A stretch of DNA of 64,000 bases from Pseudanabaena yagii GIHE-NHR1 (GTDB lineage Bacteria > Cyanobacteriota > Cyanobacteriia > Pseudanabaenales > Pseudanabaenaceae), in the NCBI RefSeq assembly GCF_012863495.1, contig NZ_JAAVJL010000001.1, positions 2,476,001 to 2,540,000 of the forward strand, given 5' to 3'. Shown in pieces: positions 1 through 64,000 of the stretch (position 1 is its first letter; each line of letters begins with the position of its first letter). The notes under the pieces are model-generated. The model was not told the DNA's origin and made no database searches. It saw only the letters and a program-made list of their open reading frames with translations. The position numbers and the translations under genes are program-made.

Positions 1-26
1 TGACTTTTATGATTCAAGGTTTGGAG

Positions 27-374
27 TTAGATCTCCCTCCCAACAGTAGTTAATTTTTCATAATGAGAATTGCTGGGGAGGGGGGGTGCTACACAAACCC
101 TCTCCCAATGCCCAAAAGTAAAAGCCTTGTGTAGTAAGGCTTTTACTTTTGAGATTTTAAAATTTGAAAGCTTAACCCGAACTGACGTTATTATAGATTG
201 ACGGTCTACGTCTAACCTTACAGACTCTCTATCAAGGGCAGCAATCATCCACTGGGGTAAATTGATAGAAACAGACTGAGTTTCTAAAGCAGGGCGTTTT
301 AATGTAGATAGATCGAACAAATCTAAAACATCTTCACCATCATCAAACTTTTTATCTAACTCTTCAGCTTTCAT
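27..374 (-). pseudogene. BrnA/CopG-type antitoxin gene with C-terminus replaced by MITE sequence
   Basis: The first ~62 residues look like a BrnA/CopG-type antitoxin: an acidic N-terminus (EELDKKFDDGEDVLDLFDLS), then a ribbon-helix-helix-like stretch (SVSINLPQWMIAALDRES, VDRQSII). Family members normally continue after RQSII with a short tail such as KVWLAERL. Here the reading frame instead runs into a MITE-like element (about 68-190) that encodes the remaining ~50 residues, which match nothing I know. The gene is therefore a chimera: the DNA-binding part may survive while the normal end is lost. It lies 9 bases after the stop of the HicB-like gene and looks co-transcribed with it. No toxin gene is visible next to it. 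Calling it a pseudogene is an inference; the tailed protein could still be made. Confidence 0.7.
68..190. mobile_element. MITE-like element, family A, copy 1
   Basis: This stretch matches copies at 6748-6896 and 20201-20331. Shared parts are the hairpin AAAAGTAAAAGCCTT...AAGGCTTTTACTTTT and the terminal AACCCGAACTGACGTTA at 174-190. A second, degenerate G-rich/C-rich hairpin lies at about 75-112. The right end is clear; the left end is degraded and its position is approximate. The element sits inside the 3' part of an antitoxin gene. There is no coding capacity of its own. Confidence 0.75.
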
Positions 375-383
375 ATAAATTGG

Positions 384-605
384 CTAAGCTAGTTGCAATA
401 CTTGAGGTGATGGCAAGGGTTTACCCGTTGCTTCGTAGTCTTCGATTAAAAGTTCTAATACCTCCTCTGCATTAGCGATCGCCTCTGCATAAGTATCTCC
501 ATGCGTAAAGTATCGCTGCAAGTCATTGGAAAACTCAGGTAATTCCACCAGATAACAGTTGTCTTCATCTGACCAAACAAGATTAACGCGATACTTATAT
601 TTCAT
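384..605 (-). CDS. HicB-like antitoxin (orphan)
   Basis: The 73-residue protein has the partly degraded RNase H-like fold of HicB antitoxins: the start YKYRVNLVWSDEDNCYLVELPEF, then a conserved GDTYAEAIANAEEVLELLIEDY block and a closing GKPLPSP. In classical pairs such a protein neutralises the small mRNA interferase HicA. No HicA-like gene lies on either side. There is no room for the C-terminal DNA-binding domain found in longer HicB proteins. The start ATG overlaps the end of the upstream 48-residue gene by 11 bases, and the next antitoxin-like gene follows after 9 bases, so all three are probably one transcript. Confidence 0.8.
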   Translation of the reverse strand: MKYKYRVNLVWSDEDNCYLVELPEFSNDLQRYFTHGDTYAEAIANAEEVLELLIEDYEATGKPLPSPQVLQLA

Positions 606-741
606 AATTTAAGCTCTTAGCTTCACTGCGATTAGCAAAACGATTGGGCTTAGCCTTCTGATAATTAAAGCTATATTCAGGCAAAAGCTCATCATCAGAA
701 TTTAGTTGATTCTCAAAAGCATTGCTGCTCATAGTTTTCAT
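595..741 (-). CDS. small antitoxin-like protein, probably truncated
   Basis: This 48-residue frame starts at ATG 741 (an alternative in-frame ATG is at 732) and stops inside the start of the HicB-like gene. Its core DDELLPEYSFNYQKAKPNRFA resembles the N-terminal region of small cyanobacterial antitoxins that carry an LPEYDF-type motif followed by a basic stretch. Those proteins are usually longer, about 75-90 residues, so this one appears shortened and lacks the expected C-terminal half. The 11-base overlap with the next gene suggests translational coupling. Assignment as an antitoxin remnant rests on motif recall only; it could also be an unrelated small protein. Confidence 0.5.
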   Translation of the reverse strand: MKTMSSNAFENQLNSDDELLPEYSFNYQKAKPNRFANRSEAKSLNYEI

Positions 742-784
742 GCTCTTTTCTAGCGGCTAAACGGGCGCTAATAATCCGAATGAG

Positions 785-812
785 AAAACAAGGGGCGCAA
801 GCCCCTTGTTTT
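785..812. terminator. bidirectional palindrome downstream of gltB
   Basis: Perfect 12-bp stem (AAAACAAGGGGC paired with its complement) around a GCAA loop. It lies 8 bases past the gltB stop with T-rich flanks on both strands, as expected for an intrinsic terminator. Confidence 0.75.
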
Positions 813-819
813 TTGCTAT

Positions 820-3800
820 TTAGCTGCCACCGATGCGAGCGACATCGCGAGAGTTGGCTTCAAAGGCGGCGTTGAGGGCATCATCACCACTCAGACCATC
901 TTCTAAGGCTTCCTTAATCGCTTGCAATACCCGCTTGTAATCCTTGGGCATTACCTTCACAAATTTAGGAACACTCGCATTCCAATCAGCGAGAACCTTC
1001 GCCCCCTTAGCGCTTTCTGTATAGTCAACGTGCTGCTGAATCAACTGCTTCAGATCCTTGATTTCTTCGGGATCTTCGAGTTTCTCTAAGCCGACCATAG
1101 AAGTATTGCAACGGGTTGCAAAATCGCCCGATTCATCGAGAATGTAGGCAACACCTCCACTCATACCTGCGGCGAAGTTCCGTCCTGTTAAACCGAGAAC
1201 GACGACTTTTCCGCCAGTCATATATTCGCAACCGTGATCGCCGATGCCTTCGACTACGGTATTTACGCCAGAGTTCCGCACCGCAAAGCGTTCGCCAGCG
1301 ATACCGCGAATGTAGACTTCGCCACTGGTTGCACCGTAGAGAGCGACGTTACCTGCGATGATATTCTCTTCAGCGACAAAGGTAGAAGATTTGTGGGGAT
1401 AGAGAATGATCTTACCGCCGCTCAGTCCTTTACCGAGATAGTCATTGGTATCGCCTTCCAGTTCAAGGGTGACACCTGATGGAACAAATGCACCGAAGCT
1501 TTGACCAGCCGTGCCTTGGAAATGCAGATGTACGGTGTCATCGGGCAATCCTTCCCAATGGCGCTTGGTGATTTCGTTGCCGAGGATGGTTCCGACAGCG
1601 CGATTGATGTTCTTGATGGGAACTGTGGCGTGAACAGGCTCACCATCAACGATCGCCGCTTGACATAAATCTAACAACACCGTCATATCAAGGGACTTAT
1701 CTAAACCGTGATCCTGTGGAATTTGGGCATAGCGTCCGACATCTTCACCGACTTCGGGCTGATAGAGAATCTTGGAGAAGTCTAAGCCTTTCGCTTTCCA
1801 ATGTTCCACTGCTTGCTTGGCTTCGAGGACATCAGTGCGACCAACCATTTCATCGAGAGTGCGGAAGCCTAACTGTGCCATCAGTTCACGCACTTCTTGA
1901 GAGATGAAGGTCATGAAGTTGACGGTGTGGGCAGGATCGCCTGTGAACTTCTCGCGCAATTGAGGGTCTTGAGTGGCAACTCCGACGGGGCAGGTGTTGA
2001 GATGGCAGACGCGCATCATGATACAGCCAAGGGTGACGAGGGGAGCCGTAGCAAAGCCAAACTCTTCAGCACCAAGTAAAGCGGCGATGACAACATCACG
2101 ACCTGTTTTCATTTGTCCATCGGTTTCCACAACGATGCGGCTGCGGAGGTTGTTGAGAACGAGGGTTTGGTGGGTTTCTGCAAGTCCGAGTTCCCAAGGC
2201 AAGCCAGCGTGCTTGATCGAGGTTTGGGGAGATGCGCCAGTGCCGCCATCGTAGCCAGATATCAGCACGACATCAGCATGGGCTTTGGAAACCCCTGCGG
2301 CGATCGTGCCGACACCGACTTCCGAAACCAGCTTGACGCTGATGCGGGCGGCGCGATTGGCATTTTTGAGGTCATGAATCAACTCAGCGAGGTCTTCGAT
2401 GGAGTAGATGTCATGGTGAGGAGGTGGCGAAATTAAGCCCACACCGGGGGTGGAGTGGCGCACTTTGGCAATCCAAGGATAGACTTTCTTTCCAGGAAGT
2501 TGCCCGCCTTCCCCCGGTTTTGCGCCTTGTGCCATTTTGATTTGAATCTCTTTGGCTTGGGACAGATAGAGGCTAGTTACACCGAAACGTCCAGAGGCAA
2601 CCTGTTTGATGGCACTATTTTTGGAATCACCTTGCTCGTTTGTCCATGTGTAGCGATCGGGATCTTCGCCACCTTCGCCTGTGTTGGACTTGCCACCGAT
2701 GCGATTCATGGCGATCGCTAAAGCTTCATGGGCTTCCTTAGAAATGGAACCGTAGCTCATCGCGCCAGTTTTGAATCGGCGGAGAATGCTTTCAATGGGT
2801 TCTACTTCCTCAAGGGGAATCGATTCGCGAGATTTGAAATCGAGCAAACCACGGAGGGTGAAATGCTGTTGATTCTGTTCATTGACAAGGGCAGAGTATT
2901 TCTTAAACTGCTCGTAATTGCCTTCACGCACGGCCTTTTGCAAAGCATGGATGGTTTCAGGGCTGAACAAGTGGGCTTCACCTTCCTTGCGCCATTGGTA
3001 TTCGCCGCCGACATCGAGAGTATTACCACTAGCGGGACGATCGGGGAAAGCATGGGTATGACGCGCGATCGCTTCTTTGGCGATTACTTCCAAATTAGCT
3101 CCTTCAATGCGGGAGGCTGTCCAAGTGAAATATTGCTTGATCACCTCTTGATTCAAGCCAACGGCTTCAAAGATTTGAGCGCCGCGATAGCTTTGGATCG
3201 TGGAAATACCAATTTTAGAAGCGACTTTTGTTACTCCCTTAGTTGCCGACTTGATGTAGTTCTTGACCGCAGTTTTGTAATCGACATTTACGAGCAAGCC
3301 TTGCTTGATCATGTCGTTGATACTTTCAAAGGCGAGGTAAGGATTGATTGCGCCGCAACCGTAGCCAATTAAGAGGGCGAAGTGATGCACTTCTCTAGGT
3401 TCACCAGATTCGAGGACTAAGCCGACTCTGGTTCTTGTGCCTGTGCGGATGAGATGGTGATGTAACCCTGATACCGCCAATAATGCTGGAATTGGCGCAT
3501 GGTCAGGATTTACACCCCGATCGCTTAAAATCAAAATATTCACACCATCAGCGATCGCTTGATCAGCCTTAGCACAAATTTCGGCGATAGTTGACTCTAA
3601 TCCAGATACACCAGATTTAGGATCGAACAAAGTCGAAAGAGTGACGGATTTAAAATCACCTTCGTTAATATGCTTCAACTTCGCCAGTTCCCCATCGCTG
3701 AGAATGGGAGTTTTTAACTCAATCAAGTGACAGCTTTCTGGTTCAGGTTTTAATAAATTCCGTTCTGCACCAATTGTCGTCTCTGCGGAAGTAATAATCT

Positions 3801-5412
3801 CTTCACGAATGGAGTCAATTGGTGGATTGGTTACCTGTGCAAATAACTGTTGAAAATAATCGTAGAGAAGTTTAGAACGATTGGAAAGAACTGCTAAAGG
3901 AGCATCATTTCCCATCGCACCCACAGCTTCCACGCCATCACGCGCCATTGGGGTTAACAGCAAGCGCAAATCTTCAAAGGAATAACCGAAAGCCATTTGA
4001 CGCTGTGTGAGGGGAATCGCTTCTGGTTCGGAGACTTCTGCATCCTTGAGACTGGCGATTTCCACCATATGCTGATTAATCCACTCACGGTAGGGATGCT
4101 CAGTTGCAATTTGATGCTTGATCTCTTCATCAGCAACAATCCGACCTTCCTGCATATTCACCAAAAACATCCGTCCAGGTTGCAAGCGCCCCTTGGATTC
4201 GATGCGTTCAGGTTCAATTTGTAATACCCCTGCTTCCGAGGCGAAGATAACTAGATCATCCTTGGTGACGTAGTAGCGCGAAGGACGTAAACCATTACGA
4301 TCCAAGACTGCGCCGATCATTGTGCCATCGGTGAAGGCGATCGAAGCAGGACCATCCCAAGGTTCCATCAAACAGGAATGATATTCATAAAATGCCTTCT
4401 TCTCATCACTCATGGACTCATGGGCAGTCCAAGGCTCAGGAATCATCATCATCACAGCGTGAGGCAGTGATCGCCCTGCCAAAGTCAGTAATTCCAAAGC
4501 ATTATCAAAAATTGTGGAGTCACTACCATCAACATTAATGACAGGCTTGATCTTCGCAATGTCATCACCAAACAGATCTGACTCAAACATCGATTGACGA
4601 GCAATCATCCAGTTAATATTGCCGCGCAATGTGTTGATTTCACCATTGTGGGCAATGTAGCGATAAGGGTGCGATCGCTCCCAACTGGGGAAAGTATTGG
4701 TGCTAAAGCGGGAGTGAACTAAAGCCAGAGCGCTCTCTATATCGGGATCATGCAAATCATGGGCGTAATACTGCCCAACTTGCGCCGTCATCAACATCCC
4801 CTTATAGACAATCGTGCGACAGGAAAGGCTAGCTGGATACCAATAGGGATCGATATTTGCTGCGCGAATTGCTGTATGAGCAAGCTTACGCAGCACAAAT
4901 AATTTGCGATCAAATGCGAGATCATCTACAAGATCAGACGATCGCTGAATGAATACCTGTTGCATGAATGGCTCACTGGACTGAGCTGTTGCTCCCAAAG
5001 ACGAATTATCGGTGGGTACATCGCGCCAACCGAGAACCTTTAAACCTTCTGCTTCTACCAACTTCTCGAAGGTTTTTCTTCCATTTTGCCTTGCTTCAAG
5101 ATTGGGAGAAGCATAAACCATCCCTACGCCATATTGTCCTGCCTCAGGCAAGATAATATTTGCGGTGGCTGCCACTTTTGCTAGAAATTTATGGGGAAGC
5201 TGTAACAAAATCCCCGCACCATCACCTGTATTCGTCTCACAGCCACAAGCACCACGGTGTTCCAAGTTTTCCAGAATTGTTAGCCCCTGCTCAACGATCG
5301 CATGGGACTTTTGCCCTGACTTATGTACGATAAAGCCAACTCCACAAGCATCATGTTCAAACTGTGGATCGTACAAACCTTGTTTTACTGGGAGTGCGTT
5401 GCTATTCATCAT
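820..5412 (-). CDS. gltB: glutamate synthase large subunit, probably ferredoxin-dependent
   Basis: GOGAT makes two glutamates from 2-oxoglutarate and glutamine and is the second half of ammonium assimilation. At 1530 residues it has the full-length layout. The N-terminal glutaminase domain starts at Cys23 in the motif DACGVGF, which implies removal of a 22-residue propeptide. A central linking domain and the FMN-binding synthase domain ([24 protein letters not shown]) follow. The 3Fe-4S cysteines lie near residues 1129-1140 ([15 protein letters not shown]), and the C-terminal Gly-rich beta-helix ends the protein. There is no gltD-type NAD(P)H subunit nearby, which fits a ferredoxin-dependent enzyme (glsF/gltS in other cyanobacteria), but I did not prove the ferredoxin loop. 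The gene stands alone between two palindromes. Confidence 0.95.
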
Positions 5413-5553
5413 GGACTACAAAGGGTGTGGTATCTAAAAGGATTATGTAAGCTGGGACGTAATTAAAAGGTTACGCGGGCTACATTAGGATTGTACTCAT
5501 AAATCTATATCTTAGGTAAGATGTCTTCAAAAAATGATATACCTGTAGCCAGA

Positions 5554-5604
5554 ACATAAACCTCAATAGAGAGTTACACTGCAACTCTCTATTGAGGTTT
5601 ATGT
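5554..5604. repeat. long palindrome between gltB and uracil-DNA glycosylase gene
   Basis: Perfect 22-bp arms (ACATAAACCTCAATAGAGAGTT and its complement) enclose a 7-base loop. It lies in the divergent interval between two 5' ends, so it is not an obvious terminator. I see no other element in 5413-5689. Confidence 0.8.
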
Positions 5605-5689
5605 CCCAATCTAGCTAACTACAGCTATACCCCTTCAATTGGTATAAGATATTAGCAAGAAGTACTGATTTGGGGCGCAAATCCTATCT

Positions 5690-6460
5690 ATGCCTGAGAA
5701 AGAACAAATGAGCCTGTTCGATTTGACTCCATCGGAAGTTCCGATCACAGAACTCCCTAAGGCTGATGGTGTCGCTGAGGCTCTACCAACCAAAACTGCG
5801 CGTTCTTCTAAAAATATTGCTACTGCTGCCATTGCTGCTGTACCTGTAAATGAGCAATTTGCTAGCCTCGATGATCTAAAAGTAGCCGCCTGTAACTGTC
5901 AGAAATGCCCCCTTGCCCCAACTCGTACTAATGTGGTCGTCGAAAGAGGCGATCGCAATGCCAAAATCTTGATCATTGGTGAAGCCCCAGGAGAACAAGA
6001 AGATTTATCAGGGCTACCCTTTGTTGGCAAGTCAGGACAGCTTTTAGACAAAATTTTAGAATCCGTAGGTTTTGACACCAGCAAAGATGTCTATGTTTGC
6101 AACACCGTCAAATGTCGCCCTCCTAATAATCGTGTCCCCACCGAAGTCGAAACAACTACCTGCAAACCCTATTTATTAGAACAAATTCGCCTCGTCGATC
6201 CCAAAATCATTTTGCTCACAGGTGCAACCTCTCTGAAATCAATCCTTGGTGAAAAATTAGGCATTACCAAAGTTCGCGGTAAATGGTATGAGTGGGAAGG
6301 TCGCCTAGTAATGCCCATATTTCACCCCTCCTATTTATTACGCAACCAAAGTCGTGAGCAGGGCAGTCCCAAGTGGCTAACATGGCAAGATATAAAAGCA
6401 ATTAAAGCCAAATATTTAGAAATAATAGGTACAAACCCAGTTGATGATGAGGAATTTTAG
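5690..6460 (+). CDS. family 4 uracil-DNA glycosylase
   Basis: The enzyme removes uracil from DNA to start base excision repair. Motif 1 is GEAPGEQED (residues 97-105, followed by GLPFVGKSG) and motif 2 is HPSYLLR (212-218); both are typical of the family 4/5 Fe-S glycosylases. Cys70, Cys73, Cys142 and Cys158 fit the expected four-cysteine [4Fe-4S] pattern. The first ~55 residues are a low-complexity, probably disordered extension not needed for the fold. ATG 5690 is used; ATG 5708 is a second in-frame option. The stop overlaps the GTG start of the DUF2288 gene by one base, so the two are co-transcribed. Confidence 0.92.
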   Translation: MPEKEQMSLFDLTPSEVPITELPKADGVAEALPTKTARSSKNIATAAIAAVPVNEQFASLDDLKVAACNCQKCPLAPTRTNVVVERGDRNAKILIIGEAPGEQEDLSGLPFVGKSGQLLDKILESVGFDTSKDVYVCNTVKCRPPNNRVPTEVETTTCKPYLLEQIRLVDPKIILLTGATSLKSILGEKLGITKVRGKWYEWEGRLVMPIFHPSYLLRNQSREQGSPKWLTWQDIKAIKAKYLEIIGTNPVDDEEF

Positions 6461-6750
6461 TGAGTAATGTAAGAGCTGATTTAGCGGAGATGGTGGATGT
6501 GGCGCTGTGGGAATGGTTATCTCCCCATGCCGCTAGAGCAAGGGTAATTTTAGTTGGGGCAAATCTGGATCTCGTCGATGTGGGTGTTGCGTTAACTGAG
6601 GACAATACGCAGTTAGTCCAGTCATGGATCGAGGATGGCTGGTTGCGTCATCCTACTGCCGAGGAGCTAAGTGCTTGGAATGCAAACAAGGAAAAAGAAT
6701 TTACGAGTCTTGTCATTCCACCATTTGTATTAGCCAAGCTTAATTTCTAA
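6460..6750 (+). CDS. DUF2288 family protein
   Basis: This 96-residue soluble protein matches the DUF2288 pattern: RADLAEMVDVALWEWLSPHA, then VDVGVALTEDNTQLVQSWIEDG and LSAWN near the C-terminus. No function is known for the family. Translation starts at GTG 6460, which overlaps the TAG stop of the uracil-DNA glycosylase by one base. The TAA stop at 6748-6750 is formed by the first bases of a MITE-like element, so the element marks the exact 3' end of the gene. Confidence 0.85.
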   Translation: MSNVRADLAEMVDVALWEWLSPHAARARVILVGANLDLVDVGVALTEDNTQLVQSWIEDGWLRHPTAEELSAWNANKEKEFTSLVIPPFVLAKLNF

Positions 6751-6896
6751 CGTCAGTTCGGGTTAAGCTGGCAAATTTTAAAAATTCAAAAGTAAAAGCC
6801 TTGCGTAGCAAGGCTTTTACTTTTGGGCTTTGAGAGAGGCTTTGCTACGCAAAGCCTCTCTCAAAGCCCGTTTCAAATTATCCCGAACTCGCGTTA
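6748..6896. mobile_element. MITE-like element, family A, copy 2 (most complete)
   Basis: A 149-bp non-coding element with near-perfect terminal inverted repeats: TAACGTCAGTTCGGGTTAAG at the left, and CCCGAACTCGCGTTA at the right. Both ends are bounded by TA, which fits the TA target duplication of IS630/Tc1-mariner-type transposases (an inference). Inside are two strong hairpins with GCGTAGC or GCTACGC apexes. It starts exactly at the DUF2288 stop codon. No matching transposase is in the window. Confidence 0.85.
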
Positions 6897-6930
6897 ATTT
6901 CTAGTAAAACGGGCTTCTTTTCATCCCTTT

Positions 6931-6989
6931 TTACTGTGAATAAAAAAGGAGACCAGTTATTAACTGGTCTCCTTTTTTATTCACAGTAA
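6931..6989. terminator. 29-bp perfect palindrome, terminator-like
   Basis: The arms are perfectly complementary over 29 bases around one central T. Each arm holds an AAAAAAGGAGACCAGTTA core, giving GC-rich pairing followed by a T-run on both strands. It follows the DUF2288/MITE block and precedes a second palindrome by one base. Confidence 0.75.
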
Positions 6990-6990
6990 C

Positions 6991-7045
6991 CAAAGAAAAA
7001 AGCCTAGGTTACTTTCCCTGTTTCGTTCCTAGGCTTTTTTCTTTG
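6991..7045. terminator. second terminator-like palindrome
   Basis: 18-bp arms (CAAAGAAAAAAGCCTAGG and its complement) enclose a 19-base loop. With the preceding palindrome it forms a tandem block. The rest of the 7046-7295 gap upstream of thiD has no motif I recognise apart from two GCGATCGC octamers; I saw no TPP-riboswitch signature. Confidence 0.65.
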
Positions 7046-7295
7046 TTCGCTCCTCACACCTCTATACTATACATCCCTTGCCTAGAAATGTCTACTAGAT
7101 CTTTGTAAAAAACTAGATATTTTCATACGCCTTTTGGCTGATATTTTAGTTTTGCAGCGATCGCTACCCATCTAGAGGAGGCGAAAAGTCTTGATGTAAT
7201 TAGCGATCGCTACTCAAACAACCCCATCACAAGATGATCTCGTATAGTTAATATCGAGCTTAAAATAATTTGCTAATCCCATCCAACTTCAAATT

Positions 7296-8117
7296 ATGAC
7301 AATTTTCAACAGTTCACAAGTACCGATCGCGATGACGATCGCTGGTTCGGATAGTGGTGGGGGTGCAGGGATACAGGCAGACCTACGCACCTTTGCCTTT
7401 CATTGCGTGCATGGGGCGAGTGTACTCACTTGCATCACTGCCCAAAATACACAGGGTGTAACGCGAGTGGATGCCATGTCACCCGAAGCCGTAACAGCGC
7501 AATTTGAAGCGGTGATGATTGATATGCGAGTGGGGGCAATCAAAACGGGGATGCTGCTCAATCAAGAGATTATTAAAACCGTTGCCAAGAAACTAGTTGC
7601 CTTTGGCTGTGGAAATGTGGTGGTCGATCCAGTGATGGTGTCACGGGCGGGAGCACAATTATTAGATGATGATGCGGTGAAAACGATCCGTGAGCAGTTA
7701 ATTCCCCTTGCGGCGATCACTACACCTAATCGCTATGAAGCCCAAATTCTCGCAGACATGGAAATTCATACTCTGGAGGATATGCAAACAGCGGCTCAGA
7801 AAATTTATAAATTAGGGGCGCGATCGGTTCTCGTCAAGGGTGGTGGCTTCACCAACGAACTGAAGGGTATTGATGTGTGGTTTGATGGCGATCGCCTAGA
7901 GGTCTTACAGACAGAAGTAATTGATACGCCGCATACTCATGGGACTGGCTGTACTTTGTCCGCCGCGATCGCGGCAAATTTGGCTTTGGGAAAACCACAC
8001 TTTCAAGCAGTTCAAGATGCAAAGAACTATGTTACTGAAGCTTTGAAATATTCTTTAGCGATCGGGCAGGGACAGGGGCCAGTTGGACATTTCTATCCGT
8101 TACTTAATCGTGGGTAG
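7296..8117 (+). CDS. thiD: hydroxymethylpyrimidine/phosphomethylpyrimidine kinase
   Basis: ThiD phosphorylates HMP and HMP-phosphate to HMP diphosphate, the pyrimidine half of thiamine. The ribokinase-like fold is evident: the substrate-binding start TIAGSDSGGGAGIQADLRTF, then TAQNTQGV, DPVMVSRAG and LVKGGG. The catalytic anion-hole motif HGTGCTLSAAIAANLALG comes near the C-terminus and carries the conserved Cys. Length 273 is usual for a stand-alone ThiD with no ThiE fusion. It is a single gene followed by a MITE-like element of family B. Confidence 0.95.
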   Translation: MTIFNSSQVPIAMTIAGSDSGGGAGIQADLRTFAFHCVHGASVLTCITAQNTQGVTRVDAMSPEAVTAQFEAVMIDMRVGAIKTGMLLNQEIIKTVAKKLVAFGCGNVVVDPVMVSRAGAQLLDDDAVKTIREQLIPLAAITTPNRYEAQILADMEIHTLEDMQTAAQKIYKLGARSVLVKGGGFTNELKGIDVWFDGDRLEVLQTEVIDTPHTHGTGCTLSAAIAANLALGKPHFQAVQDAKNYVTEALKYSLAIGQGQGPVGHFYPLLNRG

Positions 8118-8137
8118 TACGAGGCATCAACCATGAT

Positions 8138-8256
8138 TAAGGGACTTGCTATTAATTTAAAGTACATGTGGCTTCGACTCCGCTCAGCCAACGTTAGCTG
8201 AGCGAAGTCGAAGCTAGATAACTTTGGTGGGACATTTTTTATCCGCAAGAGCCTAA
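8138..8256. mobile_element. MITE-like element, family B, copy 1
   Basis: About 119 bp that aligns nearly end to end with the reverse complement of 47888-48006. It starts TAAGGGACTTGCTATTAA and ends CAAGAGCCTAA, imperfect terminal inverted repeats. The centre is a strong palindrome at 8171-8214 (GCTTCGACT...AGTCGAAGC, one mismatch region). Its right end covers the TAG stop (8253-8255) of the minus-strand oxygenase-like gene. It has no coding capacity. Confidence 0.75.
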
Positions 8257-8855
8257 GTTCGATAGGTCATGCTGATATTAAAACTGATACATAGCCGATC
8301 TTCATCGCTGAGATTAGCTTCTACTCCATGATTTAGCCAACTTGGGAAAATAATCATCGTACCTTCCGTTGCCTTATAAGTAATCTTTTGGATTGTCCAA
8401 GGAGTTAGTTCAGTAATATTTGGCATAAATATATGTGCCACATCACGCGGATCGCGAAAGAAAATCCCGCCACAGTTTTCCGCAGCCTTCACGTAATAGA
8501 CTCCACTCAATACGGAGTTAGGATGGTTATGAACGAAATTGGACGCGAACTTGGGATTGATAATTGCCCAGCAGTTAGTGACAATCATCGTGAATCTTGT
8601 TAAGTCAAAGCCAACCTCTGTCCCCGCTTCTATTCCATTGGTGACAGCAATTTTAATAACCTCTTGAAATGCTGGATGTTGATTGAGATAGTCTTTGCTA
8701 TGCCATCCTAGAGAGTTTGACCAGTTAACACCTTGGCTATCTTTCTCCCTTTCCGCATAAATTGCTGGAAGTAACTTTTGATTTAGCTCTTCGTGATTTG
8801 GTACTTCAAAGTGCCAAATCGGTGTAGGAAACCAGTCATCGCGTTTTACAGTCAT
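8253..8855 (-). CDS. putative 2OG-Fe(II) oxygenase (PF13759-like)
   Basis: The 200-residue protein has the TIGR02466/PF13759 pattern. It begins FPTPIWHFEVPN, then has GWHSKDYLNQHPAF, then WAIINPKFASNFVHNHPNS-LSGVYYV with clustered histidines. It ends with IIFPSWLNHGVEAN, holding a distal His, and RLCISFNI. These positions fit the double-stranded beta-helix iron ligands of the 2OG-dioxygenase fold. The substrate is unknown; homologues occur widely in cyanobacteria and marine phages. It is a stand-alone gene whose stop codon lies within a family B MITE-like element. Confidence 0.82.
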   Translation of the reverse strand: MTVKRDDWFPTPIWHFEVPNHEELNQKLLPAIYAEREKDSQGVNWSNSLGWHSKDYLNQHPAFQEVIKIAVTNGIEAGTEVGFDLTRFTMIVTNCWAIINPKFASNFVHNHPNSVLSGVYYVKAAENCGGIFFRDPRDVAHIFMPNITELTPWTIQKITYKATEGTMIIFPSWLNHGVEANLSDEDRLCISFNISMTYRT

Positions 8856-8965
8856 TATTTACCAATTTTAGCTTGAACTTATATATAGTAGGGGATTCGG
8901 CTAATAGCTTGAAATATTCTTAACTTCTATAGAATCGCTAGTAAAGTGACATCAATTTGTAATAA

Positions 8966-9481
8966 TTAGAACAAAGTTTTACCGAGAATGATTAAGCTCT
9001 GCTCCACACCATCTAATTCCGCAATTTGCGGTAAAAAGCCCCATTCCTCAAAGCCAAAGTAGTTAAATAAACGACAACTGGCGGAATTATGAGCAAAGAC
9101 AAAGCCTACGAGTTTAGAGATATTTAGCTTGGGGCAGTTGGCGATCGCATGATCTAGCAACTTCTTCCCAATTCCTTTGCCTTGATAGTTAGGATCTATA
9201 TAAATACTAACTTCGGCGGTCTTGTGATAAGCAGGACGACCATAAAACATTTGTAAGCTTAGCCAGCCAATGATTTGTTCATTTTGATCGCTTTGAATAT
9301 CGTGGCTACCAATAGTCATTACCCAGACGGGATAGCGATCGCCATGCGATCGGAACCAAGCACGGCGACTCTCAACAGAAATTGGTTCAAGGTCAGCAGT
9401 CGCAAGACGGGTGGGGATTGCCGCATTATAAATCTCAATAATTGCTGGTAAATCCGCCTCTACAGCTAACCGAATTTGCAT
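8966..9481 (-). CDS. GNAT family N-acetyltransferase (phosphinothricin acetyltransferase-like)
   Basis: A single GNAT domain spans nearly all 171 residues. It starts IRLAVEADLPAIIEIYNAAI and carries the acetyl-CoA-binding loop YQGKGIGKKLLDHAI with the Q-x-x-G-x-G signature. The AEVSIYID strand before it, and the NSASCRLFNYFGFEEWG segment, resemble the Pat/Bar subfamily. Such enzymes acetylate amino groups, sometimes methionine sulfoximine or phosphinothricin; the real substrate here is not determinable. It is not obviously in an operon. Confidence 0.85.
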   Translation of the reverse strand: MQIRLAVEADLPAIIEIYNAAIPTRLATADLEPISVESRRAWFRSHGDRYPVWVMTIGSHDIQSDQNEQIIGWLSLQMFYGRPAYHKTAEVSIYIDPNYQGKGIGKKLLDHAIANCPKLNISKLVGFVFAHNSASCRLFNYFGFEEWGFLPQIAELDGVEQSLIILGKTLF

Positions 9482-9535
9482 AGTTCCTACTCCTAACTTG
9501 CTTGTTAACTATTACAGCACTTCGCTATTAGCCAA

Positions 9536-9637
9536 GCCAATATATTTGAGAGTAATGCAAAGCATTACTCTCAAATATATTGGCAATTTGGGTGATGACA
9601 TGCTGTGCTATGCGCGGCATATCATCACCCAAATTGC
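9536..9637. repeat. two overlapping long palindromes
   Basis: The first palindrome (9536-9584) has perfect 23-bp arms around an AAA loop. The second (9583-9637) has 16-bp arms starting GCAATTTGGGTGATGA and an internal 23-base spacer. They share two bases, GC. They fill the interval between the divergently oriented GNAT gene and the DUF2993 gene, so they cannot simply be transcription terminators. Confidence 0.8.
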
Positions 9638-9669
9638 TATATGATTAGAGCAATACTCATCTGCGCGTT

Positions 9670-10470
9670 ATGGAATTATTTGCTGGGTTACTCACGACAG
9701 TTCTAGGTATAGCAGGCGCACCTGGGATCGCAATCGACAAAATCGCGACGGATTTTTTGCGTGGGCAGATTGTGCGGGCAGATGTGTTAGAGGTGCGCGT
9801 TGATAATGCCCCCAATTATCAGATTTTGCTAGGTAATGTCGATCGCATTCGGGTTGCAGGTCGAGGAGTATACGTTTTAGAATTTCTCCGCATTGATGAG
9901 ATTGATTTAGAAACTGACCCCATTAGTATCGATCCGAATGTATTGCAGTCTGGGAAAATTGTCTTACGCCGCCCATTACAAGCAGCCGTGCGCGTAGTAT
10001 TGCGCTCCGAAGATATCAATACTGCTCTGCGATCACCAACGATCCAATCTTCTTTTAAAAACCTCAGCATTGATATTACAGGGACGAATAAAGGTAAATC
10101 CGAAATTCTCGATCTTGTTAATCCAGAGGTAACTTTTTTAGAAGGCGATCGCATTCGGCTGGCAGCAACCTTGCAATCACAACCGACAATTGCAAAACCG
10201 AAGCCAACTCCTCTAAATGTGTCTGTTAATGCCGAACTCAAAACCATTGGCGGTACAAGATTGCAAATCATTAATCCGCGAATTGAATTAGAAGGAACAC
10301 CAGTTCCTGAAAAGATTGCTAATGCCTTTGCTCAGGGCTTAAATAAGGTGTTAGATCTAAGGCAATTGGAAAGTAAGGGTATCACTGCTAGAGTTCTGAA
10401 ACTAGAATTTACGGAAGGAAAGATGCAGGTGATTGGCTTTGCCAAAATGGATTCTATTCCTAATCAATAA
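9670..10470 (+). CDS. DUF2993 (LmeA-like) domain protein
   Basis: This 266-residue protein shows the DUF2993 pattern common in cyanobacteria. It has GAPGIAIDKIATDFLRGQIVRA, repeated beta-strand-rich blocks such as ILLGNVDRIRVAGRGVYV and IDEIDLETDPI, and a second half with INPRIELEGTPVPEKIANAF. Mycobacterial LmeA binds phospholipid in the envelope, which hints at a lipid-binding role. There is no strong signal peptide, only a mildly hydrophobic N-terminus. A second, shorter DUF2993 gene lies at 40255-40809. Confidence 0.8.
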   Translation: MELFAGLLTTVLGIAGAPGIAIDKIATDFLRGQIVRADVLEVRVDNAPNYQILLGNVDRIRVAGRGVYVLEFLRIDEIDLETDPISIDPNVLQSGKIVLRRPLQAAVRVVLRSEDINTALRSPTIQSSFKNLSIDITGTNKGKSEILDLVNPEVTFLEGDRIRLAATLQSQPTIAKPKPTPLNVSVNAELKTIGGTRLQIINPRIELEGTPVPEKIANAFAQGLNKVLDLRQLESKGITARVLKLEFTEGKMQVIGFAKMDSIPNQ

Positions 10471-10524
10471 ATCCCATCAAAAAATAGCTCAGTCATTTTT
10501 TGATATATCTTCCTAGAAATATCT

Positions 10525-12408
10525 ATGAGCCACTGCCTCAATCCTAGCTGCAATTTCCAGAATCCAGAGACATCGCCAAAATTGAACTTCTGTCAGGAAT
10601 GTGGCTCCAAGTTAAAAATAGGCGATCGCTATCGAGCGTTAAGAATCCTTGGACAAGGTGGATTTGGGAGAACCTTTATCGGCATTGATGAAGCATTACC
10701 TTCCTGTCCGACCTGTGTAATTAAGCAGTTTTTTCCTGCGGATTTGACTAGTGCGGTGAAAGCGGCGGAGCTATTTCATCAAGAGGCAATTCGTTTAGAT
10801 GATTTGGGCAAGCATCCCCAAATACCAACTTTGTTCGCTCATCTTGAACTTGACGGCAAACAATATCTAATTCAAGAATTTATTGATGGACAGGATCTGC
10901 TAAGGGAATTGCAGGAGCAAGGAAACTTTAGCGAAGCCAAAATTCGGATGCTGCTGGGGGACTTATTGCCAATTCTGCAATTTATCCATGAACGGAATGT
11001 GATCCATCGTGATATCAAGCCCGAAAATATTATCCGTCGGCGCTTTCCGAGTACTTCTGGTTCAATCGCCGCAGGTAGTCATGTGTTGGTGGATTTCGGA
11101 GCGGCTAAGTATGTATCCACTGCTGCCATAATGGAAACAGGTACAAGAATTGGTAGTGCCGTGTATGTCGCGCCAGAGCAGGTAAGAGGAAAATCAATCT
11201 TTGCCAGCGATATTTATAGTCTAGGTGTAACCTGTATTCATTTGCTTACCAATGTCTCTCCCTTTGAGTTGATGGATATGGATGGGAATTGGGTTTGGCG
11301 AGATTTTTTAGCTAATACTTCCATTAGTCGGGGATTAGGAGAAGTTCTCGATCGCATGGTTTTAGCGGCTCCTAGTCAACGCTATCAGACAGCTCAAGCA
11401 GTTTTAAATGATCTCAAAAATGCGAATTCTTCTAACTATCAAGTCTATGTACCGCGTCTAGCCAAATCTGTTAAAAGAAGCGCGATCGCCAAAACCAATA
11501 TCACCCCCATCTCTGTCCCTAAGCCACCAATTCAAGCGATCGCACCACAACTATCTCAATTCTCCTTTGAAACTGCGACTGTAAAAATTAATCGCATTGG
11601 TGTTGGTAAGTTAGCGAAAACACTGTTACAAATCAATACCAAACAAAAAATTGGGCGTTCCTATTTTGAAACCCTAGGCAATATTCAAGGTAAGCCAATT
11701 AGTCTGGAAATGGTATTCATCCCCGCAGGCAAATTGCAAATTGGATCACCGATTAGCGAAAGCGATCGCACTAAGGAAGAAAGTCCACGTCATATTGTGA
11801 ATATTCCTGCTTTCTTTATGTCCCGTTTCCCCATTACCCAAAGACAATGGAAAGTATTGATGGATAACAATCCTGCTATTTTTATCGGTAATGGCGATCG
11901 TCCCGTGGAGAGCGTATCATGGGATGACGTGCAGAGCTTTTGTCAGCAAATCGTTGAGCGTACTGGCAAACCCTATCGCTTACCCAGTGAATCGGAATGG
12001 GAATATGCTTGTCGTGCGGGAACTTTAACTCCCTTTTGCTTTGGTGAAACTATTATGGCAAATCTCGCGAACTACAATGCGGCAAGTCCCTATCTATATG
12101 CTCCCCAAGCACTCAGTAGTACTATTACTACTGAAGTTGGTAGCTATCCCGCTAATGCCTTTGGACTACATGATATGCATGGAAATGTCTGGGAATGGTG
12201 CGAAGATATTTGGCATGATGATTATGACTTATTGCCCAAGGATGGGTCAGCATGGACACAGGGTAGCGATCGCAGTTGTCGAGTAATACGGGGTGGCTCA
12301 TGGCGCGACCCTGCTCATTATTGCCGTTCTGCCAAGCGTTCTCGCAATGCGGCAAACCAAGGCGATCGCACTACTGGCTTTCGGCTTGCCGTGACACTGA
12401 TTTCCTAA
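10525..12408 (+). CDS. zinc-ribbon Ser/Thr protein kinase fused to an FGE-sulfatase domain
   Basis: Residues 1-30 form a four-cysteine zinc ribbon (Cys4, Cys9, Cys23, Cys26), as in cyanobacterial SpkB-like kinases. The kinase domain (~33-300) has the P-loop GQGGFGRTF, Lys67, HRDIKPEN with catalytic Asp163, DFG starting at Asp190, and APEQV. A low-complexity linker leads to a formylglycine-generating-enzyme/C-type-lectin-like domain (~390-625: VFIPAGKLQIGSP, RLPSESEWEYACRAG, GNVWEWCED, GGSWRDPAHYCRSAKR, TGFRLAV). In true FGE two active-site cysteines sit in the GGS-x2-C-x4-C stretch. Here the first is Asp and only the second remains, so formylglycine formation is unlikely and a binding or sensing role is more plausible. 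It precedes two glycosyltransferase genes. Confidence 0.92.
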   Translation: MSHCLNPSCNFQNPETSPKLNFCQECGSKLKIGDRYRALRILGQGGFGRTFIGIDEALPSCPTCVIKQFFPADLTSAVKAAELFHQEAIRLDDLGKHPQIPTLFAHLELDGKQYLIQEFIDGQDLLRELQEQGNFSEAKIRMLLGDLLPILQFIHERNVIHRDIKPENIIRRRFPSTSGSIAAGSHVLVDFGAAKYVSTAAIMETGTRIGSAVYVAPEQVRGKSIFASDIYSLGVTCIHLLTNVSPFELMDMDGNWVWRDFLANTSISRGLGEVLDRMVLAAPSQRYQTAQAVLNDLKNANSSNYQVYVPRLAKSVKRSAIAKTNITPISVPKPPIQAIAPQLSQFSFETATVKINRIGVGKLAKTLLQINTKQKIGRSYFETLGNIQGKPISLEMVFIPAGKLQIGSPISESDRTKEESPRHIVNIPAFFMSRFPITQRQWKVLMDNNPAIFIGNGDRPVESVSWDDVQSFCQQIVERTGKPYRLPSESEWEYACRAGTLTPFCFGETIMANLANYNAASPYLYAPQALSSTITTEVGSYPANAFGLHDMHGNVWEWCEDIWHDDYDLLPKDGSAWTQGSDRSCRVIRGGSWRDPAHYCRSAKRSRNAANQGDRTTGFRLAVTLIS

Positions 12409-12460
12409 ATTCCACATTAGAGATGCCACTAACGTAAGAGTTCTGCAAAAGTAACGCTAT

Positions 12461-13621
12461 ATGAACGATAAAAGCAAATTAAAAGTCTACTTCTATTGCT
12501 TTCCACCAACTCTAAATGGCTATGGAGATTATGCTTCTGCATATCATTACTATCAACATGGAACAGTATGTTTAGGAGAAGGGCTACAAGCATTAGGTAT
12601 TGAGTTTTATGCTAATGTCAATTTTTGGTTACCATCTCCTGAAGAGCCATTTCTATTCCGTTATGACCCAAATGTCAGCCCCGATGACTGCGATATTGTC
12701 ATTATCAATGAGGCTTGGTGGGAGAGACAGGGGCAATTTGCGAAATCACTGTGTGACATTCAACATCTACTAAGAAAAAATCGTCCCCATCAAACTATCT
12801 TAATTGACCTATCCGATGATAGTCCACGCAAAAACTTTTTAGATCCCAACCTAGCGCGATTTGACCACTATTTTAAATCTCATCTGTCTAAATCTACTCC
12901 CATATTTCCTAACACCCATCCCTTTCCCTTTGGCTTGTCTGAAAGAATTATCAAAGAATTAGCTCTTGTACCACCATTCAGTCAACGTCATCATAATTTA
13001 TTAGTCAATTCCCGTGTTTTCCTCAATGGCGATCACTCGTTGCGTAATTATGTGCAGAAGCATTTTCTACCCAAAATCAATTCTATTATTCCCCTAGAGT
13101 CTAAAGTGATCACTGATGCACGCGATCGCGGAGCCTATCACACATTACAATGGGCACAAGCCAGTGGTAGACATAATCCTGGCTATTATGAACTTCTTCT
13201 CTCAACTACTACCTGTAGTAGTTTTGGTGGTTACTTTATCTCTCCATTTCCGCGCCATCCTTGGACAATTTTGGGTAGAGCCTGTCGTAAAACAATTACG
13301 AAGTTAGGATGGAAAACGCATCGCCTTGTCCAATGGGACAGTTGGCGTTTTTGGGAAGCTTTGGCGGCAGGCTGTGTGCCAATTCACTTAGATTTTGATA
13401 AATATGGATTTATCCTACCTGTCATGCCTGAGAATTGGAAACATTACATCGGCATCGATCTCGATAATATTGATGACTCTATAAATCGCATTGCTCAAAA
13501 TTTAGATCGCCTACCTGAAATTTCAGCCGCTGGTCGAGTATGGGCGCTTGAAAATTACGCTCCCATCGCGATCGCTAAACGTTTCCTAAAAACGGTGGGT
13601 ATTACACAGGAAATCACTTGA
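12461..13621 (+). CDS. exostosin-like glycosyltransferase
   Basis: A 386-residue soluble protein. The C-terminal third has an exostosin/GT47-like signature: WDSWRFWEALAAGCVPIHLDFDKYGF and PENWKHYIGIDL, with a final helix SAAGRVWALENYAPIAIAKRF. In GT-B glycosyltransferases the EALAAGCVP segment binds the nucleotide-sugar. The N-terminal half is less conserved and begins LKVYFYCFPPTLNGYGDYAS. It lies 52 bases after the kinase-FGE gene and is followed by a GT2 gene, so a role in surface polysaccharide synthesis is likely. Donor and acceptor cannot be told. Confidence 0.65.
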   Translation: MNDKSKLKVYFYCFPPTLNGYGDYASAYHYYQHGTVCLGEGLQALGIEFYANVNFWLPSPEEPFLFRYDPNVSPDDCDIVIINEAWWERQGQFAKSLCDIQHLLRKNRPHQTILIDLSDDSPRKNFLDPNLARFDHYFKSHLSKSTPIFPNTHPFPFGLSERIIKELALVPPFSQRHHNLLVNSRVFLNGDHSLRNYVQKHFLPKINSIIPLESKVITDARDRGAYHTLQWAQASGRHNPGYYELLLSTTTCSSFGGYFISPFPRHPWTILGRACRKTITKLGWKTHRLVQWDSWRFWEALAAGCVPIHLDFDKYGFILPVMPENWKHYIGIDLDNIDDSINRIAQNLDRLPEISAAGRVWALENYAPIAIAKRFLKTVGITQEIT

Positions 13622-13626
13622 GATCA

Positions 13627-13683
13627 AACCAAGCAATTTTTTAAAAGTGTTGCTTTGCAACACTTTTAAAAAATTGCTTGGTT
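13627..13683. repeat. 27-bp perfect palindrome with TTT loop
   Basis: The arms (AACCAAGCAATTTTTTAAAA then GTGTTGC, and complement) pair perfectly over 27 bases around TTT. It lies 5 bases after the exostosin-like gene stop, between two co-directional glycosyltransferase genes, and could end or attenuate transcription. Confidence 0.8.
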
Positions 13684-13754
13684 GGTTTGCTCGAAAATTG
13701 CTGTAGTACTATGGTTTAGTTGATATTGTGAAGACTGCTGAAAGAGCCTAGCTT

Positions 13755-14729
13755 ATGAAAACAACGTGTTTAATCAATAATTTCAACTATAAAGACTATG
13801 TTTGTGAAGCGATCGACAGTGCCTTAGCTCAAACCCATCCATTTGACGAAATTATTATTGTTGATGATACTTCTACCGATGGCTCTAATCTAATTTTGCA
13901 GGAGCAGTATGCACAGAATCCCCATGTAAAGATCATCATCCATCCTCATAACCAAGGACAACTAGCTGCTGTTACTACAGGATTTCTCCAATCAACAGGT
14001 GATATTATCTTTTTCCTTGATGCCGATGATTTTTATCATCCACAATATCTGGAAATAGCTCTAAATATATATAGAGAGAATCCAAACTGTGGCTTCCTTT
14101 ACTGTCAAATGGGGATTTTTAGTAAAGGTAAAGAGAACTATCAAGCACCCACCGAAGTCCAAATCTCTCAATATCAGAACTATCTTAACGACCGTGGATA
14201 TTCGATAATTCTAGCTATGGAAATGCAGAGATTTGTGGGTAGTCCTTCTTCTGGGAACTCTATGCAGCGTAAATATTTAAGTGATATGTTACCCTGCACT
14301 TGCATAGGAAATTATCGAATATGGGCAGATACATATTTTGTTATTGCCTCGTCGATATTAGGGGCACATAAGTTCTTGATCAATCTGCCATTAGTCGCCT
14401 ATAGAGTACATGACAAAAATATTTTTTATAGCAATTCGATTACAAGGGATCGATTTAAAGTCTATCAAGATCAACTAGCGACAGTCCAATTTATTACATT
14501 TCTGAGCCAGAAAATGAACTATAACCGTCTCCTATTAGCTAGAAATGCTCCCTATGAATTTAAAACTATTGACTCTCCAAACTGGGATTTATTCTTCGAT
14601 TATTTAAAAATAATGCTGCGAACTCCAGCAAGTGTTCCATTTACACCTAATGGAAGATTAAGTAAATTGCATGGATTTGCTGTGATGTTAAAACATATTC
14701 TATCTTTTCAAAAATCTTCAAAACGCTAG
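13755..14729 (+). CDS. family 2 glycosyltransferase
   Basis: A GT-A fold enzyme of 324 residues. The N-terminal 110 residues carry the GT2 pattern: TCLINNFNYKDYVCEAIDSA, DEIIIVDDTSTDGS, HNQGQLAAVTTGF, and the metal-binding acid cluster FFLDADDFYHP. The C-terminal half is helical and variable, with no membrane segments, so it is a soluble or peripheral transferase. Together with the preceding exostosin-like gene it suggests a small glycan-assembly unit. Its 3' side was later invaded by a palindromic element and an insertion sequence. Confidence 0.88.
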   Translation: MKTTCLINNFNYKDYVCEAIDSALAQTHPFDEIIIVDDTSTDGSNLILQEQYAQNPHVKIIIHPHNQGQLAAVTTGFLQSTGDIIFFLDADDFYHPQYLEIALNIYRENPNCGFLYCQMGIFSKGKENYQAPTEVQISQYQNYLNDRGYSIILAMEMQRFVGSPSSGNSMQRKYLSDMLPCTCIGNYRIWADTYFVIASSILGAHKFLINLPLVAYRVHDKNIFYSNSITRDRFKVYQDQLATVQFITFLSQKMNYNRLLLARNAPYEFKTIDSPNWDLFFDYLKIMLRTPASVPFTPNGRLSKLHGFAVMLKHILSFQKSSKR

Positions 14730-14801
14730 TTATATTAACTCACCTTACGCAGATGGAAAATTTGTCCTCACCCCCCAGCCCCCTCTCCCGCAAGGCGAGG
14801 G

Positions 14802-16083
14802 CAGGGTGGTTTCATTTTCGGAAAAGCAAGCAGGAAGGGAGAAGCAGAAAATTTAGAAGGAGGAAATCAGTAAGAATAAGAGCAGGAGAGAATATCAAAA
14901 ACTTGATGAACCTGATTCGCGAGAACCCGTTGCCCCTGAGGAATCGTCCGAAAGCCAAGGCGACGAACAGTGGTCATGATAAAACAGTGAATAATTGCCC
15001 AAATAGTAGGAGCATTACCACCACGACGTAACCCCGTATCCTCTTGAAAAAGGACATCGCGCACCCAATGTAAGCGATTTTCAATGCCCCAGTGTAGGCG
15101 AATCGGGTCAAGAAACTGAGCCGCCTTGAGAGACAAGTCAGAAATATAACCAACTGATTCGACAAAAGGCTTGTCATCACGCCAGCCCTCGCGTTCCACA
15201 TAAATCAAAGACTGTAGAGACGACCATTGTTTACGTAGGTGAGTCGGCGCAGGATAAACCCAAACGCGACGGCGCACTTGACGGCTATGAGATTTGTCAA
15301 ACTCTTCAGCATAGCTAAGGGCTTCCGTGGTTTGATGTAAGTTATCCAAAATCTTGAGCAAATTCGGTTGATTATTTTTGAGCGCAATCAAATAATGCTG
15401 TTCCTGTTCAACAATTAATTTCACCGTATCTTTTTGGCAATGTAAGGCATCTAGGGTGAAAGAGGCTTTCTGCCCTTGTAAAGAGGTAATCACTTGTTTA
15501 ACGACTTCGATTTCACTAATTTGTTTGTTTTCGGATACGGCAAGGGCTATTACTTCTCCCGTTTCATGGGTAAAGGCTGATACGGTACTGGTAAAGTTTT
15601 GCCTAGAATCAGTCTGATTGGAGACAGTACATTTGATGCTTTTTCCGTCCATCGCCAGCCATTGCCCTGATTCGCCTGTATAGCTATTTCTACACCACTC
15701 GTTAAATAGTTTAACTATTGGCTCAATTTCTACTCCTTGAATGACACGACGAAAGGTCGAATATGACGGGATTCGACTCTCTGGTGCTAGCTCTAGCCTT
15801 GTTTGTAGGGTTTGCCAATGTTTCTCACAGAAATCTGCTAAGGGTCGATATCCGTGATAATTACACAATACTCCCAGCAAGGTTAAGCACATGACTAGCC
15901 ATAGTGGATGTCGCTTACCTTTACTTTTCCGATGGTCTGGGATCTGCTTTAATTGTTCTATAAAGTTCATGGTCTGGTTTTGCTTTTTGTTTAGCTCTTA
16001 ACAGACCATTTTTTACTATTTTGGCTTTGCTGTTTTTCTGTAATCCCTTCTCACTATCACTTCCCGAAAATGAAACCACCCTG
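14802..16083 (-). mobile_element. ISAs1-family insertion sequence, apparently complete
   Basis: The 1282-bp element has perfect 20-bp terminal inverted repeats: CAGGGTGGTTTCATTTTCGG at 14802-14821 and its complement at 16064-16083. Weaker similarity continues ~30 bases inward. One intact transposase gene fills the inside. The element is flanked on both sides by identical 19-bp copies of CTCTCCCGCAAGGCGAGGG (14783-14801 and 16084-16102). That is longer than the 8-10 bp target duplication usual for the family. Confidence 0.92.
14867..15970 (-). CDS. ISAs1-family DDE transposase
   Basis: A full-length 367-residue transposase. The N-terminal associated domain begins FIEQLKQIPDHRKSKGKRHPL, followed by a hydrophobic segment and GYRPLADFCEKH. 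The DDE catalytic domain has WLAMDGKSIK (first Asp), SFTLDALHCQKDT (second Asp) and HWGIENRLHWVRDVLFQED (Glu). The Y-(2)-R-type residues of IS4-like enzymes fit the last motif. No stop or frameshift breaks it, so it may be active. The terminal repeats lie 65 bases beyond its stop and 94 bases beyond its start. Confidence 0.93.
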   Translation of the reverse strand: MNFIEQLKQIPDHRKSKGKRHPLWLVMCLTLLGVLCNYHGYRPLADFCEKHWQTLQTRLELAPESRIPSYSTFRRVIQGVEIEPIVKLFNEWCRNSYTGESGQWLAMDGKSIKCTVSNQTDSRQNFTSTVSAFTHETGEVIALAVSENKQISEIEVVKQVITSLQGQKASFTLDALHCQKDTVKLIVEQEQHYLIALKNNQPNLLKILDNLHQTTEALSYAEEFDKSHSRQVRRRVWVYPAPTHLRKQWSSLQSLIYVEREGWRDDKPFVESVGYISDLSLKAAQFLDPIRLHWGIENRLHWVRDVLFQEDTGLRRGGNAPTIWAIIHCFIMTTVRRLGFRTIPQGQRVLANQVHQVFDILSCSYSY

Positions 16084-16191
16084 CTCTCCCGCAAGGCGAG
16101 GGGGAGAAAGATTTAATTATTTTCTTGTTCCCCTCTCCTGCGGGAGAGGGGCTAGGGGTGAGGGCTTTACTAACCTTCTGCGTAAGATGAC

Positions 16192-16226
16192 ATATTAAGT
16201 CGCCCGCGTAGCGGGCGACTTAATAT
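16192..16226. terminator. palindrome downstream of gltA
   Basis: Perfect 16-bp arms ATATTAAGTCGCCCGC with a GTA loop. It lies about 30 bases beyond the gltA stop and probably ends that transcript. Confidence 0.7.
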
Positions 16227-16256
16227 ATATCTGATGGTTACTCTTGCGTAAATTAC

Positions 16257-17393
16257 CTAGCGCTCATGAATGGGAATATAGGTGACATCATGCAAGCCTG
16301 TATACATTTGAGTTGGGCGGAAGAGTCGGTTATCGGAAAGTTGTTCTTTCCAATGAGCTAGCCATCCCGGTACACGAGCGATCGCAAAAATAGTCGTAAA
16401 CAAATTACTAGGAATGCCCAGTTTCTTGTAAATCAATCCTGAATAGAAATCGACATTGGGGTGAATTCCCTTACTGGCAAGCTTGTCATAGGCTTGTTTT
16501 TCTAGTTCTAGGGCAATGTCGTAGTAAGGATCATGACCGAATTTATCAAACAGTTCATGGACTAAGTCCTGAAGTACGATCGCTCTAGGGTCTTTGACCT
16601 TATAAACCCGATGTCCAAAGCCCATGAGCTTTTCTTTGCGCTCAATTTTGCGTTCTAAATATGTGGTCACATTGTCCACTGAGCCGATTTCTTCAAGCAT
16701 TAACATCACCTGCTCATTTGCGCCACCATGCAAAGGACCAGCTAAAGTCCCGATCGCGGAAGTCATCACTGCATAGGGATCTGTCAAAGTCGATGCTGTC
16801 ACCAAAGCCGCAAAGGTTGACGCATTGACCGTATGTTCAGCATGGAGAGTTAAACACACATCAAAAATACGAGCCGCAAGTGGATCGGGAATCTTCTCAT
16901 TCAACATATAGAGGAAGTTGGACACATAATCCAAATCATCGCGAGGCATCACAGGATCATTACCTTGGCGCATCATATGAAAAGCCGCCACCATCGTTGG
17001 CACTTTTGCCAATAGACGTACCGTTGCTTGGTAGATATAGTCGAGATCGTGGAAATTTCCCAAAGGATAAAACATCCCTAGAGCGGCAACACTAGTTTGT
17101 AGTGCGTCCATAGGGTGAGCATTATCTGGAAACGACTTAATCATGTCGCGAATACGATATTTGATTCTTCGTCTATGGGTAATATCGTGTTCAAATTCAT
17201 TTAGTTGAATGGCTTTGGGTAAGTCACCGAAGATTAATAAGTAACTGGTTTCAAGGAAATTACTATACTTGCAAAGATCCTCGATACGGATGCCCCGATA
17301 TTCGAGCAAACCTGACTGTCCATCAACATAACTTATGTTTGATTGGGTTGCAGGAACTCCTTCTAAACCAGGCTTATATTCTCCGATTGCCAT
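16257..17393 (-). CDS. gltA: citrate synthase
   Basis: Catalyses oxaloacetate plus acetyl-CoA to citrate, feeding 2-oxoglutarate for nitrogen assimilation. The 378-residue protein has the family layout: the N-terminal ATQSNISYVDGQSGLLEYRG, the catalytic His in GPLHGGANEQVM, the second His in GFGHRVYKVKDPRA, and the catalytic Asp in NVDFYSG. The C-terminal Arg motif RVPGWLAHWKEQ is also present. The length fits the short type lacking the N-terminal extension of proteobacterial enzymes; 2-methylcitrate synthase is a less likely alternative. It is monocistronic. Confidence 0.95.
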   Translation of the reverse strand: MAIGEYKPGLEGVPATQSNISYVDGQSGLLEYRGIRIEDLCKYSNFLETSYLLIFGDLPKAIQLNEFEHDITHRRRIKYRIRDMIKSFPDNAHPMDALQTSVAALGMFYPLGNFHDLDYIYQATVRLLAKVPTMVAAFHMMRQGNDPVMPRDDLDYVSNFLYMLNEKIPDPLAARIFDVCLTLHAEHTVNASTFAALVTASTLTDPYAVMTSAIGTLAGPLHGGANEQVMLMLEEIGSVDNVTTYLERKIERKEKLMGFGHRVYKVKDPRAIVLQDLVHELFDKFGHDPYYDIALELEKQAYDKLASKGIHPNVDFYSGLIYKKLGIPSNLFTTIFAIARVPGWLAHWKEQLSDNRLFRPTQMYTGLHDVTYIPIHER

Positions 17394-17993
17394 ATATTAG
17401 CTACCTTACAAGATTGATTTTATTGATTTCTGTGATTATTTTATCTCTATAGCCTTTTCCAGTCTATTTTAAAGTACAGGTTTGGCTTCTCGCCGTTGCC
17501 CGTTTGAAAAGCGCTATATCTATGTAGTTTATGATTATGCACCTAGCGCCGTAAGAATGTACAACAGGATGCATATCGCTATATTTTGCTTATCTAAAGT
17601 CATTCTTTAGGTATTGCTAAAGATGACAGGATTTTAGAGCTTAGGATAATAGCGCCAAAGTATTTCCCATCCTAGCGGTTTGATTAATTTACGGGCTGAT
17701 CTGAAGTTTCTGATTGCCATGCATATTTGCGGGTTGCTCAATTCCGCACAATTGCTACGTCCTAAATTATTGGGGCTTTTAAGTTAGCAAGGCTTAATTA
17801 AATGTGAGATGCCTTAAGTACAACGTAGCGCATTAATTTTAGGAGTCAATTATGGGTTCTGCGATCGCTATCCTGTCCTAAGTTTAATTCCAACAACTGA
17901 CTTAAAAATTGGTATGAGCGTAAGCAAGGCTCACGCTCATACCAATTGAAATTAAGGGTTTAAATAGGCGATAGATTGTCACTATCTAGTTTT
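17394..17993. other. 600-base intergenic region
   Basis: No convincing gene in six frames. It holds the gltA upstream region and, at 17907-17947, an imperfect palindrome AATTGGTATGAGCGT...ACGCTCATACCAATT that probably terminates the psbY-like transcript. No tRNA or riboswitch was recognised. Confidence 0.6.
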
Positions 17994-18128
17994 TTATTGA
18001 AATGGGTTGTTGCCATATTTGCCGAATAGAGAAGCTTCACCCTTAATGACGGCTTTACCGAGGTTAAAAGCTGCCCAGAAAACTACCAAGACAATAGGTC
18101 CTAATACGACTAATATTCTCCAATCCAT
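17994..18128 (-). CDS. psbY: small single-span membrane protein, probably photosystem II PsbY
   Basis: A 44-residue frame that begins MDWRILVVLGPIVLVVFWAA, then FNLGKA. The MDWR start, one hydrophobic helix (residues 5-20) and a W-A-x-F/x-N-I/L-G pattern after it match cyanobacterial PsbY (MDWRVLVVL...GWA). PsbY is a peripheral photosystem II subunit near cytochrome b559. The C-terminus (GEASLFGKYGNNPFQ) is less typical, so the identification is not certain. A palindrome follows its stop. The gene is divergent from uppP. Confidence 0.65.
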   Translation of the reverse strand: MDWRILVVLGPIVLVVFWAAFNLGKAVIKGEASLFGKYGNNPFQ

Positions 18129-18397
18129 GTGCTTACACCTAAAAATTAAATAGAATTAAATAGAAATTGCTTTTAGCCCCTATTATGACAGTAAAACTGT
18201 CCAAAAAGGTAGAGGTCTAGGGGCTTACCCAGCTACTTTGTCAGCTTTGTTTGACTAAGTAGCTGACCATAATTAAAAATCAAATTTAAGTCCTATAGCG
18301 CAGTTACAGATTGTGCTACAGGGCTTTTGGCTTTGTATTTAATTGCGCCTAGCTACTTAGTTCGTGATATATGTCATCTGTCTAGTTTTAAATTTTT

Positions 18398-19240
18398 ATG
18401 GAATACTGGCAGGCTTTTGTTTTGGGGATTGTGCAAGGACTAACTGAGTTCTTGCCGATTAGTAGCTCAGCACATCTCAAGGTTGTCCCCGCACTTTTTC
18501 ACTGGAATGATGCTGGTGTGTCCTTTGATGCTGTCATTCAACTGGGAAGTATTGTGGCGGTAGTTAGCTATTTTTGGAAAGATCTCAGTAATATTACGCT
18601 GGGTAGTATTGAGGCTATTCGCAAGAAGCAATACAAATCACAGGAATTTAAGCTAGCTATAGCGATCGCCTTAGGTACAATTCCCATTTTGTTTGGCGGC
18701 TTGCTGATTAAAGTTTTTATCAAAGACTATGACAACTCACCTTTACGGAGTTTGACCGCGATCGCGATCGCCTCAATTGTGATGTCTAGCCTACTCGCAC
18801 TAGCCGAAGTGTTTGGTCAAAGAGGCGATCAACAAGAAAAGCGCCATTTTCATAGAGTCCGCGTCATTGATGGCATCTTAATGGGATTAGCTCAGGCGAT
18901 GGCACTTGTTCCCGGTGTATCACGCTCTGGTTCTACGTTGACAGCAGGTTTGTTTTTGGGATTAGATCGGGTTGCTGCGACCAGATTTTCATTTTTGTTA
19001 GGAATTCCTGCAATTACGATCGCAGGTTTAGTGGAGTTACTGAGCATTGTCAAAAAAGGTTTTGATGTTGGTGCTGGACAATTAGCGGTTGGACTCATCT
19101 CTTCGGTAATTTTCTCGTACCTCGCGATCGCATGGCTTTTGAAATTTTTTCAAACCCATACTACATGGGTATTTGTCGGCTATCGATTAGTCTTTGGGGC
19201 GTTATTACTCACAGGTGTAGGCTTAGGCTGGTTTAAATAA
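18398..19240 (+). CDS. uppP: undecaprenyl-diphosphatase
   Basis: UppP (BacA) removes a phosphate from undecaprenyl diphosphate to recycle the lipid carrier for peptidoglycan and surface glycans; overexpression gives bacitracin resistance in E. coli. The 280-residue integral membrane protein has both active-site segments: the N-terminal GLTEFLPISSSAHL (Glu, Ser and His) and PGVSRSGSTLTAGLFLGL (Arg and Ser). About eight hydrophobic helices are visible. A strong terminator palindrome starts one base after its stop. Confidence 0.95.
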   Translation: MEYWQAFVLGIVQGLTEFLPISSSAHLKVVPALFHWNDAGVSFDAVIQLGSIVAVVSYFWKDLSNITLGSIEAIRKKQYKSQEFKLAIAIALGTIPILFGGLLIKVFIKDYDNSPLRSLTAIAIASIVMSSLLALAEVFGQRGDQQEKRHFHRVRVIDGILMGLAQAMALVPGVSRSGSTLTAGLFLGLDRVAATRFSFLLGIPAITIAGLVELLSIVKKGFDVGAGQLAVGLISSVIFSYLAIAWLLKFFQTHTTWVFVGYRLVFGALLLTGVGLGWFK

Positions 19241-19281
19241 AAAAAGAGAGTTGCGGCGCGAAGCGCCGCAACTCTCTTTTT
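19241..19281. terminator. terminator palindrome after uppP
   Basis: Perfect 19-bp arms, AAAAAGAGAGTTGCGGCGC and complement, around a GAA loop. It begins directly after the uppP TAA and has T-runs on both strands. Confidence 0.85.
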
Positions 19282-19336
19282 CAGGAAATAAGCAAATAAA
19301 TTTTCACTTCGCGAAAATTTATTTGCTTATTTCCTG
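19282..19336. repeat. second palindrome between uppP and rplU
   Basis: Near-perfect arms CAGGAAATAAGCAAATAAAT (continuing TTTC) around ACTTCGC. It abuts the uppP terminator with no gap. Confidence 0.75.
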
Positions 19337-19443
19337 TATAGTTATAGATCGCACGATCTTTCATGCTCGGATCGGGTTATTTGCAAAATTGATGAAGTCC
19401 TTTTGTCAATACCTGTACGGCATCTACTAAATATTTAAACACC

Positions 19444-19773
19444 ATGAGTTACGCAATCATTGAAACAGGCGGTAAGCAGTATCGCGTCGAAGTCGGCAGA
19501 TTTTATGACGTTGAATTACTAAGCGCCGAACCAGACAGTAAATTGACTATTGATAAGGTTTTACTTGCCAACTTAGATGGCGACATCTCTATCGGTCAGC
19601 CCCTAGTTGATAATGCAACTGTTGAAGTTACTGTGCTGCGCCATTTTAAGGCAAAAAAAGTAATCGTTTATAAAATGCGTCCCAAGAAAAAGACTCGCAG
19701 AAAGAACGGTCACCGCCAGCCCCAAACTCGCATTATGGTTGAAGCGATCAACCTAAGTGGTAAGGCTGCTTAA
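19444..19773 (+). CDS. rplU: 50S ribosomal protein L21
   Basis: L21 binds 23S rRNA and is normally encoded just before L27. The 109-residue protein has the typical start [17 protein letters not shown], the middle [15 protein letters not shown], and the basic C-terminal signature [18 protein letters not shown] perfect 16-bp hairpin with a GAA loop (19775-19809) separates it from rpmA and may lower read-through. Confidence 0.97.
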
Positions 19774-19774
19774 T

Positions 19775-19809
19775 CAAAAAGAAAAGTCACGAAGTGACTT
19801 TTCTTTTTG
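19775..19809. terminator. hairpin between rplU and rpmA
   Basis: Perfect 16-bp arms (CAAAAAGAAAAGTCAC) with GAA loop and T-rich 3' side. A second, 10-bp hairpin (TTGTTTCCCT/AGGGAAACAA, 19836-19864) follows, so the rplU-rpmA interval may attenuate or process the message. Confidence 0.65.
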
Positions 19810-19930
19810 GCGCTTTTTAAGAGAGTTACAAATGTTTGTTTCCCTACCGAAAACAGGGAAACAACCCTGTAATTCACTGGTCTAAGAAACGCTATATTCG
19901 TCTTTTAATCATTAAGAGGATCAAAAACAA

Positions 19931-20197
19931 ATGGCACATAAGAAAGGTACGGGTAGTACAAGAAACGGTCGTGACTCTAATGCTAAGCGCCTTGGTGTAA
20001 AGCGTTATGGTGGTCAAGTAGTTAAGGCTGGTAGCATTCTTGTGCGTCAGCGTGGTACTAAGTTCCATCCTGGTAATAATGTTGGTCGCGGTAGCGATGA
20101 TACTCTATACGCAACCGTTGACGGTGTTGTTACCTTTGAGCGCTTTGGTAAGACCCGCCAAAAGATCAGTGTTTATGCACCTGTAGCAGTTGCATAA
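19931..20197 (+). CDS. rpmA: 50S ribosomal protein L27
   Basis: L27 reaches the peptidyl transferase centre with its N-terminal tail. The 88-residue protein starts [17 protein letters not shown], with the characteristic GRDS, and then has [23 protein letters not shown] and [16 protein letters not shown]. There is no N-terminal prepeptide of the firmicute type. A clear Shine-Dalgarno (AGAGGAT) precedes the ATG. A family A MITE-like element starts 3 bases after its stop. Confidence 0.97.
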
Positions 20198-20200
20198 GAC

Positions 20201-20331
20201 ATTTGAAACGGTCTTTGATAGAGGGTTTGCGTAGCAAACCCTCTATCAAAGACCAAAAGTAAAAGCCTTGCTACGCAAGGCTTTTACTTTTGGTCTTTTA
20301 AAATTTGCCAGCTTATCCCGAACTGACGTTA
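20201..20331. mobile_element. MITE-like element, family A, copy 3 (one end truncated)
   Basis: It shares with 6748-6896 both internal hairpins and one terminus, ending TTATCCCGAACTGACGTTA, but in inverted orientation. The left end starts at ATTTGAAACGG and lacks the ~18 terminal bases. It lies 3 bases after the rpmA stop, and its first hairpin (GTCTTTGATAGAGGGTTTGC with a GTA loop) could serve as the rpmA terminator. Confidence 0.8.
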
Positions 20332-20398
20332 AGTAATGAAAGCGGCGCATTGTGTTCGCATTTTTGTTCATAAAAAAGCAGCGCATTGCGCTGATTTT

Positions 20399-20902
20399 TT
20401 ATTGGTTTTGATTATTTTTGAGTGATTCGTATTGCTGCAAAATATTTTTGAGCTTGTCGATCTGGATAGGTTTACTAATATAGTCATTCATCCCTGCTTG
20501 CCGACAGATATCTTGATCGTCATGGGTAGCATTGGCAGTTACGGCAATTATCGCTATGGGAGGAAGTTGGGATTCGAGTTCTTGATTACGAATATATTGT
20601 GTTGCTTCTAAACCGTCCATTTCGGGCATTTGAATATCCATCAGGATCAGATCGTAGGACTTATTAGCGATCGCCTCGATTACTGCTTGTCCATTTTCGA
20701 CAACATCAGCTTGATATCCCAAATGCTTGAGTACGCGCAAAGCCACCTTTTGATTGACAAGGTTATCTTCAGCTAACAGGATGCTCAAGGGAGTCGCTAC
20801 TGATGATGGCGGAGACGGATTGCTAAGATTGGCGTTATGAGGATTGTAATTTGGAGCTTCGTTGCTAGATACAGATTGATCGAGATTCCCTAAAGTATCC
20901 AT
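20399..20902 (-). CDS. single-domain response regulator (CheY-like)
   Basis: Residues 1-38 are Ser/Asn/Pro-rich and probably disordered. Residues ~40-160 form one receiver domain with the acidic pair AEDN, phospho-accepting Asp in LILMDIQMPEMDG, Thr/Ala in IIAVTANAT and the conserved Lys in YISKPIQ. There is no output domain, so it should act by protein contacts, like the receiver modules found in or beside hybrid histidine kinases (the NQKVALRVLKHLGY segment is typical of these). No kinase is nearby. Its direction and 64-base spacing from gatC allow co-transcription. Confidence 0.9.
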   Translation of the reverse strand: MDTLGNLDQSVSSNEAPNYNPHNANLSNPSPPSSVATPLSILLAEDNLVNQKVALRVLKHLGYQADVVENGQAVIEAIANKSYDLILMDIQMPEMDGLEATQYIRNQELESQLPPIAIIAVTANATHDDQDICRQAGMNDYISKPIQIDKLKNILQQYESLKNNQNQ

Positions 20903-20966
20903 AACTTATGGTGGGTGTTATTTAGTTGCCATATGCTCTTAGCCATGAGATGCGATCGCCTATCAG

Positions 20967-21257
20967 TTAACCCATGATTTGTGGTACGCGGAAAAAGTCT
21001 TCATCGCGATCAGGGGCACAATCTAGTAAGATTTCGCGCTCGGTAAATGGTTGCAATATATCAGGACGAGTCACATTAACCGTATTCACTGCTCTGGTGG
21101 TTGGCTCAACCCCTTCAAGTAAGGGATCAAGTTCATTAAGCTGTTGGAAATAGTCCAAAATGCTATCTAGTTGCTTTGTGAAGGAAATTTCTTCAGCTTC
21201 AGTTAGCTGTAAACGTCCCAAATGGGCAACGTGACGCACTTGTTCTCTATCAATCAT
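20967..21257 (-). CDS. gatC: aspartyl/glutamyl-tRNA amidotransferase subunit C
   Basis: GatC stabilises GatA in the GatCAB complex that converts Glu-tRNA(Gln), and in some species Asp-tRNA(Asn), to the amidated form. Cyanobacteria need it for Gln-tRNA. The 96-residue protein has the family pattern: the start IDREQVRHVAHLGRLQLTEAE, FTKQLDSILDYFQQLNELD, then PTTRAVN and the C-terminal DFFRVPQIM. gatA and gatB are not in this window. It lies between ycf3 and a response regulator. Confidence 0.93.
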   Translation of the reverse strand: MIDREQVRHVAHLGRLQLTEAEEISFTKQLDSILDYFQQLNELDPLLEGVEPTTRAVNTVNVTRPDILQPFTEREILLDCAPDRDEDFFRVPQIMG

Positions 21258-21321
21258 AATTACTATCTAAATTTGGACAAATTTTATTTACTTAATATTT
21301 ATCAGTCTGAAATCGCGCATT

Positions 21322-21834
21322 CTAGAAGAAAAGATTTATATCTGCTCGACCAGTAGTTTTGAGCCAGTTTTGAGCTTCGATGTAGTTATTGGGGGCAAGA
21401 CGGATTGCTCTTACCCAATGCTCGGCAGCTATATTGAAATATTCTTCCGCCTGTTCTTCATCTTGAGCATTTTCCCCTTTGTGGTGATAAATCACGGCGA
21501 CATTATTTAGAGCTTGGGGCATCCGAGGATTAAGATCGATCGCCTCTGCATAGTATTCAAGAGCTTTGTCATGTTCACCATTACTGGCATGAATTAAGCC
21601 CATGTTGTAGTAGATATAGCTGCGATCGTAGGCATTCTCTTCAAGTTTCAGGGCTTCTTCATAGTTGCTTAAAGCTTCGGCATATTCACCATCACCCTGA
21701 GCCGACATACCATCACGGTAATAGGCAAATGCTTCTTTTTCTTTCTGACTGGCAGGAAAGAGTTTTAAAATCGTGTCGGCAATAACGGTAAAGGTTTGAT
21801 CGACGAAGTTGTCATTACGTTGCGATCTAGGCAT
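21322..21834 (-). CDS. ycf3: photosystem I assembly protein Ycf3
   Basis: Ycf3 is a TPR chaperone for photosystem I assembly on the thylakoid. The 170-residue protein begins [20 protein letters not shown], the conserved N-terminus in plants and cyanobacteria. Three TPRs then follow from ~residue 35: [12 protein letters not shown]..., [20 protein letters not shown], and the third around [16 protein letters not shown]. The C-terminal [15 protein letters not shown] also fits. It is the first of three co-directional genes (ycf3, gatC, response regulator). Confidence 0.95.
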
Positions 21835-21945
21835 AGTTCTTTATATATTTGCAATTCTATTTGCAGTCAGTTATTAATCAGCATATCAAATAAAGCCATA
21901 GGGGCAATTTACGAATTGTCTCTATGGCTGTTAGTTTATAGCAAT

Positions 21946-22130
21946 TTCCAAAATATGAGTTGCGGTGCTTTGTACCGCAACTCATATTTTGGAATTAAGC
22001 AAAATTTGGAATTATAGCTGTCGCCATTCAAAAAACAACTAGTGTAAGGCGGCGCGAAGCGCCGCCTTACACTAGTGACTATAGCTATAACAAACCTGCG
22101 GTGCACGCTGCACGTGTGCCGCAGGTTTTG
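21946..22130. repeat. cluster of three palindromes upstream of ycf3
   Basis: First, 21946-21994 with 21-bp arms TTCCAAAATATGAGTTGCGGT. Second, 22038-22076 with perfect 18-bp arms ACTAGTGTAAGGCGGCGC and a GAA loop. Third, about 22090-22132, an imperfect AACAAACCTGCGG...CCGCAGGTTTTGTT. All three lie between ycf3 and the ABC permease gene; the third is a likely terminator of the permease gene. Confidence 0.75.
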
Positions 22131-22145
22131 TTAGCAACCAGTTAC

Positions 22146-22928
22146 TTAGCTAGAGGCGCTTGTATAAAATCTCAAAGCAAATTGCCAAAATTTATTAGAA
22201 GCATAGAGCAAGGCGATCGCTAAAAACATCGAGCCAAACGTCCATATAGCTTCGCCTCGACCTAACAGAGCTTCCGCAGGGACTGTAGTCAAAAAGGCGA
22301 TCGGCACAACAAAAGTAAAAAAGAAACGGTAAGAGGCAGGGTAGGCAGCCATCGGATATCTACCTGATTCCATTAAGCCCCGTAACACTTCCGTAACGTT
22401 ATAAATTTTTACAAACCAAATGCTCGTTGCTCCTAGCATAAACCAGATGCTGTAGAGACTAATAAACCCAAAGGTTAGGGGAATTAGGCTGAAAAGATAA
22501 TTGCTTAAACCTAGACCGAGCTTGTTACCTGCATATAGCAAAATACAAAAGCCGAAAATTAGATTTGGAAATCCCCAAGGTGAGATCACTCTTGCTGAAA
22601 GCCAAAATTGGCTACTGATTGGTTTTAGCAGGACAAAATCTAGCGTACCATTTTGGACATGCTGGACGATTTTGCTCAAGTTAGGCGCGAGAAATGTGGT
22701 CGAAAATCCTTCGAGGATTGTAAAGATGCCAAGGACAACGATCGCTTCTTCCCAGCGCCATCCCGCAAAGGTATAACCAGTGCGGTAAAACAAAAACAAG
22801 CCAAATAAGCTGCCTGCTAAGTTACCAATACTGCTCAATGCAGCGATCGCAAAATTAATTCGATATTCCAGTTCCGCAGCGATCGCCGTTGACCAGAACA
22901 GCTTAAGGGTATGTAGATATCTACTCAT
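22146..22928 (-). CDS. ABC-2 type transporter permease (PF06182-like)
   Basis: A 260-residue membrane protein with six hydrophobic segments. It fits the permease family PF06182: the short cytoplasmic start YLHTLKLFWSTAIAAELEYR, then IVVLGIFTILEGFSTTFLAPNL, the motif VQNGTLDFVLLKPI-SSQFWLSAR, and the C-terminal RFFFTFVVPIAFLTTVPAEALLG. Such permeases pair with an ATPase and a second permease for export of an unknown substrate. Neither partner lies next to this gene, so they must be encoded elsewhere. Confidence 0.85.
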   Translation of the reverse strand: MSRYLHTLKLFWSTAIAAELEYRINFAIAALSSIGNLAGSLFGLFLFYRTGYTFAGWRWEEAIVVLGIFTILEGFSTTFLAPNLSKIVQHVQNGTLDFVLLKPISSQFWLSARVISPWGFPNLIFGFCILLYAGNKLGLGLSNYLFSLIPLTFGFISLYSIWFMLGATSIWFVKIYNVTEVLRGLMESGRYPMAAYPASYRFFFTFVVPIAFLTTVPAEALLGRGEAIWTFGSMFLAIALLYASNKFWQFALRFYTSASS

Positions 22929-23007
22929 AATTCAATTTTGCATCAGAAACAGCCAAGAATGAAGACAGCACCCTTGGCTATTTCTAATGTGAGCAATTAA
23001 TTAGGCT

Positions 23008-23292
23008 CTAGGCGTAGCCACGACCTCTAGGGCGATCGTTAGTACGCTCACCACGAGGTTTAGCCTTATTAACGCGCAGGGTACGTCCCAACCATTCAGC
23101 TTCATTAAGTGCGGCGATCGCAGCTTCTTCCTGAGCATCATCCTCCATATCCACAAAGGCGAAGCCCCGAACCCGACCTGTTTCTTGGTCGGTAGGCAAT
23201 TGCACACGCTTTACAGTGCCGTAATCAGAAAAGACGCTTGTCAAATCTTCTTTAGCAGCTTGATAAGACAAATTTCCAACGTAAATAGTCAC
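23008..23292 (-). CDS. RRM-type RNA-binding protein (Rbp)
   Basis: A single RRM of 94 residues. RNP2 is IYVGNL (residues 3-8) and RNP1 is RGFAFVDM (about 42-49), with the aromatic residues used for RNA stacking. A short Arg/Gly tail (PRGERTNDRPRGRGYA) follows, as in cyanobacterial Rbp proteins, several of which are cold-induced or help place photosystem mRNAs at thylakoids. The gene has a long upstream AT-rich interval (23293-23740). That would suit a cold-responsive 5' UTR, but no specific motif was identified. Confidence 0.92.
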   Translation of the reverse strand: MTIYVGNLSYQAAKEDLTSVFSDYGTVKRVQLPTDQETGRVRGFAFVDMEDDAQEEAAIAALNEAEWLGRTLRVNKAKPRGERTNDRPRGRGYA

Positions 23293-23752
23293 AGTCAGTT
23301 CGCTCCAGAAAAGAGATCGATATAATAATTTAGCCAGTCTTCGGAAAAGACTCGCTCGATACGAGATCTCACAAATCCAACCTAAATTTCAGCTTTGATA
23401 TAAGTTTACCGTTTACCCGCAACAATTTGCGTAGGCTGTATTACAAAGCTTTGTATAAGTGATGATATACAGATATCAAAGTGGACAAAAAAATAAATTC
23501 CTTACTAGAAGCGGTATTTATGGCAATTTGCGATCGCCTATAAACCTGTTTTTCTGAGCTTAAATTCAAATTTCTTTCCAAAGGTATAGGTTAAATTAAC
23601 TAGGCAATTTGAGATCTTTCACTAAATTTCAGATTATTTGGCAGAATATGAAAATAATTTGAAAAATAGTTTTAAGAATTCTCTGCCAAAACCATCAAAA
23701 CAATATTGATAATTATGGATATCACGAACTATATAAAAATTTGCAGAAAATC
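23293..23752. other. 460-base divergent intergenic region
   Basis: AT-rich interval between the divergent rbp gene and the SecD-like gene. A small hairpin is present near 23336-23352 (AGTCTT...AAGACT). No other gene, tRNA or recognised regulatory motif was seen. Confidence 0.5.
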
Positions 23753-24619
23753 ATGAATGGACGTAATCAGTTATTGTCTCTTGCCTTGATCGCCTTAACC
23801 TCTAGCTTAGGTGCTTGGATTTCGCCATTAGCCAGTCAAACACCAACGCCAAATGTAAAGGCACAAAATGGTATCCAACTTACATTGCAGGCAAAAATTA
23901 ATCCCACACTAGGGATTAACAAAATTACGCCACAAGCTATGGAGCAAGCTAAGCTTGTGCTAGAGAAGCGCATTAGGGGTTTAGGTATTTCTGAAGCAGT
24001 AGTTACGATTGGTGATCACAACCAGTTGCTTGTGAAGTTACCAAGGGTTAATGATCCTAATCTAGCTAAGAGAGTAATTGCTACAACTGGTCAGCTTGAT
24101 TTTCGTAAGCAAAAGAAAGGTACGGAAAGTGAACTGAGAGCAAAACTACAGATTTTACAGACGGCGAAGTTGCAGCGCGAAGCTCTTAAAAATTCTGGCG
24201 ATCAAAAGGCGATCTCTGAAAATGAAACTACATATAAAAAGAGCATTGAAGATCTCAAGAGTATCTTTGAAAGTACAGGCTTAACGGGCAATATGCTCAA
24301 AGATGCCGTTGCATCACCATTTGATGGTAGTTCTGAGATTTTGCAAATTGTCCTAACTTTTGATATTCAAGGCGGTGATTTATTTGCCAAAGTCACTGGC
24401 GAAATTGCTGGTACTGGTCGAGCCTTAGGCATTTTCTTAGATGATCAATTAATTAGTTTTCCATCCGTTGGTTCTGAGTTTCAAGGAAAGGGCATTACAG
24501 GTGGACGAGCCGTAATTACTGGCAACTTTACTTCAGATGCAGCCAATGAACTAGCTTTACAGATGCGCTCAGGTGCATTGCCTTTTCCTCTTGAAATTAT
24601 TGATTCCCGAGATTTTTAA
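23753..24619 (+). CDS. SecD paralogue reduced to the periplasmic region
   Basis: The 288-residue product is a close copy of the first ~280 residues of the SecD encoded next door. Shared blocks include DFRKQKKGTESELRA, KKSIEDLKSIFE and GTGRALGIFLDD. It stops (FPLEIIDSRDF) just where SecD enters its five C-terminal membrane helices. The N-terminus is one hydrophobic segment resembling a signal peptide (LLSLALIALTSSLGAW), and the GLDLRGG motif of SecD is replaced by unrelated residues. It is therefore probably a soluble or once-anchored periplasmic protein. ATG 23753 is preferred over an in-frame TTG at 23741. A 27-bp palindrome separates it from secD. Confidence 0.82.
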   Translation: MNGRNQLLSLALIALTSSLGAWISPLASQTPTPNVKAQNGIQLTLQAKINPTLGINKITPQAMEQAKLVLEKRIRGLGISEAVVTIGDHNQLLVKLPRVNDPNLAKRVIATTGQLDFRKQKKGTESELRAKLQILQTAKLQREALKNSGDQKAISENETTYKKSIEDLKSIFESTGLTGNMLKDAVASPFDGSSEILQIVLTFDIQGGDLFAKVTGEIAGTGRALGIFLDDQLISFPSVGSEFQGKGITGGRAVITGNFTSDAANELALQMRSGALPFPLEIIDSRDF

Positions 24620-24630
24620 AGTTTTGCTAA

Positions 24631-24687
24631 GACCAGAGAAATTTTTGAAAGTGTGGCGAAGCCACACTTTCAAAAATTTCTCTGGTC
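24631..24687. terminator. 27-bp perfect palindrome between SecD-like gene and secD
   Basis: Arms GACCAGAGAAATTTTTGAAA-GTGTGGC pair perfectly around a GAA loop. A closely related palindrome lies at 39468-39518. Its position suggests the SecD-like gene and secD are separate transcripts. Confidence 0.8.
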
Positions 24688-24819
24688 TTTAATTCAGCGC
24701 AACGCGCTGTATCTGTGGGGTATGATGACAGATGTCTCAAAATATTCCTCTGTTTAATCTAGCTTGAAGTAAAGCTACAAAAGCGATACAAAAGCTATAC
24801 CAAAAAGCTATACAAAAAT

Positions 24820-26322
24820 ATGGGTAAACAAAGCCGCCTGCTTGCCTTCGTATTGGCAATCTTATTAGGGGCTGTGTATCTAATCGTCATTCATCCACCT
24901 AAATTAGGTTTGGATCTACGAGGTGGCGCACAGCTTACACTCCAAGCAAAAACTAATCCTGAACAAGGTATTAATGAAATTACGCCGCGCATTATGGAAA
25001 CCGCCAAGTTTGTGGTGGAGCAGCGTATTAACGGTTTAGGAGTTTCCGAGGCCACAATTTTGCTATCGGGTAATAATCAACTGATCGTGCAGTTACCGGG
25101 GGTCAATGATCCTGCTCAAGCTGAGCGTGTACTTGGCACAACTGCTCAACTTGATTTTCGCAAGCAAAAGAAAGGTACGGAAAGTGAGCTAAGAGCAAGA
25201 TTGCAAATTCTACAGGCAGCAACGGTTCAGCGTGAACTCCTGAAAAACTCTGGCGATCAAAAGGCGATCGCGGAAAATGAAGCCACATATAAAAAGAGCA
25301 TTGAAGATCTCAAGAGTATTTTTGAGCGCACAGGCTTAACAGGCAATATGCTCAAAGATGCCGTTGCCTCACCCAGTGGCAATGGTCCCGACTCTTGGCA
25401 AGTTGCTCTGACCTTTGACGATAAAGGCGGCGATCTGTTTGCTAAAACTACTGGCGAAATCGGAGGTACTGGTCGTGCTTTAGGTATTTTCTTAGATGAC
25501 AAACTAATTAGCTCTCCATCGGTTGGTCCCGAATTTCAAGGTAAAGGCATTACAGGTGGACGAGCAGTCATTACAGGCAACTTTACCCTAGATTCTGCGA
25601 CTGAATTAGCTTTGCAATTACGCGCAGGGGCTTTACCTGTACCCGTCGAAATTGTCGAAAATCGCACCGTTGGTGCAACCCTTGGTGCAGATAGCATTCT
25701 CAGCAGTATCTATGCTGGTGTGTCAGGCTTAGCACTAGTCCTGATTTTTATGGTGCTTTACTACCGTATTTTGGGCGGGGTTGCCGATATTGCGCTAATT
25801 ACCTATGCAGTGATTACCTATGCCTTGTTTAGCTTGCTTGGAGTAGTCCTGACCTTACCGGGTATTGCAGGCTTTATCCTCAGCATTGGTATGGCGGTGG
25901 ATGCCAACGTCTTAATTTTTGAACGTACTAAAGAAGAATTAAAAGCAGGCCGCACACTTTATAAATCCGTTGAGGCAGGTTTCTATCGGGCATGGTCAAG
26001 TATCCTCGATAGTAACGTGACCACATTAATTGCTTGTGTGACTTTATTCTGGCTAGGTTCAGGATTTGTCAAAGGTTTTGCCGTCACCCTTGGTGTCGGG
26101 GTAATCGTCAGTATGTTTACGGCAATTACCTTGAGCCGATCGCTAATGTTGGCGATGATTAGCAACCCTAGTTTCCGTAAGCCTGAATACTACGGCATGA
26201 AAGCTTTCGGCAAAATCTCAACATCAACGATTGATGTTGCAACTGAGGTTGAAGAAATAACAGAAGAGCAAAACGACAAGACAGACAATACAAAAGACAA
26301 TACAAGCGGTGCGGTTCTATGA
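24820..26322 (+). CDS. secD: protein translocase subunit SecD
   Basis: SecD with SecF uses the proton gradient to help protein export through SecYEG. The 500-residue protein has the first membrane helix (LAFVLAILLGAVYLIVI), then the conserved LGLDLRGGAQLTLQA. A long periplasmic domain contains a cyanobacteria-type insert (~110-190). Five C-terminal helices carry GATLGADSI, ILSIGMAVDANVLIFERTKEE and the final GVGVIVSMFTAITLSRSL. An acidic tail ends it. The stop overlaps the secF start (ATGA), so the two are translationally coupled. Confidence 0.97.
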   Translation: MGKQSRLLAFVLAILLGAVYLIVIHPPKLGLDLRGGAQLTLQAKTNPEQGINEITPRIMETAKFVVEQRINGLGVSEATILLSGNNQLIVQLPGVNDPAQAERVLGTTAQLDFRKQKKGTESELRARLQILQAATVQRELLKNSGDQKAIAENEATYKKSIEDLKSIFERTGLTGNMLKDAVASPSGNGPDSWQVALTFDDKGGDLFAKTTGEIGGTGRALGIFLDDKLISSPSVGPEFQGKGITGGRAVITGNFTLDSATELALQLRAGALPVPVEIVENRTVGATLGADSILSSIYAGVSGLALVLIFMVLYYRILGGVADIALITYAVITYALFSLLGVVLTLPGIAGFILSIGMAVDANVLIFERTKEELKAGRTLYKSVEAGFYRAWSSILDSNVTTLIACVTLFWLGSGFVKGFAVTLGVGVIVSMFTAITLSRSLMLAMISNPSFRKPEYYGMKAFGKISTSTIDVATEVEEITEEQNDKTDNTKDNTSGAVL

Positions 26323-27281
26323 GATTAGATGTAATTAAAAATGCGCGTCTTTACCTCACGATTTCCACAGCAGTGATTGTGGCAGGAATCGTGGCGATGG
26401 TGTTGTCATTCCAACAATTAGGTTCTCCATTACGTTTAGGACTTGATTTTACGGGCGGCTCTAGTGTGACACTGGGATTAGCTTGTAATGGAGATACTTG
26501 TGGCAAACCCATTGATATTGCGATCGTCCGTCAGGCTGTTGAAAGTAAAGGCTTTACCAATAGTGTTATTCAATTAGTCGAAGGCAAAGACCTAAAAGGC
26601 GTATCAGTGCGTACAGCGCATCTCTCGACGGAAGAGCGCGAAAAGCTGAAGTCAACGCTTACGGAGTCTTTGAAACAATATGGCGAAGTCGATCCGAAAA
26701 AGTCACAGCTTGATGAAGTTGGTGCAGCGATCGGGCAACAAGCGCTTCGCAATGGTTTACTAGCGATTATTTTGTCATTCGCGGGCATTGGCATTTATTT
26801 ATCATTTCGTTTTCAGTTGGATTATGCTGCTTTTGCCGTGTTGGCGCTATTTCATGATATTTTCGTGACGGTTGGAACTTTCTCGATCTTGGGTTTAACC
26901 TTAGGCGTGGAAATCGATAGTTTATTTATTGTGGCGATGTTGACGATCTGTGGCTTTTCCGTCAATGACACCGTGGTAATTTACGATCGCATTCGTGAAA
27001 ATGTAAAACTTGATGCGGGTAACACGAGTTTTAACGATCTAGTTAATGCTTCGGTCAATCAAACTCTAGGGCGATCGATTAATACGTCCCTGACTGCGAC
27101 CTTGCCGCTAGTGGCGATTTTCTTATTCGGTGGTGCAACCTTGAGGTTTTTCTCACTGGCTTTGATTATCGGTTTCTTGTCTGGTGCTTACTCCAGTATT
27201 TTCAATGCCAGTATTTTGCTGGCATGGTGGCGCAGTCGTCAAACTTCTAAACTCAAGCAATCAACTGTAGAAGTAAACTAA
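26319..27281 (+). CDS. secF: protein translocase subunit SecF
   Basis: Partner of SecD in Sec-dependent export. The 320-residue protein shows the first helix (ISTAVIVAGIVAMVLSF), LRLGLDFTGGSSVTLG, a short periplasmic domain and five helices. It has the family signatures LTICGFSVNDTVVIYDRIRE and SINTSLTATLPLVAIFLFGG. The ATG overlaps the secD TGA by four bases. A small terminator (27291-27314) follows. Confidence 0.97.
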   Translation: MRLDVIKNARLYLTISTAVIVAGIVAMVLSFQQLGSPLRLGLDFTGGSSVTLGLACNGDTCGKPIDIAIVRQAVESKGFTNSVIQLVEGKDLKGVSVRTAHLSTEEREKLKSTLTESLKQYGEVDPKKSQLDEVGAAIGQQALRNGLLAIILSFAGIGIYLSFRFQLDYAAFAVLALFHDIFVTVGTFSILGLTLGVEIDSLFIVAMLTICGFSVNDTVVIYDRIRENVKLDAGNTSFNDLVNASVNQTLGRSINTSLTATLPLVAIFLFGGATLRFFSLALIIGFLSGAYSSIFNASILLAWWRSRQTSKLKQSTVEVN

Positions 27282-27290
27282 ATTTTTAGA

Positions 27291-27314
27291 AAAGCTCCCA
27301 TCAGGGAGCTTTTC
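27291..27314 (+). terminator. terminator after secF
   Basis: 10-bp stem AAAAGCTCCC/GGGAGCTTTT around ATCA, 10 bases past the secF stop, with a T-rich end. Confidence 0.8.
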
Positions 27315-27371
27315 TGTTATTAAAGAATTTGTGTATATCTCTGTATATCTTAAAGATGGAACTACTTAGTA

Positions 27372-27803
27372 ATGGATAGTGAAGATCTCGATACGGTTTC
27401 TAATCCATCGGATGAGTCCTACGTTGATCAGATGTTAGATCGCCAAGTCCAAAGACTAATCGAAGTACAGACCTATTTGCGATGGATGTTGGATGTATTT
27501 CTATGGCTGACGGTGGGCACGGCGAGTATCTGGGCTTTGCGCTCGGAAATTGAGCTATGGATTGCGTCATTTACATGGGCAGCAGTACGCATCAGTTTGG
27601 CTTATAACCGTTTGCCAATGTTAGGTTTGGGACTATGTATTGCCATGACTTTATCAACTCTGATCTGGCAGAGTGCAATTATCCTGTGGGGAGTGAGTCC
27701 TAGAGAAAGGCGATCGCTAATTAATCAAGTAAAAAGTATCAAGGCAAAAGGTAAGAGTCATTTCTTATGGCGCTGGGTTTGTGAAGAGAAAATCACGAAA
27801 TGA
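27372..27803 (+). CDS. conserved membrane protein of unknown function
   Basis: A 143-residue protein with an acidic N-terminus (DSEDLDTVSNPSDESYVDQM) and two clear membrane helices: WMLDVFLWLTVGTASIWAL at ~40-60, and MLGLGLCIAMTLSTLIWQSAIILWG at ~82-106. A basic C-terminal tail follows. I do not recognise a named family. It lies downstream of secF but beyond a terminator, so functional linkage to SecDF is unproven. Its two-helix form would suit a small inner-membrane accessory protein. Confidence 0.7.
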   Translation: MDSEDLDTVSNPSDESYVDQMLDRQVQRLIEVQTYLRWMLDVFLWLTVGTASIWALRSEIELWIASFTWAAVRISLAYNRLPMLGLGLCIAMTLSTLIWQSAIILWGVSPRERRSLINQVKSIKAKGKSHFLWRWVCEEKITK

Positions 27804-27877
27804 TATGAATAAAATTACTATAGATCTGGTTGAGATATAGGGATAAATCGCGATGCTGTATCAGCATTACAGAGCTC

Positions 27878-29095
27878 CTAATTCAAAAACTTCTCCACAC
27901 AACGAACAAAAATTTCCACCCCAGTCGCTAGCGCAGTCTCATCAAAATTGAAGCGGGGGTGATGATGGGGATAGGCTAAGCCCTTGTCAGGATTAGCGGA
28001 ACCAAGGAAGAAATAGCATCCGGGTACAGCTTCCAAAAAGAAGGACATATCTTCACCGCCCATAGTCTGGCATTCAGGCACGATACCTTCGGGAGTTTCG
28101 ATTACATTTTCAGCAACAGAGCGGACTAATTCCGCGATCGCATAGTCATTAATCACCGCAGGATAGAGCTTATGATATTGCAGATCATAGGTCGCTCCAT
28201 GGGAAGCACAGACACCCGCAACCACCTCTTCCAAACGTGAAGCCACTTTCAAGCCCACTTCAGGATTAAAATAGCGCACAGTTCCACTTAGTTTTGCAGA
28301 ATCCGCAATCACATTTACTGCTGAACCTGCGTGAAATTCGCCAATACTGATCACTGCTGATTCAAGGGGACTCACATTGCGAGCCACGATTGTGTGAATT
28401 GCATTTACCACTTGAGCAGCAACTAGAATGGAATCAATGGTTTGTTGAGGGAGTGCGCCATGTCCACCCCGTCCAATAATTTTACAATGGAAGTACTCTG
28501 TGGCTGCCATCAATGCACCACTACGAACGCCGACCGTACCAAGAGGAAGGTTATTCCAGAGGTGTAAGCCAATAATTGCATCAACGGTGGGATTTGTGAG
28601 CACGCCTGCCTCAATCATTGGTTTTGCGCCCCCTGGTCCCTCCTCGGCTGGCTGAAAAATTATCTTCACCGTACCGCTAAAGTCGTCGCGATGTTCCCAT
28701 AAATATTTTGCCGTACCCAAAGCGATCGCTGTATGTCCGTCATGACCGCAGGCGTGCATCATATTATCGATTTGAGAGCGATAATTCACAATGTTTTCTT
28801 CTTGAATCGGTAGTGCGTCCATATCCGCACGGATTGCTAATACTTTGTGATGCCCCTTTTTCTTGCCCGTAATCGTTGCAACAATACCAGTCTGAGCGAT
28901 GCCTGTTTGATGAGGGATGCCCCATGCCGTTAATTTTTCAGCGATCGCTGTCGATGTGCGCCTTTCTTTAAACCCAAGTTCAGGAAATCGATGAAAGTCT
29001 CGCCGCCACTGGACAATGCTAGGTTGTAACTCAAGGATATCGGCACGAATCTTGAAATTAGTATGGATGGGCGAGGTAGTAGTAGCAAAGGACAT
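27878..29095 (-). CDS. M20 family amidohydrolase (M20D type)
   Basis: A 405-residue di-metal hydrolase similar to IAA-amino-acid and N-acyl-amino-acid amidohydrolases (HipO/AbgB-like). Motifs in order: the start VQWRRDFHRFPELGFKE; RADMDALPI; the metal-binding MHACGHDGH (His114, Cys116, His118); FQPAEEGPGGA with the catalytic Glu pair; GRGGHGALPQQTIDS of the dimerisation domain; and CQTMGGEDMSFF plus HHPRFNFDE near the end. Cys116 is the hallmark of the M20D subgroup. The true substrate, N-acyl or IAA-amino acids, is not decided by sequence. It is a single gene. Confidence 0.92.
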   Translation of the reverse strand: MSFATTTSPIHTNFKIRADILELQPSIVQWRRDFHRFPELGFKERRTSTAIAEKLTAWGIPHQTGIAQTGIVATITGKKKGHHKVLAIRADMDALPIQEENIVNYRSQIDNMMHACGHDGHTAIALGTAKYLWEHRDDFSGTVKIIFQPAEEGPGGAKPMIEAGVLTNPTVDAIIGLHLWNNLPLGTVGVRSGALMAATEYFHCKIIGRGGHGALPQQTIDSILVAAQVVNAIHTIVARNVSPLESAVISIGEFHAGSAVNVIADSAKLSGTVRYFNPEVGLKVASRLEEVVAGVCASHGATYDLQYHKLYPAVINDYAIAELVRSVAENVIETPEGIVPECQTMGGEDMSFFLEAVPGCYFFLGSANPDKGLAYPHHHPRFNFDETALATGVEIFVRCVEKFLN

Positions 29096-29196
29096 GGGTT
29101 TGTGTGGTGTGGCAATAGAGGATTGACTATAACCAATATAACAATCTCAGCTTTAATTCCATGTTCTCGCCATGACTAAATACAGTGCGTTAATTA

Positions 29197-29233
29197 ATTT
29201 TGAAAGCTTGGCTTAGCCAAGCTTTCAAAATTT
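29197..29233. repeat. 17-bp palindrome with TTA loop
   Basis: Arms AATTTTGAAAGCTTGGC around TTA. It is related in its AT-rich part to palindromes at 24631 and 39468. It lies just beyond the 3' end of the glycosyltransferase gene and may terminate it. Confidence 0.7.
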
Positions 29234-29274
29234 TGTCTGTAATGCTTCAAGCTTCAACAGGCTTACAAATACTC

Positions 29275-30210
29275 TCACATCACGTTAAAAATATTTCTAT
29301 CTGCACTCATCCAAAACTTTCGCCGTAACTTCGCAATGAGACTATGGCTATAGATTAAGTCTTGGGTGAATTGATCGGCTTTCTGAGCACGAACCATCAT
29401 GATGGGATGTTGCAACGGAAATTCCATTGGCTGCACAGGAATCTCCGCAAAAAGATTCTTGCGATATGTGTGGGTTGCCTCTTTGCTAAAGCCAATATTA
29501 GATACTAGATTCACATTTGGTAAAATGCTTACCCCACGCTGTAACCAACAGGCGAAAGTCCATTGATAGTCCCAAGAATCTGTGATGCGATCGCTAATTT
29601 TTTGAAAGTTTCGCTTCCATTCCTTAACTGCATCGCGATCTTGAAGGATACCTTCTAGCCAGTCTCCATCACGCACAAGACTCCATAACTTCATATCTAC
29701 ATCGTAATGCTGCCAAGCGCGTCGCCAACTTGCCCATCCCCAGCAATGGTTATAGCGCGAAAAATAGTAACTATCCTGTATGCGATGTTTGAGAGGTTGG
29801 AAGTTATTGCCGCCAATATGCATGACGCGCAGATCATCTCGATATTTCTCTAGTAGCTCTTCACAAAAGCGAAAAAAGCTAGGATGAGCTAAACAATCAT
29901 CTTCTAAGATAATTGCTTCAGGAACCTGCTCAAACACCCAATTTAACCCCGATGAAACGCGCTGACGACAGCCTAAGTTGCGATCGCTAAAATTGGTCAT
30001 CACCTCACAGTCCCAATCTACCTGCTCAATGATTGCTCTAGTCTCTGCACAATTTTGGCGATCGGTGGGATGATTTTCCCTCGCACCATCAGCGACAACT
30101 AATAATTTAGGAGGTTTCGCCTGCCGAATTACTTCCAAAACGCGCCTTGTGGTATCAGGGCGATTAAAAATAATTAGAGCTACAGGAGTCGTCAATTGCC
30201 AATGATTCAT
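29275..30210 (-). CDS. glycosyltransferase, HlpA-like GT-A family
   Basis: The 311-residue protein has a GT-A start, VALIIFNRPDTTRRVLEVIR, then KLLVVADGARENHPTD. It carries the acid motif EAIILEDDCLAHPSFFRF in place of the usual DxD, and then YNHCWGWASWRRAWQHYD. This set is typical of proteins labelled hemolytic protein HlpA-like or GT2-like in cyanobacteria. It overlaps the upstream GT2 gene by four bases, showing one operon with it. The sugar donor is unknown; surface polysaccharide synthesis is likely. Confidence 0.78.
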   Translation of the reverse strand: MNHWQLTTPVALIIFNRPDTTRRVLEVIRQAKPPKLLVVADGARENHPTDRQNCAETRAIIEQVDWDCEVMTNFSDRNLGCRQRVSSGLNWVFEQVPEAIILEDDCLAHPSFFRFCEELLEKYRDDLRVMHIGGNNFQPLKHRIQDSYYFSRYNHCWGWASWRRAWQHYDVDMKLWSLVRDGDWLEGILQDRDAVKEWKRNFQKISDRITDSWDYQWTFACWLQRGVSILPNVNLVSNIGFSKEATHTYRKNLFAEIPVQPMEFPLQHPIMMVRAQKADQFTQDLIYSHSLIAKLRRKFWMSADRNIFNVM

Positions 30211-31046
30211 AGGGATTTTTGAGCAAATAAATTAATTAAGCCTCTGAGCCAGACACGTCCGAGATTGGCTAGCAAACTGCGTTTAGGACTAGTGAGTAAC
30301 ACAAACATCGTCCAATCAATTTTATTCGCAGAAGATCGGCGTGAGAAATATCTTTTCCAGATTGTGGCGATCGGGAAATCGCCCTTTTTAGGATGAAATC
30401 CAGTGGTTTTCTCATTCAACCAAAGCTTGAGATCGGGATGGGTTTTGAGAGATAAGCCTTTTCGGTAAGCTCGGATCGTGAATTCATAATCCGATAGATA
30501 ATGGGGCAATATCTGTGGATAGAAATCCCCTACCCTCTGCAAATCTTGCCAGCGCATGAATAACCCCCTAGTGCATAAACAATTGATCTCTGCGGCTGAA
30601 CTAGCTTGATCAAAGGTCAAAGTATTTAGATCGATGTTCAGTCCGCAGTCAAGACAAACATCAATCTCATCGCTACTATAGGCTTGTGCCTGTAATAATG
30701 TATTCGGCATCGCCTGTAAGAGCTTAATTCCTATTTCTAGAAAGTCTGGCTTGATAGTTACGTCATTGTTGATCATCAATACTGCGTCTTCATCATTGGG
30801 AGAATTTGCCTTGAGCCAGTTTATCCCCTGTTGCAATCCCCCTGCCCACCACCAATTTCCCGTTCCCGTGATTATGGTCAAATCTTCTATTTGACTTTGT
30901 GCCATTTGAGCAGTCCCATCGGTTGATCCATCATCAATTAAGATTAAGCGGTAGTTAGAATATGTTTGTAAATTTAGACATTTGATAAAGTTATGAGTGA
31001 TTTCTCTGCGATTATGAACGGGTAAGAGAATGTAGCAACAGGTCAT
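30207..31046 (-). CDS. family 2 glycosyltransferase
   Basis: A 279-residue rhamnosyltransferase-like GT2. Motifs: YILLPVHNRREITHNFIKCL; LILIDDGSTDGTAQMAQSQ; the WWWAGGLQQGINWLKA segment; LMINNDV, where the nucleotide-sugar metal acid lies; and NCLCTRGLFMRWQDLQRVG with LSDYEFTIRAYRKG as the acceptor-side motif. No membrane helices. It overlaps the following glycosyltransferase by ATGA and starts 30 bases after the methyltransferase gene stop. Confidence 0.88.
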   Translation of the reverse strand: MTCCYILLPVHNRREITHNFIKCLNLQTYSNYRLILIDDGSTDGTAQMAQSQIEDLTIITGTGNWWWAGGLQQGINWLKANSPNDEDAVLMINNDVTIKPDFLEIGIKLLQAMPNTLLQAQAYSSDEIDVCLDCGLNIDLNTLTFDQASSAAEINCLCTRGLFMRWQDLQRVGDFYPQILPHYLSDYEFTIRAYRKGLSLKTHPDLKLWLNEKTTGFHPKKGDFPIATIWKRYFSRRSSANKIDWTMFVLLTSPKRSLLANLGRVWLRGLINLFAQKSL

Positions 31047-31075
31047 ATAAATTTTTTGCTTTTAAAGCTAAACCT

Positions 31076-31915
31076 CTAGATTGAAACCTCAGAAGGTTTG
31101 ATGGCTTCCATAAATAAAGAGTCAGGTTTTCGCACTTTTTCATCCATTATATCGAGATTGTAACTATTAAAATCGGGAATACCACTTGCATCTGCTAGAT
31201 AAACTTGAATATCACTAAATCCAGCTTTATGGAGTAATCTTTGCAAAGAAAAGCGATCGTACATCCAGCGATGAATTTCACCAGAGTTCCGAAACCAACC
31301 TTCATTAAAGGAATTACTAGCTTTCTTCCCTGCAATTAGAAGTAGGTATCTGATAATTATTGGTTTGATTTTTGAAAGAATTTTCGATAACTTTGGGGAA
31401 GTTAATTTCTCCCAAAAGGTCTGAGGCTTTTTCCAGTACTGTTCTGCTTCAGCACCAATACGAGATCGAATATAGTTCTTATTGGTCAGATTTGGCTGTT
31501 GTAAGAACTGCACCATTTCCCCTCCACTGAAGTTGCGAACTGTCTGATCATATAGCTCTAGCATGATCCAGTCATAGTCATCCTGTATTTCCTGCGAGGG
31601 CAGATTAGGATTCAGGCTAATTTGTTCTAAAATTCGTAAATACTCTCTCACCATCGCTTCTAAATTAGGAACTACTATGCGAATGATTCCGTGAGGTTTG
31701 AGGATGCGTCGGCACTCTGCCAGAAGTTTGTGGGCATCCTCTTTAGTAAGATGCTCTAACACATGGGAACTATAGCAAGCGTCAAAATAATTATCTGGAT
31801 AGGGTAATTTTTTGGTTATGTCACAATATTGAACTTCTGGGGCGGATGGGACAACATCGATATTGATCCACGCGGGATGAAATGTTAATCCACAACCAAT
31901 GTTGAGGAGTTTCAT
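31076..31915 (-). CDS. class I SAM-dependent methyltransferase
   Basis: The SAM-binding motif is at the very start, KLLNIGCGLTFHPAWINIDV, followed by DITKKLPYPDNYFDACYSSH, VLEHLTKEDAHKLLAECRRI and LKPHGIIRIVVPNLEAM. Its length from ATG 31915 is 280 codons including the stop. I chose this start because the longer frame (to 31996) begins inside a palindromic repeat at 31977-32029 and adds 27 residues outside the domain. It is the first gene of a three-gene operon with two glycosyltransferases, so it may methylate a sugar or glycan terminus. Confidence 0.85.
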   Translation of the reverse strand: MKLLNIGCGLTFHPAWINIDVVPSAPEVQYCDITKKLPYPDNYFDACYSSHVLEHLTKEDAHKLLAECRRILKPHGIIRIVVPNLEAMVREYLRILEQISLNPNLPSQEIQDDYDWIMLELYDQTVRNFSGGEMVQFLQQPNLTNKNYIRSRIGAEAEQYWKKPQTFWEKLTSPKLSKILSKIKPIIIRYLLLIAGKKASNSFNEGWFRNSGEIHRWMYDRFSLQRLLHKAGFSDIQVYLADASGIPDFNSYNLDIMDEKVRKPDSLFMEAIKPSEVSI

Positions 31916-31976
31916 AGATGAATACTGGTTTGCCTTGATATTTAACCGTACAACAAAAGACGCATGTCGTCGAGGT

Positions 31977-32029
31977 TTTGTTGAGTAAAGATGCATCGTG
32001 CAAAGCGCGGTGTATCTTTACTCAACAAA
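31977..32029. repeat. palindrome between methyltransferase and APH-family kinase genes
   Basis: 16-bp perfect arms TTTGTTGAGTAAAGAT with a 21-base, partly self-pairing centre. It lies in a divergent interval near both 5' ends, so it is not a terminator. Confidence 0.7.
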
Positions 32030-32080
32030 TAGCAATAACTGTAGTACATTTGGGCAATTAAGATATTCTCTAAGTCAAAT

Positions 32081-33187
32081 ATGGATCATAACGAACTTGC
32101 CAGACTAATCGCGATCGCTAAAAAATTCTCACCGCAGCAAGAAATTGATGATTTACAACCCTTTGGCAGTGGCAATATTAATGATACTTTCTTAGTCTCT
32201 CGGCAAGGGATAGACCAGCCATTTGTCCTACAACGCTTAAATACCAATGTATTCCGTGAACCAGAACTGGTGATGCAGAATATGCGGATTTATGGAGAGC
32301 ATGTGCGCGATCGCCTCAAAAATACGCCACTAGATCGCCAATGGACAGTACCGCAGGTATTATCTACACAACAAGGACAAGACTATTACCAAACCGAGAA
32401 TGGTGAATTTTGGCGATCGCTCAGTTTCATCGCTGATTCACAATCCTTTGACGCGATGGAAAATTCTGAGCAAGCACAGGAAGTTGGCTATGCGTTGGGG
32501 ACTTTCCATCATTTGACTAGTGATTTAGAGGTAGAGAAGTTAGCAGATACCCTAGAGGGGTTTCATATTACGCCGCGATACCTTGGACAATATGAGGAAG
32601 TGCTTGCTCAAAGCAATATAACGCGATCTGCGGAAGTTGATTATTGTTTGCAAATTGTGAGCGATCACCAAGGCTTAGCCCATATTTTAGAAGATGCAAA
32701 AGCTTCAGGGAAATTACCATTGCGAACGATGCATGGCGATCCTAAGGTAAATAATATTCTCTTTGATAAGCAGACGAACTTAGCGGTGAGTGTAATTGAT
32801 TTAGATACGGTGAAATCTGGTTTAATCCATTACGATATTGGTGATTGTTTGCGATCGGGATGCAATCCTGCGGGGGAGGAGATAGAGGATTGGGAAAGTG
32901 TCGAGTTTGATGTGGAACTTTGCGAAGCGATTTTGCAGGGATATCTCTCAACGGCGCAATCATTCCTGACGGAATATGATTATGACTATATTTACGATGC
33001 AGTTCGTGTAATAACCTTTGAGTTAGGCTTGCGATTCTTTACCGACTATTTAGCAGGAAATGTCTACTTTCATGTCAAATATCCTGAGCATAATTTATTG
33101 CGATCACTAGTGCAGTTCCGTTTACTAGAAAGCATTGAAGCTCAAAAATCTGTAATCAATCAAATTGTGATATCTAATAAATTTTAG
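32081..33187 (+). CDS. APH-fold small-molecule kinase (phosphotransferase family)
   Basis: The 368-residue protein has the aminoglycoside-phosphotransferase/choline-kinase fold. The nucleotide loop is FGSGNINDTFLVSRQG, then FVLQRLNTNVF. The catalytic HGDPKVNNILFD carries the Brenner Asp and Asn, and the metal-binding VIDLDTVKSGLIHYDIGDCL follows. The closest functional analogues I recall are N-acetylhexosamine 1-kinases, and the adjacency to a glycan operon supports sugar phosphorylation. Antibiotic resistance is less likely. The gene is divergent from the methyltransferase. Confidence 0.85.
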   Translation: MDHNELARLIAIAKKFSPQQEIDDLQPFGSGNINDTFLVSRQGIDQPFVLQRLNTNVFREPELVMQNMRIYGEHVRDRLKNTPLDRQWTVPQVLSTQQGQDYYQTENGEFWRSLSFIADSQSFDAMENSEQAQEVGYALGTFHHLTSDLEVEKLADTLEGFHITPRYLGQYEEVLAQSNITRSAEVDYCLQIVSDHQGLAHILEDAKASGKLPLRTMHGDPKVNNILFDKQTNLAVSVIDLDTVKSGLIHYDIGDCLRSGCNPAGEEIEDWESVEFDVELCEAILQGYLSTAQSFLTEYDYDYIYDAVRVITFELGLRFFTDYLAGNVYFHVKYPEHNLLRSLVQFRLLESIEAQKSVINQIVISNKF

Positions 33188-33227
33188 CTATTAATTATCT
33201 TTGATTTTATAGAGTAAATCCTAAAAT

Positions 33228-34475
33228 ATGCTAGAATTTGGTTTGGATACTATCAAAATAATTATGGTGGATTCACTTTTAGGTTTAACTGTTTCTCGCT
33301 CAATTCCACAACAAGTAATAATAGGTTTACTTACAGGGCAGTATAAGATTTACGGTGGTGTAATTAGATGGGCAACTGGAACAAAAAATGCTGGTCAAAT
33401 TGTAAGACACTTACTACCTATTACAGGACAATCTGTAGGATTACCGATACTATCACCTGTATCTAATATCTTGGGGGCTGTTAATACTTATCAATTGCAT
33501 AAACTTTCTGGACAGGTAAATAATCTTAATTCAGGTGTTCAACAATTGTTTCAAATAGCAAATGGAACAATGGCTTTATCAGGTTTAAACTTAGTTGTTT
33601 CATCTGTTGGTTTTACAGTTCTTAATGAAAAGCTTAAAGTTCTGGAAGGTCAATTAAATGAGATCCAAAAAGATGTCAAAGCTATTCGCGCACTTTTAGA
33701 GCTTGAAGAAAGATCTAGACTCGGCTCTGCATTAAAAGATTTGCTCAGTATTTCTGAGATCAAAAATATAGATCATCGTCATACCATGCTTTTCAATGCC
33801 AAAAATATATTTGGGCCAGTTAGTCTTAAGTATAAAGAATTATTAGCCAGTGCTGATACTATCGAGTTAGCGATCGCATTTGAAGAGTATTTCTGTTTAA
33901 CATCTCTTGCTCATGCTCGGTGCTTTGCTGAACTAGGTATGTTAGATATGGCAATGAAAGATATTGCAGAAACTAATATATTTTGGAAGGAACAATCAAG
34001 ACGTATTGCTAAAGATTTAATTTTAGGTGAAAATCCAGAACGGCTCTTGTTTAGCGATTTTGCTAGGGAATTACCAATCTCTAACCTAGTTGAATGGTGC
34101 GATTTTGTCTATGCAGAAGAAAAGGGCTATGCGTGGATTGATGAACTAAGAAGTAAGACGAGACCTTGGTATGACGAAGATGGAGTTACTGATGTAGGTA
34201 AAGGTGCAATGAAAGTGACATCATCTCTTTTCAATTTTGCTCGTCAAAAAGCTGGGGAAACTTTAGAAAAGGAAGTGGACAGACAAAAGCTTAAAGTATT
34301 ACCGTTCTTGCAAAAACTTGTGGCAAGAAATAACACCATAGAAGGCTATGTAGATCAATATAAGCTATTGGAATCGTCGCACACAACACCAACAGAATTT
34401 GAGGGGCAATTAGCGGCAATTGGTAAGACTGAAGCTGTTAATGGCTATCTAATTTTAGAACCTGTTGCTAAATAA
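33228..34475 (+). CDS. unknown 415-residue protein with hydrophobic N-terminal region and coiled coil
   Basis: I do not recognise a named family. Residues 1-75 are mildly hydrophobic with little charge (IPQQVIIGLLTGQYKIYGGV, then WATGT). Residues 75-140 hold Gly-rich hydrophobic helices (NILGAVNTYQLHKLSGQ; GTMALSGLNLVVSSVGFTVL). These lead into a short coiled coil (LKVLEGQLNEIQKDVKAIRALLE, 142-165). The remaining 250 residues are charged and helical, with a basic-acidic C-terminal segment. The layout resembles bacterial proteins in which a hydrophobic hairpin precedes a coiled coil, as in some membrane-active or toxin-like proteins, but this is only a resemblance. It lies 40 bases after the kinase gene and shares a terminator with sat. 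Confidence 0.75.
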   Translation: MLEFGLDTIKIIMVDSLLGLTVSRSIPQQVIIGLLTGQYKIYGGVIRWATGTKNAGQIVRHLLPITGQSVGLPILSPVSNILGAVNTYQLHKLSGQVNNLNSGVQQLFQIANGTMALSGLNLVVSSVGFTVLNEKLKVLEGQLNEIQKDVKAIRALLELEERSRLGSALKDLLSISEIKNIDHRHTMLFNAKNIFGPVSLKYKELLASADTIELAIAFEEYFCLTSLAHARCFAELGMLDMAMKDIAETNIFWKEQSRRIAKDLILGENPERLLFSDFARELPISNLVEWCDFVYAEEKGYAWIDELRSKTRPWYDEDGVTDVGKGAMKVTSSLFNFARQKAGETLEKEVDRQKLKVLPFLQKLVARNNTIEGYVDQYKLLESSHTTPTEFEGQLAAIGKTEAVNGYLILEPVAK

Positions 34476-34510
34476 CAAAAAAGGAGGTGCTTAGCACCTC
34501 CTTTTTTGTT
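34474..34510. terminator. shared bidirectional terminator containing two stop codons
   Basis: Perfect 17-bp arms AACAAAAAAGGAGGTGC with a TTA loop. The left arm overlaps the TAA of the unknown gene (34473-34475) and the right arm overlaps the TAA of sat (34509-34511), so the two convergent genes end inside the same hairpin. Confidence 0.85.
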
Positions 34511-35711
34511 AGATTTCAAAGCCCGTAGAAGCTTCTTCGATCGCCATTTTGTGCATTACTTTAGCAAGTTCCGCCGCTACTTCAGGACGAGAGAACTCAG
34601 GAGGTGGACATTCCCCACGACGGAGCATCTCGCGGACTTTTGTACCAGAGAGATGGACTCGCTCTTCGGGTAAACTCGCACTAGTTTTAGTAGTTGCCAT
34701 GCCACCAGTGCGCTTGCAATAGAACGCATGTTCAAACATCAAAGGAATAATGCCTAGCTCGCCAATTTCAAACTCATCGAAAATATATTGCGCGTCATAG
34801 GTTCCATAATAATCGCCAACACCCGCATGATCACGGCCGACAATGAAGTGAGTACAGCCGTAGTTCTTACGAATCAAAGCATGGAAAATAGCTTCACGAG
34901 GTCCCGCATAACGCATTGCCGCAGGGTTAATTGCTAGGGTCACACGATCTAAGGGGAAATAATGCTCCAGCATAATTTCATAGCAACGCATCCGCACATC
35001 AGCAGGTACGTCATCGCTCTTAGTTGCACCGACTAGAGGATGCAAGAACAAACCATCAACGATTTCCAACGCACATTTCTGAATATATTCATGGGCACGG
35101 TGGATGGGGTTACGGGTTTGGAAACCAACGATAGTCTTCCAACCTTTTTGAATAAATAGCTCACGGGATTCCGCAGGATCAATTTGATAGGTGGGGAAAA
35201 GAGGATGGGGACGACGCTCTAGTAGCCACACATCTCCAGCAAGATACACCTCACCTTGGTTATAAACAACCTTTACCCCCGGATGACGATCTTCATTGGT
35301 GCGGTAGACATGCAGTGCTTCCTTGAGCTTGTCGTACTTATATTTTTCGCTTAATTCGAGGACACCGATAAAAATGCCATCGGGATCGTCAAGGCGCACC
35401 AAGCTGCCAACGGTCAAGCTTTCAGCAACGGCGGAGGTAACGGGTAAAGTAATGGGAATTGACCAAGGCAAGCCATTGGCAAGACGCATATTCATCACTA
35501 CAGAGTCATAGTCGGCTTTGCCCAAAAAACCTGTGAGTGGACTAAAACCACCGATCGCAATTAGTTCTAAATCGGAGAGTGCGCGCTCAGTCAGTTGCAC
35601 ACGGGGCAAGTGGTCAGCTTTGCTATAAAAAACTTCTTTTTGGGCTTCTGAGGCAATGCGATTGATTAATTGACCACCATGCGGTGCAATGCTTTTGAGT
35701 TGTCGAACCAT
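34509..35711 (-). CDS. sat: sulfate adenylyltransferase (ATP sulfurylase)
   Basis: Activates sulfate to APS, the first step of sulfate assimilation. The 400-residue monofunctional enzyme has the PUA-like N-terminal domain ([20 protein letters not shown]), then the catalytic domain. Its ATP motifs are [15 protein letters not shown], with QTRN and the HxxH pair, VGATKSDDV and [15 protein letters not shown]. The C-terminal [17 protein letters not shown] is also typical. There is no APS kinase fusion. The gene is monocistronic; no regulatory site was identified upstream. Confidence 0.96.
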
Positions 35712-36063
35712 GACGTTTGAGTGATTTTAAAAGGTTGGAGTTACTAGGGATGAAGGATGGATGAGGTGGCGCAAAGTGCCATCTATGTTTGAATTTGTGG
35801 GATTTTTAAGGCTATGGGTTTTGAAGCAGTGAACCGATGCTACTTATAGAAATGTTAATTTTATGTTAACTTTTTTTGACAACAAATTGTAATTTTGATT
35901 GCATTTTGCCTCGGCAATCATCAAAGAAATCCAACAATCCTGAATAATTACTAAAAGCTATTCTCGATATCAAGGACTGGTTCTTGATTAAATTGCAGAA
36001 CCATAAATGAGTATTGTGAAAGTTCTTGAGATACCATGATTCTTTGGAAATCCATTGTCTGCT
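35712..36063. other. 350-base divergent intergenic region
   Basis: Promoter interval between sat and hypE. It is AT-rich, with no gene, long palindrome or recognised operator. Confidence 0.5.
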
Positions 36064-37110
36064 ATGTCTCTAGAACAAATATCTTGCCCGATCGCCTTCC
36101 AGCAATATCCACAAATTTTATTGGCGCATGGTGGGGGTGGTAGGTTAACGCATCAACTCATTTCTGAGATGTTTGCCCCCGCTTTTGGGATGGGCGATCG
36201 CGCTCAACAGGATGCCGTGACCATTTCATTGACGGGGCAGAAATTAGCTTTTACGACAGATTCCTATGTAGTAAAGCCACTCTTTTTTGCAGGGGGAGAC
36301 ATTGGTACTTTAGCTGTCAATGGAAGCGTCAATGATTTGGCGATGGTGGGAGCGAAACCTCTGTATTTGAGTGCAGGCTTTATTTTGGAAGAGGGCTTGC
36401 CAATGGAGACGTTATGGCGCGTGGTGCAATCGATGCGTCAGGCTGCCGAGATAGCAGGAGTGCAGATTGTCACTGGTGACACGAAGGTGGTTGATCGCGG
36501 TAAGGGTGATGGCATATTCATTAATACATCGGGGATTGGAGCGATCGCAACGGATTTAGAAATTGCACCACATTCGATTCGTGAAGGAGATGTGATTCTT
36601 CTGAATGGCGATATTGGTCGTCATGGTATTGCCATAATGGCGGCAAGAGAAGGTTTGGAATTTGAGACAGAGATTCAGAGTGACTGTATGGCTTTGGCGG
36701 ATTTAGTGATGGCTTTGTTAGAGGGAGGTGTGGAAATTCATGCGATGCGAGATTTAACCCGTGGCGGTTTGGCAACTTCCCTGAATGAATTAGCGAGTAC
36801 AGCTAATATTAATATCACCATAGAAGAATCAGCGATCGCTGTGCAAGAGGATGTGCGGGCAGTCTGTGAAATTTTAGGACTTGATCCGCTTTATGTAGCC
36901 AATGAGGGGAGATTTGTGGCGTTTGTCCCTGAGTCAGAAGTTGAGAAAGCGATCGCCATTGTTCGGAGTTTCCCTGAGGCAGGGGGACAGATGCGTGTGA
37001 TTGGCAGAGTTGGCGATCGCGGACAAGCGATCGTATCTATGCGTGGTCAGATCGGAGTGAGTCGAATTTTGAGTATGCTCAGTGGCGAGCAGTTACCCCG
37101 CATTTGCTAA
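36064..37110 (+). CDS. hypE: hydrogenase maturation protein HypE
   Basis: HypE dehydrates the carbamoyl group carried on its C-terminal Cys to cyanide, a ligand of the NiFe-hydrogenase active site. The purL-like fold is clear: [20 protein letters not shown], then [46 protein letters not shown] and [17 protein letters not shown]. The protein ends PRIC, with the obligatory C-terminal Cys. ATG 36064 is preferred to an upstream TTG at 36055. No other hyp or hydrogenase gene is in the window. Confidence 0.95.
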
Positions 37111-37213
37111 TTCAGTGAATTCGCTACAGATGATTAAAAGCGTTCCCAATCATTGATAATAGAATAAGAGAAGTAATTCTATCTTTGGAGAAATTGAGAA
37201 GACTTAATTTTCT

Positions 37214-37228
37214 AAGGAGGTAAAAATG
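37214..37228 (+). promoter_or_regulatory. strong ribosome-binding site of the DUF4327 gene
   Basis: The sequence TAAGGAGGTAAAAATG has a full AGGAGG Shine-Dalgarno about 6 bases before the ATG. This is unusually strong for this window and fixes the start. Confidence 0.8.
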
Positions 37229-37462
37229 ATTACCACAGCCGCCAAACAACCAATGCCCTATTCCATTGATGCCATCAAGCATGATGCTTGTAATCTCGTG
37301 GAGGAAGGTTGCATCAGTCGTTTACAACCCATTTATAAACTCTGTCAATTTTATGGCGATCGCGATTGGGTATGTATCGAATGTGAGTTAGAGCGCAATG
37401 AATTTTTTCTACGCGATCGCATTATTGATTTACTAGATGGTGAAGAAATACGCGAAGATTAG
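37226..37462 (+). CDS. DUF4327 family protein
   Basis: A 78-residue cyanobacteria-specific small protein with the DUF4327 pattern: PYSIDAIKHDACNLVEEGCI, SRLQPIYKLCQF, WVCIECELERNEFFLRDRI and DLLDGEE. Function unknown. The Cys pair in CIECEL and others (Cys26, Cys33) are not arranged as an obvious metal site. A perfect Shine-Dalgarno drives it. Its stop overlaps the convergent phosphoribosyltransferase stop by four bases. Confidence 0.85.
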   Translation: MITTAAKQPMPYSIDAIKHDACNLVEEGCISRLQPIYKLCQFYGDRDWVCIECELERNEFFLRDRIIDLLDGEEIRED

Positions 37463-38094
37463 CTGTTAGCCATTTGAAAACAGGCTAAAGCTTCTTCTGT
37501 CGTCACTTCGGGAAAATGTTTGTAAAAATAGCTGACGCTTACAAATACTTCAGGACGTTCTAATAAAATGATATTGTCGATCCGTGAGGCGATCGCCTTG
37601 GGCATTCGGAGGGGTGCAACAGGAGCTGCTAGCCAAATTTCTCTGTAGGGTAGGGTTTTCATTGCCGCCGCAATCACGGCGATCGTTGCGCCTGTGGCAA
37701 TACCATCATCAACAAGGATTGCTGTTGTGTCAGCAATTTCTAACTGCGGTCGGCATGGTTGAAATGATTGCAGTAGCCCATCAGCTTTAGTCCTTGCATA
37801 GTGAACAGCATGAGCCCATTCGCTAGGAGAGCAATATTGCCTGCCCATATCTAGCATATAGCCGTCAGATGTGATTGCACCTAGGGCGGTTTCAGGATTA
37901 ATCGGCAGCACTATTTTTTTTGCGATCGCTACATCCAAAGGGCAACCAAGTTGCTGTGCGATCGGAGCAGCGACTAATATACCGCCACGGGGAATCCCAT
38001 AAACAATTGGATTTGTAGGCTTGGCTCTGACAATTAATTCCGCTAACTGGCAGCCAGCATCATGGCGATCTTCAAACACACCCAGTACTTGCAT
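37459..38094 (-). CDS. phosphoribosyltransferase-domain protein
   Basis: A type I PRTase fold protein. The start is MQVLGVFEDRHDAGCQLAEL, then VYGIPRGGILVAAPIAQQLG. The PRPP-binding loop is AILVDDGIATGATIAVIAAA, preceded by a flexible hood region. Proteins of this type (PF00156, often next to hydrolase domains) have no assigned substrate. I take ATG 38094 as the start because GAGGAGG lies 11 bases upstream; a longer frame to 38142 adds 16 residues outside the domain. Confidence 0.85.
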   Translation of the reverse strand: MQVLGVFEDRHDAGCQLAELIVRAKPTNPIVYGIPRGGILVAAPIAQQLGCPLDVAIAKKIVLPINPETALGAITSDGYMLDMGRQYCSPSEWAHAVHYARTKADGLLQSFQPCRPQLEIADTTAILVDDGIATGATIAVIAAAMKTLPYREIWLAAPVAPLRMPKAIASRIDNIILLERPEVFVSVSYFYKHFPEVTTEEALACFQMANS

Positions 38095-38142
38095 GGAGAG
38101 CAAAACCTCCTCAAGAATAGTCTTGGGTAAACCAAGTGACAA

Positions 38143-38532
38143 ATTCCTAATTATCTATTCACTTTCATTATATAGCGCCCAAACAAAGGTCGGCGGCGGT
38201 GCGAAGCGCCGCAGCCCTTTAGAAGGTGAAATGGCAAAAGGAGTAAGTCATTTTCATCACTCGTCAGGTATAACTCGATCAAGTTCCCAATGACTAAAGT
38301 TCTAGATGAGCAAGTGTGCTATGAATGATTGGTAAAGATCCTACAAATAATTAAGCTGAAAACGAACTTTTAAGAGCAATCTTTTTGCAAGACGATCAGC
38401 AGGCGATCGCCACTATACAAAAATAAACTTTACAACATAGGCTTAGATTTGCTAACCTAGATAGTCGCCGCCTAAATTAAAATGCGCCAAACTAAAGCAT
38501 AATAAGAACAATACTTTGCTCCCAAAATAAGC
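38143..38532. other. intergenic region upstream of rpsU
   Basis: About 390 bases with only a small GC-rich hairpin near 38191-38216 (GGCGGCGGTGCGAAGCGCCGC). I see no gene. The rpsU promoter must lie here. Confidence 0.5.
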
Positions 38533-38724
38533 ATGACTCAAATAATCGTTGGTGAAAATGAAGGGATTGAGTCGGCACTACGCCGATTTAAGAAAAAAAT
38601 CCAAAAAGCTGGCTTACTAGCAGATATTCGTCGCTGTCAGTATCATGAAACAGCAGGCGAAAAACGTAAGCGTAAAGCCGAAAATGCTAAGCGTCGTGGT
38701 CGTTTCCGTCGTCGCGATGTCTAA
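38533..38724 (+). CDS. rpsU: 30S ribosomal protein S21
   Basis: S21 is a small basic 30S protein that helps initiation. The 63-residue protein has the family pattern [20 protein letters not shown], then [21 protein letters not shown], and a basic tail ending [11 protein letters not shown]. Several cyanobacteria carry more than one S21 gene; whether this is the only one cannot be told. A terminator with 13-bp arms follows (38769-38797). Confidence 0.95.
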
Positions 38725-38768
38725 GTTTCCAAAAATAGGGATTGGGCATTGCACAATCCCGTAATAAT

Positions 38769-38797
38769 AAAAAAGCTGTGCAATGCACAGCTTTTTT
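38769..38797. terminator. bidirectional terminator between rpsU and the nuclease gene
   Basis: AAAAAAGCTGTGC around AAT, perfect 13-bp arms with T-runs on both strands, placed 45 bases after rpsU and 3 bases after the convergent nuclease stop. Confidence 0.85.
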
Positions 38798-38799
38798 GT

Positions 38800-39336
38800 T
38801 TAGTAGCCAACACCTAATAACTTATTTTCACGCCGAAATTGGCTGGGTGTCATGACATCTGTACCATTTGCCCAAATACCTACGCGATCACTTTGTGCTT
38901 TAGTTTCAAGTTCTGCATAGCCTTGACAATCCTTTTCTTGGAGGCGATCGTAATGGGCAAGTCCGAGGGATAGCATTAATTTATTGGCATTTTGTCCACC
39001 TGCAATCACTTCACCGTAGTAGCGCCCAAATTTATCCTTTTTGAAGACCCTGACATAGATTTCTTCATCGGCAAGGATGTTTTGCAATACCTTGCGGGCA
39101 TGTTCCCCTTCGGCTTGTAGTAACTCAGGCGCATCGATACAGGCAAGATGGATTTTATTTTTGATGCCCCGATCTACAAGGGTAATATTGTCGCCATCAA
39201 AAACTTTTACCCTCATCGGCACTGCCCCAAATTGCGCCCATACAGGTTGGATGGCGATCGCTAAGCAAGCTAGGTTGGCTATAAATATTAAGAGAAACTT
39301 TGGCAATTTTTGAGAAATAGAAAGTTTAGAGAGCAT
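38800..39336 (-). CDS. secreted thermonuclease-like (SNase) protein
   Basis: Residues 1-34 form a signal peptide (FLLIFIANLACLAIA, cleavage after VWA). The SNase OB-fold follows: VFDGDNITL, then IHLACIDAPE (62-71), FKKDKFGRYYGEVIAGG (98-114) and GIWAN. Staphylococcal nuclease uses Arg35, Glu43 and Arg87. Glu (~71) and the second Arg (Arg105 in KFGR) align, but the first Arg is His63 here (IHL instead of VRL/FRL), so catalysis may be weak or altered. It faces the periplasm or outside. It is a single gene convergent with rpsU. Confidence 0.85.
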   Translation of the reverse strand: MLSKLSISQKLPKFLLIFIANLACLAIAIQPVWAQFGAVPMRVKVFDGDNITLVDRGIKNKIHLACIDAPELLQAEGEHARKVLQNILADEEIYVRVFKKDKFGRYYGEVIAGGQNANKLMLSLGLAHYDRLQEKDCQGYAELETKAQSDRVGIWANGTDVMTPSQFRRENKLLGVGY

Positions 39337-39467
39337 TTATATAAATTGACAAAAGTTTAAGGAGATTAACTTTTGTATTGCCAACAATTCTATCTACTTT
39401 TTCTACTTTTAAATCCTATGTACGTTGTTTGTCATTCATATACAGCCTGTTGAGGCTTAAAGTAGTA

Positions 39468-39518
39468 CAGAGAAAATTTTGAAAGCGCGGCTTCGCCGCG
39501 CTTTCAAAATTTTCTCTG
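39468..39518. terminator. 24-bp perfect palindrome downstream of a small unknown gene
   Basis: Arms CAGAGAAAATTTTGAAAGCG-CGGC around TTC. It is related to the palindrome at 24631-24687. It lies 10 bases beyond the stop of the minus-strand 94-residue gene. Confidence 0.8.
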
Positions 39519-39527
39519 GGTTTCAAG

Positions 39528-39812
39528 TCAGCGCAAAGCGTTGTAGTCATCCATGAGATGGCAAATGATGTAGTACTGCAAATCTGTGGCTAATGATTCT
39601 AGATAGCCTCTAGCATTGCCCATCTGCCATTCATAGGAAAGCTTGTTGAAATGTTCTTGGATGATACTCGATTTTTCTTTCCTATGAATTTTATAAGAAT
39701 CCATATGGCTTATTGCTCTATTAACTGTGCAACAACCAAACGCGCTACACAAAATATCTAGTACTAGGCTATCTCTTTCTATAACAGCTTTTACATTATT
39801 TTGAGTATGCAT
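39528..39812 (-). CDS. hypothetical protein, 94 residues
   Basis: No family recognised. The product is charged, Tyr-rich and predicted helical (IQEHFNKLSYEWQMGNARGYLESLATDLQYY, cut here as IQEHFNKLSYEWQ and GYLESLATDLQYY). It has four cysteines and no membrane segment. It lies in a markedly AT-rich stretch (39340-40250), ends just before a palindrome, and has no operon partner. Could be an accessory gene; I give it moderate confidence as a real protein because the frame is uninterrupted and the downstream hairpin is well placed. Confidence 0.55.
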   Translation of the reverse strand: MHTQNNVKAVIERDSLVLDILCSAFGCCTVNRAISHMDSYKIHRKEKSSIIQEHFNKLSYEWQMGNARGYLESLATDLQYYIICHLMDDYNALR

Positions 39813-40254
39813 TTATCTCAATACCTCGTCTTTAATTTATTTCGATGTTGAGAAAGTAAAAACAAAAGAATCTAGAAATACTAGGCAGTTATATTTCGTT
39901 TGTGTAAACCATAAAACATTATTGTGCTTTTTATATAAGCATAGACTTAAAAAATCATTATGTATTGTATTAGACGAAAAAATAGGGAAAAGCTAAATAC
40001 TTTTAAAAACAAGCTAAATAAAACTTTTTAGAGGTAGATTTCGTTAACTTATTGGTAACTTTTAAATAACTTTTTCAGTTTTGAAAATTAATAATTTAGT
40101 TTGATTAAATTTACGTTGATTAAATTTAGATTGTGCTGCGATAAAATTTTTCAAGCAAGCGATGTACATCGCTTGCTTGAAAAATTCTATAAGTGTTTAG
40201 CCATAGTTAAAGAGAGAGCTAAAAGGACACACTCTGCCCGTGCGTCATTATTAT
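39813..40254. other. AT-rich intergenic region with palindrome
   Basis: About 440 very AT-rich bases. At 40145-40186 a perfect palindrome has AATTTTTCAAGCAAGCGATG arms meeting around TA. No gene recognised in either strand. Confidence 0.6.
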
Positions 40255-40809
40255 TTAGGTGGCAGCGATCGCAAATTCACCACGACATCTTGCGCCACCA
40301 TCGGTGATCGCTAGTTCATGCAATGTAAATTCATCACCGAGCTTATGGACTAGATGCTCTAGTAAAGCGCGAATCTCATCATCGGTTGTGGCTGTCGGTG
40401 GTGCATCAGGGGCGATCGCATCAAGGAAAATATGGGACTTGAGACAGCTTTGAAGATCTTCGGGAGATAGCTCGACATCCATCGTTACGCGAATGGGATC
40501 GAGCAATCGTAAAGCCTCACCCTTAAGGATTTGGGCAATATTGAGATGAATTGCTTCTGCACATAGATCGATATTAGTTACTGCTAAGCCTTGATATTTT
40601 GCCCCCGCCCCAATCACATTTGCTTTAGGAATATCACCGCTTAAAATTTGACGGCTTTTGCCTGCGATCGCTATTTCGAGAGTATCAATATGTTCGACCT
40701 GCGATCGCAACCACAGTTTAATGATAGGAATTAATACAGAACTAACAACGGACATATGAGTTTTTGTAACCCTTTTTTGGGTGAACCTTTTTGAGGTGAT
40801 GGCGGTCAA
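40255..40809 (-). CDS. DUF2993 (LmeA-like) domain protein
   Basis: A 184-residue protein with the second DUF2993 domain in the window: VLIPIIKLWLRSQVEHIDTL, EIAIAGKSRQILSGDIPKAN, VIGAGAKYQGLAVTNIDLC and LSPEDLQSCL. The domain starts near Met19, so ATG 40755 is a plausible alternative start. It probably binds lipid or supports the envelope, by analogy with LmeA only. It is divergent from the ECF sigma operon, separated by ~110 bases. Confidence 0.8.
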   Translation of the reverse strand: MTAITSKRFTQKRVTKTHMSVVSSVLIPIIKLWLRSQVEHIDTLEIAIAGKSRQILSGDIPKANVIGAGAKYQGLAVTNIDLCAEAIHLNIAQILKGEALRLLDPIRVTMDVELSPEDLQSCLKSHIFLDAIAPDAPPTATTDDEIRALLEHLVHKLGDEFTLHELAITDGGARCRGEFAIAAT

Positions 40810-40921
40810 AACCTATAAGTTGATAGCCATCGATATTGCCTCAATAAGTATAGATGCTCACAAGGTTAATTTTGGTAATAATGAAAACCGCAATAAGCCG
40901 AGATATGGATGTTGATAGTCG

Positions 40922-41533
40922 ATGTTCAAAACCATAACTACAAATATCGAAACTCCTAATCCCTCTGATCCCGATCTCCATCTGGTGCAAGCGAGCTTGC
41001 ATGGTGATGCCCATAGCTTTAAAAAGCTGTATCAACGTCACCATCACAAGGTGCGGTCAACGCTATTTCAGCTATGTGGTTCCGATGGTTTAGATGATCT
41101 GGTGCAGGATGTTTTCCTCAGAGCTTGGAAAGGATTAGGTAAGTTTCGGCAATCTTCCCAATTCTCGACATGGCTCTATCGGATTGCTTTTAATGTGGCA
41201 AGCGATCGCCGCAAAGCACTAGCAAAAATGCGATCACGCAATATCTCCGTCGAAGATGAGCAACTGGAAAACCTCTCGGATGATGCGATCGCCCGTGATG
41301 GCTATCAGCAAGCAGGGTTAAACCAAATGCATTATCAAGACATCATGCAACGAGGTTTAGCCAAGCTCAGCGAGGATCATCGGGCGGTATTGGTACTGCA
41401 TGATCTCGAAGAGTTACCCCAAAAAGATATCGCGGAAATTTTGTCTATTCCTGTCGGCACGGTGAAATCGCGATTATTCCATGCCCGTAGTGCCATCAGA
41501 AAGTTTTTAGAAGCGCAAGGAGTCGAACTATGA
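40922..41533 (+). CDS. ECF-type sigma factor
   Basis: A 203-residue sigma-70 family protein with only regions 2 and 4. Region 2 covers LVQASLHGDAHSFKKLYQRH, DDLVQDVFLRAWKGLGKF, and TWLYRIAFNVASDRRK. Region 4 covers LSEDHRAVLVLHDLEELPQK, DIAEILSIPVGTVKSRLFHA. This is the RpoE/SigG-like group. The next gene overlaps by four bases (ATGA) and encodes a probable membrane anti-sigma. A Spy-like periplasmic protein follows. The unit therefore looks like an envelope-stress response. Confidence 0.93.
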   Translation: MFKTITTNIETPNPSDPDLHLVQASLHGDAHSFKKLYQRHHHKVRSTLFQLCGSDGLDDLVQDVFLRAWKGLGKFRQSSQFSTWLYRIAFNVASDRRKALAKMRSRNISVEDEQLENLSDDAIARDGYQQAGLNQMHYQDIMQRGLAKLSEDHRAVLVLHDLEELPQKDIAEILSIPVGTVKSRLFHARSAIRKFLEAQGVEL

Positions 41534-41970
41534 AAAATTCTAATTTTCCACAGCCTCAAGAAAACTTTGATGGAGATCCTCGTGATCAAACTGATATGGC
41601 TCTAGTGAATTTTCTCAAGCAAAATAAGCCGATCGCTCCACCTCCTGCCCCCCACTTTGAGCAGCAACTATTTGCGGAGATTAGCAAATATCCTCAGAAA
41701 TCAAAAAATAGAAGTCTCAAGCGCTGGTTGCCTTGGGCTTTGGTGATCCCTGTTGCACTTGCTACTGGTATTGGTTTTAACTTGGCAAATAATCGCTCTC
41801 AGTTCCAAATTGCTACTAATTCCCTCAGCGAAGCGGATCAATCAGCGATCGAACAATCATTAATTAATAGCTGGGATGCTACGGATGTTAGTGTTGCTCA
41901 GACATCAGGCACAACAACGACCACGGATACCCAGCTTTTGATGGAGCTATCTCCCCTTGAATACGAGTAG
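41530..41970 (+). CDS. probable membrane anti-sigma factor
   Basis: A 146-residue protein with a polar N-terminal part (~75 residues: DQTDMALVNFLKQNKPIAPP, HFEQQLFAEI) and one membrane helix (WLPWALVIPVALATGIGFNL). About 50 periplasmic residues end it. The N-terminal HFEQQLFAEI segment resembles the sigma-binding helices of anti-sigma proteins that lack the ZAS Cys/His motif; no HxxxCxxC is seen. Translational coupling to the ECF sigma gene is the main reason for the call. The family is not clearly recognised. Confidence 0.72.
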   Translation: MKNSNFPQPQENFDGDPRDQTDMALVNFLKQNKPIAPPPAPHFEQQLFAEISKYPQKSKNRSLKRWLPWALVIPVALATGIGFNLANNRSQFQIATNSLSEADQSAIEQSLINSWDATDVSVAQTSGTTTTTDTQLLMELSPLEYE

Positions 41971-42043
41971 AGCATTCCTAATTCATATGCCCCAGACAAT
42001 TGAAATTCCTGTGAACAGTAAAAATTAAGAAAACGATAAATAT

Positions 42044-42652
42044 ATGTTTAAGTCAAAGCTCTTTCAATATTGCGCGATCGCTGCCACAGCCGCAATCACC
42101 AGTGGCGTGATTGTCTCTAGTACTGCGAGTTTGCAATCTCAGCCTCCGAAACCTCAGGCAGTCGAAACCCAGAACCAGTTAGGAAGCCCCAATAATCTTG
42201 CCGAGTTGCCCGACTCAGCCGATAAATTTGCAGCTAATAGTCCCGATATGCCTTCAGGGAAAGTCCTCAAACAGCTAAATCTCACTCCTGAGCAATTACA
42301 AAAACTTAAGGCAGTTCGCGATCGCGATCAAACGCAAATGCGCGAACTGGGACAAAAATTACGCCAAGTTAATAAGGAATTACAAGATTTATTAGCTGGT
42401 ACTGAAGGTAGCGATGTCATTCGAGCCAAGCATAAGCAAGTGATGGAGCTGCAACAGGAATTACAAAATAAACATTTCGAGAGGATGCTAGCCATGCGTG
42501 ACATCCTCACGCCACAACAGCGATCGCAACTTAAGGAAATCATGCAAAAAAATCGCGATCGCATGAGAGAGGGCATGAAAGACCGTATGCAAAATCGTTT
42601 GGAAAACCGTAGAGAGCGGCTAGATAATCTGCGCGATCGCTCAACCCTATAA
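42044..42652 (+). CDS. Spy/CpxP-like periplasmic protein
   Basis: Residues 1-25 form a signal peptide-like segment (LFQYCAIAATAAITSGVIVS). A Gln/Pro-rich stretch follows, then a long helical domain with the LTxxQ pattern twice: LTPEQLQKLKAVRDRDQTQM and LTPQQRSQLKEIMQKN. This is the Spy/CpxP/LTXXQ family, which in E. coli buffers periplasmic protein misfolding. The extreme C-terminus is very basic (RENRRERLDNLRDR-like). It follows the sigma/anti-sigma pair by 73 bases and is probably a regulon member. Its stop codon lies in the arm of an 18-bp palindrome. Confidence 0.85.
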   Translation: MFKSKLFQYCAIAATAAITSGVIVSSTASLQSQPPKPQAVETQNQLGSPNNLAELPDSADKFAANSPDMPSGKVLKQLNLTPEQLQKLKAVRDRDQTQMRELGQKLRQVNKELQDLLAGTEGSDVIRAKHKQVMELQQELQNKHFERMLAMRDILTPQQRSQLKEIMQKNRDRMREGMKDRMQNRLENRRERLDNLRDRSTL

Positions 42653-42716
42653 AGTTGGTGGCGCTTTGCGCCACCAACTTTATAGAAAAAGAGCATCGCT
42701 TAGCGATGCTCTTTTT
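42647..42716. terminator. tandem palindromes ending the ECF operon
   Basis: First, 42647-42685 with perfect 18-bp arms CTATAAAGTTGGTGGCGC and a TTT loop, overlapping the Spy-like stop. Second, 42686-42716, AAAAAGAGCATCGC around TTA with a T-run. Together they form a strong terminator. Confidence 0.85.
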
Positions 42717-42863
42717 GCATCAGTGTAAATACCTAACGCGAAGAAATTGTTAAATCCCCTTACCAAATCTGGAACTGCTCTTAAGATGGGTCGTAACTCT
42801 TATTCATACTTCTGTTGAGTTTTATAGAGATTCACGAAGAAATCCTGAACTTATTGAACTTGC

Positions 42864-43868
42864 ATGACTGACTCTTTAACTTCTTCCAAACCAGCACAAG
42901 CATCTGAAACCTTTGCTAATAGCAATCCTCAAGCTAACAGCCGATTTATAGAGCCAGTTGTCCTCATCCGTCGCATTGCCATTGGAATTGCGATCGCTAC
43001 TTGGATGGTGATGGCGATCGGTAGTGCTACTCGTGTGATGAATGCAGGCTTGGCTTGTCCAGATTGGCCCCTGTGTTATGGATCGGTGTTGCCTGCGGAG
43101 CAGATGAATCTCCAAGTATTTTTAGAATGGTTCCATCGTCTCGTTGCCTCCACTGTGGGATTTGCCACGATTGTGTTATTTGGGGCAAGCTGGTATTTTC
43201 GGCAGTCTTTACCCAAATGGCTACCTTGGGCAACTTCGGGATCATTATCTCTAGTAGTTTTTCAAGGGATTTTAGGTGGATTGACAGTAACGCAATTACT
43301 CAGATTTGATATCGTCACAGCCCATTTGGGAACAGGGTTGTTATTTTTCTCTAGCTTATTGGCTATCGCCGCCTCGCTAACTAACCAAACGATTTCTGAC
43401 CAGACTCGTACTTCGCCCAAAATCGCTTGGTTAGGTCTAACAGCAGCAGTTTTAATTTATTTACAAAGTATTCTCGGTGCTTTAGTGGCCTCTCAATGGG
43501 CGCTCCACCAATGTTTTGCCACACAAGATATGTGCATTGTTTTGAATGCACATTTAATCGGCGTAATTCCTGCAACCCTTGCTAGTGTTGCGTTGGTGGT
43601 AACAGTATTGCTAACTAAAGCGATCGCTCCCGTACTACGATTTGTCGCTTCATTGGCTGGCTTACTAGTAATTGCTCAAGTAGCGATCGGCTATGCCACC
43701 TACAAACTACACTTGCAAGTCGAACCACTCACGATTGCTCACCAAGCTACAGGTTCAGCATTGCTAGGAACCCTTGTTTGTTTTGCTGTGTTAGCCTTTA
43801 GACTCACCCCAAAAGCCACTAGCCCATCTCAAACAGAACAGAATCAAGCGCAACCTGCGATTCGCTAA
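42864..43868 (+). CDS. ctaA: heme A synthase (CtaA/Cox15)
   Basis: Converts heme O to heme A for cytochrome c oxidase. The 334-residue integral membrane protein has eight hydrophobic segments. It has the family signatures GSATRVMNAGLACPDWPLCYG, FLEWFHRLVASTVGFATIV, FQGILGGLTV, and the heme-ligand histidines in HLGTGLLFF, HLIGVIPATL and AHQATGSALLG. Like other bacterial CtaA it has the cysteine pair (Cys in CFATQDMC). The gene precedes ctaB by 37 bases with the same direction, so the pair is one operon. Confidence 0.95.
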   Translation: MTDSLTSSKPAQASETFANSNPQANSRFIEPVVLIRRIAIGIAIATWMVMAIGSATRVMNAGLACPDWPLCYGSVLPAEQMNLQVFLEWFHRLVASTVGFATIVLFGASWYFRQSLPKWLPWATSGSLSLVVFQGILGGLTVTQLLRFDIVTAHLGTGLLFFSSLLAIAASLTNQTISDQTRTSPKIAWLGLTAAVLIYLQSILGALVASQWALHQCFATQDMCIVLNAHLIGVIPATLASVALVVTVLLTKAIAPVLRFVASLAGLLVIAQVAIGYATYKLHLQVEPLTIAHQATGSALLGTLVCFAVLAFRLTPKATSPSQTEQNQAQPAIR

Positions 43869-43905
43869 CTGTCAGAACTGCGAAATATTTTAGGAGTTAA
43901 GCGCA

Positions 43906-44919
43906 ATGCAAGAAACAGCTATTCAAGAATTAACTATTTCCGAAGAAAAGATGTTTGCACCCGCCAATCCATCGATGAATCGGAGCTGGCGCGAGGTGAT
44001 CCAAGATTACACCGAATTAACAAAACCACGGATTATCGTGCTGTTGCTCATTACCACCGCAGGGGCGATGTGGATTGCTTCGGAGGGGCAAGTTGACGGA
44101 TTTTTGATGTTTATTACGGTTTTGGGAGGAGCGATCGCTGCCGCTTCGGCAAATGCGATTAACTGTTTATACGATCGCGATATCGATGCCAAAATGGAGC
44201 GCACTAGTTGGCGACCCATTCCATCGGGTAGGATTCAGCCGTTTAATGCTCTGATTTTTGCGATCGCCCTTGCCGCAATTTCCTTTACGTTGCTAGCGGT
44301 CTATGCCAATCTCTTGGCTGCCTGTCTCGCCATGTCGGGAATTGCTACCTACGTTGGTGTTTATACAATTTGGCTAAAGCGTTCTAGCACTCAAAATATC
44401 GTTATCGGTGGTGCAGCAGGCGCAATTCCACCGCTAGTGGGTTGGGCAGCCGTTACTGGGGAATTAAGCTGGGCAGCATGGGTCTTATTCGCGATTATCT
44501 TCGTGTGGACTCCCCCCCACTTTTGGGCTTTGGCATTAATGATTCGTGATGAATATGCCAAGGTCGGTGTACCGATGTTGCCTGTCGTCAAGGGCGCAGA
44601 GGTAACGGCTCAGCAGATTTTGCTATATACGTTATTAATTATTCCTGTGTCTCTATTGTTAGTTTTTCCTTGCAATGTGATGGGACTGGTTTATGCAGTA
44701 TCCGCCGTTGGACTAGGAGTAGCCTTTATTTACAAGGCAGCCCAGTTACTCAAAGAACCAAACGATCGCAATGTCGCCCGTTCGGTCTTCAAATATTCGA
44801 TTCTTTATTTAGCCCTACTCTGTGTCGCGATGGGAATTGATAGTTTGCCCCTCGCCCATATTTCTGGAGATCAGGTGATCGCCCTGTTACAAACTACAAT
44901 CGCAACGATAAACCCATAA
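43906..44919 (+). CDS. ctaB: protoheme IX farnesyltransferase (heme O synthase)
   Basis: Adds a farnesyl chain to protoheme to give heme O, the substrate for CtaA. The UbiA-type membrane protein of 337 residues shows both Asp motifs: [21 protein letters not shown] (kept here as [18 protein letters not shown]) and [17 protein letters not shown]. It has the family start [20 protein letters not shown] and nine helices. A 13-bp bidirectional terminator follows. cta oxidase subunit genes are not in the window. Confidence 0.96.
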
Positions 44920-44946
44920 AAAAGAGGCGCAAAGCGCCTCTTTTTT
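44918..44946. terminator. bidirectional terminator between ctaB and the GGDEF gene
   Basis: AAAAAAGAGGCGC around AAA, perfect 13-bp arms, T-runs on both strands. It overlaps the ctaB stop and the first base pair of the convergent gene stop. Confidence 0.88.
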
Positions 44947-47662
44947 ATGGTGCAGTCAAAACTTGATTACGTCCTGCGGCTTTGGCGCTATAGAGAGCAG
45001 CATCTGCGGCTGTTATTACAGAACTTCCCGTTGAGCCATGTTGAGGGAAACTCGCAACACCAAGGGAAGCAGTCAAACTGCCTAAAATTTGACCATTATG
45101 GGTTAAGGAGACTTTGGCGATCGCTTCCCGAATCTCCTCAGCACGTTTACTAGTGATTTCCAAAGATGAATCTGGCAAAACGAGGATCATTTCTTCCCCA
45201 CCATAGCGACAAGCAATATCAAAACCGCGTACATGGGCTTTGAGTAAGCTTCCTACGGTTTGCAGCACATAGTCACCAGCATCATGTCCATAGCTGTCAT
45301 TGAAGCGTTTGAAATGGTCTATGTCTAGCATGATTACACCAATCTGGTGCTGCTGACGTTGGGCGCGAGATAGTTCTTGATTAAGGCTTTCTTCAAGATA
45401 GCGACGGTTGAATAAACCTGTGAGAGGATCGCGGATGCTTTGTTGTTTCAGGGTTTCTTGTAAACGAAGATTGGCGATCGCTAATCCAATCTGTTCGGCT
45501 AATGTCTTTGCCAGTTGTTGTTTCGATTCGGTTAAAGCGTTTGCCTTGTTGTTACTGAGATGAAATAAACCAATGGTTTCACCCTGAGCAATCATGGGGA
45601 TACAAAGAGTAACATCGATCTCCTCATCTAATAAAATATGGTTGCAATATAGCCCTGACTTCCGATCTACAAAATGCACACGACCTCGACGCAAAGCCCA
45701 ACAGTCATTAGGCAAAAAAGCGACTTCAGAATGCAGCGATTTTCCCCAAAATGACATTACCTCGACATGATCGCGGGAAGCATTAGTGATAAAAATACTG
45801 CCCGCACAGTTGGGAAATAGTGGCTCAATCAAATGACTAAGAGCCTTACAAGCCTCCTCTACAGTGAAACAAGCTTGGAGAAAATCGCTAATTTCACTCA
45901 ACTTCACCATTTCCCAATGGCGTTGGTTTAGCTCCGCAATATGATCACTAAGCTGCTGATTGGCAAATTGAAGATCGAATTCCGCTTGTTTGCGATCGCT
46001 AATATCAACAAAGGTAATCACAATCTGTTCCAGCTTCTGATTGGCATTAAATTCTGGAAATGCATTCACTAACACCCAAACCCTTGTTCGGTTATGTTGA
46101 TTAATGCCCAATATATAATTTCTCAGAGGTAAATCCGTACTGAGGACTTGTTGAACTGGGTATTCCTCTAAGGGCATCACCGTGCCATCCTCACGACAAA
46201 AATGCCATGCAGGATCAATGGCATTTTTCCCTAGCATCTGCTCTTCGGTTAGTCCTAATAACTCACAGGCATTAGCATTGCTTAAAAGGATGCTTGTATC
46301 GGGGGCATGAACAACAACTCCAGCATGGAAGTTATTAATTAGATGTCGATATTTTTTTTCGCTTTGTTGTAGGGATAATTCAGCTTGCTTGCGATCGCTA
46401 ATATCAATATTCGTACCAATAAATCGTAAAGGCGCTCCATCGGCAGTGCGACTAATCAGTTTGCCGCTGCCCAAAATCCATTTATAACTACCATCCTTAC
46501 ATTGGATGCGATATTCGACAACAGAGTGTTCGGTTTCACCATGCAAGTGTTTATTAATCTCCGCATAAACGGCTTCTTTATCATCTGGGTGGAGCATCCG
46601 ATCCCAATCGCTGGAGTTATTGCTAATTTCATGCTCCTCAAAACCAAGCATCGCTTTCCATCGCCGAGACAAGAAAGCCTCATTGGTTTGCAGATTCCAG
46701 TCCCATGCGCCCCCTCCCGCTCCTTCTAGGGCAAATTGCCAACGGGCTTCGCTTTCGCGCAGGGCAGATTCAGCTTGTTTGCGATCGCTGATATCTATAC
46801 ATGAGCCGATATAACCGAGAAATTCTCCATTAGCATCAAATCTGGGTACACCTGTATCAAGAAGCCAACGATATTCCCCATCAAACCGTTTTAGGCGATA
46901 CTCCATCTCAAATGGTTGTCTCGCATCAAAGGAATTAACATAGGTATCCAAGCAATGTTGGAAGTCCTCTGGATGCACACCCTCAGCCCAGCCATTCCCC
47001 ATTTCCTGCTCTATTGTCCGACCCGTAAATTCTAACCACTTCTGGTTAAAGTGATAACACAGCTTATCTAGCCCTGAAAGCCAAATTAACACAGGGGCAT
47101 GGTCTGCTAAATAGCGAAATCTCGCTTCACTCTCTTGGATTACAACTTCTGATTGTTTGCGATCGCTAATATCTTCAGCCACATAGGAAAATCGCGGACG
47201 TTGACTGACGGCAAAGCCAATGAATGAAACCGTGACCGATAGCCAATAAATTCTATGTTCTTTTTTGTGAGCATACTCAAACTTAATGGGATGCTTTTGC
47301 TCTTGGCTTAAGTGGTAGTGAGTCAGCCAAAGTTGAATATTTTCCGAATCAACGCCTAGCTCGCTAGACCATTTTCCTGCCATTGCCTCTGGCATTGTCT
47401 GGAAAAATGTAGCCGTAGCTATGTTATCGGAAATATGCAGAATATCGCACTCAGAAAGTTCCACTACCCCCATCATGAAAGGAGATGAGTTATAAAAACT
47501 GCTTAATATCGCCTCTTGTTCTTTATGCAAACATTCCACTCGATTACAATCGATAAGATCAATATTGAGAGCAGATACCTGAAGTTCTTGATTGGTTTTG
47601 CGGAATCCATCTTCCATACTATCGTTCCAACCTCTGTGTTCTGAGAGAGCGAATTGCTGCAA
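44945..47662 (-). CDS. multi-PAS, GAF, GGDEF diguanylate cyclase
   Basis: A 905-residue cytosolic sensor. Four PAS/S-box repeats lie at about 50-165, 175-290, 300-425 and 430-555, each ending in an SDRKQAE-type linker. A GAF domain spans ~590-735 (SHLIEPLFPNCAGSIFITNA; IPMIAQGETIGLFHLS). A GGDEF domain follows at ~740-905 (LTGLFNRRYLEESLNQELSR; LDIDHFKRFNDSYGHDAGD). The active loop near residue 820 is GGEEM, so Phe is replaced by Met, a conservative change. Five residues before it RGFD forms an inhibitory I-site (RxxD). It should make c-di-GMP in response to signals seen by PAS and GAF. There is no membrane helix or EAL domain. Confidence 0.92.
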   Translation of the reverse strand: MQQFALSEHRGWNDSMEDGFRKTNQELQVSALNIDLIDCNRVECLHKEQEAILSSFYNSSPFMMGVVELSECDILHISDNIATATFFQTMPEAMAGKWSSELGVDSENIQLWLTHYHLSQEQKHPIKFEYAHKKEHRIYWLSVTVSFIGFAVSQRPRFSYVAEDISDRKQSEVVIQESEARFRYLADHAPVLIWLSGLDKLCYHFNQKWLEFTGRTIEQEMGNGWAEGVHPEDFQHCLDTYVNSFDARQPFEMEYRLKRFDGEYRWLLDTGVPRFDANGEFLGYIGSCIDISDRKQAESALRESEARWQFALEGAGGGAWDWNLQTNEAFLSRRWKAMLGFEEHEISNNSSDWDRMLHPDDKEAVYAEINKHLHGETEHSVVEYRIQCKDGSYKWILGSGKLISRTADGAPLRFIGTNIDISDRKQAELSLQQSEKKYRHLINNFHAGVVVHAPDTSILLSNANACELLGLTEEQMLGKNAIDPAWHFCREDGTVMPLEEYPVQQVLSTDLPLRNYILGINQHNRTRVWVLVNAFPEFNANQKLEQIVITFVDISDRKQAEFDLQFANQQLSDHIAELNQRHWEMVKLSEISDFLQACFTVEEACKALSHLIEPLFPNCAGSIFITNASRDHVEVMSFWGKSLHSEVAFLPNDCWALRRGRVHFVDRKSGLYCNHILLDEEIDVTLCIPMIAQGETIGLFHLSNNKANALTESKQQLAKTLAEQIGLAIANLRLQETLKQQSIRDPLTGLFNRRYLEESLNQELSRAQRQQHQIGVIMLDIDHFKRFNDSYGHDAGDYVLQTVGSLLKAHVRGFDIACRYGGEEMILVLPDSSLEITSKRAEEIREAIAKVSLTHNGQILGSLTASLGVASFPQHGSTGSSVITAADAALYSAKAAGRNQVLTAP

Positions 47663-47887
47663 TGAAAATGAGATTTTTGGCAGAAAATCTTTACTCCTAA
47701 AGGCTTTTTACCAAATACCCTAAGTTTAATTAATCGGCAAGTGCTGGAGACTCAAAATAAGTAGCTATATATAGAATGCCTAGCAATCCCCCTAGTCGCG
47801 ATCGCCAGTTCACAAAACTGCCCTAAATTTCTGGCTCCCCTTATATGAGTATCGCATAGCTATCGTAATTTATACACAAATAACTAG

Positions 47888-48006
47888 TTAGGGACTTGTC
47901 GAGAAAAAAGGTACCACCGAGTTTGTACGGCTTCGACTTCGCTCAGCCAACGTTGGCTGAGCGAAGTCGAAGCCGTAGGTACTTTAATTTAATAGCAAGT
48001 CCCTTA
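47888..48006. mobile_element. MITE-like element, family B, copy 2
   Basis: The reverse complement aligns with 8138-8256 over its whole ~119-bp length (GGGACTTGCTATTAA, AAAGTACC, GGCTTCGAC, GGTGG). Ends are TTAGGGACTTG at the left and CAAGTCCCTTA at the right, inverted repeats. The centre is a perfect palindrome (47929-47974) GGCTTCGACTTCGCTCAGCC... The element lies in the gap 47663-48123, which otherwise holds only a further palindrome at 48049-48087. Confidence 0.8.
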
Positions 48007-48048
48007 GCGCGTTGCTTGGCAACACGCTAACTGGTTATATAAAACCCA

Positions 48049-48087
48049 AAAACCTGTGGCTCAAGCTGCGCTTGAGCCACAGGTTTT
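48049..48087. terminator. 18-bp palindrome downstream of the deacetylase fusion gene
   Basis: Arms AAAACCTGTGGCTCAAGC around TGC (GCA on the other strand). It lies 37 bases past the minus-strand gene stop at 48124. Confidence 0.75.
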
Positions 48088-48123
48088 ACTTACTTACAGA
48101 GGGCTGTAAGCCTGAATGAATGA

Positions 48124-49986
48124 CTAAAATCGATTAAGACTAACTGGGCAATTGGGCTTTTCGGCAGCCTCTACGGGGGCAGGATCGGGAGGCAGGAGTG
48201 CGACAATATGGGGAACAGGGCGAGGCTCATACGCCATCACTGATTTGCCGCGATAGGCAAGGGAGGCACTAGCGCCCGAATCAAGCATGACGACATCTTG
48301 CAAACCAGCCTTTGCCAAGACTTTACCTAAGCCGACGGAATCGATCATTTCCATCGTTACGCCGATTACGGGTCTACCAGAGCGATCGATTCCCCAAAAA
48401 GCGCGATCGCGACTAGCATCAAAACCATAGAGCTTTCCAAAGGACTCGGCGGATTGGGGTTTACCATCACGAACGAGCCAACCTGCGGCAACAAAGGCAT
48501 CAGTGACATCAGGTAACTCCGCCTTGACTGCTTCTAAAGAATTGTGCTTAGCGGCATTAAAGGGAATAAATTTGATTGTCGTAGGACTAATTAATACGAG
48601 GGGACGACCATTTAACAATGGATTTTCGCCTTTATTACCGACATTAAAAACGCCTGCATTGCTAGAGAATTGACTCATCACAGGTCCAATCATCGTATTG
48701 CCATCAATACGCTCTAAGGAGAAAAAGCCACCGTCAACAGCCGCGATCGCATTGGGAGTCATTCCTAAAATTTCGGCTACCTGAGCGCGTTTATCGGCAT
48801 GGGCTGTGACGGCGCGACCACCATATACTAAAGTGAGCGATAAACCATCAACTGTCACCTTTTTCTTCTCAACGGGGGTAGTGAAATTAATCGAACCATT
48901 GCTGACAGTGGGCAAAAGTGAAACTTGACTTGCGGAAGTTCCACTGGAAGCTTGCTCGATCGCATCACTAAAGCGTGACTGTCCAAAACGCATAATTGCA
49001 AGTAAATCATCGGATTCATTAGCCGAGCGCTCTTGGCGGGGATCGAGACTCATTGACAGCGCTGCCTTGTAACCTGCATCCTTCACCTTGTCCTTAGCAC
49101 GTTCCGTAAAGTCACCTTCAGGATAGGTAAAGTAATCGATGGCAATTCCCAATTCTTTTTCCAGAGTTTTTTTCGATTCTAATACCTCACGTTCTAGTTC
49201 TGCATTGCTGAGGTTCTTCATATTCAGATGATTTACCGTATGGGAAGCAATGGTAATCAAACCACTTTTTTGCATTTCCCGCAGTTGATCCCATGTTGCC
49301 TTGGGCTTTTGACCCGCAGTGCCGACAAAACGGGTATGTACTGACCATACCGCAGGATAGTTATATTTTTTGAGCAAGGGGAAAGCGTACTTGTATTGAC
49401 CAACATAGTTATCGTCAAAGGTCAGCAATACAGGCTTTTCTGGTAATTGAGAGCCAGTCCGCAAATGGTTGACGAGGCGATCCATCGTAATTGGTGTATA
49501 TCCACCATCTTGCAGCGCTTGAAAATGCTTTTCGAGATCCTCTGGGGTGACATCCCACTCCACATCTTTAACTGCGGTGATATCGTGATACATGATGATC
49601 GGGACTTTTGCCCCACGCGCACGATCGCTAATTTGGGGAAATGGGGCAGGATTAAAACTGGCGACTAGATCCGCATTAATCGCATTACTTAAATTTGAGA
49701 GGGTTGGTAATGGATCATTGGCGATCGCATTGATCGCTCTGACTTGATATAGCGAAGCTGTTACCGAGTCCAGTGCGTTGTACTGGCAAAATGAAGGTGC
49801 ATTTCTAGATTTGGCAACGGAATTATCTAGGTTGGTATCGGGAGTTTCTACGCTGGTGGAGGCAGTTCGATAGGATACAAATCGTGAAGCGATCGCTGCG
49901 CCCATGCCAGTACCGAGGGCAGCCAATGCTAGCACGACCCAAATTACGTTCATGCTGCTGCTATTTTTTCCGTTGCCCCTGCTCAT
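48124..49986 (-). CDS. polysaccharide deacetylase fused to a phosphodiester glycosidase (NAGPA) domain
   Basis: One membrane helix (residues 13-35) anchors the 620-residue protein outside the cytoplasm. Residues ~125-330 form a NodB-type deacetylase: VPIIMYHDI, TFDDNYVG (TFDD 189-192), metal-binding ASHTVNH (His249 and His253) and YPEGDF. Residues ~370-610 match the NAGPA-like family PF09992 (AAVDGGFFSLERI, GPVMSQF, FWGIDRSGRPVIGVT, VVMLDSGASASLAYRG). The deacetylase removes acetyl groups from cell-wall or capsule sugars, and the second domain cleaves sugar phosphodiesters; a combined role in envelope-glycan remodelling is my inference. Confidence 0.88.
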   Translation of the reverse strand: MSRGNGKNSSSMNVIWVVLALAALGTGMGAAIASRFVSYRTASTSVETPDTNLDNSVAKSRNAPSFCQYNALDSVTASLYQVRAINAIANDPLPTLSNLSNAINADLVASFNPAPFPQISDRARGAKVPIIMYHDITAVKDVEWDVTPEDLEKHFQALQDGGYTPITMDRLVNHLRTGSQLPEKPVLLTFDDNYVGQYKYAFPLLKKYNYPAVWSVHTRFVGTAGQKPKATWDQLREMQKSGLITIASHTVNHLNMKNLSNAELEREVLESKKTLEKELGIAIDYFTYPEGDFTERAKDKVKDAGYKAALSMSLDPRQERSANESDDLLAIMRFGQSRFSDAIEQASSGTSASQVSLLPTVSNGSINFTTPVEKKKVTVDGLSLTLVYGGRAVTAHADKRAQVAEILGMTPNAIAAVDGGFFSLERIDGNTMIGPVMSQFSSNAGVFNVGNKGENPLLNGRPLVLISPTTIKFIPFNAAKHNSLEAVKAELPDVTDAFVAAGWLVRDGKPQSAESFGKLYGFDASRDRAFWGIDRSGRPVIGVTMEMIDSVGLGKVLAKAGLQDVVMLDSGASASLAYRGKSVMAYEPRPVPHIVALLPPDPAPVEAAEKPNCPVSLNRF

Positions 49987-50071
49987 AAAGATTTATAAAT
50001 TTCTTAATATTACTAGCGCTTATTTAATCAGACAGCCATCATGTAAACAAGTACCTAGGGATCACGAATTT

Positions 50072-50122
50072 GCATAAAACAAAAAGTAGCCACGCTTTGC
50101 GCGGCTACTTTTTGTTTTATGC
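50072..50122. terminator. palindrome overlapping the YdcF-like stop
   Basis: 20-bp arms GCATAAAACAAAAAGTAGCC and complement with an 11-base GC-rich centre. The stop codon of the minus-strand gene (50117-50119) lies in the right arm. Confidence 0.78.
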
Positions 50123-50956
50123 CCAACCTGCTAATTGATAAATAAACAGTCCAATATATTCTTTGATTGCATTAGTTGTATTTTTTAAAGCCTCAGCACT
50201 AGGTAATAAATCTAAAACTATGGCTAAGCCCTTACTGTTTTCATTATTTACCGATAAAAAGTCTGTTGGTGCAGGAATAACCTCTAAGCCAACCTTGCGG
50301 AAAATTTCCATCGATCGCGGCATATGTAGAGCTGAGGTGACGAGCAAGACCTTATTAATGGCTCTTTGATCAAGGATGTGCTTAGTATTCACCGCATTAT
50401 CACGGGTGTTGAAGGATTGTGATTCTTGGATAATTGCACTTGCGGGTACACCCATTGCCTCTGCGATCGCTGCCATATCCTCCGACTCAGGATTTCCACC
50501 ATCGCCATACCAATCAGCCCTACCACCAGTTACTACTAACAATGGGGCTTTACCCTGTTTATATAGCCACGATCCATATAAGATGCGATCGCCTGCCTCA
50601 TTCACCTCATACCAAGGTCTTGGTGGAATACGTGGGCGCGTGCCACCACCTAACACAATGATCGCCTCCGATTGGGGCAATTCACCATTGGGTAAATATT
50701 GCCACTCTAGCGATCGCACGATGAACTTAGAAATAATTTCATTACTGCTGCAAAGTAAAACTGCTAAAGCAACTCCCAGCAAAATTGAAGCAATTCTACT
50801 TCTTTGGAATATTGAGGCGGCTCTATTGACGGTACTGGAGTTGCGCGCTTGGCGAGATTTCCATAGCAATATGCCTAGTGCGATCGCCACTAACAGACTG
50901 GATAGTCCTAATGGATAAAAGAAAATTGGTAATAGTTTCGATAAAAATAGCGACAC
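50117..50956 (-). CDS. YdcF/SanA-type DUF218 membrane protein
   Basis: Two N-terminal membrane helices (residues ~5-30 and ~52-70) are followed by a DUF218 domain. That domain has EAIIVLGGGTRPRIPP, GSWLYKQGKAPLLVVTGG, ESEDMAAIAEAMGVPASAII, and LLVTSALHMPRSMEIFRK. E. coli members ElyC and SanA act on envelope integrity and undecaprenyl-phosphate-linked precursor balance. The length of 279 residues is close to ElyC. The gene stands alone. Confidence 0.88.
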   Translation of the reverse strand: MSLFLSKLLPIFFYPLGLSSLLVAIALGILLWKSRQARNSSTVNRAASIFQRSRIASILLGVALAVLLCSSNEIISKFIVRSLEWQYLPNGELPQSEAIIVLGGGTRPRIPPRPWYEVNEAGDRILYGSWLYKQGKAPLLVVTGGRADWYGDGGNPESEDMAAIAEAMGVPASAIIQESQSFNTRDNAVNTKHILDQRAINKVLLVTSALHMPRSMEIFRKVGLEVIPAPTDFLSVNNENSKGLAIVLDLLPSAEALKNTTNAIKEYIGLFIYQLAGWA

Positions 50957-51381
50957 AGTTTAAAAAACTAGATTTTAGGATTTTTTAGGGCTTGGCACTG
51001 GCTAGTAAAATCGTAAGGCAGTGAAAACCCCGCAATGATAGTAACTCCGCTTTTGATTTTTTATGAAGCGACAAAGCCACTTCATAAAAAATTGGTTCCT
51101 TACCCGTCTCTACTCTAGTAGAGAAAACTCCACAGTTTGACACCTATTGGTGGACGATGCATTAGTTTAGGAAACTTGAGCGATATGGCTATCCATCATT
51201 CCAGTACAAAGTGTTGTGAGTAATATCTTTCTAGATTTTTGAAATTGCTATAGCAGTCCTAAATCATTTATAGATTTTTGGGTTTGTGGAAGCGCACCCT
51301 TGCGGGGTGCGCTTCCACAAACCATTTAGGATTGCTATATACTATGGTGAAATCACAGCCAATGTTTAGAGAAAAAGATTT
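50957..51381. other. intergenic region with two palindromes
   Basis: The palindrome at 51056-51092 has arms ATTTTTTATGAAG. A larger one at 51249-51339 nests a 19-bp stem (GGTTTGTGGAAGCGCACCC) inside outer arms TATAGCAGTCCTAAAT/ATTTAGGATTGCTATA. No gene seen. The M1 peptidase promoter should lie near the right side. Confidence 0.7.
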
Positions 51382-54009
51382 ATGACTCGCAAATCGTGGG
51401 ACAGCTATTTAGAATTGGGCTTTTGGGATGGAGAAAGCGACAAATCGAAAAAACATAAATCTTTTCAACTTCCGGGCGCAAAACCCCATTACAACCCCGA
51501 TCGCCCCGGACAGGTGGAACATATTGCCCTCGATTTAGTTCTGGATATTTCCCAGCAAACAATTACAGGAACTACTAAAATTCGTCTTCGTCCTGTGCGT
51601 GATGGCATCAAGGATTTGATTTTAGATGCGGTGAATTTGCGGATTGACTCGGTGGCAGTCACCGATCAAATCGAAGCTAAGCCCGATCCCGACAAAACCA
51701 AGAGCAAGTTTGACTATGATGGCGAATTCCTAAAAATCTATCTCAATGAACCCACTAAAGCAAATGTGCCTCTTGAGATTGCGATCGCCTATGCTGCTGT
51801 ACAACCTCAACGCGGTATTTACTTTGTCCAGCCTACGGAGCATCAACCCAATAAACCCACACAGGTCTGGACTCAGGGCGAAGATGAAGACTCGCGCTAT
51901 TGGTTCCCTTGCTTTGATTACCCCGGACAATTAGCAACTTCCGAAATTCGCATTCGTGTTCCCAAGGAATTTAACGTAATTTCCAATGGGGAATTAATTG
52001 AAGTTAAGGAACAGAAAAAAGAGAAAATTTATCACTGGTATCAAAAGGAAGTCCATCCTAGTTACTTGATGACCTTAGCGATCGGTGATTTTGTCGAAGT
52101 GAAAGACGAATGGAAAGGTAAACCTGTTACCTACTATGTAGACAAGTCTCGCACGGCTGATGAAGCCATCTTAACGATGGGCAAAACCCCACGCATGATT
52201 GAATTCTTCAGCGAGAAGTATGGCTATGATTACGCCTTTCCAAAATATGCTCAGGTTTGTGTAGCTGACTTTATTTTCGGTGGCATGGAAAATACTTCCG
52301 CAACTTTATTAACCGATCGCTGTGTTTTAGACCAGAGAGCCGCACTGGATAATCGCTCTAGTGAAAGCCTTGTTGCCCATGAATTAGCGCACCAATGGTT
52401 TGGTGATTTGGTGGTGATTAAGCATTGGTCGCACGCATGGGTGAAGGAAGGGGCGGCAACCTACGCAGAGGTGCTTTGGACAGACCATGAATATGGAGCT
52501 GAAGATGCTGCCTATTATCGTCTGGGGGAAGCTAGAAGCTATTTGGCAGAAGATCGCGATCGCTATCGTCGTCCGATGGTGACCCATGTCTATCGCGAGG
52601 CGATCGAGCTATATGATCGCCATATCTACGAGAAGGGCGGCTGTGTGTACCATATGCTGCGAACCGAACTCGGCGATGAGTTGTTCTGGAAAGCGATTCA
52701 TCATTTTGTGCGGACAAATGCCCATAAAACCGTTGAGACCATTGATTTATTAAGAGCGATCGAGGAGGCTACAGGACGCAATATTCTCTTCCTCTTTGAT
52801 CAATATGTCTTCCGTGGTGGACATCCTGAATACAAGGTAGGCTATAGCTGGGATAGTGATAATAACTTGGCGAAGGTCACAGTTTCCCAAACTCAGGATG
52901 AACTATTTGATTTAAAGATTCCCATTGGTTTTGGATTTGAAGATGTTGCGGAATCGCAGGTTTTCAAAGTGCGCGTATTTGAGAAAGAACAGTCTTTCTA
53001 TTTCCCCTTAAAGACTAAGCCCAAGTATATTAGCTTCGATCAAGGGAATCACTATCTCAAACAAGTTACTCTCGATTATGGTGTTGCCGAACTGAAGGCA
53101 GGCTTGCAGTCTGACCCCGATCCCCTTGCGCGTATCCAAGCGGCGGAAGCTTTGGCGAAAAAAGGAGGATTAGAGGCGGTGAAAGCCTTGGGTCAAGCCT
53201 TAATCGATGAACGCTTCTGGGGTGTGCGTGTGGAAATCGCTGAGAATCTTGCCTCGATTAAACTCGATCAAGCCTTTGAAGCCTTGGCTAAGGGATTGGA
53301 AGATCCCAATGCGAAGGTGAGAAATGCGGTTCTTAGTGGTCTAGCACAGAACAAGGTGCAGAAGAGTTTGGATTTGATTAAGCCCTTCATTAAGAAGGGA
53401 GATCCTAGCTATACCGTTGAAGCTACCGCCGCTAGATTGTCGGGCGAATTAGCCGCCGCTTTGAGTCATGAACGGGAACCTTCTAAGGTGGTCAAACTGT
53501 TGCAAACAGTTCTCAAAGAACGTGCAGGCTGGAATGAAGTAGTGCGTTCGGGCGCGATCGCAGGTTTAGCCAAAATTAAGGAATCCGATGAGGCGCTAGA
53601 AACCATCCTCAAATATACAGAACCCGATGTACCTCAGCCCTTGCGCCTAGCCTCCATTCGTGCCCTTGGTGCTATGGGCAAGTCGCAGACTAAACCCAAA
53701 ACCGAGAAAATCCTCAATCGCTTGCAGGTCATTTCCCAAGAGACATTCTTTTTAACCCAAATGGCAGTGGTTGGCGCTTTGGGACAAATTGATAGTGCGG
53801 GGGCAATTGGTGTGCTGCGATCGCTATCGGACTCTACGCCCGATGGTCGGGTGCGGCGGGTTGCTGATGAAGCAATTCAGCGTGTCCAAAAGGCGATCGG
53901 TAAGGATGCGGGTTTAAAGCAACTACGCGAAGAACTCGATCAATTGCGTAAGGATAATCAATCCCTCAAGAGTCGATTGGAAGCGATCGAAGCAAAGTCT
54001 AAACCATAA
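51382..54009 (+). CDS. M1 family aminopeptidase with HEAT repeats
   Basis: A zinc aminopeptidase of 875 residues. The substrate-recognition motif is a GGMEN variant of GAMEN (FIFGGMENTSATL). The zinc site is HELAHQWFGD (His333, His337) with Glu356 in KEGAATYAEV, exactly 18 residues after the HELAH end. Tyr in the catalytic domain also fits. The C-terminal ~250 residues carry HEAT/armadillo-like repeats (QAAEALAKKGGLEAVKALGQ; LAKGLEDPNAKVRNAVLSGL), and a short coiled coil ends the protein. There is no signal peptide, so it is cytosolic. It probably trims peptides; its specificity is not evident. Confidence 0.93.
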   Translation: MTRKSWDSYLELGFWDGESDKSKKHKSFQLPGAKPHYNPDRPGQVEHIALDLVLDISQQTITGTTKIRLRPVRDGIKDLILDAVNLRIDSVAVTDQIEAKPDPDKTKSKFDYDGEFLKIYLNEPTKANVPLEIAIAYAAVQPQRGIYFVQPTEHQPNKPTQVWTQGEDEDSRYWFPCFDYPGQLATSEIRIRVPKEFNVISNGELIEVKEQKKEKIYHWYQKEVHPSYLMTLAIGDFVEVKDEWKGKPVTYYVDKSRTADEAILTMGKTPRMIEFFSEKYGYDYAFPKYAQVCVADFIFGGMENTSATLLTDRCVLDQRAALDNRSSESLVAHELAHQWFGDLVVIKHWSHAWVKEGAATYAEVLWTDHEYGAEDAAYYRLGEARSYLAEDRDRYRRPMVTHVYREAIELYDRHIYEKGGCVYHMLRTELGDELFWKAIHHFVRTNAHKTVETIDLLRAIEEATGRNILFLFDQYVFRGGHPEYKVGYSWDSDNNLAKVTVSQTQDELFDLKIPIGFGFEDVAESQVFKVRVFEKEQSFYFPLKTKPKYISFDQGNHYLKQVTLDYGVAELKAGLQSDPDPLARIQAAEALAKKGGLEAVKALGQALIDERFWGVRVEIAENLASIKLDQAFEALAKGLEDPNAKVRNAVLSGLAQNKVQKSLDLIKPFIKKGDPSYTVEATAARLSGELAAALSHEREPSKVVKLLQTVLKERAGWNEVVRSGAIAGLAKIKESDEALETILKYTEPDVPQPLRLASIRALGAMGKSQTKPKTEKILNRLQVISQETFFLTQMAVVGALGQIDSAGAIGVLRSLSDSTPDGRVRRVADEAIQRVQKAIGKDAGLKQLREELDQLRKDNQSLKSRLEAIEAKSKP

Positions 54010-54010
54010 C

Positions 54011-54037
54011 AATAAAGCACCCATAGGGTGCTTTATT
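54011..54037 (+). terminator. terminator after the M1 peptidase gene
   Basis: AATAAAGCACCC around ATA, perfect 12-bp arms, followed by TTTTT. It starts one base after the stop codon. Confidence 0.85.
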
Positions 54038-54174
54038 TTTTAATCAAAAAAACACTGAGAGAATCCGTATTAGTGATGTAGCGTGAAGTAAGAAAAAATA
54101 TTAAGGTTAAGGAAGAAACCTAAAGATTCTTGTATCATAGCCGAGTTGCTTTAAGTGACCAGCAGTAGCGACAA

Positions 54175-54873
54175 ATGCAGAAAAGAATTCCTGTTAAGCT
54201 CCCAATTTCCCATGTTTTTAGCACTGCTGCGCGGACTGTCGCTGTTACAGCGATCGCTGGCTATCAGAAATTTATCTCACCCCATAAAGGATTTTCTTGC
54301 GCCCATCGCGTGCTCTATGGTTGCGAATCTTGCTCTCAATATTTTAAGCGAGTGATTGCCGAAGATGGGATTTTAGTGGCGATCGCCAATGCTAAAGGTC
54401 GCTTTCAGGAATGCCGTGAAGCCAATGAAATCTTAAAAGAGCGTCGAGCCAAATGTCAGTCAAGGCGGCGATATTATGCCAGTCGCTTAGCTTCAAATAC
54501 AATGACGATCGAAGTTGGTGAACCTGATGATTTAGGAGATACTGAGCCTACCGACGAGCCTCAAGAATCTCCAAATTCGGATAAACCTAAAATTGGTGGT
54601 TCGCGATGGGCATCTAAAAGGCGATCGCAAGCGACGAGTAATGGTGGCGAAGGTGGCAATAATTGCGGTAATTCCAATGACTGTAATGATTGTGCTAACT
54701 GTGCTGATTGTGCCGATGGTATGAGTGTGATGGACTGTGATAGTTTGAATTGTCCTGATTTAAGCTGTCCTGATCTTAACTGTGGCAATGCTGACTGTTT
54801 ATCGGGAATGGATTGCAGTGGTTGTGGCGATTGCGGCGATTGCGGTGGCGCGGATTGTGGTAGCTGTGGTTAG
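54175..54873 (+). CDS. yidD: YidD-domain protein with a long Cys-rich tail
   Basis: Residues 1-85 contain the YidD (membrane protein insertion efficiency factor) domain: AIAGYQKFISPHKGFSCAHR, then VLYGCESCSQYFKRVIAEDG. The family is normally ~70-100 residues. Here ~150 residues are added: a charged, Pro/Asp-rich linker, then a tail (161-232) with 16 cysteines spaced mostly 3 or 5 apart in NDC, ADC, LNC and GDC units (C164, 170, 173, 176, 179, 188, 193, 198, 203, 208, 214, 217, 220, 223, 228, 231). The tail has no known fold. It could bind metal or be disulfide-bonded. Confidence 0.88.
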   Translation: MQKRIPVKLPISHVFSTAARTVAVTAIAGYQKFISPHKGFSCAHRVLYGCESCSQYFKRVIAEDGILVAIANAKGRFQECREANEILKERRAKCQSRRRYYASRLASNTMTIEVGEPDDLGDTEPTDEPQESPNSDKPKIGGSRWASKRRSQATSNGGEGGNNCGNSNDCNDCANCADCADGMSVMDCDSLNCPDLSCPDLNCGNADCLSGMDCSGCGDCGDCGGADCGSCG

Positions 54874-54939
54874 GGAAACAATTCAAGATCCAGTTAAAGA
54901 TATTTTCCAGTATTTTCTCTAGAATTTTCTAAAAATTAT

Positions 54940-56691
54940 ATGATTGATCATGATGTACTAATTATTGGTGGTGGATTAGCAGGCTCTAGGGCAGCATTGT
55001 CCGTTGCCCAAAATTATCCTCATCTAAGTGTGGGCTTGATTTCTAAGGTGCATCCGATCCGATCGCATTCCGTTGCTGCCCAAGGGGGGATCGCCGCCTC
55101 GCTCAAAAATGTGGATAATGATGATTGGCTCACCCATGCTTTCGATACGATTAAGGGTTCCGATTATCTCGCCGATCAGAATTCTGTACAGGTTTTAACT
55201 CAATCAGCTCCCGAAGTAATTATTGATTTGGAACATTTAGGAGTTCTCTTTTCCCGTGCCGAAGATGGGAAGATTGCCCAAAGACCCTTTGGCGGACATA
55301 CCTATAGTCGTGCTTGCTATGCCGCCGACAAAACGGGCCATGCGATTTTGCACGAATTGGTAATGAATCTCCGACGACTCGGTGGCACGATTTACCAAGA
55401 ATGGTATGTCATGGATTTAGTTTATGAAGATGGCACAAATGGAACTGAAGTCAAGGGTGTTGTCGCCTATAGTTTGGAAACTTCACAAATAGAAGTGTTT
55501 CGGGCTAAGGCAGTATTAATGGCAACAGGAGGCTATGGGCGCGTTTTTAATACCACCTCTAACGATCTTGCTTCAACAGGGGATGGATTATGTTTGACCG
55601 CAAATATTGGCTTGCCTTTGCAAGATATGGAATTTGTGCAGTTCCATCCAACGGGTTTATATCCTGTGGGGGTGCTGATTTCGGAAGCGGTGCGTGGTGA
55701 GGGAGCCTATTTGATTAATGATTTAGGTGATCGCTTTATGGCAAATTACCCCATCAGCAAAAATCGAATGGAACTATCGCCTCGTGATATTACATCGCGC
55801 AATATTGCCTGCGAAATTATGGAGGGTCGCGGTATTAATGGCGGTAATTATGTATATCTCGATGTTCGCCATTTAGGAAGAGAAAAGATCCTCAGTCGTA
55901 TTCCCTTTGCAAGGGAGGAAGGTTTGCGCCTAGCAGGTGTGGACTGTATCGATCATCCTTTGCCTGTGCGCCCCACTGCCCATTACTCTATGGGGGGCAT
56001 TCCTACTAATATCAATTGTCAAGTACTTGGCGTAGATAGCCAGCCGATCGCAGGATTTTTTGCCGCAGGGGAAACAGCTTGTGTGTCCGTACATGGAGCA
56101 AACCGCTTAGGTGCAAATTCACTGTTAGAGTGTGTAGTTTTCGGTAAACGTGCAGGTGAAAAACTGGGCGAATATGTCAGCGATCGCCCCATGCCTAAGA
56201 TCGTGTCGCGCCCCTACCTAATCGATGCCGACACCAAGCTCAAAAGGATGTTAGCCAAACAAGGTACATCCCGCATTGCCGATATTCGCCAACAATTGCA
56301 GGATACGATGACCGAGCATTGTGGCATCTTCCGCGATGATCAACGCCTCAAAGATGGTTTACAAAAAATTCAAACTATTTGCGATCGCTATGATCATGAT
56401 TTGCTCGTTGATGATCGCAGTACGGTTTTTAATATGGAACTGATGCAGGCGATCGAATTACGCAGCTTGCTCACCGTCGGCGAAATTATTATGTCCAGTG
56501 CTTTATCCCGCAAAGAAAGCAGGGGCGCACATTCCCGCGAAGACTATCCCAGCCGCGATGATGCTAATTACCTGAAACATACTCTGGGTTACGTAGAAAA
56601 TGGTCAGGTCAAAACTAGCGATCGCCCCGTTGATATGAGCTTACAAAACATTGATCGCGATCGCTTTACACCTCAAGAACGCAAGTATTAA
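54940..56691 (+). CDS. sdhA: succinate dehydrogenase flavoprotein subunit
   Basis: SdhA (or fumarate reductase flavoprotein) oxidises succinate and carries covalent FAD. The 583-residue protein has the FAD Rossmann motif [17 protein letters not shown], the FAD-His segment [16 protein letters not shown], and [20 protein letters not shown]. The catalytic Arg region is GMRLGA-like [14 protein letters not shown], with [16 protein letters not shown] before it. The C-terminal capping helices also fit. No sdhB is adjacent; in many cyanobacteria the sdh genes are scattered. Aspartate oxidase (NadB) is a less likely alternative because of the closing [20 protein letters not shown] segment and the length. 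Confidence 0.9.
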
Positions 56692-56702
56692 GCTATATAT
56701 TT

Positions 56703-56733
56703 TTGAAAGGGGCGCAAAGTGCCCCCTTTCAGA
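56703..56733 (+). terminator. terminator after sdhA
   Basis: CTGAAAGGGGGC-type hairpin (TTTGAAAGGGGCGC around AAA, with GTGCCCCCTTTCA), a few bases past the sdhA stop. Confidence 0.7.
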
Positions 56734-56839
56734 ATTAGATTTCTTGCTTTTGTGGTTGTCGAAAATAACTGCAAAACCACGATAGGAGCTATGCTTGATA
56801 GAGATTAGAGTTTACTGACTTTGCGAGTAACGATTAACC

Positions 56840-57700
56840 GTGGCGATCGACGAATTTATAAAACTGCTGGATCAAGGCGTAAATAACTGGAACAGATGGC
56901 GAGAAACTCATCCTGATATTCGCGGTGTTGATCTCAGTGAAATTCAGTTAGAGGGTATTGACCTATCTGGCATTGATCTCAGTATGGTGAATTTGCGTGG
57001 GGCAAGACTACGGGATGTCAATCTGTCCTCTGCTAATTTGCGTGGTTCAGACTTGAGCATGGCAAATCTCCGAGGTGTCGATCTCAGTGGTGCAAATCTT
57101 AGCTCATCGCATCTCAGTATGATTTGCCTAAGTGAGGCGAATCTCAGTAATACCAATTTAAGTGGTGCTGACTTGCGCGGCTCCAATCTCCGTCTTGCAA
57201 ACCTCGATCGCGCTGATTTATCAACCGCGAAGCTGAATATGTCCAGCTTGAATGGTGTCAGCATGATTGGCGCAATTCTGATTGGGGCAAATCTCAGTCG
57301 TGCTGAGCTACGTGAAGCCAATCTAGCTGGAACTGATTTTAGTCGCGCTAACCTAAGCGAAGCCGATCTCTCCCACAGTAATCTTAATGTTGCGGCTTTG
57401 GTGGGTGCAGATTTGATTGGTGCAACCCTTGTGGATATTGATCTCAGTGAGTCCAATCTTTGCCGCGCTAATTTGATTGGGGCAAATCTCTATCGCGCTA
57501 ATCTCTGTGGCTGCGATCTGATTGGTGCAGATATGCGGGGCACAAATTGCAGTGAAGCCTATTTTATTGGTGCAGATTTAAGTCGTGCAGATCTGAATCG
57601 TGCCGAGTTTACTGGCTCCAATCTCAGCAAAACTAACTTTACTGGTGCAAATACCGAAACCACCGATTTTCAAGATGCCATTCTGCCAGATGTTTGGTAA
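56840..57700 (+). CDS. pentapeptide-repeat protein
   Basis: After a ~35-residue helical start (GTG start, AIDEFIKLLDQGVNNWNRWR) the rest of the 286 residues is a nearly uninterrupted series of A(D/N)LXX repeats (SSANLRGSDLSMANL; GADLIGATL). They form a right-handed quadrilateral beta-helix. Such proteins are very common in cyanobacteria with mostly unknown roles; some mimic DNA and inhibit gyrase, but nothing here points to that. There is no signal peptide or membrane span. A terminator (57706-57726) follows. Confidence 0.9.
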   Translation: MAIDEFIKLLDQGVNNWNRWRETHPDIRGVDLSEIQLEGIDLSGIDLSMVNLRGARLRDVNLSSANLRGSDLSMANLRGVDLSGANLSSSHLSMICLSEANLSNTNLSGADLRGSNLRLANLDRADLSTAKLNMSSLNGVSMIGAILIGANLSRAELREANLAGTDFSRANLSEADLSHSNLNVAALVGADLIGATLVDIDLSESNLCRANLIGANLYRANLCGCDLIGADMRGTNCSEAYFIGADLSRADLNRAEFTGSNLSKTNFTGANTETTDFQDAILPDVW

Positions 57701-57705
57701 TACCT

Positions 57706-57726
57706 AAAAAGGGCGTAGCCCTTTTT
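57706..57726. terminator. terminator after the pentapeptide gene
   Basis: AAAAAGGGC around GTA, 9-bp perfect arms with T-runs. Confidence 0.8.
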
Positions 57727-57790
57727 ACTTTTTAGGCTTGAAAACGTTTTTTTATCGCTATCGTCACTCGTGTTAAGACAAAATCAAACC

Positions 57791-57835
57791 ATAAGAAGAG
57801 AGGGGCGGCGCAAAGCGCCGCCCCTCTCTTCTTAT
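57791..57835. terminator. 21-bp perfect palindrome overlapping the M23 gene stop
   Basis: Arms ATAAGAAGAGAGGGGCGGCG-C around AAA, perfect over 21 bases. The TAA of the minus-strand M23 gene (57832-57834) is in the right arm. Confidence 0.85.
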
Positions 57836-58980
57836 AAATAAGCCGCAGGATCAATGGGTTCACCATTAGCACGTAACTCAAAGTGTAAATGGGGACCCGT
57901 GGAAAATCCCGTCGAGCCAACGGCAGCGATCGGTTGTCCTTTCTCGACGACATCCCCATCTTTGACATATAAATCACTACAGTGTCCATAGAGTGTAGTC
58001 ATGCCATTGCCATGATCGATGATCACCGCATTGCCATAGCCTCCATACCAATCTGCATAAATGACTCTACCTTGAGCACTGGCATAAATTAAGCTGCCGT
58101 AGTCTGCGCCAAAGTCGATGCCAGCATGAAAGCGTTCAGTACCTAAAATTGGGTGTGTGCGCCAACCAAAATTGCTGGTAACATGACCAATCGTGGGATA
58201 CATCAGTTGACCTGTACCTGGAGGTAAGATTACGCCAGAATAGGGCTGGACTTTTGCCATGATAATTTGTGACAGGCGGCGAGAATCTTCGGCGAGACGA
58301 TCTTCCGCTTGTTCGAGGGCTTTGCGATCGCTCTTGAGTCGCTCAATAGTATTTTGTTGGGCAACTGCTTCCGCTTCGATATTTGATTTTTGATACTTCA
58401 GCTTTTGGGTTAATAGCTCAATCTCATTTTTCTGAGCAACTACTTGATTACGCTGCTTTTCGACTCGTTCCGATTTTTGGGTCAAGTCTGCCAGTAACTT
58501 GCGATCGCTATTATAAATGCGCTCAATCTGCCGACGACGATCGGCAAACTGATTGAGATCCCGACTACTGAGCAGTGTTACCCACCAGCGTTGCAACTGT
58601 TGCCTTTGTAAATAGCGTAGACGTGCAGAAGTTGCATCACGCTTTTTATTGAGGTCATATTCTAGTTCTTGGAGCTTTGTGCTCAGATTTTGTAATTGAC
58701 TGCGAGCTTGACGGATTTTTTTCTCATTTTCTTGGATCTGCGCCTCCGTAACCCTGACATTTTTTTTGAGGGCTGCAAGACGCGATTCCGCGGGCTTGGT
58801 TAGCGCATTAATTTGTTCTTGTTGCTTTTGAATGATTTGACGCTGTTGATCGACAAAGTTTTGATAGTTTTTGAGTTCATCCACAGACTGAGCTTGCACT
58901 GGCTCCCCTTGCCCCAGCATTAAGCAGCAGCCAATGGCGATCAGCACAGTTAGCAATGCTAACCGCAAAAATCGGCGCAT
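57832..58980 (-). CDS. M23 (LytM) peptidase with coiled coil, EnvC-like
   Basis: Signal peptide (MRRFLRLALLTVLIA then a Gly/Gln segment, cut after AQA-like VQAQS), a ~180-residue coiled-coil region, and a C-terminal LytM domain: HAGIDFGADYGSLIYASAQG, GYGNAVIIDHGNGMTTLYGH, and GPHLHFELR. The zinc ligands His (HAGID) and Asp in the first motif and HLH in the last are present. It either cuts peptidoglycan or activates amidases at division. ATG 58980 is chosen because AAGGGAG precedes it at 5 bases and it starts the signal peptide; longer frames to 59103 lack support. Confidence 0.9.
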   Translation of the reverse strand: MRRFLRLALLTVLIAIGCCLMLGQGEPVQAQSVDELKNYQNFVDQQRQIIQKQQEQINALTKPAESRLAALKKNVRVTEAQIQENEKKIRQARSQLQNLSTKLQELEYDLNKKRDATSARLRYLQRQQLQRWWVTLLSSRDLNQFADRRRQIERIYNSDRKLLADLTQKSERVEKQRNQVVAQKNEIELLTQKLKYQKSNIEAEAVAQQNTIERLKSDRKALEQAEDRLAEDSRRLSQIIMAKVQPYSGVILPPGTGQLMYPTIGHVTSNFGWRTHPILGTERFHAGIDFGADYGSLIYASAQGRVIYADWYGGYGNAVIIDHGNGMTTLYGHCSDLYVKDGDVVEKGQPIAAVGSTGFSTGPHLHFELRANGEPIDPAAYL

Positions 58981-59404
58981 CACTCCCTTGCTTAGTCTTT
59001 GCGCCAATTGAAAGATTGTTTCACCATTGATTGGAAAATGTTTACTAGTCATATCTTGCCAATTTATGTGCCAGTTTATTTGCCAACAAAGGCGATCGCG
59101 CATTCAGTCCACCAAGTTCCACAAACAAGTCCACAAACTAGGGCAAGATTTTAACCGTATTTTGACATTAATAAAAGCCTAGATTTAGCGTGACTCTCCC
59201 TTGAGTAGCGATCGCGTATAGAATTTTGCAAGTTTTAACTTTTAATAATATTTCTGTATCTTTTAATACTAAAATCTACATATATACTTTTCCCATGACA
59301 TAATTAACGAAGCTAAATAAACTTTGGCTCTTAAAAAACTATTTAAAAACGCAATTTAAATAACTAATTTAGTAAAACTGCTTCAAACTTGCAGAGACAA
59401 AGCT
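58981..59404. other. 424-base intergenic region
   Basis: AT-rich divergent interval between the M23 gene and a small unknown gene. I see no gene, hairpin of note or known operator. Confidence 0.5.
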
Positions 59405-59644
59405 ATGACAACCACCACACATCCTCGTACTTATCAAGCCACTCAAAATACAAAGCAGTCTCGTTATCTGCAATGTCTTCAACCCTTGCCTTCTACTTGG
59501 GTAACATTGCTAGAGCCACCTGCATCTAGTAGCTATGATGAGGCGTTGCTGATGTGTCAATATCCTGATGGTCAATGGGCTGCATGGATACCAGATCTGG
59601 GGGAAATTAAATTACATTCGGGTCAATTTTGTAGGATGTCATAG
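59405..59644 (+). CDS. small hypothetical cyanobacterial protein
   Basis: 79 residues, soluble. After a Thr-rich start it has RYLQCLQPLPSTWVTLLEPP, then ASSSYDEALLMCQYPDGQWA and AWIPDLGEIKLHSGQFCR. I recall short cyanobacterial proteins with the same LQPLP-W-LLEPP-SSYDEALL pattern but no function. It lies upstream of a GT4 gene and is followed by a terminator, so it is likely separately transcribed. Confidence 0.6.
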   Translation: MTTTTHPRTYQATQNTKQSRYLQCLQPLPSTWVTLLEPPASSSYDEALLMCQYPDGQWAAWIPDLGEIKLHSGQFCRMS

Positions 59645-59649
59645 TTTAT

Positions 59650-59680
59650 AAAAAAGGAGGTGCTAAGCGCCTCCTTTTTT
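59650..59680. terminator. terminator between small unknown gene and GT4 gene
   Basis: AAAAAAGGAGGTGC around TAA, with GCGCCTCCTTTTTT; one mismatch, T-rich end. The core GGAGGTGC also occurs in the terminator at 34474-34510. Confidence 0.82.
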
Positions 59681-59691
59681 GTAGTGAGGAT

Positions 59692-60867
59692 ATGACCAAA
59701 TCTCAACATATTCATCTCTGGATTCCTGAACTTTTTTGTACCAAGGGGGGGATTCAAGTATTTTCAGGTTTTTTATTGCAAGCGTTCCAGTCTCTATACC
59801 CTGAGTCTAATTTAAGTATTTTCCTCAAAAATGACTCAGGGGAAGTAATGCAGCAAAAAATTAGCCAAGAAGTTAGCCAAGATAGTCGTAGCAACTGGTC
59901 ACGGACGCAAATCTATGGTGCAGGAGCGATCCCATCACCTATTAGAACTTTATTTTTTGCTTGGCAGTTGATGAGCTTAGCGATCACCCAAAAGCCAGAT
60001 CTGATCATTACGACGCACCTAAATTTTGCACCGATCGCTTTTATCCTCAAAAAAATAATTGGTACGAAATATATTGCGATCGCCCATGGGGTTGAAGCAT
60101 GGGATATTCAAAATCCTTTATTAAAAAAATCGCTACAGACTGCGGACTTAATTCTTGCGGTCAGTAACTTCACGCGCGATCGCCTCTGTCAACAACAGGG
60201 GTTATCCCCTGAAAAAGTGGGAGTTTTACATAATACTTTTGATGCAAATGCTTGGGAAATTAGAGAGAAGCCCGCACATTTATTACAAAAATATGGGTTA
60301 AATGCTCAGCAAAAAATTATCCTCACAGTATCTCGCCTTGTCGCCTCAGAAAAATACAAAGGCTATGATCGCATTCTTGAGGTACTACCCATTATTCGGC
60401 GATCTATTCCTGATATCCATTACATCATTGTTGGCAAAGGTAGCGATCGCGATCGGCTCACCCAAATTATTCAACAAAATAATCTCCAAACCCATGTCAC
60501 TCTCGCAGGCTTCATCCCCGACGAAGATTTATGCGATTACTATAATCTATGCGATTTGTTTGCTATGCCTAGTAAAAGAGAAGGATTTGGGATAGTCTAT
60601 TTAGAAGCTCTAGCCTCTGGTAAAGCTGTCTTAGGAGGAAACTTAGATGGGGCTGTTGATGCTTTATGTCAAGGAGAGATTGGGGCACTAATTAACCCAG
60701 ATAACTTATACGAACTTGTGGAAGTAATTACCAAAATCCTATCAGGCAAACATGATAATCCTCTAATCTACCAACCGCAAAAATTACGACAATCCGTAAT
60801 TACCAAATTTGGGTTTGAGCATTTTCAGCATAGTCTATCTAGTTATTTATCAAGTTTTCTCAACTAA
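59692..60867 (+). CDS. family 4 glycosyltransferase
   Basis: A 391-residue GT-B enzyme. The N-terminal acceptor domain begins IHLWIPELFCTKGGIQVFSG. The C-terminal donor domain has KIILTVSRLVASEKYKGYDR, then YIIVGKGSDRDRLTQII, LAGFIPDEDLCDYYNLCDLF, and the EX7E signature in MPSKREGFGIVYLEALASGK. It has no membrane anchor. It starts the second glycan cluster, with asnB and another GT4 downstream, all co-directional, suggesting polysaccharide synthesis. Confidence 0.93.
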   Translation: MTKSQHIHLWIPELFCTKGGIQVFSGFLLQAFQSLYPESNLSIFLKNDSGEVMQQKISQEVSQDSRSNWSRTQIYGAGAIPSPIRTLFFAWQLMSLAITQKPDLIITTHLNFAPIAFILKKIIGTKYIAIAHGVEAWDIQNPLLKKSLQTADLILAVSNFTRDRLCQQQGLSPEKVGVLHNTFDANAWEIREKPAHLLQKYGLNAQQKIILTVSRLVASEKYKGYDRILEVLPIIRRSIPDIHYIIVGKGSDRDRLTQIIQQNNLQTHVTLAGFIPDEDLCDYYNLCDLFAMPSKREGFGIVYLEALASGKAVLGGNLDGAVDALCQGEIGALINPDNLYELVEVITKILSGKHDNPLIYQPQKLRQSVITKFGFEHFQHSLSSYLSSFLN

Positions 60868-60977
60868 CCTTTAAATTCAACTTTTACACATCAAATGTAT
60901 GCTTTTTAGATGCGTTCACCTTCCAAAAATAAAAGCAGCATTGTGTGTTTGCTCAGCTTGGAGCTAGGGAACAGACC

Positions 60978-62846
60978 ATGTGTGGAATTGCTGGTTTCTT
61001 AGCTTCATCACTGCCAAATGAGACTGAGCGATATATCCGAATATTGCAAATTGCCCTTCAGCATCGGGGGAAAGATGATCAAGGGGTATATTTATCGCCA
61101 CAGCGCGATATCGCCTTGATTCACACCCGTCTTGCGATTCTCGATCTGAGCCAAAATGGACATCAGCCGATGCCCATTGCTGATCAAAGATACTGGATTA
61201 CTTTTAATGGAGAAATCTATAACTTTCTCGAATTAAGGGAACAGTTAAAAAATGAAGGGGAAACTTTTTTTTCCAATACAGATACAGAGGTAATTCTCAA
61301 GCTCTATGCCAAATATGGCGAAAGATGCCTAGAGTTTTTGCGCGGAATGTTTGCTTTTGCGATTTGGGACGAGCACGAAAAGGTCTGTTTTATGGCGCGT
61401 GATCCATTTGGGATTAAACCTATTTATTATTGGTGTCAAGGCAAAACTTTAATTTTTGCGTCGGAATTACGAGCCATCATGGCGCTTGGCATCATTCCCA
61501 AACAATTAAGCCCGATAGGTCTATATACATATTTAACCAATGGCTCTGTCTCAGAACCTTGGACAATTATTGATGGTGTTAAAAGTTTAGAAGCAGGTAG
61601 CAGTTTACGATGGCAGGATGGCAAGATTCACCATCAAAAATACTGGGAAATTAATTTCCCATCGGTAATTTATGGAGATCATTCTGTAGCGCCAAGTTAT
61701 GCCCCAACAGCAGCAAAACTCTCCTTAGAAGCGATCACTACAACAAGGGAAGCTTTATTTAACAGTGTTAAGCATCATTTAATTAGCGATGTTCCCATTG
61801 GTATATTTTTGAGCGGTGGAATCGACTCAACGGCACTTGTTGCCATTGCACGACAAATGCAAAGTAATGAATTACGCACCTATTCCCTTGCATTTAAGGA
61901 AGAAGCATGGAATGAAGGGGCGATCGCGAAACAGGTCGCCGATCACTTTGGCACGTCCCATACTGAATATTTACTAACGGCTGATCTTGCTCAGGATCTG
62001 TTACCAGAATATTGGCGATCGCTTGATCAACCCACTATTGATGGATTTAATACATTTTGCATTTCCCAAATTGCCCATCAACAGGGCATGAAAGTAGTGT
62101 TGTCAGGGCTAGGTAGCGATGAACTATTTGGTGGCTATGGTACATTTCGGCAAGTACCAAGGATGGTAGATCAGAGACAAAATGTTGCCTTTTTAAAAGC
62201 GATCGCCAAAGTTGTTGGTAATGGGTTAGAACAATTAGCCCAGTCTCCTAAATATCGACGATTTGGAGCATTTTTATCCAAAGAGAACTCGATTCAAAAT
62301 GCTTATAACTTGGTACGTGGAGTTTTTTCGACTTGGGAAGCCTATCAACTGGTGCAATTCTATTTAGGTGAAGATGTTGGAGAACAAGTTAAAAATGAGA
62401 TAGTCACTTTTCTGAATGAAGAAAAGCAATCTTTTCAGGAATTCCCAACTCCACAAGATGAAGTTTCCTATCTGGAACTCAGTCGCTATATGCGAAATCA
62501 ATTATTGCGAGATAGTGATGTGATGAGCATGAAATGGGGCTTAGAACTGCGCGTTCCCTTTGTTGATTGCGATCTATTTACAGCAATAAGTCAAATCCCC
62601 GCATCAATGCGTTTACATAAAAATAAACAGCTATTAACTCATGCAATTCCCGAAATCCCTGAATATATTATTAATCGTCAAAAACGAGGCTTTACCATTC
62701 CCTTTGTCCAATGGATTGACAAGGATTGGCTTAAAGGTACTATGGAAATCAAGATTCCGAGTCATATTCCTCTGCCACCTCAGCAATGGTATCGGCGTTG
62801 GAGTTTAGTAGTTTTACAAAATTGGTTACAGGCGCTCTCCTTATGA
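60978..62846 (+). CDS. asnB: asparagine synthase (glutamine-hydrolysing)
   Basis: The start is ATG 60978, so that Cys2 becomes the N-terminal nucleophile of the glutaminase (MCGIAGF); an upstream TTG frame adds 11 unsupported residues. The class II amidotransferase domain has LQHRGKDDQGVY, HTRLAILDLS, FNGEIYN and TDTEVILKLY. The synthetase domain follows from ~240 with the PP-loop FLSGGIDSTALVAIAR and VVLSGLGSDELFGGYGTF. Placement among glycosyltransferases is typical for AsnB-like proteins that amidate sugars or glycan building blocks, so housekeeping Asn synthesis is only one option. Its stop overlaps the next start (ATGA). Confidence 0.92.
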   Translation: MCGIAGFLASSLPNETERYIRILQIALQHRGKDDQGVYLSPQRDIALIHTRLAILDLSQNGHQPMPIADQRYWITFNGEIYNFLELREQLKNEGETFFSNTDTEVILKLYAKYGERCLEFLRGMFAFAIWDEHEKVCFMARDPFGIKPIYYWCQGKTLIFASELRAIMALGIIPKQLSPIGLYTYLTNGSVSEPWTIIDGVKSLEAGSSLRWQDGKIHHQKYWEINFPSVIYGDHSVAPSYAPTAAKLSLEAITTTREALFNSVKHHLISDVPIGIFLSGGIDSTALVAIARQMQSNELRTYSLAFKEEAWNEGAIAKQVADHFGTSHTEYLLTADLAQDLLPEYWRSLDQPTIDGFNTFCISQIAHQQGMKVVLSGLGSDELFGGYGTFRQVPRMVDQRQNVAFLKAIAKVVGNGLEQLAQSPKYRRFGAFLSKENSIQNAYNLVRGVFSTWEAYQLVQFYLGEDVGEQVKNEIVTFLNEEKQSFQEFPTPQDEVSYLELSRYMRNQLLRDSDVMSMKWGLELRVPFVDCDLFTAISQIPASMRLHKNKQLLTHAIPEIPEYIINRQKRGFTIPFVQWIDKDWLKGTMEIKIPSHIPLPPQQWYRRWSLVVLQNWLQALSL

Positions 62847-64000
62847 AAGTTCTGCATATTATTCCTTCAGTGGCAAAAGTGCGTGGAGGTCCCAGCAAAG
62901 CAGTAATCGAAATGGTGAAAGCGCTGCGATCGCAAAATGTTGATGCGGAAATCGTAACCACTAATGATAATGGCAAAGACTTACTGGATGTGCCTTTAGA
63001 TATACTGACTGATCGGTTAGAGGAATATGGCAATGTACCAATTCGCTTTTTTTCAAGATTTTCGCCCAATCTTAATGCTGTACGTGAGTTTGCCTATTCA
63101 GGAGCGCTGACAGCTTGGCTATGGCAACATATCACCGATTATGACATTATTCATGTCCATGCTATTTTTTCCTATGCTTCCACGATCGCTATGGCGATCG
63201 CCCGTATCAAAAATGTGCCTTATATCAATCGCCCCTTGGGACAGCTTTGTGAATGGTCATTGCAGCAAAGTAAACTTCGCAAACAAATCTATCTCAATAT
63301 TATTGAACGCTCTAATTTATTGCATAGTCAATCACTCCATTTTACGGCTGAGCAGGAAAGAGAGGAATTCCATCAACTAGGTTTGAATATTCCTAATTTC
63401 GTTCTGCCACATGGTGTGCATATACCAGAACCTATTCCTGATGCTCAAGATAAACTCCGCCAAATTCTGCAAATCCCCCATCAGATCCCCATTATTCTCT
63501 TTATGTCCCGTATCCATCCTAAAAAAGGATTGGAATATCTGATTCCTGCTCTTAGCAAATTCCAAGACTCGAATTTTGCTTTTGTGATTGCGGGGAATGG
63601 CGAGAGTGATTACATGAATCAGATTCAAGATTTACTAGAAAAACATCGAATTAGCGATCGCACCCATCTAGTCGGTTTCGTTAATGGGGAAACTAAAAAT
63701 CTATATTTACAAGGGGCTGATCTATTTGTCCTCACTTCCCATTCTGAAAACTTTGGTATTGCTGTGATTGAATCCCTCGCAGCAGGAACGCCTGTTTTAA
63801 TTACGAATGGTGTAGCGATCTCGCCAATGGTCAAAGAACAGGATCTCGGCTATGTCGCGCAATTAGATTCTGAAGCGATCGCGTCAACAATCCAAGAATT
63901 TTTCGAGCATCCCCAAGTTGCAAAGCAAAAAGGCGATCGCGCTCAACAATATATTGCTGAACATTATAGTTGGGCTAAAATAGCCCATAGTTTGATCAAT
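62843..64000 (+). CDS. family 4 glycosyltransferase (3' end outside window)
   Basis: The frame starts at ATG 62843, overlapping the asnB TGA by four bases, and stays open to the last base (386 codons, no stop seen). The GT-B features are MKVLHIIPSVAKVRGGPSKA; the acceptor half; IILFMSRIHPKKGLEYLIPA; FVIAGNGESDYMNQI; and the EX7E region SENFGIAVIESLAAGTPVL. It is translationally coupled to asnB and belongs to the same glycan cluster, which continues beyond the window. Confidence 0.92.
   Translation, partial: MKVLHIIPSVAKVRGGPSKAVIEMVKALRSQNVDAEIVTTNDNGKDLLDVPLDILTDRLEEYGNVPIRFFSRFSPNLNAVREFAYSGALTAWLWQHITDYDIIHVHAIFSYASTIAMAIARIKNVPYINRPLGQLCEWSLQQSKLRKQIYLNIIERSNLLHSQSLHFTAEQEREEFHQLGLNIPNFVLPHGVHIPEPIPDAQDKLRQILQIPHQIPIILFMSRIHPKKGLEYLIPALSKFQDSNFAFVIAGNGESDYMNQIQDLLEKHRISDRTHLVGFVNGETKNLYLQGADLFVLTSHSENFGIAVIESLAAGTPVLITNGVAISPMVKEQDLGYVAQLDSEAIASTIQEFFEHPQVAKQKGDRAQQYIAEHYSWAKIAHSLIN

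Follow-up and report, generated by a model that had tools for sequence, protein, structure and literature searches.

The window, a 64,000-nucleotide stretch of the Pseudanabaena yagii GIHE-NHR1 genome, holds a gene for a 232-residue YidD paralog with a Cys-rich tail (54175..54873, +), and the conservation of that tail within the genus argues for a selected part of the protein. The open reading frame runs from the ATG at 54175 to the TAG at 54873 with no frame break. A divergent YidD domain comes first in the protein, followed by a basic helix, an acidic linker, a conserved GGSxW motif and the Cys tail. The YidD domain (residues 21-88; 54235..54438, +) matches TIGR00278 at 73.2 bits against a cut-off of 40, and PF01809 scores the protein at 28.9 bits against a cut-off of 27; with both profile cut-offs exceeded, the window protein is, by these measures, a member of the YidD family. 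It carries the signature SPHKGFSCAHR...SCS within the domain, and C42, C53 and C80, which fall in invariant columns of A6, are the Cys it has in common with ordinary YidD, whose residues at the matching places were compared by eye. On the same strand follow the basic end of the long C-terminal helix, ERRAKCQSRRRYYASRLASN (54439..54498, +; AlphaFold2 helix 66-108), an acidic, fast-evolving linker (54499..54591, +) recognized by its composition, low pLDDT and a rough dN/dS of 0.33 over residues 91-157, the short motif IGGSRWASKRRSQ (54592..54630, +), identified by alignment and conservation, and the Cys/Asp/Gly tail itself (54664..54870, +).

The original prediction described a tail of regularly spaced Cys after the YidD domain, rich in Cys, Asp and Gly, and both spacing and composition were confirmed. 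Residues 164-232 contain 16 Cys, 13 Asp and 11 Gly, with Glu, Lys, Arg, His, Phe, Tyr and Trp all absent. Successive Cys lie 6, 3, 3, 3, 9, 5, 5, 5, 5, 6, 3, 3, 3, 5 and 3 residues apart; 12 of the 15 gaps are thus 3 or 5, and the smallest is 3. Across the window, the tail ranks top for Cys among 15732 overlapping 75-residue stretches drawn from six-frame, stop-to-stop frames of at least 60 residues. The second-ranked stretch, with 13 Cys in 75 residues, lies in an antisense frame (42328-42696, -) opposite the ORF at 42044-42652, a reminder that chance can yield Cys-rich frames, and for that reason the Cys count alone would prove little. Spacing is more telling: a spacing of 5 occurs 147 times in the 26 genus tails against 25.8 ± 4.8 in within-tail shuffles, and 224 times against 49.7 ± 7.2 in 63 other tails with at least five Cys, although related tails are non-independent in such statistics. 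CC and CxC occur 0 and 2 times in the genus tails, where the shuffles predict 43 and 38, and are depleted in the 63 non-genus tails as well (32 and 59 against 105 and 87 expected). A search for a copy of the tail elsewhere in the same genome, with four candidates scored, returned matches only at E 0.3 and 1.0 apart from the gene itself.

The gene with its Cys tail was found in all 26 Pseudanabaena genomes searched (that of the window and 25 more). Elsewhere in the family, 9 genomes from other genera gave no match to the gene, and in the rest of the class 6 of the 23 genomes searched gave one. The Pseudanabaena loci are the closest relatives among the best 80 of 265 loci. At least five Cys follow the domain in 26 of 26 genus proteins, the number ranging from 10 to 19. 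The Nei-Gojobori method, applied to the 26 genus sequences, puts dN/dS at 0.063 in the YidD domain, at 0.326 across residues 91-157 and at 0.078 across residues 158-232, values that are rough because dS is saturated, so that only their ranking is safe. On that ranking the tail appears about as constrained as the YidD domain (0.08 against 0.06). Cys is the best kept of the abundant residues in the last 45 positions, with a mean column identity in the genus of 85% (0.85), followed by Asp at 78% and Gly at 76%, and the Trp of IGGSRWASKRRSQ is identical in all 26 genus proteins. A tail missing in close relatives, or broken in frame, had been named as the mark of a chance extension; instead, it is present and in frame in 26 of 26 genus genomes. 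Because of this distribution, and of a constraint about as strong as that on the domain, we conclude from sequence comparison that the tail is real, is under selection and is no chance extension.

The same genome holds an ordinary YidD (G000:C1:1024696-1024896, 105.9 bits) with the CRFQPTCS...DPVP signature. The description of the gene as a YidD with an added tail therefore stands for family and tail but not for the implied standard YidD, since the window protein is a separate paralog beside an ordinary copy. We file it as a paralog within the family because PTCS and the C-terminal HPxxxGGxDPVP of ordinary YidD are absent from it. Paralogs are marked by SPxKGxxCA and, some ten residues later, CS; they keep the three YidD Cys and have lost the HPxxxGGYDPVP end. 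Ordinary and paralogous proteins split with 100/100 support in a tree of 134 domains (29 ordinary, all cyanobacterial, and 105 paralogs), and again with 100/100 in a second tree to which gammaproteobacterial ordinary YidDs were added (53 ordinary, 50 paralogs); the trees used 70 and 68 columns, respectively, and their bootstraps had not settled. On these trees, the gene belongs to a paralog group separate from ordinary YidD.

A YidD match of some kind was present in 96 of 98 genomes of the phylum. Ordinary YidD accompanies the paralog in 14 of 14 cyanobacterial carriers checked, and both copies occur in 4 of 5 carrier genomes outside the phylum; a Rubrobacter MAG (G339) has the paralog and no ordinary YidD match. 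Two genomes (G068, G086) show extra YidD-like matches of 49-64 bits, and a Cocleimonas genome (G336) has two paralogs (L197, L199), each with 5 Cys after the domain, as well as an ordinary YidD. Strong matches (>70 bits) were found in 30 of 291 genomes of the phylum, with weak ones (20-26 bits) in 14, and in 10 of 370 genomes of the class of Thiofilum, the Gammaproteobacteria, including the centre genome, with weak ones in 53. Because paralogs were told from ordinary YidDs by a boundary drawn by eye near 70 bits, and up to 20 (phylum) or 16 (Gammaproteobacteria) candidates were scored per genome, carriers may be undercounted; the named loci, being the best 80 of 265, lean to cyanobacteria. The window protein counts as YidD by both TIGR00278 and PF01809, whereas PF01809 scores 3 of the 8 relatives scanned below its cut-off; 11 of 14 plasmid records name the paralog YidD. 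A phage or virus origin found no match in 50,697 phage records, and 5 pattern hits in viral contigs yielded 0 confirmed cases.

The search model (A3) was built from YidD-domain residues only, so tail content was not selected for. From 146 paralog loci, 113 were retained after dropping those that were identical or open at the locus end. Outside the genus, at least five Cys follow the domain in 63 of 87 paralogs and at least three in 78 of 87; 24 of the 87 have fewer than five and nine fewer than three (L031, L058, L083, L102, L103, L105, L131, L139 and L147, the L058 frame being short at 57 residues). The best paralogs of 10 gammaproteobacterial genomes, one of them the centre genome chosen for having the gene, have 8, 7, 12, 7, 3, 6, 8, 3, 4 and 4 Cys after the domain, and copies carried on plasmids (Calothrix, Vibrio, Pseudomonas, Loktanella and Deinococcus; 11 of 14 records read) have 4 to 10. 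Ordinary YidDs read end short, with 0-4 Cys. Among 24 of them (20 weak matches of the gammaproteobacterial survey and 4 from the carrier-genome check outside the phylum; the ends of L190, L219 and L229 read by eye), 21 have no Cys after the domain, two have one and one has four, and among 30 from cyanobacteria (L178 dropped), 14 have none after DPVP, five have one and 11 have two or three. Cys-rich tails were seen in most paralogs read from Cyanobacteriota, Pseudomonadota, Deinococcota and the Rubrobacter MAG, in very different forms, and the proposed search for similar tails in other cyanobacterial proteins thus had a positive outcome. Such tails are a property of the paralog group, in which they are usual across phyla.

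Tails in Nostocales and Microcoleaceae have five-residue Cys repeats and those of others CDVGx repeats; several families show a short CIVIPCCLPL, and Deinococcus has CCCGPLPIPFRCG. The L073 tail is encoded by a 30-base array of 8.9 copies and that of L046 by a 15-base array of 4.4 copies, from which tails seem to grow or shrink by unit duplication. By eye, L031, L033, L102, L105, L112, L132, L136, L137, L138 and L139 have RRxFI/L and a hydrophobic stretch after the domain, ending in ALA in some, and then a Cys motif with CC; the segment resembles a Tat-type signal or signal anchor lying within the protein, which would direct the Cys out of the cytoplasm. In L115, L199 and L206 the protein continues beyond the Cys segment, through a hydrophobic stretch into another region of about 100 residues, so the Cys segment does not always form the C-terminus. 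Ordinary cyanobacterial YidDs often carry tiny Cys/His/Asp ends such as CCQHED, CDCDHEK and PCHHKHD (L152, L155, L157, L164, L166, L170, L173, L177, L179 and others), which look metal-binding and may matter family-wide.

The paralog gene is flanked by genes for an M1 peptidase with HEAT repeats and for SdhA, the flavoprotein of succinate dehydrogenase/fumarate reductase, which begins 66 bases downstream (54940..56691, +). Upstream of the paralog gene, a terminator-like site (54011-54037) separates it from the M1 peptidase gene; none was found in the interval to sdhA. A RiPP precursor with the YidD part as leader would call for maturation enzymes next door, where the two genes identified are those for the M1 peptidase and SdhA. 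Same-strand sdhA lies downstream in 20 of 26 genus loci; among the other six, one includes just the final 28 residues of sdhA and five have 873-1500 bases without it. A second genus set, overlapping the first in species, gave 16 of 16, and the gaps in genus loci range from 3 to 854 bases. Outside the genus, chlP (geranylgeranyl reductase) is divergent next door in 26 of 69 loci, the two tested both exceeding the TIGR02028 cut-off, and a sulfate-transporter-type ATPase gene lies 51-505 bases downstream on the same strand in 5 of 69 (L055, L056, L058, L061 and L095; the L061 and L095 products, the two tested, exceed the TIGR00968 cut-off). Such a gene lies about 2 kb on in L054, and L063 has [2Fe-2S] ferredoxin and msrA genes nearby, at that locus only and in no recurrent cluster. 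At L100 (949-6022), the paralog lies between dxs and phytoene desaturase, both over their NCBIfam cut-offs, and a gene further out looks, by eye, phytoene-synthase-like. Taken with sdhA and chlP at other loci, membrane-bound flavoproteins recur among the neighbours, which may be chance. We saw no neighbour shared by every lineage. Two genes downstream of the paralog in the window, at 56840-57700, is a pentapeptide-repeat protein (NF052603, 158.7 over 125) without the Cys pattern.

AlphaFold2, run with 62 sequences, places helices at residues 12-34, 40-48, 53-64 and 66-108, with pLDDT averaging 59-93 per ten residues from residue 21 to residue 110, an overall mean of 59.5 and a pTM of 0.40. The linker had been called disordered, and its low pLDDT agrees; the disorder prediction proposed for the tail gave pLDDT below 50 for residues 169-232, and we regard the tail as predicted to be disordered. 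The near-perfect repeats of the L073 tail are likewise unstructured in their own, weak model (mean 45.3). Because AlphaFold2 models neither metals nor disulfides, the tail could yet fold upon binding metal. The suggestion of a self-assembling surface gained nothing from these models, which give the tail no fold, and no evidence for it was found. Foldseek against the PDB gave no match with E at or below 0.001, and by sequence the PDB yielded no relative of the window protein at E up to 1, nor of the genome's ordinary YidD at E up to 10.

We consider a membrane-tethered poly-thiol strand that binds soft metals to be the best reading of the tail, tentatively and at less than even confidence; we infer metal binding and its use from composition alone. 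A metal or redox role, as first suggested, agrees with that composition. With its N-terminal helix and small helical domain, the YidD part would hold the protein at the cytoplasmic side of the membrane, close to the machinery for insertion. The tail, predicted to be disordered and built largely of Asp, Cys and Gly, would act as a multivalent thiolate/carboxylate strand that holds Zn, Cu(I) or similar soft metal ions and so buffers or donates metal locally at the membrane. We infer the membrane position and nearness to Sec/YidC by analogy with E. coli YidD, which was reportedly found, in 2011, to be located at the membrane and to contact nascent chains. A review table counts YidD as a SecYEG partner on the strength of crosslinking (PMC8082313). 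No stretch of the window protein is strongly hydrophobic (the peak 19-residue hydropathy is 1.18, N-terminal), so the tail is most likely cytoplasmic, where its Cys would be mostly reduced and free for soft metals; it is this placement that makes the membrane-tethered metal-binding strand the best reading.

Several further observations favor metal binding: the tail is constrained (a dN/dS of 0.078, rough as it is) with Cys best kept; it has no basic or aromatic residues and a pLDDT below 50 for residues 169-232; and gammaproteobacterial paralogs, found by the domain alone, have 3-12 Cys after it in 10 genomes. The range of 10 to 19 Cys in the genus, together with whole-unit repeats, is what one would see if a large number of thiols counted for more than their precise geometry. 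That 16 of 30 ordinary cyanobacterial YidDs end in a short piece with 1-3 Cys would fit a weak link to metal for the wider family. Against metal binding stand the near absence of CC and CxC in the genus and their shortfall elsewhere, the 24 of 87 non-genus tails with fewer than five Cys (9 with fewer than three), and the neighbours, since no metal genes occur among the two flanking genes scanned or the recurrent neighbours named (chlP and the sulfate-transporter ATPase). A more specific version, in which the paralog pairs an insertion-site domain with a poly-Cys tail and hands metal or a metal cofactor to nascent membrane or membrane-bound enzymes, Pseudanabaena succinate dehydrogenase being one client, is a long shot.

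The main rival, which we rank second and think possible if on balance unlikely, is a thiol/redox tail whose reversible or mixed disulfides switch or crosslink the protein at the membrane under oxidative stress. The same 16 Cys would suit it, and the twin-Arg-like hydrophobic segment seen by eye before the Cys motif of L031, L033, L102, L105, L132, L136, L137, L138 and L139 could put their Cys outside the cytoplasm; however, the window protein has no such segment and its tail is probably in the reducing cytoplasm. The ferredoxin and msrA genes near L063 also fit a redox role but are confined to that locus. Another reading is a tail that attaches the protein to a partner or the membrane, with its Cys lipidated or docking on, for example, the adjacent flavoprotein, and no metal or redox chemistry involved. 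The downstream sdhA of the genus loci (20 of 26 and 16 of 16, in overlapping species) and the divergent chlP of 26 of 69 others are what such a tail might predict, yet neighbours vary by lineage and synteny by descent would look alike, and we hold this to be quite unlikely. The sulfate-transporter-type ATPase found at 5 of 69 loci outside the genus would also fit a sulfur or cysteine store or sensor: reduced sulfur could be kept in the tail, or translation of the tail could signal how much cysteine is available. The loci are few, no such ATPase was seen in the Pseudanabaena loci examined, 232 residues for 16 Cys would make a costly store, and constraint at the amino-acid level extends to Asp and Gly, all of which render the idea very doubtful.

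The Cys-rich coding stretch could also act on sdhA as an attenuator sensing Cys-tRNA. Poly-Cys reading frames act as attenuators in mycobacteria, and this precedent and the 66-base gap speak for the idea, but no terminator-like site was found in that gap, the constraint on the tail is at the amino-acid level, and tails also occur where sdhA does not follow. We rejected it, the only terminator-like sites being upstream at 54011-54037, and give it the lowest probability of all. Non-functional low-complexity drift would explain why tails vary widely among lineages and expand by repeats; it is improbable given the rough, dS-saturated dN/dS of 0.078 in the genus, the recurrence of tails across phyla and the short ends, with 0-4 Cys, of ordinary YidDs. 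The dominance of spacing 5 recalls a pentapeptide-repeat-like beta-helix with Cys in the inward position, and when Cys is replaced by Leu the L073 tail matches PF00805 at 5e-23, as a shuffled version does not. However, the same replacement gave no hit with the window and L057 tails and only E 0.039, under the cut-off, with L054; the unaltered L073 tail scores just 10.9 bits (E 0.37), and no match of the PF00805 type was found in the window protein or eight whole relatives. AlphaFold2 shows no strands in either the window or the L073 tail, at low tail confidence. With neither profile match nor predicted beta-helix, the pentapeptide fold was rejected as highly improbable.

YidD is also treated in PMC10490939 and PMC3573977, and, among the matches listed, none of the titles and abstract openings of the YidD literature, with subscription papers mostly outside, is about such tails. 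The domain is known; the paralog group and its tail are seemingly unnamed and the variant undescribed. Paralogs are commonly annotated as plain YidD despite a branch of their own and, mostly, a Cys-rich tail that ordinary YidD lacks. Little is understood of what YidD itself does, and a naturally occurring form with a single extra part offers a way into the question. A tail that bound metal or sensed thiol stress would link membrane protein insertion to metal or redox control.

Among known systems, the E. coli yidD gene sits in an rpmH-rnpA-yidD-yidC-trmE cluster (PMC10502375), whereas the window paralog adjoins M1 peptidase and sdhA genes. Like pentapeptide-repeat proteins, many relatives have a five-residue Cys period, some in an (A/L)DC(S/G)(G/S) register, but the window protein has neither a Pfam hit of that kind nor a predicted beta-helix. 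With YidD as defined by TIGR00278 and PF01809, it has in common three conserved Cys and an N-terminal helix followed by an ISP motif; it differs from ordinary YidD in that CRFxPTCS has become CAHRxLxGxxSCS and the HPGGYDPVP end is lost, and the paralog has gained a long basic helix, a linker and the Cys tail and forms a separate branch. Metallothioneins are similar in their very high Cys content and in lacking aromatic residues, as does the tail. CC and CxC are typical of metallothioneins, and their lack argues against a classical one here: the genus tails are depleted in both, and the window tail has a minimum spacing of 3, is acidic, and is fused to the domain of a membrane-associated family.
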